Shown in pieces: positions 1 through 28,718 of a stretch of 28,718 nt of DNA (position 1 is its first letter; each line of letters opens with the position of its first letter). Source of the stretch: a virus; IMG/VR virus record IMGVR_UViG_3300027749_000394, positions 1-28,718 of that record, one strand, 5' to 3'. Made by a program: the position numbers and the translations under genes. Under the pieces are notes generated by a model. It was not told where the DNA came from. It saw only the letters and a list, made by a program, of their open reading frames with translations, and made no database searches.

Positions 1-180
1 ATAGATTTTCGTATTGGTGAGCCACATGAACTAATGGCTTTGGAGGATAATACAAGGATATTCAATATATTGAAAAAGTATAATGGTGTGCCTAATGATT
101 ATAATGCAGAGGAAGTAGAAAAGATTAAAGCCCAAGCAGTGCCTCAAGTAGAGGCTCTTCCTAAAGAAGATTCTGAGTAA
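1..180 (+). CDS. C-terminal end of an unidentified gene (5' partial)
   Basis: The frame is open from the first base of the window and stops with TAA at 178-180, giving the last 59 residues of a protein whose start lies outside the window. The visible part is hydrophilic, with an acidic tail that ends EDSE and contains a short Gln/Val/Pro stretch. No domain is recognisable. It reads in the same direction as the late virion genes that follow and sits just ahead of the small protein that, in this kind of phage, often lies near the capsid gene. It is therefore probably a head gene product, but that is inference from position only. Confidence 0.6.
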   Translation: MDFRIGEPHELMALEDNTRIFNILKKYNGVPNDYNAEEVEKIKAQAVPQVEALPKEDSE

Positions 181-199
181 CTACAACATAGAGAATAAT

Positions 200-355
200 A
201 TGACTATTTTATCTGATAAATACCCACAAATTAAACCAGCACCTGCAGCTAACACTTCAGGTTATCCTCAAAAGGACATTAAAACTACTGGTGTAAAAAC
301 TCGTGGTAACGGCGCTGCAACAAAAGGCGTAACGGCTCGTGGGCCAATGGCGTAA
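200..355 (+). CDS. Small conserved phage protein, 51 aa, GAATKG motif
   Basis: An ATG at 200 opens a 51-codon frame ending in TAA at 353-355, only three bases before the next gene. The N-terminal half is polar and Pro/Ala-rich. The C-terminal half is basic and Gly-rich and contains KTRGNGAATKG and ends ARGPMA. From memory, short proteins with this kind of Gly-Ala-Ala-Thr-Lys-Gly tail are common between capsid and adaptor genes in aquatic podoviruses, but no function has been set for them. The high content of Lys/Arg, Gly and Thr and the lack of hydrophobic core point to a disordered virion or DNA-contacting peptide. It is too short for ordinary ORF cut-offs; tight packing between neighbours and the recognisable motif support it. 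Confidence 0.65.
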   Translation: MTILSDKYPQIKPAPAANTSGYPQKDIKTTGVKTRGNGAATKGVTARGPMA

Positions 356-358
356 CCT

Positions 359-994
359 ATGAATTACGCCGCGTTAGTTACAGCAATTTGTAATTATACA
401 GAAACTACAGAACAATCTTTTGTAGTCAACATACCCAACTTTGTTAATATTGCAGAAGAACGTATATATAATACTGTTCAGCTACCTGCTATACGTAGAA
501 ACGTGCTAAGTAATACTATCACTGGACTAAAGTACTTGCAGCTTCCTGATGACTACCTAGCCACTTTTTCACTAGCTGTAGTTGATACTACGGGTTCGCA
601 GCAGTTCCTTATAGATAAGGACGTTAACTTTATTAGAGAAGCCTACCCTAACCCTGCAAGTCAAGGACTACCTAAATATTTTGCTCAGTTTGATGAAGCT
701 ACTATAATTTTTGGCCCTACACCAGACCAAACCTACCAAGTTGAACTGCATGAGTATTATTACCCAGAGTCTATTGTGACTGCGGGTACGTCTTGGGTAG
801 GGGATAATTTTGAATCGGTATTGCTATACGGGTGTTTACGAGAAGCAGCTGTGTACCAAAAAGGTGAGGCCGATATAATTGCTAACTACGAACAAAAATA
901 CCAAGAGTCTATGGGGCTACTCAAATTGTTGGGCGATGGAAAAGAACGCAGAACAGCATACCGTGATGGGCAAGTTAGATTGCCGGTCTCCTAA
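359..994 (+). CDS. Putative head-to-tail adaptor protein
   Basis: This 211-aa protein resembles the adaptor (tail tubular A / gp6-like) proteins that form a ring under the portal of podoviruses. The N-terminal part (residues about 1-50) is predicted helical, with the pattern 'IPNFVNIAEERIY', which is typical of these proteins. A middle beta-rich section follows (LQLPDDYLATFSL), with a GPTPDQTYQVELHEYYYP strand pair. The C-terminal helix carries LLYGCLREAAVYQKGE and EQKYQESM, the usual ending of this family. It sits three bases after the 51-aa gene and ahead of the tail and fibre genes, as expected for an adaptor. The exact family is an assignment from pattern memory; the alternative is another small neck protein. 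Confidence 0.6.
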   Translation: MNYAALVTAICNYTETTEQSFVVNIPNFVNIAEERIYNTVQLPAIRRNVLSNTITGLKYLQLPDDYLATFSLAVVDTTGSQQFLIDKDVNFIREAYPNPASQGLPKYFAQFDEATIIFGPTPDQTYQVELHEYYYPESIVTAGTSWVGDNFESVLLYGCLREAAVYQKGEADIIANYEQKYQESMGLLKLLGDGKERRTAYRDGQVRLPVS

Positions 995-1017
995 CACATA
1001 TAATATAAGGTACTACT

Positions 1018-1467
1018 ATGGCTATAACACAAAGCTTATCGACTACTTTTAAAGTAGGTTTATTTGACGGCATACATAATTTTGGTATTGGTGTCATACG
1101 TGCATCTACTGCACAAGACGTATTTAAGATAGCACTGTACACTTCTAGTGCAACACTAGATGCAACTACAACAGCTTACACAACATCAAATGAAGTATCG
1201 GGCGTAGGTTATACAGCTGGGGGTATTGCACTAACAGTATCTACCCCACCTACATCTACAAGCACAACAGCTTTTATATCTTTTGCTGTTGCGTCATGGC
1301 CCTCTGCATCAATAACTGCAAGAGGCGCACTAATTTATAACAGTTCTCAAGGTAATGTTGCTGTAGCTGTGCTGGACTTTGGTTCCGATAAAACATCTAC
1401 AACAGGGACTTTTTCAGTTATATTTCCAACAGCTGATAGCACCAGTGCTATAATACGCTTAGCATAA
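1018..1467 (+). CDS. Putative small virion protein, beta-rich, 149 aa
   Basis: An AAGG ribosome site lies about 8 bases before the ATG. The 149-aa product is rich in Thr, Ser, Ala and small hydrophobics and has an alternating pattern typical of a beta-sandwich, with no Cys. Similar short Thr/Ser-rich proteins ending in a pattern like 'FPTADSTSAIIRLA' occur among tail and decoration genes of aquatic phages, where they are annotated as hypothetical or virion proteins. It lies between the adaptor and a fibre-like protein, which fits a tail or decoration role. I cannot name a function. No signal peptide or membrane segment is seen. Confidence 0.5.
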   Translation: MAITQSLSTTFKVGLFDGIHNFGIGVIRASTAQDVFKIALYTSSATLDATTTAYTTSNEVSGVGYTAGGIALTVSTPPTSTSTTAFISFAVASWPSASITARGALIYNSSQGNVAVAVLDFGSDKTSTTGTFSVIFPTADSTSAIIRLA

Positions 1468-1480
1468 TCGGGAGAACATA

Positions 1481-2533
1481 ATGGCACTAGTATTAGCAGA
1501 CAGAGTTCGAGAAGCAAGTACTTCTATAGGTACCGGAGCACTTGTACTTTCAGGAGCAATAAGCGGATATCAGTCTTTTTCAGCAGCTATTGGTAACACT
1601 AACACAACGTACTATGGGGTTACTAACTCAGGCACAGCTGAGTGGGAAGTTGGTTTAGGTACAATCAGTGCGGGCCTTTTAACTAGAACTACTATATTTG
1701 CTTCTAGTAATGGGGGTGCAGCTGTTGTATTTACCACAGGCACTAAAGATGTATTTTGTACATATCCTGCAAGTAGAGCTATTAACTTAGATGCCTCTAG
1801 CAATGCTGTTGGTTTAGGAACACCCGCTGCGTTTGTTGCAACTAATGTGACTGGATTACCCTTAACTACTGGTGTTACTGGAACTTTGCCCGTTGCTAAC
1901 GGGGGTACAGGCGCAATAACAATACCACTTAATAATGTTATTTTAGGCAACGGAACATCTGCTCCTCAAGCTGTAGCACCCGGTACTACAGGTAACGTGC
2001 TTACATCAAATGGTACAACATGGCAGTCTACTGCAGGGGCAACCCCAGCAAACCCAACAGCTACAATAACTGGCGCTGCGATCAATGGTACTGCTACTAC
2101 TTTTATGCGGTCAGACGCAGTACCTGCTTTTGCACTAACTATTGCACAACTTAACACAGCGGTATCTGATGCAGATGTGGCTATCTCTACATCAGCCCAA
2201 ACTTTTACTGGTGGACAGCGCGGAGCAGTAACAGCACTTACATCAAGCGCCGCAGCAATAGCTATTAACCTTGCAACTAATAACAACTTTAGTCACACCA
2301 CCTCAGAAAATACTACTTTATCAGCACCATCAAGCCCAGTGGCTGGACAGTCTGGCGTTATAACTATTACTCAAGGGGCAACCGCTAGAACCTTAGCATA
2401 TAATACGTTTTGGAAGTTCCCTGGTGGAACAGTGCCATCATTAACTGCAACAGTGGGCGCGGTAGATGTGTTTGTTTATAATGTTGAATCGGCTACCAGA
2501 GCTACATGCCAATTAATTAAGGATGTGAGATGA
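1481..2533 (+). CDS. Tail fibre-like protein
   Basis: The first about 110 residues match a domain often found at the start of phage fibre or baseplate-attached proteins: DRVREAST...SIGTG, then GYQSFSAAI, EWEVGLG and GTKDVFCTYPA. After this come the linker motifs LPVANGGTG and TGNVLTSNGTTWQST, which are hallmark repeats of trimeric phage fibre shafts. The C-terminal part (about residues 250-350) is a beta-rich domain with TLSAPSSPVAGQSG and LAYNTFWKFPGG, a pattern also seen at fibre ends. The gene overlaps the next by ATGA (2530-2533), so fibre and propeller are likely made together. Role: adhesion or fibre attachment at the cell surface. The fold is clear from motifs; the receptor is unknown. 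Confidence 0.75.
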   Translation: MALVLADRVREASTSIGTGALVLSGAISGYQSFSAAIGNTNTTYYGVTNSGTAEWEVGLGTISAGLLTRTTIFASSNGGAAVVFTTGTKDVFCTYPASRAINLDASSNAVGLGTPAAFVATNVTGLPLTTGVTGTLPVANGGTGAITIPLNNVILGNGTSAPQAVAPGTTGNVLTSNGTTWQSTAGATPANPTATITGAAINGTATTFMRSDAVPAFALTIAQLNTAVSDADVAISTSAQTFTGGQRGAVTALTSSAAAIAINLATNNNFSHTTSENTTLSAPSSPVAGQSGVITITQGATARTLAYNTFWKFPGGTVPSLTATVGAVDVFVYNVESATRATCQLIKDVR

Positions 2534-3564
2534 TAGTTGGAGGAACACCTTTGTTGCTAAACGGTTCTACGGGTAGCTCTAATTGTATAGCGGTCGTACA
2601 TGATGCCACCCCATTTATTTCTGCTTATCCATGGTCAACTTCAGGTTTTGGTACTAAATTCACTAACCCAGCTACTTTGCCTGCGGGTACGGGTGCTGGT
2701 GTAGCTTTTTCACCCGCTGGCACAGAAATAGCGGCCGCACATGCTACATCACCTTATATTTCTGCTTATCCATGGTCAACTTCAGGTTTTGGTACTAAGT
2801 TTGCTGATCCTGCTACTTTGCCTGCGGGTACGAGTACTGGTGTAGCTTTTTCACCCGCTGGCACAGAAATAGCGGTCTCACATGGTGGACCACCTGACGT
2901 TTCAGCTTATCCATGGTCAACTTCAGGGTTTGGTACTAAGTTTGCTGATCCTGCTACATTACCTACGGGTACGGGTTATGACGTAGCTTTTTCACCCGCT
3001 GGCACAGAAATAGCGGTCGCACATGTTACAACACCTTATGTTACTGCTTACTCATGGTCAACTTCAGGTTTTGGTACTAAATTCACTAACCCAGCTACAT
3101 TACCTACGGGTAATGGTGGCGGCATAGCTTTTTCACCCGCGGGCACAGAAATAGCAGTCGCACACAATACATCACCTTATATTTCTGCTTATCCATGGTC
3201 AACTTCAGGTTTTGGTACTAAATTCACTAACCCAGCTACATTACCTACGGGTTTTGGTACTGAGGTTGCTTTTTCACCCGCTGGCACAGAAATAGCGGTC
3301 TCACATGGTACAACACCTTATGTTACTGCTTACCCATGGTCTAGTTCTGGCTTCGGTACTAAATTCACTAACCCAGCTACATTACCTACGGGTGTTACGG
3401 GTAATGGGGTTGCTTTTTCACCCGCTGGCACAGAAATAGCGGTCTCACATGGTACAACACCTTATGTTACTGCTTACTCATGGTCTAGTTCTGGCTTCGG
3501 CACTAAGTTTGCTGATCCTGCTACATTACCTACGGGTGCTGGTTATGGCGTAGCTTTTTCATAA
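2530..3564 (+). CDS. Seven-bladed beta-propeller protein, probable adhesin
   Basis: The 344-aa protein is almost wholly made of seven near-identical units of 47-48 aa starting at residue 30. Each runs through AYPWSTSGFGTKF, then PATLPTG, then VAFSPAGTEIAV and H. The N-terminal 29 residues include NCIAVVHDATPF, which equals the end of a unit, while the last unit stops at VAFS. The ends therefore complement each other: seven YPWS/YSWS motifs, seven VAFS or IAFS motifs and seven IAxxH motifs. This is how a closed WD40-like propeller with 'velcro' closure is built. It is ATGA-coupled to the fibre gene and followed by short fibre-region genes, so host recognition is the most likely job. Varying residues fall in loops such as GTGAG, GTSTG, GTGYD and NGGG. 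A sugar-binding or scaffold role is the alternative. Confidence 0.75.
   Translation: MIVGGTPLLLNGSTGSSNCIAVVHDATPFISAYPWSTSGFGTKFTNPATLPAGTGAGVAFSPAGTEIAAAHATSPYISAYPWSTSGFGTKFADPATLPAGTSTGVAFSPAGTEIAVSHGGPPDVSAYPWSTSGFGTKFADPATLPTGTGYDVAFSPAGTEIAVAHVTTPYVTAYSWSTSGFGTKFTNPATLPTGNGGGIAFSPAGTEIAVAHNTSPYISAYPWSTSGFGTKFTNPATLPTGFGTEVAFSPAGTEIAVSHGTTPYVTAYPWSSSGFGTKFTNPATLPTGVTGNGVAFSPAGTEIAVSHGTTPYVTAYSWSSSGFGTKFADPATLPTGAGYGVAFS
2617..3561 (+). repeat. In-frame tandem DNA repeat, 141-144 bp unit, seven copies
   Basis: Six full units and one shortened unit follow each other with no gap, with units starting at 2617, 2758 and onward. They are very alike at DNA level, including synonymous positions, for example 'tcaacttcaggttttggtac' in most units. 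Some units carry a second variant ('tctagttctggcttcggcac') in units 6 and 7, so subtypes have been copied as blocks. Variation gathers in two short stretches per unit. The stop codon follows exactly after TTTTCA, the same point at which other units go on with CCCGCT. Recent unit duplication or gene conversion is the simplest reading. Confidence 0.9.
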
Positions 3565-3580
3565 ATAGGAACTAAAAATA

Positions 3581-3886
3581 ATGATTTATACACAATTACC
3601 CCAAACATATTGCGATGATGTACTGGCAGAAGCTATCTATGGTCGCGAAGTAGAGTTTTTTCATTACGATTTTGACCGTAATAACTTTACTAAACTACTA
3701 GAAGATATGCCTAGCGGAGCATACCGAGACGATATTGAAAACCGACTGGTTGGAACTATTGAGCAAATGCATAATGTGGAGTCAATTTATAATGCTTTAA
3801 TATCTCAAATAACCAACCAAGAAGCACATGACGCGGCAGTGTTACGCACAACCGAAAAAAGGATAAACCATGTTCCTACTAAATAA
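3581..3886 (+). CDS. Hypothetical protein in the fibre region, 101 aa
   Basis: The 101-aa product is mostly helical and acidic, with REVEFFHYDFDRNNFTKLL near residue 25-45 and two longer helices after it (RLVGTIEQMHNVESIYNALI). I recall similar short proteins ahead of tail-fibre chaperone genes in aquatic phages but know no function. The end overlaps the start of the next gene by 17 bases (3870-3886), which suggests the two are translated together. A role in fibre folding or assembly is possible from position only. There are no membrane segments; the single Cys is near the N-terminus. Confidence 0.5.
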   Translation: MIYTQLPQTYCDDVLAEAIYGREVEFFHYDFDRNNFTKLLEDMPSGAYRDDIENRLVGTIEQMHNVESIYNALISQITNQEAHDAAVLRTTEKRINHVPTK

Positions 3887-4292
3887 CACTAAGGTTCACC
3901 AAGACATTCAACGCACTATTGACGATGTTCAATATCCAGCTGGCTGGTTTAGTCACGATGCTGAAGCAAGAGCTAAAGTTGGCATGATCGAAGTGCCTGA
4001 CATTATCCGACCTGATGATGATCTTTTTATATCAGTTGAAAATCCAGACGGTAGTTATACCTCAACCGCTCGGACAGATGAGGACATAGCAGGGATTAAA
4101 CTTCAAAAAGATACACAACAAGCCTTAGCAGTTCGGCAAACTCGTAACGATAAACTCAAAGATAGCGACTGGACTCAACTTATTGACAGCACAGCAGACA
4201 AGACTTTATGGGCTGCTTATCGTCAAACCTTGCGTGACATATCATCTCAAACGGGTTTTCCTTGGGACATAACATGGCCTGAGCAACCATGA
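3870..4292 (+). CDS. Phage tail (fibre) assembly chaperone-like protein
   Basis: The C-terminal half (about residues 90-140) carries the pattern known from the phage tail assembly chaperone family that follows fibre genes: a helix with RQTRNDKLKDSDWTQL, then WAAYRQTLRDI and TGFPWDITWPEQP. The N-terminal half is variable, as usual in this family, with a section PDIIRPDDDLFISVENPDG. Such proteins help fibre or adhesin subunits fold and trimerise and are usually not part of the final particle. The place just after fibre and propeller genes fits. The start lies in the end of the previous gene, and its stop overlaps the holin start by ATGA, so it links the fibre group to the lysis cassette. Confidence 0.7.
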   Translation: MFLLNNTKVHQDIQRTIDDVQYPAGWFSHDAEARAKVGMIEVPDIIRPDDDLFISVENPDGSYTSTARTDEDIAGIKLQKDTQQALAVRQTRNDKLKDSDWTQLIDSTADKTLWAAYRQTLRDISSQTGFPWDITWPEQP

Positions 4293-4456
4293 AACTAGGC
4301 ATAGACTTAAAACAAGCATCTACACAACGTGGTCTAATATGGGTGCTTACTGCTATTGTAGGCGCTGTTTTATTATATCAGGGCAAATCTATAGACCAAC
4401 TTTTATTGCTCGCTGGCGGCGTTGCTGGTGGGCTAGGATTAATGGTGAGCGACTAA
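4289..4456 (+). CDS. Putative holin, 55 aa
   Basis: A short frame with ATG at 4289 (ATGA overlap with the chaperone stop) ends at TAA 4454-4456, whose last base is the first base of the i-spanin start. The product has a basic, polar N-terminus (MKLGIDLKQASTQRG), a hydrophobic segment WVLTAIVGAVLLY, a short polar turn QGKSID, and a second hydrophobic segment LLLLAGGVAGGLGLMV. This is the layout of a two-membrane-segment holin. Its place directly before spanin and endolysin genes makes a holin by far the best guess. It would open the inner membrane at lysis time so that the cytoplasmic endolysin, which has no export signal, can reach the wall. No antiholin dual start is seen. Confidence 0.7.
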   Translation: MKLGIDLKQASTQRGLIWVLTAIVGAVLLYQGKSIDQLLLLAGGVAGGLGLMVSD

Positions 4457-4935
4457 TGACTTATATATTTGCTGCTATTGCTTTAAGTGCTTTTTTGGCT
4501 GGTTTTGGAATAGCCCACCAGATTGATAAAGCTGAGATACAAGAGATGTCTAATGGCATTGATGCCTTACATAGGGAAGCTGAAGCAACGATTGCCACAC
4601 TAACAGAGCAAGCCGATAAAGAACATGAAAAGGCGCTTAATGCTAACAAACAACTAGAGGATGCAAATGTATCGACAATCAATGCTATTAATAGTCAGCG
4701 TGATGATTTTAAGTCTAAGCGCATGTACGACACCCATAGGAAAAGTAGTAATTGCCCCCCAACAGCAGGTAGTAATACCACAAGCACTACTAGCACCGCC
4801 GAATATGCTCCCGAACTTTCAAACGAGCTTACAGAATTTCTCAAAGCAGAAGCTTACCGAGCAGACGAAATAAGTGCCTATGCTGTGTTGTGCAAGTCTT
4901 TTGTTGTTGATAATAACTGCGGAGTACCTAAATGA
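4456..4935 (+). CDS. Inner-membrane spanin (i-spanin, Rz-like)
   Basis: The start at 4456 is chosen over an upstream in-frame ATG at 4339 because it directly overlaps the holin stop (TAATG) and gives a proper N-terminal membrane anchor: MTYIFAAIALSAFLAGFGIA. The rest, about 135 residues, is periplasmic, charged and helical (residues about 22-75 with AEIQEMSNGIDALHREAEA and EQADKEHEKALNANKQLED), as expected for the coiled coil of an i-spanin. Length 159 aa is close to lambda Rz (153 aa). A second gene, the o-spanin, lies fully inside it in another frame. The pair would join inner and outer membrane and fuse them at the last step of lysis. The stop overlaps the endolysin start by ATGA. Confidence 0.8.
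   Translation: MTYIFAAIALSAFLAGFGIAHQIDKAEIQEMSNGIDALHREAEATIATLTEQADKEHEKALNANKQLEDANVSTINAINSQRDDFKSKRMYDTHRKSSNCPPTAGSNTTSTTSTAEYAPELSNELTEFLKAEAYRADEISAYAVLCKSFVVDNNCGVPK
4661..4873 (+). CDS. Outer-membrane spanin lipoprotein (o-spanin, Rz1-like), nested in the i-spanin gene
   Basis: This 70-aa frame lies wholly within the i-spanin gene in the +1 frame. The product begins with a basic N-region and hydrophobic core (MYRQSMLLIVSVMILSL), then the lipobox LSAC with Cys22, so signal peptidase II would release a mature lipoprotein of 49 residues. The mature part is Pro/Gln-rich (CTTPIG, APQQQ, IPQALLAPP, LPN), as in Rz1 proteins. Position within Rz, small size, lipobox and Pro content together make the call firm. 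A second ATG two codons in (4667) could be the real start. Position +2 after the Cys is Thr rather than Asp, which fits sorting to the outer membrane. Confidence 0.85.
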   Translation: MQMYRQSMLLIVSVMILSLSACTTPIGKVVIAPQQQVVIPQALLAPPNMLPNFQTSLQNFSKQKLTEQTK

Positions 4936-5378
4936 AGATTGGTGATGCAGGAGTAGCTTTAATAAAAGAATTTGAGGGGTTTAGAAAAGCCCCGTATTTA
5001 TGCAGTGCAGGTGTACCTACCATAGGGTTTGGCTCTACATTGTATGCGGATGGTAGGAAAGTAAGGCTCTGTGATATATCTATATCTGAAGCAGCAGCCC
5101 TAGAGCTACTACATAGTACCTTGCATAAATACGAACAGACAGTAGGTAAGGTAATTAATGCTCCCTTGACACAGAATCAATTTGATGCTTGCGTCTGTTT
5201 GTGCTATAACATAGGGCAAGGGAACTTTGCTGCATCTACCCTAGTAAGAGAGATAAATAAAGGTGCGCCCAGTGAAGATACTAGTGCACAGTTCTTACGT
5301 TGGAATAAAGCAATGGGGGTTGTCTCTGCTGGTTTATCCCGTAGGCGCAAGGCCGAACAAAAACTATACCTGAGTTAA
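4932..5378 (+). CDS. Endolysin, GH24 lysozyme (E-C-T type)
   Basis: The 148-aa product has the hallmarks of T4/P22-type lysozymes, which cut the MurNAc-GlcNAc bond of peptidoglycan. The N-terminal sequence LIKEFEGFRKAPYL leads to VPTIGFGS. Catalytic spacing E-x8-D/C-x5-T is kept: Glu15, Cys24, Thr30, with Cys at the place where T4 has Asp20. The middle contains LTQNQFDACVCLCYNIG, matching the family pattern 'QfDALvsfaFNvG', and the end has GLSRRRKAEQKLY, the usual 'GLxxRRxaExxLy'. There is no signal peptide and no SAR anchor, so it is a cytoplasmic enzyme needing the holin. It completes the holin-spanins-endolysin cassette. Confidence 0.92.
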   Translation: MKIGDAGVALIKEFEGFRKAPYLCSAGVPTIGFGSTLYADGRKVRLCDISISEAAALELLHSTLHKYEQTVGKVINAPLTQNQFDACVCLCYNIGQGNFAASTLVREINKGAPSEDTSAQFLRWNKAMGVVSAGLSRRRKAEQKLYLS

Positions 5379-5390
5379 AAGGCTACACAT

Positions 5391-5834
5391 ATGCTTGGTT
5401 TTGATTCGTTTTCAGAGTACCCAATATCAACTCTTACAGGCGTTACGTTTGTTGGCGTAAGCGGCGTTTATGCGACAGGGTATGTAGGTACAGTACTTTC
5501 AGATGCAGGTGCAGATGCTCCAGTTGTAGGTACAGGCGCTCAAACTTATTTAGGTACCCAAACAACAAACGCAGGTGCAAGTGCATATATTACAGGCCTA
5601 CCTGCAACTCTCTACTTAGGTATTATCAATGGTAACGCTACTCAGGTTAATTCTTGGGTTGACATTATTACAAATACTTCAGGTAATTACGTAGTTGATG
5701 AGGGCCCTATGTTTGGGGGAGCTTCTTTTTCTAGTATACCCCTTTCTAGTAATACTCAATCAATACACAGTGCTCCAACACCAAATGCATGGGTTGATGT
5801 CAACGTGACACAACTTCCTAACTGGCACGTATAA
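5391..5834 (+). CDS. Hypothetical protein after the lysis cassette, 147 aa
   Basis: The product starts MLGFDSFSEYPISTL, a beginning I associate with short virion-associated proteins of aquatic phages, followed by a long beta-rich Gly/Thr/Ala section with several 'GT-YLGT' and 'YITGLPATLYLG' stretches. The last third has SWVDIITNTSGNY and ends NAWVDVNVTQLPNWHV, where 'WVD' occurs twice. No Cys, no membrane segment and no signal peptide are seen. It lies 12 bases after the endolysin and just before the tail-collar gene, so a fibre or tail-surface role is the best guess. I do not recognise a named family. Confidence 0.45.
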   Translation: MLGFDSFSEYPISTLTGVTFVGVSGVYATGYVGTVLSDAGADAPVVGTGAQTYLGTQTTNAGASAYITGLPATLYLGIINGNATQVNSWVDIITNTSGNYVVDEGPMFGGASFSSIPLSSNTQSIHSAPTPNAWVDVNVTQLPNWHV

Positions 5835-5843
5835 ACCCTAAAT

Positions 5844-5858
5844 AAGGAGGCTATTTTG
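5844..5858 (+). promoter_or_regulatory. Strong ribosome binding site and TTG start of the tail-collar gene
   Basis: AAGGAGG at 5844-5850 is a near-complete Shine-Dalgarno sequence, five bases ahead of TTG at 5856-5858. No ATG in this frame gives the complete conserved N-terminus (PSTYSPSLRLELI), so the TTG is the start. Confidence 0.8.
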
Positions 5859-6848
5859 CCTAGTACATATTCACCCTCGCTGCGCTTAGAACTTATAGGT
5901 GCTGGTGAGCAGATCGGATCATGGAACACAACCACTAACTCAAACTTAGGTACGCTACTAGAGCAGTCTATTGTTGGTGTTATTTCTGTTGCTATGGCTA
6001 ATGCTAACTATACACTGACTAATCTTAATGGCGCAACTGATGAGGCTAGACAAGCTGTGCTTGTTGCTACTGGTACTAACACCGCCGTTAGAGATATTAT
6101 TGCCCCGCTTGTTAAAAAAGTATACGTTGTAAAAAACAATACTGTCGGTGGGTTTGCCATTAATGTTAGAGCAGTTTCAGGCACTTCTGCAAGTGTTCCT
6201 TTTGGAGCTAGTCAGATTGTATACTGTGATGGTGTTAATTTTACTGTAGTGCTTAACGAAATAATGGTAAGTGCTGGTTCAGGTATATCTGTTAACACCG
6301 TAGGCACAGTTGCTACGGTTACTAATGCAGGGGTTAAAACTATTGCTGGCAGTACAGGTATTACGTTATCTGCAGCTTCTGGTGATGTTACAGTTACTAA
6401 TGCTGGGGTCTTAACTGTTAATGGCGCTGTTGGGGCTATTGTAGGCACGTTTTTTCCATCGGGCGGCATTATTATGTGGTCTGGCTCTATTGGTGGTATT
6501 CCTGCAGGGTGGTTCTTGTGTAACGGACTTAATGGCACACCAAATTTACAAGATCGCTTTATTATAGGTGCAGGTAGTAGTTACGCTGTTGCTGCTATTG
6601 GTGGCACTGCCGATGCTATTGTTGTTGCTCACGCACATACACTTAATGATGCAGGGCACACGCACTCCTATAACACATCTTCTGCTACAACAACTGCAAC
6701 TGCTGGGAGTACAACTGTCCTAACAACACAAGCGGCTACTACAACAGGCTCGACCACAACAGGTATCACCGTTAACGCTACAGGTGCATCAGGCACAGGT
6801 GCTAACATACCTCCTTACTTTGCATTAGCCTATATCCAAAAATCATGA
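5856..6848 (+). CDS. Tail fibre protein with phage tail collar domain
   Basis: The 330-aa protein begins PSTYSPSLRLELIGAGEQIGSWNTTTN, a start very common in fibre proteins of marine and freshwater phages. The middle (about residues 130-200) holds repeated TVTNAGV elements typical of fibre shafts (GTVATVTNAGVKTIAGSTGITLS, then DVTVTNAGVLTV). From about residue 203 the tail collar domain follows: GGIIMWSG, IPAGWFLCNG, TPNLQDRFIIGAG, then HAHTLNDAGHTHSY, with His pairs that may bind metal as in the T4 short fibre, and the ending NIPPYFALAYIQKS. It probably forms a short or side fibre that touches the receptor. The stop overlaps the next small gene by ATGA. Confidence 0.85.
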   Translation: MPSTYSPSLRLELIGAGEQIGSWNTTTNSNLGTLLEQSIVGVISVAMANANYTLTNLNGATDEARQAVLVATGTNTAVRDIIAPLVKKVYVVKNNTVGGFAINVRAVSGTSASVPFGASQIVYCDGVNFTVVLNEIMVSAGSGISVNTVGTVATVTNAGVKTIAGSTGITLSAASGDVTVTNAGVLTVNGAVGAIVGTFFPSGGIIMWSGSIGGIPAGWFLCNGLNGTPNLQDRFIIGAGSSYAVAAIGGTADAIVVAHAHTLNDAGHTHSYNTSSATTTATAGSTTVLTTQAATTTGSTTTGITVNATGASGTGANIPPYFALAYIQKS

Positions 6849-7024
6849 GCAACCTAGAGTCTAAGTATTTAATCGAGTTATTTTGTAGCATCTGTGGTAG
6901 CAGTTTATCAGACGATGACGTTAGTTCGGATGTGTGTGGTTCGTGTAGTGCACCGATACTTGCCCCAATACAAAACGTAACAGTATATGCTGATCCATTT
7001 GTACTATCGGGTGATTTAGGGTAG
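6845..7024 (+). CDS. Mini zinc-ribbon protein, 59 aa
   Basis: The frame starts with ATG at 6845, overlapping the tail-collar stop by ATGA, and ends at TAG 7022-7024, ten bases before the tail hub gene. It encodes 59 residues with four Cys in two pairs: Cys14-x2-Cys17 (CSIC) and Cys31-x2-Cys34 (CGSC), 13 residues apart. That is the spacing of a treble-clef or zinc-ribbon knuckle. The rest is acidic and has no basic stretch, so a protein-protein role is more likely than DNA binding. It is too short for common gene-call limits. The function is unknown; ATGA coupling and the clean Cys pattern support it being real. Confidence 0.65.
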   Translation: MSNLESKYLIELFCSICGSSLSDDDVSSDVCGSCSAPILAPIQNVTVYADPFVLSGDLG

Positions 7025-7033
7025 GGGTATAAC

Positions 7034-8947
7034 ATGTTAATAAAACTAGCTCTAACACCGGGGTTAAATCGCGAAAGTACGAATTATGGAAATGAGGGCG
7101 GTTGGTACGATGGTGACAAGATACGCTTTCGTTCAGGAAACCCTGAAAAGCTTGGGGGCTGGGTACGGTTATCTAACAGTACTTTTTTAGGTTTAGCTAG
7201 GGCTTTATGGAACTGGATAGATTTAGACGGCACCAACTACGTGGGTGTAGGTACTGAGTTAAAGTACTACATTGAAAAGGGAAGCCTCTACTACGACATC
7301 ACCCCTATCCGAGCTACGTCTGTATCTCCTGCAACTAATAACTGCTTTGCAACATCTATAGGTCTACCTGTTGTTGCTGTAACTATAGTAGCACACGGGG
7401 CAATCCAAAACGACTTTGTTACTTTTTCAGGTGCGGTTGCTGTTGGGGGTATTTCGGCTACCACTTTAAATGCTGAGTATCAGATAACCTACATTGACGC
7501 TAACACGTTTTGGATCATAGTCCCTACAGTAGCCACATCATCCGTGCCTGCTGGCGGCGGTACAGCCATATCTGCAGCTTTTCAAATAACTACAGGGCTT
7601 GCTGTTTATAGTGCTGGTGTAGGTTGGGGCGCTGGCGGCTGGGGACGCGGAGGCTGGGGAACAGGGGTTGTTAATACTACTGGTTTACAACTACGCCTAT
7701 GGAGCAATGACAACTACGGGCAAGACCTTGTGATAGCACCGCGTGGAGGGGCTATTTATTACTGGCAAGATTCTGCGGGCGTAACTACTAGGGCAAAAAC
7801 ACTTGCATCTCTGGCAACACTAGCTGGGTATGATGGAACATATGTCCCTACAAAAACTAATCAAGTGCTGGCCTCTGCTTTGCAAAGATTTGTTATTGCA
7901 CTAGGATCAAACCCTTATATCCCTGGAACGCCTAGTAGCCCCTTTGACCCCATGCTTGTACGTTGGTCAGATCAAGCTAATCCGTACCAGTGGGTGCCTG
8001 CTATAACAAATCAATCAGGAGAGTTTAGGCTTACACATGGCTCTTACATTATGGCAGCTCAGGTGGCTAGGCAGGAAAACTTAATATGGACTGATTCAGC
8101 TCTATATTCCATGCAGTACTTAGGCCCACCCTACGTGTATAGTTTTCAGTTGTTGATGGATAATGTATCCATGATGTCCCCTAATGCTGCAGTTACAGTA
8201 AACAATATTACCTACTGGATGGGCATAGATAAGTTTTATTTCTATGATGGGAGTGTACATACACTACCTTGTACGTTATGGCAGTATGTGTTTGAAGATT
8301 TAAATAATGACCAAGCGTATCAAATATTTGCTGGAGCTAATAGTGCTTATAATGAAGTGTGGTGGTTTTACTGCTCGGAAGATACAACTGCTATAGACCG
8401 ATATATTATTTACAACTACCTAGATCAAGTTTGGTACTCAGGTACGATGGGGAGAACTGCATGGTTAGATTCTGGTATACGTAACTACCCGATAGCTGCT
8501 AACTACGACAATCGTTTGTTATACCATGAAGCTTCTGTAGATGATGTGTCTGGGTTAACTCCTGTGCCTATTGCAGCTTACGTGCAGTCTTCTGATTTTG
8601 ATATTGAGGATGGGCAGAGTTTTGGGTTTGTATGGCGCATATTACCAGATATAAATTTTAATGGGTCTAGTGTTAACAACCCCTACGTAACTATGACTGT
8701 TGTGCCTAGAGAAAACGCTGGCGCTCCTTATGGTACTGCTAACACCCCCATAGTAACTAGTGCAGATAATTACGCTTTACCCTACCCGCCAAACTCTAGT
8801 GTGTATATCATCCAAACATTTACAGGGCAGGTGTATACGCGGTTACGTGGTAGGCAGATGAGTTTTAGAATAGAGTCTGATGCCTTGGGTGTTGCTTGGC
8901 AGTTGGGTAAGCCTAGAATAGATCGTAAGCTTGATGGGAGAAGATAG
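7034..8947 (+). CDS. Tail hub / packaged-DNA stabilisation protein (P22 gp10-like)
   Basis: The 637-aa product has the N-terminal pattern of large podovirus tail-tube or hub proteins: LTPGLNRESTNYGNEGGWYDGDKIRFR, then PEKLGGWVRL, WNWIDLDG and YVGVGTELKYYI. A Gly/Trp-rich piece (GWGAGGWGRGGWGTG, about residues 197-211) leads to LRLWSNDNYGQDLVIAPRGGAIYYW. The later part contains VRWSDQANPYQW and a beta-rich sequence that suggests propeller-like repeats. P22 gp10 and T7 gp12, the proteins that plug and extend the portal-tail channel, are the nearest functional matches, although this protein is longer than P22 gp10. The last base of its stop codon is the first base of the next gene's GTG start. 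Confidence 0.65.
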   Translation: MLIKLALTPGLNRESTNYGNEGGWYDGDKIRFRSGNPEKLGGWVRLSNSTFLGLARALWNWIDLDGTNYVGVGTELKYYIEKGSLYYDITPIRATSVSPATNNCFATSIGLPVVAVTIVAHGAIQNDFVTFSGAVAVGGISATTLNAEYQITYIDANTFWIIVPTVATSSVPAGGGTAISAAFQITTGLAVYSAGVGWGAGGWGRGGWGTGVVNTTGLQLRLWSNDNYGQDLVIAPRGGAIYYWQDSAGVTTRAKTLASLATLAGYDGTYVPTKTNQVLASALQRFVIALGSNPYIPGTPSSPFDPMLVRWSDQANPYQWVPAITNQSGEFRLTHGSYIMAAQVARQENLIWTDSALYSMQYLGPPYVYSFQLLMDNVSMMSPNAAVTVNNITYWMGIDKFYFYDGSVHTLPCTLWQYVFEDLNNDQAYQIFAGANSAYNEVWWFYCSEDTTAIDRYIIYNYLDQVWYSGTMGRTAWLDSGIRNYPIAANYDNRLLYHEASVDDVSGLTPVPIAAYVQSSDFDIEDGQSFGFVWRILPDINFNGSSVNNPYVTMTVVPRENAGAPYGTANTPIVTSADNYALPYPPNSSVYIIQTFTGQVYTRLRGRQMSFRIESDALGVAWQLGKPRIDRKLDGRR

Positions 8948-9600
8948 TGGCTAATATAAATAAACTACGTCCGCCTAAAGCACCCAGCCTTACTATTGCC
9001 CCACAAGGTTATGGCAAGAATTACCAAGACTACTTAAACAATATTCTAAGGCTGTACTTTAACCAGATAGATAACTTTATGTCAGCTTTAGTTGGGGTGG
9101 TAGGACTTACTAGCTTTAGTGCACCTTATGGTTCTTTTATAGATACCTCAACTATAGCTGCTGTACCCAATGTGTCCACAGCAGTGCTCCTTAATGGAGT
9201 TAATACTAACTCAAGTCAAGTGTATATTGGTACGCCAACCTCACGGATTTATATAACAAACGCGGGTATATATAATTATCAGTATAGTATACAGGTGTCT
9301 AACTCAGCGGCACAGATTCATCCATTAGATGTATGGATAAGACAAAACGGGGTAGACGTTCCCAACTCAAATTCTGCTGTTAACTTGCCTGTTAAACGGG
9401 GGGCTGTTAATTCTGAAACTATTTTAGCCCTTAACTACCTTATTAATGTACAAGCTGGAGATTATATTGAGCTTATGTGGTTAGCTGATGATGCTGCTGT
9501 TTCTCTTTCTACAGTCCCTGCATCGGTAGTTGCACCCATTCATCCACAAGCACCTGCGGTCATTATAACAGTAACGTTTGTATCGGCCCTACCCTCATGA
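8947..9600 (+). CDS. C1q/TNF-like virion protein, GTG start
   Basis: The 217-aa protein starts with GTG at 8947, on the last base of the previous stop. The N-terminal part (KLRPPKAPSLTIAPQGYGKNYQDYLNNILRLYFNQIDNFM) is helical and resembles attachment regions of aquatic-phage tail proteins. Residues about 55-217 look like a C1q/TNF jelly roll: a YGSFID strand, RIYITNAGIYNYQYSIQVSN, DVWIRQNGVDVPNS and INVQAGDYIELMWLADD, ending VIITVTFVS. The 'GIYNYQYS..' and 'GDYIELMW' patterns are those of C1q-like domains, which in phages usually form trimers at fibre tips. A receptor-contact or tail-tip role is likely. The fold call is from pattern, not from a structure search. Confidence 0.6.
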   Translation: MANINKLRPPKAPSLTIAPQGYGKNYQDYLNNILRLYFNQIDNFMSALVGVVGLTSFSAPYGSFIDTSTIAAVPNVSTAVLLNGVNTNSSQVYIGTPTSRIYITNAGIYNYQYSIQVSNSAAQIHPLDVWIRQNGVDVPNSNSAVNLPVKRGAVNSETILALNYLINVQAGDYIELMWLADDAAVSLSTVPASVVAPIHPQAPAVIITVTFVSALPS

Positions 9601-9633
9601 TATACTCAGTAAAATCAATTTGTAAGGTGTAAT

Positions 9634-10056
9634 ATGAGCGACTTAACAGTACTAGACACCATGCCTGAAATACTACGAATTGAAGCACAGATACTTCAAA
9701 TGCCTCAAGTTGAGTTACCTATAGAACACTACCAGATTAAAGGTGTTTATGCGCGTAGCATGTTTATACCTGCAGGTACTTTGTTAACAGGGAAAATACA
9801 TAACTTTGAAAGTATTGCTATCCTAGCCAAAGGCACTATCCGAATTACTAACGGCACTGAATCTTACGTTATATCTGAGGGTCACATAATGGTAGACCAG
9901 CCGGGCATTAAACGCCTTGGTTATGCAGAGACAGACGTAGTATTTATTACCGTACATAGAACAGACAACATAGAGATTGAAGCCATAGAAAATGAGCTAG
10001 TCTCTGCAACCTTTGAAGAATATGAACAGCAACGGCTGTTAGGAGAAATAGTATGA
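9634..10056 (+). CDS. Cupin-fold protein
   Basis: This 140-aa protein has a single small beta-barrel that fits a cupin: residues about 45-65 (IPAGTLLTGKIHNFESIAIL), then AKGTIRITNGTESYVISEGHIMVDQPGIKR and a last strand VVFITVHRT. The usual metal motif G(x)5HxH(x)3-4E(x)6G is only partly present: one His and one Glu are seen (KIHNFE), while the second His of HxH is missing. Metal binding or catalysis is therefore doubtful. An AAGG site lies before the ATG; the stop overlaps the next gene by ATGA. It stands between tail and ejection genes, where a structural or chaperone use of the fold seems more likely than an enzyme. The function is unknown. Confidence 0.6.
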   Translation: MSDLTVLDTMPEILRIEAQILQMPQVELPIEHYQIKGVYARSMFIPAGTLLTGKIHNFESIAILAKGTIRITNGTESYVISEGHIMVDQPGIKRLGYAETDVVFITVHRTDNIEIEAIENELVSATFEEYEQQRLLGEIV

Positions 10057-11756
10057 CTTTTATTGTAGCAGGTACAGCTTTAGCATCTACTATTGGGTTA
10101 ACGGGTCTTGTTGGAGCTACCGCAGGTGCCGTTATTGGTACAGGTGTTGTTGCTGGAGCGGCTGGTGCTGGTTTAGGTGCTATAGGAGGAGCCGTTACTG
10201 GAGGAGATGTTGGAGAAGCTGCTCTTATGGGTGGGGTATCAGGTATGGTTGGGGGAGGGTTAGGCGCTGGTTTAGGCGCAGCTGGTATGGCTGGGAGTAT
10301 GGGTGCAAATATTGCTGCTGGTGGTATTGCTGGCACTGCTGGTGGTGCTGCTGGATCAGCTGCTGGTGGAAAAGATGTAGGTGAAGGTGCCCTTATGGGC
10401 GGGGTTATGGGGGGTGTTGGTGGTGCTTTTAAAGGCGTTGCACCTACTGGTGGTGCTGAAGGTGCGGCAAATACACCTGCATCTGCTGGAGACATCGCTA
10501 CGGCAACTGGCGGCGCAACAATGCAAGATACCCCTGCAGTAAGCTCACTAATGGAACGTAGTGGTGGGTTAGATACTTCAGCAATGGGTGGCGCAACAAT
10601 GCAAGGTACCCCTGCAGTAAGCTCATCAATGGGAAATAGTGGGGGGTTAGGTACTATTTCAGGTAAAGAATTAAGTTCTGGTATAACAGCAGCACAGCCC
10701 GCCACACCTACACCAACAGTAGGAAGTGCGTTTAAATCAGGTATGGACACTATTGCAGCACACCCAATGGATGCTGTTAAGGCAGGCGCACCTATGCTTA
10801 TAGGGGGAATGATTAATGGGCAAGTTCCCTATGATTCAGGTAAAGGCTCTGACTCTTCTGGTATAGGTGGAGCGCCGCTATCTAAAGATTACAAACCTAG
10901 TCGGGTTACTCCCTCTGACTACTGGGTTAAGTCTCCTCAATATTATGCAGATGGTGGGGCTGTAGATTCTACGCAAGCACAGCAGCCTATGAACCCCCTT
11001 GCAAATCTAGGGTTACAAATGGCACAACAAGCAAACCAACAAGCAGCCCAACAAATTGCTCCACAAGCTGCTCCACAAGCTGCTCCACAGGGTATTACTC
11101 AAGCTGCTCCTACCGCACCACAAGGGTTTGCTATAGGGGGACTATTAAAAGATATACCCGGTAGTGGGATTATGGAGGGCGTATACGACTCTTCTCTTGC
11201 TGGTGTTATTGCTCCCGGTATAGGTAAAAAATTATTTGATGGTACTCCTGATGAGCCTAAAAAGAATGAAGTGGCTCCACAATCAGATTACATGAAGCAG
11301 GTTCAAGCTGGGGTTCAACAACAAATGCAAAACCAGCCACAGCCCCAGCCACAGCCACAGCCACAGCCACAGCCACAGCCACAGCCACAGCCACAGCCAC
11401 AAGTAGACCCTTATAAATACCAAACACAAGCCTATGCTAATGGGGGCTTAACAGGCGATAACTTGGGTGGCTACTCTCATGGAGGTATTGCAGGGTTAAC
11501 TAGAGGCCCCGGTGATGGTGTTTCTGATGATATTCCCGCTGAGATAGGTAGTGGGGGTAAACAACCTGCAAGGCTTGCAGATGGTGAATTTGTGGTACCT
11601 GCGCGGGCTGTATCTGAATTAGGTAACGGTTCTACTGAAGCAGGTGCAAAGCATCTTCAGGCTATGGTAGATCGGGTACAAGCACGTAGAGCTAAAACAA
11701 CAGGTAAGGGTAAAATTGCAGTTGACTCTAAAGCGCGTAAGAATTTACTAGCATGA
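10053..11756 (+). CDS. Putative internal virion / ejection protein with Gly-rich hydrophobic N-terminus
   Basis: Residues 1 to about 145 of this 567-aa protein are Gly/Ala-rich and hydrophobic with many GxxxG steps and an internal duplication (GGDVGEAALMGGV against GKDVGEGALMGGV). This fits a part that enters membranes. A second duplication, GGATMQ-TPAVSS-M--SGGL, follows at about residues 153-200. From about residue 320 there are Gln/Ala/Pro runs, including a pure PQ stretch. The end has the loop RGPGDGVSDDIPAEIG and ARLADGEFVVPARAVSELG, a motif I know from tape-measure and internal phage proteins, then a basic tail. As the first of four ejection-type genes, a T7 gp14-like role (DNA channel in the envelope) is plausible but not shown. 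Confidence 0.55.
   Translation: MTFIVAGTALASTIGLTGLVGATAGAVIGTGVVAGAAGAGLGAIGGAVTGGDVGEAALMGGVSGMVGGGLGAGLGAAGMAGSMGANIAAGGIAGTAGGAAGSAAGGKDVGEGALMGGVMGGVGGAFKGVAPTGGAEGAANTPASAGDIATATGGATMQDTPAVSSLMERSGGLDTSAMGGATMQGTPAVSSSMGNSGGLGTISGKELSSGITAAQPATPTPTVGSAFKSGMDTIAAHPMDAVKAGAPMLIGGMINGQVPYDSGKGSDSSGIGGAPLSKDYKPSRVTPSDYWVKSPQYYADGGAVDSTQAQQPMNPLANLGLQMAQQANQQAAQQIAPQAAPQAAPQGITQAAPTAPQGFAIGGLLKDIPGSGIMEGVYDSSLAGVIAPGIGKKLFDGTPDEPKKNEVAPQSDYMKQVQAGVQQQMQNQPQPQPQPQPQPQPQPQPQPQPQVDPYKYQTQAYANGGLTGDNLGGYSHGGIAGLTRGPGDGVSDDIPAEIGSGGKQPARLADGEFVVPARAVSELGNGSTEAGAKHLQAMVDRVQARRAKTTGKGKIAVDSKARKNLLA
11334..11401 (+). repeat. Hexanucleotide repeat CAGCCA coding for Gln-Pro
   Basis: A run of CAGCCA or CAGCCC units, about eleven in a row, codes for alternating Gln and Pro. 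Unit identity is almost perfect at DNA level (one CAGCCC), as expected for slipped-strand expansion. It probably acts as a stiff linker between the middle and the C-terminal part of the host protein. Confidence 0.95.
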
Positions 11757-12175
11757 CCCTAAAAGTACAGCACGTAGAGACTAAATACATTCATCAGGTT
11801 TGGCCTTTGGTTGAGCCGTGGTTTACACCCGTATTTGAGAGAAGTGCAATCTCTGACTATTACTCAATGGATAACCTTAAAGATTATTTAGTTAGGGGGG
11901 AGCACACTCTTCTTGTAGCTAGTGATGATTTAGAGGCGATTCACGGTGTTATAAGTTTGCAGTGGATGAATCACCCTAAAGCTAGGATTGCACATGTTGC
12001 TGCTATTGGGGGTAAGTTTATTGCATCGAGAGAAACCAACCAAGAGTTTGTGAACTGGGTTCGCACAATGGGTGGTACAAAGATTCAAGGTTATGCTAGA
12101 GAGTCCATAGCTAGGTTATGGAAACAAAAATTAGGGTACGCCCCCGCACATATTGTTATGGAGTTAGATGTATGA
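11753..12175 (+). CDS. GNAT-like protein, possible T7 gp13-type internal protein
   Basis: The 140-aa protein has the sequence profile of a small N-acetyltransferase fold: a helix region (VWPLVEPWFTPVFERS), a strand HTLLVASDD, a strand HGVISLQWM, then ARIAHVAAIGGKF and a C-terminal part LWKQKLGYAPAHIVMELDV that looks like the last GNAT strands. The acetyl-CoA loop (Q/R-x-x-G-x-G/A) is not visible, so enzyme activity is doubtful. T7 gp13, of nearly the same length (138 aa) and also at the head of the core-protein genes, belongs to a GNAT-like family, and this gene holds the same place before two large ejection proteins. It is ATGA-coupled on both sides. Comparison with gp13 is inference. Confidence 0.5.
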   Translation: MTLKVQHVETKYIHQVWPLVEPWFTPVFERSAISDYYSMDNLKDYLVRGEHTLLVASDDLEAIHGVISLQWMNHPKARIAHVAAIGGKFIASRETNQEFVNWVRTMGGTKIQGYARESIARLWKQKLGYAPAHIVMELDV

Positions 12176-15100
12176 TATTTAGAACAAAGCACTTAGTAAA
12201 CACCTTTTTGTATCTTATACAGGGCCCTAAATTTTGGGGGAGCAGTCCTCCTAGCCAATCATCAACAGTAACACAAGCTACCATACCAGATGAATTAAAG
12301 CCGTATATTAAATCCTATATGACGGCGGCAGAAAACCAAACATACCAAAAAAACGATAAGGGGGAGATTACAGGCATCCAACCCTACAAAGCTTATGGGG
12401 GGACATACGATGCAGCAGGTAATCAAACAGCCTATGATCCTTCTAAAGGTATAGCTGACTTTAGTCCACTACAAAAACAAGCTCAACAAGAAGCAGGAGC
12501 ACTACAAGCGCCAACAGCTGCTTTTGATAGTGCTTCAAACATGGCTCAAACTGCTGGAGCGGGACAACTAGAGTCAGCTCAACTAGCAAATGCTTATGGG
12601 CAACAGGGTTCTAGTATAGGAAACCAAGCTGAATCGCGAGCTGTAAACCAAGGGGGGGACCAGATATACGCTGCGGGTCAAGCGGGTCAAGGCGCATATG
12701 ATATGGGTGCAGCAAATAATCAAAGTGCTATTTCTAATACAAATAACCAAATACAAAATGCAGGGGCTTATGGTGCCCAAGGTAGTGCGATCGGGGCAAA
12801 TGTTGTACACTCTACAGCAGCCCAAACCAACTCTCAGATAGGGCAAGCGCAACAGTTAGGGATGTATGGCATTAATGTTGGTGCACAAGGTGCAGCTAAT
12901 GCAAACGCCCAAGCTACTTCTCAGATAGGGCAAGCCGGGGGGTATGGAGCACAAGGTAGTGCGATCGGGGCAAATGTTGTACACTCTACAGCAGCCCAAA
13001 CCAACTCTCAGATAGGGCAAGCCGGGGGGTATGGAGCACAAGGCTCTAATATAGGCGCTGCTGCTGCAGGGCAAGCAGGGCAAGGATATAATGCTCAAGC
13101 TAATTTTGCTCAACAGGCTACTGATCCAAATGCTGTAGGGGCATATATGTCCCCCTATATGCAAAATGTGACTAACCAACAAATTATAGCAGCTAATCGT
13201 CAGTATGATATTACAGGTTCTCAGGAAATGGCTAATGCTACTAGAGCCAACGCATTTGGGGGGAGTCGTGAAGCTCTTATGGCTGCTGAAAATGAAAGGG
13301 CTAGAAACTCGGACATAAGTGGTATTCAAGCAAAAGGGCTACAAGATGCATTTAGCAATGCTCAGTCACAACAACAGTTCGGGGCTAACTTAGGGATACA
13401 AGGACTTAATGCAGGTACTGCTGCAATGCAAACAGGTATTTCTGGAGCTAATGCGGGTATTGCTGGGGTTGGTGCACAAACAGCCGCTACTAATGCAAAT
13501 ATCTCTGCAGGTAACACAGGTATTGCTGGAGCTAATACGGGTCTTGCAGGGGTAGGTGCGCAAACAGCCGCTTCTAATATGGGTATACAAGGTACTCAGC
13601 TAGCGCAAACGGGCATTGCTCAGGGGCAAACTGCTATAAGCGAACAAACAGCCGCTACTAATGCAAATATCTCTGCAGGTAACACAGGTATTGCTGGAGC
13701 TAATACGGGTCTTGCAGGGGTAGGTGCGCAAACAGCGGCTACTAATGCGGCTACTAATGCAACTAGTACTGGTATTTCTGGGGCTAATGCAAAAATCTCT
13801 GGCGTAGGGGCACAAACAGCCGTTTCTAATATGGAACGTAGTGCTGCTGATACAGCCTTAGCAGGTAATGCTCAAGGGTTAGCAGGAGTTAACGCAGCTC
13901 AAGCAGGCTATGCAGGGGCCACCCAAGCAGCGACTACTACAGGAAATCTAGCGGCTCAAGGTCTAGCAACCCAAGTATCAACTATAGAGGCAAAACAAAA
14001 AGCAGGCCAACAGATAACAGCGCGTGAGCAAAGCATACTAGACCAAGCTGTACTGGACTACGGAAATGGACAAAACAATGCTACGAATAAAATAGGTACT
14101 ATGTCTAACCTTGTACATGGGATAAATACAACTAGTTCTGTGACCCGTGCGCCTCAAACTAGTTTAGGTAGTCAGATAGCAGGCGCTGGCGTATCATTAG
14201 GTGGAGCTTATTTGGCTGGCCGTGGGGGAAATGCTAATGGGGGCGTAATTAAAGATAATAGCTATGCTGGTGGCGGAAGTGTTGAGGGTAGTATGCGAGG
14301 CAAATTAGAGGATTTAGATAGCACTCACCTACAAGAGATAATTAAAACCAACTCTAGTCCTGAAATGACAAAATTAGCTAAGGATGTTTTGGCTAGTAAA
14401 TACGCTAAGGGGGGTATTGTTGCTTTTGCTGGGGAGGACGGCAGTTTAGTTAACGACCCCGTCTATAATGCTAGACTTAAAAAAGAACCAACAGGTATTC
14501 AACAAGCCCAGCAAGCCCCTGTAGACCCAATGGCAAACCTACAAGCAGCTAGTAGTGCAGCGCAGAAAGAAGCTGACATACCTATAGCAGACCGTATACA
14601 ACAGCAAAAAGCCCTTGAGGATAAGTTTGTGGGTGCTGATACAGAAACTGCAGCATATCGTAAGTCTATTATGGATGAACGTGCTAATGCTCCTGATGAA
14701 GCTAGAAGACAGATGGGTATGCGTCTTATGGAATTTGGTGCTAACTGGGCATCTACTCCCGGTGCACCCCTTGTTGCGGGTATGAAAGCATTAACATCTA
14801 CTCTTCCGGGCATTATGTCTGATAGTAAAGATAATAAAAAGATGATGAAAGACTTAGATAAGTCTGAATATTTACTTAACCATGCAACGCGCCTTGAAGA
14901 ACTAGGCCAGATAAAAGAAGCTACTGCAGCAAAAGATAAAGCAAGTGAATTGTTTATGCACCACCAAGAATCTTTAGTTAAATATGGTTTAAAGAAGCAA
15001 CAACTAGAGCAAGAAGCGACCATAGCTCAAGAAAGAAATGCTTCTTCTGAAAGGCAACAAGCTATGAGTAGTGGGTCGCACTTAGCTAGTGCTCAGATAG

Positions 15101-15360
15101 CAGCTAACGTTGGAAACACAGGTAATAAGCAAGTAGATAGAGATATTGATAACTTACAAAAACAACAAGTGTCAGATGATAAAAGATATGCAGCACTTAT
15201 AGAAGCTGGCGAACCTGCAGATTTAGAGGCAGCTAAGGCGCTAAAGGTATCTATGGAAGATGACAGGCTGCGACTACGCTCATTATTACAGAAACCTAAA
15301 ACTAAAGCTGAGTTGGAACAGGAAGAGTTTACTGCTAGACATAAAAGGGAACAAGAATAA
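12172..15360 (+). CDS. Internal virion / DNA ejection protein with Gly-Ala repeats, 1062 aa
   Basis: The start is placed at 12172, where ATG overlaps the previous stop by ATGA; an ATG 54 bases upstream would lie deep within the GNAT-like gene. Early residues include FWGSSPPSQSS and IPDELKPYIKSYM, a start pattern common to large internal proteins of aquatic podoviruses. Residues about 130-620 are a low-complexity, Ala/Gly/Gln/Asn-rich zone of repeats (AGANTGIAGVGAQTAA type), likely one long helix or rod. The C-terminal third has YAGGG and YAKGGIV motifs, RRQMGMRLMEFGANWASTPGAPL and a charged coiled-coil end. By position it equals T7 gp15 or gp14-gp15. Gene end overlaps the giant next gene by one base. 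Confidence 0.65.
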   Translation: MIFRTKHLVNTFLYLIQGPKFWGSSPPSQSSTVTQATIPDELKPYIKSYMTAAENQTYQKNDKGEITGIQPYKAYGGTYDAAGNQTAYDPSKGIADFSPLQKQAQQEAGALQAPTAAFDSASNMAQTAGAGQLESAQLANAYGQQGSSIGNQAESRAVNQGGDQIYAAGQAGQGAYDMGAANNQSAISNTNNQIQNAGAYGAQGSAIGANVVHSTAAQTNSQIGQAQQLGMYGINVGAQGAANANAQATSQIGQAGGYGAQGSAIGANVVHSTAAQTNSQIGQAGGYGAQGSNIGAAAAGQAGQGYNAQANFAQQATDPNAVGAYMSPYMQNVTNQQIIAANRQYDITGSQEMANATRANAFGGSREALMAAENERARNSDISGIQAKGLQDAFSNAQSQQQFGANLGIQGLNAGTAAMQTGISGANAGIAGVGAQTAATNANISAGNTGIAGANTGLAGVGAQTAASNMGIQGTQLAQTGIAQGQTAISEQTAATNANISAGNTGIAGANTGLAGVGAQTAATNAATNATSTGISGANAKISGVGAQTAVSNMERSAADTALAGNAQGLAGVNAAQAGYAGATQAATTTGNLAAQGLATQVSTIEAKQKAGQQITAREQSILDQAVLDYGNGQNNATNKIGTMSNLVHGINTTSSVTRAPQTSLGSQIAGAGVSLGGAYLAGRGGNANGGVIKDNSYAGGGSVEGSMRGKLEDLDSTHLQEIIKTNSSPEMTKLAKDVLASKYAKGGIVAFAGEDGSLVNDPVYNARLKKEPTGIQQAQQAPVDPMANLQAASSAAQKEADIPIADRIQQQKALEDKFVGADTETAAYRKSIMDERANAPDEARRQMGMRLMEFGANWASTPGAPLVAGMKALTSTLPGIMSDSKDNKKMMKDLDKSEYLLNHATRLEELGQIKEATAAKDKASELFMHHQESLVKYGLKKQQLEQEATIAQERNASSERQQAMSSGSHLASAQIAANVGNTGNKQVDRDIDNLQKQQVSDDKRYAALIEAGEPADLEAAKALKVSMEDDRLRLRSLLQKPKTKAELEQEEFTARHKREQE
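12778..13043 (+). repeat. Direct repeats of 71 bp and 38 bp, 87-bp period
   Basis: A 71-bp sequence at 12778-12848 recurs without mismatch at 12952-13022 (distance 174). A 38-bp sequence at 12919-12956 recurs at 13006-13043 (distance 87). As 174 is twice 87, the block grew from an 87-bp unit (29 codons) by stepwise duplication in frame. It codes for the repeat with YGAQGSAIGANV and TNSQIGQA in the 1062-aa protein. Confidence 0.9.
13477..13736 (+). repeat. 92-bp perfect direct repeat, distance 168 bp
   Basis: The 92 bases at 13477-13568 are found again at 13645-13736 with no difference, in the same frame (56-codon shift). They code for NANISAGNTGIAGANTGLAG and flanks. Full identity, including third codon positions, points to a recent duplication inside the 1062-aa gene. 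Confidence 0.95.
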
Positions 15361-18300
15361 TGGCCCTACAGGATGATTATTTAAATACTATTGAGCAGCT
15401 AGAGAGTGGTGGTGTACAAGGACTTACGTCATCTAGGGGGGCTGTTGGTAAGATGCAAACTATGTCTGCTACTAGGGGTAACCCGGGGTATGGGGTTAAA
15501 CCTGCTATGGATGATAGTTTAGATGAGGCGGATAGGGTAGGTAGAGATTATGCCCTAGCTATGCTTGAACAATATAAAGACCCTGCGCTTGCCTTAGCTG
15601 CATATAATGCAGGGCCGGGAGCAGTTAATAAACATGGGGGTATTCCTCCTTATGCCGAAACTCAAAACTATGTCCGTAAAGGTATGGCTATGTTAGGTGG
15701 TGAAGGTGGAGTTACTAACCCCAATGAAACTGAAGAAGATTTAGCTAAAGCTAAAGAAGAAAGATATCAAGCTTGGTCTGCTGAGCAAGATGCAAAAGAG
15801 GAGCGATACAAAGCTTGGTCTGCCGAACAAGATAAACTAGATGCTGCTAAGAAAGCTCAAGAAGTTCCTGAAGAATTACCCACCAGATCAGTAGGAGCGT
15901 TTGCTAAAGATGTTGGCCTGTCATTAGCTAAGGGTGTTATAGGCGCTGAACAAGGGCTAGTCGGGTTAGCTGATATTCCTACTGGGGGGCATGTTGGCAA
16001 ATATTTACAGGAGCAGGGGTTTGACTTTGAAAAGAATCAGAAGCTGCTAAGTGAACAATACTCACCTCAACAAAAAGCTGAGAATAAAGCGTTAGAAGAT
16101 GCTCATGGCTTTTCAGATATTATAAGTGCAGGTATTCATAACCCTAGTGCTGTTGGTGCAATGCTTAGTGAATCTATACCCTCTATGTTTGCTGGAGGAA
16201 TACTAGGTAAAGTTGCTAAAGTTGCTAAGGGGGTAAGTGCTGCTGGTGCTGCAGGTATAGGTGAAGGTCTTATTGCTGCTGGGGGTGCTGAAGAGAATAT
16301 ACGTAATCAATCTGAAGATGGTTTAGTCTCTGGTAAAGGTACACTTGCCGCTATTGGTACAGGTATTGGTACAGGTCTATTAGGTGCTGCAGGGAGTAAA
16401 TTAACTACTAGACTTGGAGGTACTGATATTGATACCGCTATGGTTGGTGGCGCTAGAAGAGAACTCACCCCTCCAGTTACCACTACTACAGCCGCTGGAA
16501 CTAGAACAATAGAAGAGTTAGCTCCTAGTAAATTTAGGCAGGTTATGGTATCTGCACTAGGTGAAGGCGTGTTTGAAGAAATGCCTCAATCTGCACAAGA
16601 ACAGATATGGCAGAACTATGCTACAGATAAACCGCTGTTAGAGGGTGTCCCAGAGGCTGCAACTAAAGGCGCTTTATTAGGTTCTGTTATGGGTGGAGGT
16701 GTAGGTGCGGTATCAGGAGGACCTGCTAGAGTTAATACAATACCACCTCCAGCAACAACAGCAACAGGTGAAGAAACTTCTAGAGAAGAGCAGCCCCCAC
16801 TAACACCTCAAGCAGAAGCAAACAAAAAAAGAAATGATCTTAAAAGGGCTGGAATAGATATTAACCATCCTATGCACGAAAATATGATGCAACTAGATTT
16901 AAGCACTCCTGAAGGTATAGATGCAGCTGAAGCTTTTGTGCAAGGTAATAGTGAGAAGTTAGGTGGTATTAAAGATGCTGCTTGGGAAAAAATTATAGCT
17001 GATGCAAAAGAAAAAGCTGGCGTAGTAGAAGAAGTAAAAGCACCAGTAGAAGAAGTAAAAGCACCAGTAGTAGAAGAAGTAAAAGCACCAGTAGAAGAAG
17101 TAAAAGCACCAGTAGTAGAAGAAGTAAAAGCACCAGTAGTAGAAGAAGTAAAAGCACCAGTAGTAGAAGAAGTAAAGGCACCAGTAGAAGAAGTAAAAGC
17201 ACCAGTAGTAGAAGAAGTAAAAGCACCAGTAGTAGAAGAAGTAAAAGCACCAGTAGTAGAAGAAGTAAAGGCACCAGTAGTAGAACAAGCACAAGAACAA
17301 GCACGGGCTGCACCACTACCTACCCCTGAAACACTGTTAGAAGGGTTTAAAACGTCTCGCCCAACTAATTTTAGTACTAATACACAAGTTAAAAACGCCT
17401 TATCTAAACAAGGTGTGCCTGAAAAGAAGAATACACTAGAGTTACAACAACAAATACGTGCTGCTCATAATGCATATGTGCAGTCGAGTAAAGAAACGCC
17501 AGTAGTAGTTCCACAAGTAACCCCACAAGTAACCCCACAAGTAACCCCACAAGCTACTACACCTGAACCTACACAGATAGATGAGGCTAAAGTAACAGCT
17601 TATGACAACGCACTAGAACGCGCAAGTGTGCTAGCAGCGGGAGGTAGTAAGGGGGCTGTTAAGCCTTTTATGGAAGATTTACTCGCTAAAGGTCTAATAA
17701 ACCTAGAGCAAATAAAAGCGTACGCAGGTAAACCTCTTGCAGAACTTATGCAAGCGATCAACACAGACTTACAAACAGGTAGGGAGACTACTACAACTAC
17801 TCCAGTAGCATCTACATATACACCACATACAGAGTTTGGCGCTAAGAAAACTAAAGCTGCCCCTATAAAAGAGAAAGACTTAACTGGGGTTGAGAGAAGA
17901 CAGCAAGCAGCAGATGTATTACGTGCAAATGTAGAAGCTAAGAAAGCTGAAATCGAAAGACTTGCTGATGAGAAGCGGGCTGTTGCAACAGAAATACGTA
18001 GGTTTAATAGAGAGCAAGCACAAAATAAACCCACTACAACAGATAAGCCTGTACCTACCATTGTAGATTTAAACGCTAAGGTAACAGCCGCCCGTAAACT
18101 TGATGCCGATATCACTGCCGAATTAAAAGGTGTGAGAGATAGCCACCCAGAAGATATTATATCAGACCAAGGTGAACAAGACGCTAGGGTACATGAACTA
18201 CTTGCTGAAAAAGAAGCACAGTCACTTTTAAAGAAAACTAAAGAGTTAGCTACAGCTCAAGCTAAAGAGAATGCTGCTAGGAAGACAGAAGAGAAAGCTG

Positions 18301-21300
18301 CAGCTAAAGTAGAGGCAGACCGTATAGCAACAGAACATGCAGCAGCAGAGCAAGTAGCTAAAGAGAAAAGAGAAGTAGCTAAAGAGAAAAGAGAAGTAGC
18401 TAAAGAGAAAAGAAAAGTAGCGGCTAAGAAGATGGCTGAAGCTAAAGAAACTGAAGCTAAAGAAACTGAAGCTAAAGAAACTGAAGCTAAAGAAACTGAA
18501 GCTAAAGAAACTGAAGCTAAAAAAGAAATAGTTAAACCTAAAGTAGAAAACCCCCCTCAGTGGGCACAAAATGCAGCTAAGATGAATGGAGGCACAGTAG
18601 TTTTTGTTAAGGGTAATACGGCTTTAATAAAAGGGAGTAGTTTGCTTAGTGGGGCTCCTGTATTTATGGGGGCTACTGACACCTCTATAACTAGTCTTGA
18701 TATAGAACGGTATACAGGAAAGTTATTTTCAACAGAGGATAGAGCGGAATTAATAAATGCTAAAAACGAATGGTTAGCCGCAGATGCTGCTTTACATGAA
18801 GCTAACCCTAATGGGCCTTTTAAATCGGGGGAAACTACAGCTTTTTCTGACCAAGTACCTGATAGTATTCGTGGGGTAATAAACGAATGGAAAAAGATGT
18901 TAGGTATTTCAGAGCGTATTTATATTACCACTTTAGCAGATGCTGCAACTAGTGACTTTCATGGGCCTTTTGCTACTGTTGTTTCGCAGCAAGGGTATCG
19001 AACAGGGGAGAAGGGGTCTGCTAGAAGACTAGCTAATGGGGATTATGTTATAGCTTATACCCCTGCTAAACTTACTTATACTTTAGAGCTATTATCTCAT
19101 GAGATGGGGCACGTATTAGAAAAGTCTATGTATGAGTCTGCTAGCCCTGAAGTTAAAGCAGCTATTGATGAAGATTTTAAAACGTGGTTAGCATCTACTA
19201 AAGGTAAAACTGCAAGGGAGCATATAGATAGTCTCCGTGCTCGCAGCACTGCAAAAGCTACAAAGGTTTCAGAAGGTAATACGTCTGCTAAACTAGGGCC
19301 GTATTGGAGCTCAAAGTCAGAATGGTTTGCAGACCAGGTGGCTAGGTGGGCTACAACAACAGATAAGCCTTTGTCAGTAGTAGAAAAGTTTTTTCAGAGG
19401 TTAGGCCAAGCATTAAAGAGATTCTTTTTACAGAATAGAGACTTCTTACCTACGCAAACTATGCATAATTGGTTGAACTCTTTAGAAGGTACTATATTTA
19501 CTCCTGAGTCTGGTAGTACAAATGAAGATTTAGGCGCTCAGTATTCTCTATCCTCAACAGAACAAGCCTCTGTAGATGCTAACATTTTAAGAACAACAGG
19601 CACTCCTATATCTACAACTCCAAAGAAAGGGTTTTTTAAATCTCTTGAGAATAGTATAGGTAATATAGAGACTAAATATTTTAGTGCTGATGCTAAACTG
19701 GTTAATGCTTTGCGTTCTAATATAGAGAAATTAGGACTGCCCTTTAAGTCTATTCAAAAACTATTGTTGATGTCTAGCCAGTCTCAGACATTGCATGCTA
19801 CAAGCGTAGCAGCTGCAGCAGCTACAGAAGGCGGGATAACTAAAAACACTACTACTAATATGTGGGAGTCAGTAGACAGCGCACATAAGATGCCTAGTGT
19901 GCGTCTTATGTTAGAAGATATTGCTACAGCTAAAGGAGAAACTTTTAAGACTATCAATAAAATCTTTGGGGATATTATGGTAGCTGCTCGTATAAATGAG
20001 CTATCTAAAAAGGCTGATCGTATTAGAGCGCAATATAAAGCAATGCCTAAGTTAACTGCAGCTGATAAGAAAGCTAGAGCATATTTCTTACACAATAATA
20101 AACACCATGTGATAACAGCTAACGGCTTAAACCGTTTTATGAATAAGGCTGAAGTTGCAACTCACTTAGTAGTACTAGCTTCTAACCCTGCATATAAAGC
20201 GCCGCTAGATGAATGGCAAGCTGTTCGTAAAGATGTAGTTAAATTCTTAGTAGACTCTGGACGCTATTCACAAGAACAAGCTGATGCTTATATGGATGCT
20301 GTAGCTTATGTTCCATTCCAACGTGTTATGGAAAGTGGTAATGTAGATGCTGATGTTGCTTATGTACGTGCGGCAGGTAAACGAGGGGGTATGGGCGGTC
20401 TATCGTCAGGTCAGATAGAGTATAGGCTGAAGGGTCAATCTACTAGAGAAGTGGATGACATCGTATCTAACATGGAGAAGTGGGTAGTTAATAGTTATGT
20501 AAAAGGTATTAAGGCTGATAAAAGTAGGGAGCTTGTAGACTTAGCAGATAGCTATTTACCTCCAGACTCTATTACTGAACTAAAGCAAGGAGAGCCTAAA
20601 GATGGTGCTGTAACTTGTTATAGAGATGGTGTTAAAGAGTATTGGCGGTTTAAAGACCCTATGATGAGTTTTGCATTTAACTCTGTTAATCCTATAGCAC
20701 TACCTACTTTAAAGCTAGGTGCAAAAGCTGCAAACTTATTACGTAATGCTATCGTACTTAACCCACTATTTACTGCATCTCAGTTACCTCAAGATACGTT
20801 TGCAGCTATGTATACTTCTGGAGTTAAGCACCCTTGGATGTTGCCGCATGAAGTAATGCTTCAGTTTATAGGTACACTAAAAGGTACAACTAAAGAACAC
20901 ACAGCTCTTAAATCTATTGGAGCAGCAGGCCAAAAAGACTTTGCTGAAATGTATGCTAGAAGTATTCATGATATTGCTTATGGTACACACTCTGATGGTA
21001 AAGGCCCGTGGGCTGCAGTTATACGCCAACTAAACCATATAGCTATGGCAGGGGATAATGCTGTAAGACAGGCAGTATATGCAAGGACGCTAAAAGAACT
21101 AAAAGAAAATCCTAACGCTAAAGCTATAGCTCAAGAACGTGCATTTGAACTTATTAACTTTCGTAGAAAGGGTGCTAGTGCTGGCTTAGATACACTACGT
21201 CAAATTACTCCTTTCTTAGGTGCATATATGCAGGCACAACGTGTAGCATACAATACTATATCTGGTAGAGGTATTGCACCTTCAGAGAGAAAGGCAGCTA

Positions 21301-22295
21301 TAGGACAGTTACTAGCTACAACAACTTCAATAGTTGCTCTTACAGGAATGTATAACCTATTGTTGGGTGCTGCAGGTATTGGTGGGGATGATAAAGATAA
21401 AGACTTTAAAAAACGAGATATAGTAGAACGAGACACAAGACTATTTATTCCGGGTACTAAAGTAACTTTACCTATACGTTCTGATGTATTCTCTTTACCT
21501 TTTATATTAGCTAATCATGGGTATCGTTATGTATTTGAAAAAGGTACTGAAAACCCAGAACTAGCTAAAGATGCAATAAATGAAGCTCTTAGAAAAGTAT
21601 TCTTTGGAATGCCTGCAGGTCCTACTATTGTTAAGCCTTTACTAGAAAGTATGATTAACCATAACTTCTTTACAGGTCGAGATATAGTACCCCAAAGATT
21701 ACAAGGGGTTGAGAAGTGGATGCAATATAAAGAAGATACTTCAGACTTAGCTAAAATGCTAGGTAAAACAAACTTAGTCTCCCCTATAATAGCAGATCAT
21801 TTTATTAAGGGTACTATGGGGTATGCGGGAGCTGGAGCGTTATTAGTTTATGATGTAGTTAATAGGATGGCTACAAATACACCTTATATGGATAAAGGGG
21901 CTTACGGTAAAACTATACGTAATATACCGGGGCTACCTAGTCTATATGCTAAAGAACATAACTCTCAAGACATAGCTACTAGTTATAATTTACGGGAAGA
22001 TGTGGATAAAGCTTATAGGTCTGTAAATAACTTGAATTCTTTGGGTTTACGTACAGAGGCTAGAGAGTATAAAGCTGAACATAGAGCAGAGCTTAAAGAG
22101 GGGATGCGTAAGCAGTTATCACATATGGTAGCTAAAGTAGATGAGACTAATAAAAAGATACGTAAATTGAATGAGGTATCTAATGACCGAATGTCTCCTG
22201 AAGCTAAACGTGCTAGAAGAGAACAACTAGATAAAAGAATTGTACATATTCAATCAGGTATAGCAAGGCTATACCCTAAAGTACATCCGAAGTAA
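15360..22295 (+). CDS. Giant polyvalent ejection protein: lytic transglycosylase plus zinc peptidase
   Basis: This 2311-aa protein begins with an SLT lytic transglycosylase: catalytic Glu15 in LESGG, GKMQT at 30-34, and AAYNAGPGAV at 80-89. Such domains open the peptidoglycan for DNA entry, as in T7 gp16. Residues about 260-460 are hydrophobic and Gly-rich with EMPQSAQEQIWQN, a type seen in polyvalent phage proteins. Linkers follow: eleven EVKAPV(V)E units (558-642), PQVT repeats, then Lys/Glu coiled coil with VAKEKRE (999-1019) and KETEA (1028-1052) units. Next comes a zincin with HEMGH (His1247, Glu1248, His1251) and Glu1321 in SEWFADQ as third ligand. The last about 850 residues may include an LPD38-like domain (near LNPLFTASQ, about 1800) and a hydrophobic segment near 1990. 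It ends the late unit. Domain names are from motifs. Confidence 0.8.
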   Translation: MALQDDYLNTIEQLESGGVQGLTSSRGAVGKMQTMSATRGNPGYGVKPAMDDSLDEADRVGRDYALAMLEQYKDPALALAAYNAGPGAVNKHGGIPPYAETQNYVRKGMAMLGGEGGVTNPNETEEDLAKAKEERYQAWSAEQDAKEERYKAWSAEQDKLDAAKKAQEVPEELPTRSVGAFAKDVGLSLAKGVIGAEQGLVGLADIPTGGHVGKYLQEQGFDFEKNQKLLSEQYSPQQKAENKALEDAHGFSDIISAGIHNPSAVGAMLSESIPSMFAGGILGKVAKVAKGVSAAGAAGIGEGLIAAGGAEENIRNQSEDGLVSGKGTLAAIGTGIGTGLLGAAGSKLTTRLGGTDIDTAMVGGARRELTPPVTTTTAAGTRTIEELAPSKFRQVMVSALGEGVFEEMPQSAQEQIWQNYATDKPLLEGVPEAATKGALLGSVMGGGVGAVSGGPARVNTIPPPATTATGEETSREEQPPLTPQAEANKKRNDLKRAGIDINHPMHENMMQLDLSTPEGIDAAEAFVQGNSEKLGGIKDAAWEKIIADAKEKAGVVEEVKAPVEEVKAPVVEEVKAPVEEVKAPVVEEVKAPVVEEVKAPVVEEVKAPVEEVKAPVVEEVKAPVVEEVKAPVVEEVKAPVVEQAQEQARAAPLPTPETLLEGFKTSRPTNFSTNTQVKNALSKQGVPEKKNTLELQQQIRAAHNAYVQSSKETPVVVPQVTPQVTPQVTPQATTPEPTQIDEAKVTAYDNALERASVLAAGGSKGAVKPFMEDLLAKGLINLEQIKAYAGKPLAELMQAINTDLQTGRETTTTTPVASTYTPHTEFGAKKTKAAPIKEKDLTGVERRQQAADVLRANVEAKKAEIERLADEKRAVATEIRRFNREQAQNKPTTTDKPVPTIVDLNAKVTAARKLDADITAELKGVRDSHPEDIISDQGEQDARVHELLAEKEAQSLLKKTKELATAQAKENAARKTEEKAAAKVEADRIATEHAAAEQVAKEKREVAKEKREVAKEKRKVAAKKMAEAKETEAKETEAKETEAKETEAKETEAKKEIVKPKVENPPQWAQNAAKMNGGTVVFVKGNTALIKGSSLLSGAPVFMGATDTSITSLDIERYTGKLFSTEDRAELINAKNEWLAADAALHEANPNGPFKSGETTAFSDQVPDSIRGVINEWKKMLGISERIYITTLADAATSDFHGPFATVVSQQGYRTGEKGSARRLANGDYVIAYTPAKLTYTLELLSHEMGHVLEKSMYESASPEVKAAIDEDFKTWLASTKGKTAREHIDSLRARSTAKATKVSEGNTSAKLGPYWSSKSEWFADQVARWATTTDKPLSVVEKFFQRLGQALKRFFLQNRDFLPTQTMHNWLNSLEGTIFTPESGSTNEDLGAQYSLSSTEQASVDANILRTTGTPISTTPKKGFFKSLENSIGNIETKYFSADAKLVNALRSNIEKLGLPFKSIQKLLLMSSQSQTLHATSVAAAAATEGGITKNTTTNMWESVDSAHKMPSVRLMLEDIATAKGETFKTINKIFGDIMVAARINELSKKADRIRAQYKAMPKLTAADKKARAYFLHNNKHHVITANGLNRFMNKAEVATHLVVLASNPAYKAPLDEWQAVRKDVVKFLVDSGRYSQEQADAYMDAVAYVPFQRVMESGNVDADVAYVRAAGKRGGMGGLSSGQIEYRLKGQSTREVDDIVSNMEKWVVNSYVKGIKADKSRELVDLADSYLPPDSITELKQGEPKDGAVTCYRDGVKEYWRFKDPMMSFAFNSVNPIALPTLKLGAKAANLLRNAIVLNPLFTASQLPQDTFAAMYTSGVKHPWMLPHEVMLQFIGTLKGTTKEHTALKSIGAAGQKDFAEMYARSIHDIAYGTHSDGKGPWAAVIRQLNHIAMAGDNAVRQAVYARTLKELKENPNAKAIAQERAFELINFRRKGASAGLDTLRQITPFLGAYMQAQRVAYNTISGRGIAPSERKAAIGQLLATTTSIVALTGMYNLLLGAAGIGGDDKDKDFKKRDIVERDTRLFIPGTKVTLPIRSDVFSLPFILANHGYRYVFEKGTENPELAKDAINEALRKVFFGMPAGPTIVKPLLESMINHNFFTGRDIVPQRLQGVEKWMQYKEDTSDLAKMLGKTNLVSPIIADHFIKGTMGYAGAGALLVYDVVNRMATNTPYMDKGAYGKTIRNIPGLPSLYAKEHNSQDIATSYNLREDVDKAYRSVNNLNSLGLRTEAREYKAEHRAELKEGMRKQLSHMVAKVDETNKKIRKLNEVSNDRMSPEAKRARREQLDKRIVHIQSGIARLYPKVHPK
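17031..17285 (+). repeat. Eleven in-frame units coding EVKAPV(V)E
   Basis: The stretch is made of units of 24 bp (eight copies) or 21 bp (copies 1, 3 and 7), differing by one GTA codon. Nearly all share 'gaagtaaaagcaccagtag', with two AAG variants. The order of 21- and 24-bp units shows blocks that were copied together (copies 3-6 and 7-10 have the same pattern). It codes for a Pro-kinked acidic-basic linker. Confidence 0.95.
18354..18515 (+). repeat. Two adjoining repeats: three 21-bp and five 15-bp units
   Basis: Three units of 'gtagctaaagagaaaagaga' plus one base fill 18354-18416 (VAKEKRE; the third with one change). Five perfect units GCTAAAGAAACTGAA fill 18441-18515 (AKETE). Both lengthen the charged helix of the giant ejection protein. 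Confidence 0.95.
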
Positions 22296-22300
22296 ATTTA

Positions 22301-22323
22301 AGGGGGCGAAAGCCCCCTCTTTT
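22301..22323 (+). terminator. Rho-independent terminator of the late unit, between convergent genes
   Basis: AGGGGGC (22301-22307) pairs with GCCCCCT (22312-22318) around a GAAA loop, followed by CTTTTATT. It lies six bases after the stop of the giant gene. Read on the minus strand, the same hairpin follows the primase-helicase stop, but its T-run is weak (TAAATTTAC), so it may work in both directions with lower strength there. Confidence 0.85.
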
Positions 22324-22324
22324 A

Positions 22325-25114
22325 TTAATGCATTTTAGTAGCATCTAATACCAAAGCTAAAACTGCAGGACTATCTTGTACTGTACCTGCTGACATACGA
22401 ACACGGTAGACATCTATTAGTATACCTGTAGATTTTAAGTCGGCTATCATACATGAAAAAGATATTTGTTTCTTAGCACACCAAGTTTTTAACACGCTAG
22501 ATATAATAAATGCTCGTTGAGTATCTGGTTCCCTGCGTATCACTAGTGCGCCGCGAGGAGATTCTATAGGAACACTTAACATGCCTTCTATTGCAGGGGG
22601 AGCTTTATTTATAATCAACTGGTTCTGTATATTTTCTGACATAAAAAGCCCTAGATGAGCAGCTGCTTTTTCTTCCTGCCCTGATGTTCCTACTTGTGTA
22701 CGGCCTACTTTATCTATTAAGTATTTAAATACAGGCTCTACTGGAATATCAACTAACCCTAATTTATTAGCTAGTTTCCCACCCCAAATAGCAGTAGCAC
22801 ACAAGGCTGAATAATATCTGTCTCGCTGCTGTAGGTTCGCCGCTTTGTCAAACTCTAACTGTATTGCATACAACTCGTTAAGGCAATCATCATGGTTATC
22901 AAGTACAAACTGCATCATAGCTTCACCAGCATGACCATAATTCTCTACCATATCCCTAGAAAATATCTGATCCGATTGTTGCTTTGTTAGGGTATCACTC
23001 TTCAATACTTCTAACTCTAATACACGTAATATCTCCCCTTCTGGGTCTGCCTTTAATGCTTGTAGAACTTCGTGTAGGCTATTGTTCCCAGAGGTAATAC
23101 AAGGTAGTGCCCATGTAGTATTGTTAATTCGTTCAGAGTTACTTGATGCACTCATACGATTCTTACCACGACCATTAGTAGCACCAAAAGCTAAATTACT
23201 AATCTCTTCAGAAGGTAAGTTTGTTAACTCATCAATACACATAACCATATTCTGCACTACACCCATGCGGTGATACTTTGACAGCGTAGTATCATCTTTA
23301 ACTAACATTGCTTGAATAGGATGACCCCATACGCTGTTAGCTACCATCTGAATAGTAGACTTGCCGACACCCGAAGATGCATTGGTAAGATGCAGTATTG
23401 CACCCCCTAAAGAAAAGAACTTAAACATCGGTGCGCCCAAACTTAGGAACAATGAGAATGCTCTTACTTCATTTCCCGGTGCTGCATAGTTATCAGCAAC
23501 CTTTTTCCACTCTTCTAACGACCCCTGTTTAGAATATATACTTACTACTGTTTCTGTAGCAGTTGATGGAGGGCTGTATTTAGGCGGGGCATTTTTAGAT
23601 AACTCCCGTGTCCCAATTACAAATGCATCTATACCATCATTCCATCCAAATTGTACTCTCACTAGTTCCGCCTTTGATTCGTTCTGTAGTTGTTTAGTCC
23701 ATGCAATTAAGTAGCCTAGCAACCCTTTCATTTGAGTAGCACCTGCGGCAATCCCATGATGGGATAACATATCTCTACACTTATCTGCTGCTGATATAGT
23801 AGCTAACGGCGCTGTGAAATCACTTACACCATCAAAAGGTCTGATTAACCGCATATGTAACACTTCTCCTGAATCGGGGTCAGTACGTCTACCCACTACA
23901 TAAAAGTCATTTTCATATATTAGAGCCTTCTCCGACTCTCCATCTTCACTATCTTCCAATGGTTTCTTAATGTATATACCGCCTTTAGGTCCCCTAGTAT
24001 AAGCTTCAGGGTAAGCAGGTATTTCAATGTCTATAGTTCCCAAATCTGGGCTATGCGCTGTTATAATATTATCAAGCGGTGTTGCTTCTAATATGTCCTT
24101 ACCAAGCACTAGAGGCGTAGTTATCTTGCCCATGTGTGGGCAGCTCTCACACAGCTCAGGCATTATAGTAGCAAACGTAGAACACTTATGAGGCTTATCA
24201 ATTCTGTTAGCCCATTGCTCTGTTTGTACTGGATCGTACTCTATGTGTTGGTTTGATAACTTATGTATAGCTGTTTCTTTATCTTCACAAAACTGGGCTA
24301 TAGATAAACCTGCTCGCCAATGGGGTTCTGATAAATCATTTTGATTCTGGTATATATGCAGCATATGTGCACAACCTACACCCCTAACAGACTTCCGCAT
24401 AATACGCGAGAATGAATAGACTATATTACCCATCAAGGCTTTAGTCGTATCATTAAGTGTACCTTTAGAGCTTGACATCTCTACCATAGCTAAAGGAGAT
24501 AAGCCGCCTGAACCTAATGCATCTATATAATTTTGGACGGGAGCAGTGGGGCTTAATACTAATAGCTCTACAGGTACTTGCAAACCGCCTTTAAAATTTG
24601 TAGTCTCAGGGATACGTAATATTCTTACGGCATCACCAGTTAACCCCTTGTCTTTTACTTTAAAGTTTTCTGAGTTTAGTTTAGCTATTAATGCAGTTGC
24701 TATAGGCTTCCACGTATTGTAATCAACCGCTTCGTCAAATGCCCAGTACACATGTAACCCATACCCTGAAGAAACAATAGAGGGTTCAGGTAATCCTAAA
24801 GCATTAATAAATATTCTTAAGGCAGCAAACCCCGCCATCTGGGTATCAAATTCTGTGCCCTTACCTATATCTAAGTCTACCCATAAGGATTTAAATAGTT
24901 TAGCGTTCTTAGCGTTTCTACCTGCTGTAGGGTCTTTATATGTAGCAGGGGAAAAGTATGCATCTGTCCCATTAGCGGGTTGTGTATCTGCCCACTCTTC
25001 TATCTCTTGTATCGTATCGAAAAAATGTGTTCTAGGTTTACCACTAGTCAATCCTACTACACAGTAACTTCCTTCTGGCGCTAGTACTGTAGTTAAAAAA
25101 TCATGCCTGTTCAT
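22325..25114 (-). CDS. AEP primase fused to DUF927-like helicase
   Basis: The start is set at the ATG at 25114 (MNRHDFLTT); an in-frame ATG at 25168 lies inside a terminator hairpin and would add 18 unlikely residues. The 929-aa protein has an archaeo-eukaryotic-type primase in its first part: LWVDLDIG with Asp80 and Asp82, SSGYGLHVYW (sGxH motif) and VRILRIPETTNFK. A Cys cluster follows (HKCSTF, then CESCPHMGK), as in phage primases. The second half is an ATPase: SSGVGKST at about 578 (Walker A), VMCIDELTN at about 620 (Walker B) and GRGKNRM, ALPCITSGNNS, which is the DUF927 pattern of replicative helicases. It would prime and unwind phage DNA. No good ribosome site is seen at the start. Confidence 0.85.
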   Translation of the reverse strand: MNRHDFLTTVLAPEGSYCVVGLTSGKPRTHFFDTIQEIEEWADTQPANGTDAYFSPATYKDPTAGRNAKNAKLFKSLWVDLDIGKGTEFDTQMAGFAALRIFINALGLPEPSIVSSGYGLHVYWAFDEAVDYNTWKPIATALIAKLNSENFKVKDKGLTGDAVRILRIPETTNFKGGLQVPVELLVLSPTAPVQNYIDALGSGGLSPLAMVEMSSSKGTLNDTTKALMGNIVYSFSRIMRKSVRGVGCAHMLHIYQNQNDLSEPHWRAGLSIAQFCEDKETAIHKLSNQHIEYDPVQTEQWANRIDKPHKCSTFATIMPELCESCPHMGKITTPLVLGKDILEATPLDNIITAHSPDLGTIDIEIPAYPEAYTRGPKGGIYIKKPLEDSEDGESEKALIYENDFYVVGRRTDPDSGEVLHMRLIRPFDGVSDFTAPLATISAADKCRDMLSHHGIAAGATQMKGLLGYLIAWTKQLQNESKAELVRVQFGWNDGIDAFVIGTRELSKNAPPKYSPPSTATETVVSIYSKQGSLEEWKKVADNYAAPGNEVRAFSLFLSLGAPMFKFFSLGGAILHLTNASSGVGKSTIQMVANSVWGHPIQAMLVKDDTTLSKYHRMGVVQNMVMCIDELTNLPSEEISNLAFGATNGRGKNRMSASSNSERINNTTWALPCITSGNNSLHEVLQALKADPEGEILRVLELEVLKSDTLTKQQSDQIFSRDMVENYGHAGEAMMQFVLDNHDDCLNELYAIQLEFDKAANLQQRDRYYSALCATAIWGGKLANKLGLVDIPVEPVFKYLIDKVGRTQVGTSGQEEKAAAHLGLFMSENIQNQLIINKAPPAIEGMLSVPIESPRGALVIRREPDTQRAFIISSVLKTWCAKKQISFSCMIADLKSTGILIDVYRVRMSAGTVQDSPAVLALVLDATKMH

Positions 25115-25134
25115 AAGGTACCAAATTTTACGGG

Positions 25135-25158
25135 AAAAAAAGGGGGCTAATAGCCCCC
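25135..25158 (-). terminator. Rho-independent terminator after the Cys4 / ssDNA-binding-like gene
   Basis: On the minus strand GGGGGC, loop TATTA, GCCCCC (25158 down to 25142) is followed by seven T (25141-25135). It begins 15 bases after the stop of the Cys4 gene and stands before the primase-helicase start. This is one of the clearest terminators in the window. It shows where the operon that starts at the 26.7-kb promoter mostly ends. Confidence 0.9.
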
Positions 25159-25173
25159 ATGAGCGCAACTAAT

Positions 25174-26046
25174 TTATTCTGCCCATTCAGCGAGAACTGC
25201 ATCCATGCTAGAAGGCGTAGGAGTAGAAGGTTTTTTCTCTCTTACTACAGGCTCATCGACTGAGGGGGCTACCTCAACAGTGGGTTCTACAAAAGTCAAC
25301 TCTTCTACAGCTTCTTTTTTGCTCGCTGATGGTGAATAAGCTGCCTTAATTGCCATCTTTGCTTCTGGTGAGTTGCCGTGAGTTGTAATTGATTCTAACT
25401 CCTCAATGTTTAATGCCCGTACAGCTCTGAATGTCATTTTTGGTGTTGCTGAATCTGTATCAAACCGCATCTCAGTTACTACGTCTGTGATGTTCATACC
25501 ATTAGAACCTAACAGTTTACCGTACTGGAACAAGGGCATTTTATTACTTTCGCCTTTACCAAATAAAGAAGTAGCTGCTAAAGACAGCTCATAAATTTCA
25601 CCGTTTGCTACATCATTCTCTAACATGACTGCTAATCTATGCACGTATCTGCACGCTCTGCTTTGCCCTTGACCTGAGCCAGCTATGTTCTTAGGGCAAT
25701 TAGCACAGTTAACAGCTTGAGGGGATTCTGAAGTTGCATCTGGTTGTTCGCCATTATTACTCCAACATGCAGGTATCATAGCTACACCTTCTTGATATGT
25801 ATCTGAATAAAACTGTCTTGAAGTCTTAGGGGCTGCAGCTGCAATAATAATATTCATTGCACGGTCTTCATTCTTAGCAACTTCTTGACCGCCTACATTC
25901 ATACGGAAGATATTACCCTTAAGAGAAATCCTACGTGTGCTTGTACCGCCGCCCATTAGGGCTTTAGTTGTTTCACTTAATTCCCTGTTCTTAAAATGTG
26001 AAGGTACTGCGCCGCCATTTTTAAAAATACTTACATCATTGCTCAT
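25174..26046 (-). CDS. Cys4 phage protein, candidate single-stranded DNA-binding protein
   Basis: The 290-aa protein belongs to a phage family I recall from replication modules but that has no settled function. Seen here: a core with KGNIFRMNVGGQEVA, a zinc-type cluster Cys94-x19-Cys114-x2-Cys117-x14-Cys132 (ACWSNNGEQPD, then CANCPKNI, then RACRY), RLAVMLENDV, and a long disordered Pro/Glu/Val section before the short end MDAVLAEWAE. An acidic tail after a flexible linker is the sign of SSB-type proteins that bind partners, and T4 gp32 also has a zinc knuckle. With primase, helicase and thymidylate synthase nearby, ssDNA binding is the best guess. The start overlaps the HTH gene by ATGA. Confidence 0.55.
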   Translation of the reverse strand: MSNDVSIFKNGGAVPSHFKNRELSETTKALMGGGTSTRRISLKGNIFRMNVGGQEVAKNEDRAMNIIIAAAAPKTSRQFYSDTYQEGVAMIPACWSNNGEQPDATSESPQAVNCANCPKNIAGSGQGQSRACRYVHRLAVMLENDVANGEIYELSLAATSLFGKGESNKMPLFQYGKLLGSNGMNITDVVTEMRFDTDSATPKMTFRAVRALNIEELESITTHGNSPEAKMAIKAAYSPSASKKEAVEELTFVEPTVEVAPSVDEPVVREKKPSTPTPSSMDAVLAEWAE

Positions 26047-26258
26047 TGTTGTGCTCCAGCTGGTAGTTTAATAATAGTTGTTCTGTTGTTTAAAAACGCT
26101 CTAACATTGTCTGCGCTATATAATAACTTTGACCCTTGTTTATAACCTTCAAGAGCTCCTTTTTTACGTAGTGCTAGTAGGGTTTGACGCGAGAGGCCTA
26201 GTATCTTAGAAACCTCTGCTCCTGTCAAATACACACTATCTTCATTCTCTTCAATCAT
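26043..26258 (-). CDS. Small helix-turn-helix protein (excisionase/MerR type)
   Basis: The 71-aa product holds one winged HTH of the AlpA/excisionase/HTH_17 kind: YLTGAEVSKILGLSRQTLLALRKKGAL (residues about 10-36), then a wing GYKQGSKLLYSADNVRAFL. These proteins bind DNA as small regulators or as recombination directionality factors. No integrase is in view, so a regulator of early or middle genes is more likely than excision. It follows the 127-aa gene with no gap (TAAATG, GGAG upstream) and overlaps the Cys4 gene by ATGA, so it belongs to the operon of the 26.7-kb promoter, which it may itself control. Confidence 0.75.
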   Translation of the reverse strand: MIEENEDSVYLTGAEVSKILGLSRQTLLALRKKGALEGYKQGSKLLYSADNVRAFLNNRTTIIKLPAGAQQ

Positions 26259-26642
26259 TTACTTTCTCCGAACTGTTACGCTGTATCTACTATCAATATT
26301 CATACCCGGAGGCATGAGGTTTGGGTTTTCATCTAAAAAGCTCTTCATATTAGTTTGATGTACACGTTGCTCTAGTAAGTCCATTGCATCGTGCTCTTTA
26401 ATAAAAGTTCTCATACTGCCCCAGTCACTTGTCCAGTATCTAGTTTTAACTGTTCTAAATACATTACCTGCGGCAGTTCGTAAACCATCTGCGCCTGTCT
26501 CTTTGCAAAGCTCTAGTAGAGCTTGAGTAACTTGGTCTTGTTGTTCTTTAACTTTACTATCTGCTTCATCAAACTCTTTCTGTAACTTTTGTCTGGCATC
26601 ACGCATCTTTATATAGATTGTGACCAGTTGTTCTGCATTCAT
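26259..26642 (-). CDS. Conserved phage protein of unknown function, 127 aa
   Basis: The start is the ATG at 26642, because AAGGAG (26654-26649) lies six bases before it; a TTG five codons further up would put this ribosome site inside the gene. The product has an N-terminal coiled coil (residues about 1-45: EQLVTIYIKMRDARQKLQKEFDEADSK), then LCKETGADGLRTAAGNVFRTVKTRYW, a small beta part, a helix SMRTFIKEHDAMDLLEQRVHQTNMKSFLDEN and the end PPGMNIDSRYSVTVRRK. From memory this order is shared by a widely spread phage family near replication genes. Some Gam-like annotations exist for similar proteins, but I see no proof for that here. It is the first gene after the strong promoter. Confidence 0.7.
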   Translation of the reverse strand: MNAEQLVTIYIKMRDARQKLQKEFDEADSKVKEQQDQVTQALLELCKETGADGLRTAAGNVFRTVKTRYWTSDWGSMRTFIKEHDAMDLLEQRVHQTNMKSFLDENPNLMPPGMNIDSRYSVTVRRK

Positions 26643-26648
26643 TTCGTA

Positions 26649-26654
26649 CTCCTT
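26649..26654 (-). promoter_or_regulatory. Ribosome binding site that fixes the start of the 127-aa gene
   Basis: AAGGAG on the minus strand, six bases before ATG at 26642. It rules out the longer TTG-started reading frame. Confidence 0.85.
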
Positions 26655-26667
26655 CAAAAGAGACTAT

Positions 26668-26696
26668 ATTGTACTACATCTGTTAATTGTCGTCAA
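26668..26696 (-). promoter_or_regulatory. Sigma70-type promoter for the 127-aa / HTH / Cys4 operon
   Basis: On the minus strand, TTGACG (26696-26691) and TACAAT (26673-26668) stand exactly 17 bp apart, each with five of six consensus bases. The -35 box lies in the last codons of thyX and the -10 box after its stop. Transcription would start near 26661, about 18 bases before the 127-aa gene start, leaving just room for AAGGAG. It suggests these genes are read by host RNA polymerase. No operator palindrome is obvious. Confidence 0.85.
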
Positions 26697-27246
26697 GTAA
26701 ATTACCAAATATAATTGGGGCTATTTTTTGCAGTTGTCGTTCAATTTCAAGAGCTACTTCACGTACTTCTGTCTGTGCTGCCTTAGATGATCTAAGTTTT
26801 ATAAAGTCTTTCCAAGCTTGGTAGTTACCTGTCGCATATAACTCAGTCTCTTGCCCTTGTGGCAGTATGTATCTTGCATCTTGTTTTGATACGCCGTGTG
26901 CTCTTAGTTCTTGATATATAAACTTAGACCGTTTTAAATAGTTGTCAATTAAATCCCCATATGGTTCTAATGATTCAGGAATAAATAACTCTGCATCAAC
27001 CTCATCACAATACCTAGAGCTTCTTACAAGATAATCTAAATGTTTACTACGTGTTAGTTGAGCCAAACACACTCTGCTAATCCCCTCGATACGGAACACA
27101 GCAGAGCCAAATCTAAGGACAGATAAGTGCCCCACCCCAATAATGTGCGCCAATCTTTTCTCATCATTTCCTTCTCTGCCGTAGCATATGCCTGCATACT
27201 TCCCTAGATTTAGGGGGTTGGTATGTTCTTCTAGTGTTACTTTCAT
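26683..27246 (-). CDS. thyX: Flavin-dependent thymidylate synthase ThyX
   Basis: ThyX makes dTMP from dUMP with FAD, NADPH and methylene-tetrahydrofolate. The 187-aa protein (usual length about 210-250) has GVGHLSVLRFGSAVFRIEGISR at the start of the fold, the signature region at 66-79, and the C-terminal set ARYILPQ (Arg125), GNYQAWKDFIKLR (Asn141, Arg152) and AQTEVREVA (Gln158). These fit ThyX. The signature RHRx7SxR reads RSKHLDYLVRSSRY here: Arg66, Ser76, Arg78 and Tyr79 are kept, but His is Ser67 and the second Arg is Lys68. The NxR motif has Gln for Arg. Activity is likely but not certain. Its start overlaps the helicase stop by ATGA. It would supply dTMP for phage DNA synthesis. Confidence 0.85.
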   Translation of the reverse strand: MKVTLEEHTNPLNLGKYAGICYGREGNDEKRLAHIIGVGHLSVLRFGSAVFRIEGISRVCLAQLTRSKHLDYLVRSSRYCDEVDAELFIPESLEPYGDLIDNYLKRSKFIYQELRAHGVSKQDARYILPQGQETELYATGNYQAWKDFIKLRSSKAAQTEVREVALEIERQLQKIAPIIFGNLLDDN

Positions 27247-28718
27247 TGCACTATCTCTTTAAATAAATCTAATAGCTTCGTTTGAGAAGCGCCTTTGTTT
27301 TCCAGTACACTTAGTACTTTCTTTTCTACTGGACTTCCTATTAAGTGCACAACATTACACCTATTAATCTGCCCTGCTCTGTGTATGCGAGCGTTAGCTT
27401 GCATGTATGTTTCTAATGATAATGTTATACCCCACCAGACGATTGTATTAGCTGCATGTAATGTAACTCCATGAGCTGCAGCTTGCGGCTGGATAACCAG
27501 TATACGGGGGTCTGGACTAATTTGGAACTGATTAAATATTTCTGCTCTTTTACTTACACTTACACCACCATGTATTACATCTACTGTATGGCCTTCAGCT
27601 AATAACGCTTTTTGTACTAGCTCAATCGTATGTCTAAACATAACAAACACAATAACTTTATGAGATGCTTCTTCTACTATAGCTAGTAGCTCACTAGTTC
27701 TGCCTTTAACATCAAACTCTATTACTTCTCCTGTATCTGAGTACACGCACCCAGCTGATAACTGCAATAACTTATTCAATGCTACCGCTGCATTAGCCGC
27801 TGATATTTCCTCCCCTCCAGCTTGCATAAGCATCTCTTTTTTTAAGAGCTTATAATATTTATCTTGCTGTACCGAAAGTGGCACATCTCTAGTTTGATAT
27901 AAGAGTTCAGGTAAATCTAAACACTCCTCTTTAGTAAACCGTATAGCAGGCTGTAGGATGCTGTGTACTATTGCTTCAGCTTCTGGTCGGTTTTTAAATA
28001 CAAATACTGATTGTCTTACCTGTACTAAATCTCTAAAAGCATTAAACGCTCTAGGTACACTTTTAGGGTTTACTATCTTAGCTAAGCCATATGCATCCAC
28101 TGGAGACTGCGCCGCAGGTGTACCTGTAAGCATCCATAACCATGTGTCTTTCTTAATTAACTTGTTTAAAACCTTCCATCTTTTTGTTGCTACGTTCTTT
28201 AAGTGTGTTGCTTCGTCTACTACTATTAAATCAAAGCCCCCTGCATCTATCTCATCTTGAACAATCTCTACACCATCGTAGTTAATAATAACAATCTCTG
28301 CAGTGCCACCAATAATAGCCGCCCTTTTATCTCGTGCACCATGTGCTATTTCTACAGACCTATGCATAACTGTTCTAAATAAATCTCTACGCCATGCGGC
28401 ATCCATAATGGATAGAGGGCAAATTACTAGCATTCGTTTAACTGCACCTATTGTCATTAGGTAATCAGCTGCCCATATAACAGAGTTGGTTTTGCCTGTG
28501 CCCATCTCGGATAAACAGAAACCCTTTTTGTTTAGTGTTAAAAACTCTGCTGTTACTCGTTGATGGTCAAACGGTTTATACATGCCTGTCCATTTATATT
28601 GAGTGCTTATAGGGGAGGGTATATCTTTAAACCCCATATTGTTTAGTATATGCATCTCACCTAAACCAAACTTAACCCACACTTCATTTTCTGCTACGTG
28701 CTTACTTCTCTCTATGAC
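27243..28718 (-). CDS. SNF2-type helicase/translocase (5' end outside the window)
   Basis: The frame is open to the window edge: twelve more codons without stop lie upstream of the GTG at 28682, so the gene probably starts beyond 28718. Numbering from that GTG, it has the superfamily 2 motifs in order: YKPFDHQRVTA (37-45), Walker A EMGTGKT (59-65), VICPLSIM, DEAT (156-159), LTGTPAAQS (from about 184), and in the second RecA domain KVIVFVMFRHTIEL, DVIHGGV and ANARIHRAGQ (motif VI). This is the SNF2/Rad54-like type common in phages, without chromatin-specific domains. It may remodel DNA-protein complexes or help replication or recombination. It is ATGA-coupled with thyX. Confidence 0.88.
   Translation of the reverse strand, partial: VIERSKHVAENEVWVKFGLGEMHILNNMGFKDIPSPISTQYKWTGMYKPFDHQRVTAEFLTLNKKGFCLSEMGTGKTNSVIWAADYLMTIGAVKRMLVICPLSIMDAAWRRDLFRTVMHRSVEIAHGARDKRAAIIGGTAEIVIINYDGVEIVQDEIDAGGFDLIVVDEATHLKNVATKRWKVLNKLIKKDTWLWMLTGTPAAQSPVDAYGLAKIVNPKSVPRAFNAFRDLVQVRQSVFVFKNRPEAEAIVHSILQPAIRFTKEECLDLPELLYQTRDVPLSVQQDKYYKLLKKEMLMQAGGEEISAANAAVALNKLLQLSAGCVYSDTGEVIEFDVKGRTSELLAIVEEASHKVIVFVMFRHTIELVQKALLAEGHTVDVIHGGVSVSKRAEIFNQFQISPDPRILVIQPQAAAHGVTLHAANTIVWWGITLSLETYMQANARIHRAGQINRCNVVHLIGSPVEKKVLSVLENKGASQTKLLDLFKEIVQ

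Follow-up and report, generated by a model that had tools for sequence, protein, structure and literature searches.

A repetitive WD40-type propeller encoded directly after a phage fibre gene is a probable separate receptor-binding tip

The gene at positions 2530-3564 of the window, by which we mean the whole stretch of 28,718 bases that was analysed (the complete record IMGVR_UViG_3300027749_000394, which may itself be a fragment), probably encodes a separate receptor-binding tip of the tail fibre; we infer both docking and receptor binding, and put the probability of this reading at roughly three in four. In the proposed mechanism, a 12-residue start peptide would dock the tip on the C-terminal domain (CTD) of the fibre, the top face of the propeller would contact a host surface molecule, at a first guess a glycan, and new specificities could arise by exchange of the whole tip at the junction, by exchange or re-amplification of blades, and by point changes at two top-face positions. 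At the level of sequence, a place at the fibre tip is supported by the fusion of propellers to the C-terminus of fibre-like ORFs in relatives, by a shared gene junction and by a downstream fibre-assembly gene. An earlier interpretation made from the letters only (the sequence-only reading), which had proposed a closed propeller of near-identical units with a receptor-binding surface diversified by unit shuffling, is partly supported overall. The features of the region are collected in Table 1.

Table 1. Coordinates of the fibre and tip region in the window.
Feature	Position	Strand	Remarks
Fibre gene	1481..2533	+	350 aa; parts (mostly the linker) share an ORF with a propeller in other phages
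Fibre CTD	2183..2530	+	~116 residues; putative docking end
Tip gene	2530..3564	+	344 aa; seven-bladed WD40-like propeller
ATGA	2530..2533	+	tip-gene start codon overlapping fibre-gene stop codon; same in 21 of 31 CTD loci
Anchor peptide	2530..2565	+	residues 1-12 (MIVGGTPLLLNG); also heads tips with unrelated sequences in other phages
Unit block 1	2587..2727	+	blade 1 strands b, c and d, followed by the next blade's strand a
Unit block 2	2728..2868	+	
Unit block 3	2869..3009	+	
Unit block 4	3010..3150	+	
Unit block 5	3151..3291	+	
Unit block 6	3292..3435	+	48 aa
Unit block 7	3436..3561	+	final strand a (VAFS) closes the ring on blade 1
Partner gene	3581..3886	+	101 aa; directly downstream of the tip
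Tail-fibre assembly chaperone gene	3870..4292	+	PF16778, E 5e-19

The seven units of 47-48 aa counted by the sequence-only reading are present, spaced at 141, 141, 141, 141, 141 and 144 nt; Tandem Repeats Finder, run on the window, reports the tip array at period 141 (6.9 copies, score 1230) and at period 423 (score 1355), all other arrays in the window scoring at most 493. The N- and C-terminal parts, which had been said to complete one another, indeed do so, because strand a is missing from blade 1, whose match begins at unit position 14, while the last residues of the protein, VAFS, are a strand a. The units are repetitive rather than near-identical as had been claimed, with a mean identity over the 21 unit pairs of 78% in amino acids and 84% in nucleotides (between-unit pS 0.28, pN 0.12). 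The lowest pair stands at 69% in amino acids, and the 78% mean lies above the level of at least 70% between blades taken from PMC5587647, whose exact procedure was not used; the propeller adds a new protein to the highly repetitive WD40 class. As to the two DNA subtypes described as mixed, they are not interspersed, since tcaacttcagg is found in units 1-5, with one changed flank base (tcaacttcaggg/t), and tctagttctgg in units 6-7; mixing is nonetheless real, and lies between blocks: columns 37-41 of the unit separate units 1, 4, 5 and 6 from units 2, 3 and 7, and columns 43-46 separate units 1 and 2 from units 3-7.

Elsewhere in the window, a small ORF with a lipobox-like LSAC (4661-4873) lies in another frame within 4339-4935, an arrangement that we take to resemble an embedded Rz/Rz1 spanin pair. 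Repeats of 84-87 nt occur at 12769-13043 and 13432-13830 in a 1080-aa ORF without Pfam match, and short in-frame repeats (VEEVKAPV, KEKREVA, ETEAK) at 17022-17289 and 18347-18521 in a probable ejection protein of 2311 aa that carries SLT and LPD38 domains. The gene of a ThyX-type thymidylate synthase (PF02511, 26683-27246, minus strand) adjoins that of an SNF2-family helicase (27243-28682, minus strand).

Given an alignment (A1) of 42 sequences including the window, AlphaFold2 predicts for the tip a closed seven-bladed propeller, as had been proposed, of the WD40 type (mean pLDDT 89.4, pTM 0.88), residues 1-15 being the sole segment with pLDDT below 50. Closure of the velcro type is formed in the model by blade 1 strands b (residues 18-24) and c (30-36), together with a lone last strand a at 338-343; the ring is made of four-stranded blades, in most of which strand d is short according to DSSP. 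Structural ranking by VIA-align includes 7bid (Z 40.0, rmsd 1.7, 284 aligned), 2ymu (Z 35.5) and the archaeal S-layer YVTN structure 1l0q (Z 35.4), and the propeller family profile, searched against the PDB, finds 2ymu at E 1e-28 and nine sequences at E 0.01, all of them WRAP/WD40 constructs. No Pfam family, PF00400 included, matches the window tip protein above its gathering score, and PF00400 reaches 22.8 and 25 bits in two relatives (cut-off 27); the fold is named WD40-type, and the tip is not a Pfam WD40 member. Its only PHROG match, phrog_19311, has unknown function. The same VIA-align ranking places 1ri6 (Z 33.1) and 6nau (Z 33.0) high, and the propeller of one relative (L049) has a sub-threshold match to Pfam Lactonase (20.6 bits, cut-off 21.7), both of which would fit an enzyme of the lactonase or 6-phosphogluconolactonase propeller type; to this we nevertheless give hardly any credence, as there is no lactonase among the nine PDB matches of the family profile, and repetitive blades with variable top-face positions sit poorly with one fixed active site.

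Relatives confirmed by tblastn comprise 330 WD40-like stretches in IMG/VR, six loci across 84,980 species genomes and six among 50,697 phage records. The WD40-like comparison set consists of the best 80 of the 330, and the set with AIFGYG repeats, a second class of tip described below, likewise comes from the best 80 of 530 stretches confirmed in one collection; both locus sets include near-duplicates and truncated contigs. Exactly seven closed units were found in 101 of 106 propeller ORFs (best 80 of 330 loci plus the window, near-duplicates included), the five exceptions having 5, 5, 10 (open), 14 (open) and 14 units. These five were dropped, and the other 101 reduced at 90% identity to 43 proteins, the window included; L054 was omitted from the 43 for the AlphaFold2 alignment. 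ORFs of 14 units in L079 and MW202701.1 (L088) probably form two seven-bladed rings per chain.

The number of units in the window's own gene was not seen to vary: L001 and L002, which are mutually identical and differ from the window by one mismatch over 4267 aligned bases, also have seven units. L007 has five units where L006 has seven, with masked flanks 99.8% identical over 8,468 bases, and its shorter array reflects either a true deletion or repeat collapse in assembly; the difference sits in one of two propeller paralogues (L006:693-1733 and L007:1787-2548). Two or three propeller genes per locus, several of them in tandem, occur in L006, L007, L015, L036, L037, L038, L040, L041, L043, L044, L046, L047, L048, L055 and L076.

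Differences between units were said to cluster in two loops, and they do cluster at two places of the unit, columns 3-4 and 19-21. Over 301 units from the 43 distinct proteins (window included), entropy is maximal at column 3 (3.33 bits), column 19 (3.49) and column 20 (2.25), and in the window alone it amounts to 2.25 at column 3 and 2.13 at column 19. In the AlphaFold2 model column 3 is the start of strand a and columns 19-20 belong to the b-c loop; on alignment to 2ymu, column 3 falls on position R1, and column 19 would be D-1 if the tetrad Asp lies six residues before the Trp. According to the available part of PMC3419727, the top face of WD40 proteins is formed by the b-c loop and the start of strand a, with contacts at R1, R1-2 and D-1. 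By strand order and this definition, and not by measured coordinates, the most variable columns would share one face, so that the varying residues should lie outside the core, as the sequence-only reading expected.

The ratio pN/pS is 0.97 at column 3, 1.11 at column 19, 0.78 at column 20 and 0.95 for the three together, compared with 0.28 over columns other than 3, 4 and 19-21; since pS is near saturation in most proteins, values near 1 are no proof of positive selection. Only two pairs of close relatives were usable, and their 20 replacements, of which three fall at column 19, two at column 20 and one at column 3, are too few to weigh. The pattern of variable hotspots is known in kind, because PMC5587647, in the part available, already reports diverse hotspot sites in highly repetitive WD40 proteins.

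Diversification by unit shuffling is supported by the mosaic blades of the window, by a lack of positional likeness between proteins and by two pairs of relatives that differ mainly in two or three of seven blades. In the window gene, the four-gamete test fails for 124 of 231 pairs among 22 biallelic informative sites, and neighbouring-site incompatibility is 0.350, versus 0.537 in permuted orders (p = 0.003). Units at the same position in different proteins are 0.703 alike, versus 0.702 for units at different positions; within proteins the value is 0.760. Synonymous divergence, on the columns chosen for this comparison, is 0.30 among the blades of the window, versus 0.65 to the nearest other protein, and within proteins it spans 0.04 (L005, with six of seven units read) to 0.74 (L056), four of the 43 proteins in this set, L005 included, having five or six anchors rather than seven. 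From the divergence of blades within and between proteins it follows that blades have been repeatedly re-amplified or homogenised, though they are old in many proteins.

Exchange was followed further in ten hand-picked pairs of relatives, in which some proteins are used twice. In seven of them the flanks are 93.9-96.4% identical (blocks aligned by blastn at at least 90%) and the propellers only 0.69-0.78 at the nucleotide level, with the reciprocal best blade at equal index in 0-2 of 7 blades; whole-propeller replacement and fast turnover could both account for these. The remaining pairs are L006/L007, with its difference in unit number, and two with 88% identity over their longest aligned blocks (propeller included): L009/L026, with differences concentrated in blades 1 and 2 (p = 8e-11), and L060/L063, with differences concentrated in blades 1, 2 and 4 (p = 5e-10). 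The part of the ORF that immediately precedes the propeller has an identity of 0.99 in L009/L026 and of 0.82 in L060/L063. Exchange between lineages, in one direction or the other, is therefore likely; a search for donors of the exchanged blades in these two pairs found none.

The tip gene follows the fibre gene at once, as had been read, with a 4-nt overlap (ATGA). The sole PHROG match of the window fibre gene has unknown function. Among the best 80 of 330 loci, parts of this gene share one ORF with a propeller at 15, many of them near-duplicates (L010, L020-L025, L029, L031, L033, L035, L060, L063, L073 and L080); the matches are mostly to the linker, residues 75-228, with only L060 matching from residue 1, and such linker-type sequence may recur widely. 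Many propeller relatives are the C-terminal domains of longer ORFs, and comparison of 11 long propeller ORFs with PHROGs gave tail fibre for six (L010, L013, L028, L029, L049, L064), minor tail protein for two (L005, L016) and no tail family for three (L021, L060, L063). Downstream, the 101-aa partner is found in 50 of 80 WD40-like loci (best 80 of 330) and in none of 84 AIFGYG-repeat loci, and in all 50 loci that have it its ORF start (stop to stop) lies -157 to +16 nt from the propeller end; its profile also matches the ORF directly after the tip in L082, L085 and MW202701, which come from genomes or named phages (E 6e-5 to 7e-4). Another partner shows the converse distribution (0/80 WD40-like, 43/84 AIFGYG loci) and is mostly close to the tip end. 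Of the 52 loci that show a fibre-assembly chaperone gene, 49 have it at a distance of 118-312 nt downstream.

Small partner and chaperone genes adjoining the tip gene would also suit a propeller scaffold that stays outside the virion, either as a fibre-folding helper in assembly or acting in the infected cell, and cellular WD40 proteins are mostly scaffolds. This is quite improbable, considering that the propeller of relatives forms the C-terminal part of long ORFs assigned to tail fibre (6/11) or minor tail protein (2/11) and that the chaperone role is already taken by the PF16778 gene.

The receptor-binding tip reading draws further on the junction itself. A scan with the fibre CTD, whose profile finds nothing below E 0.24 in the PDB, returned 31 loci, at 21 of which the next gene starts at ATGA; removal of five duplicates (L001, L002, L184, L189, L192) and addition of the window gave 17 distinct tips. 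ATGA in all 17 is no result, because they were chosen for it; the result is the 21 of 31. Their start peptide has M-I in 17/17, V at position 3 in 16/17 and G at position 5 in 16/17, the window tip opening with MIVGG. The tips themselves comprise eight WD40-like proteins, four with AIFGYG repeats, one RCC1 (PF00415, E 3e-34), one SPRY (E 2e-19) and three of no class, classes having been set by eye for tips without Pfam match, and L181 and L182 being cut by contig ends. The 102 pairs drawn from different classes are on average 62.6% identical in residues 1-12 and 8.7% identical in residues 13-24, and DNA identity at the junction runs from 0.70 before the start through 0.68 in codons 1-12 to 0.29 in the next 36 bases. 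The anchor codons vary synonymously, and it is therefore the peptide, not only the DNA, that is conserved. A degenerate DNA pattern of the junction, including the last codons of the fibre, occurs in 13 contigs, all within the CTD list.

At the ten CTD loci without ATGA, the next start lies 3-13 nt past the last sense base, with a 1-nt overlap in seven; Pfam, with which four of these ten tips were compared (L191, L197, L199, L200), assigns to them Laminin_G and/or SPRY and DUF7483 domains. Seen from the propellers (best 80 of 330 loci plus the window), none of the 106 propeller ORFs also contains the CTD. Six of them (three distinct) carry the anchor, each with a CTD gene just upstream (6/6); neither anchor nor upstream CTD gene accompanies 97 of 106, so the anchored layout is a minority. 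L061, L077 and L079 combine a weak upstream CTD match with another start peptide, the first two retaining ATGA and L079 starting at TAATG. Another recurring start (GGLIRKTPVTPAGPFQNGAAPGVWTLAEAA and on) precedes propellers in L017, L036 and L038 and may be another attachment sequence.

A profile of the four AIFGYG tips matches PHL (5mxe, E 6.5e-7) and PLL2 (6rfz, E 1.1e-6). An AlphaFold2 model of an AIFGYG tip from a 26-sequence alignment was discarded at pLDDT 39.8, so that the case for a propeller fold in this class is the sequence similarity of a repetitive protein. The lectin match of this alternative class, and the avidity that repeated weak sites would provide, agree with a general low-specificity adhesin, borne on the fibre or decorating the virion, that holds virions near glycan-rich surfaces rather than recognising a host receptor. 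Such a role is unlikely, in that per-blade diversification of the top face and replacement of tips at a fixed junction better suit changing specificity.

Beyond a receptor-binding tip in this one virus, we lean towards a wider arrangement in aquatic phages, an interchangeable-tip standard in which one fibre end and a 12-residue plug would serve many binding folds unrelated to one another, among them at least SPRY, lectin-like repeats and the WD40-like and RCC1 propellers, some with a partner gene of their own, and in which propeller tips would be further diversified by blade exchange and re-amplification, so that host recognition would evolve modularly at two levels. If this is true, a short peptide and a fibre end of ~116 residues are a natural plug and socket for wholesale change of the binding fold, a repetitive propeller offers a surface open to reshuffling one blade at a time, and the acquisition of new host recognition by phages becomes directly testable with small protein pairs. 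It would also suggest a role for part of the many little-annotated phage propellers (330 WD40-like and 530 AIFGYG stretches in one collection). A literature search over titles and the starts of abstracts, with thin coverage of subscription journals, listed no match that gives repetitive WD40-like propellers as phage fibre tips.

Compared with known systems, the tip shares with highly repetitive WD40 (HR-WD40) proteins such as WRAP (2ymu) and PkwA (5yzv), as far as described in the available parts of PMC5587647, PMC6805158 and PMC9218822, a closed WD40-type ring of similar blades, and with those of PMC5587647 blade turnover and variable hotspot positions; repetitive propellers occur, by the accessible text of PMC9218822, in all kingdoms, viruses included. 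Unlike them, the window tip is tied to a tail fibre and has blades of 47-48 aa with a b-c loop ~3 residues longer than that of 2ymu; the main texts of the three papers nowhere use the word "phage". Photorhabdus PLL/PHL lectins, seven-bladed and multivalent according to the part of PMC6943638 available, are matched by the AIFGYG tips of the same slot, whereas the window tip, also seven-bladed, has no sequence match to PLL/PHL. In a viral model library the same fold is found in "WD40/YVTN repeat-like" proteins of uncultured Caudovirales and in Orf76 of Pseudomonas phage POR1 (E 1e-42 and 1e-29). In POR1, which is cultured, the collagen-like Orf75 and the propeller Orf76 share 4 nt, ATGA, as do the fibre and tip genes of the window, but Orf76 is only 32% identical to the window tip and starts with MIGFRLL; none of the POR1 ORFs reaches the CTD profile at E 0.01, and the fibre end is similar by eye. 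POR1 could serve as a test system.

A functional parallel is offered by gp38 of T2/S16-type phages. According to the available part of PMC12892980, this separate adhesin sits on the end of the fibre protein gp37, with which its N-terminus interacts, and makes contact with the receptor through a variable part. Here too, in the window and at 21 of 31 CTD loci, a separate gene with a constant N-terminal part directly follows the fibre gene; a gp38 chimera described there kept a 113-aa N-terminal region, whereas ~12 residues are common here, and the polyglycine sandwich of gp38 differs from the propeller of the window tip, the tip fold moreover changing between phages. Homology to the gp38 family was rejected, given the propeller fold and phrog_19311 as the only PHROG match. 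In summary, by analogy the cassette would work like T2-type gp38 and is not gp38 by fold; a gp38-style separate adhesin is already known, and what is new is the detachable-tip cassette as a variant of it.
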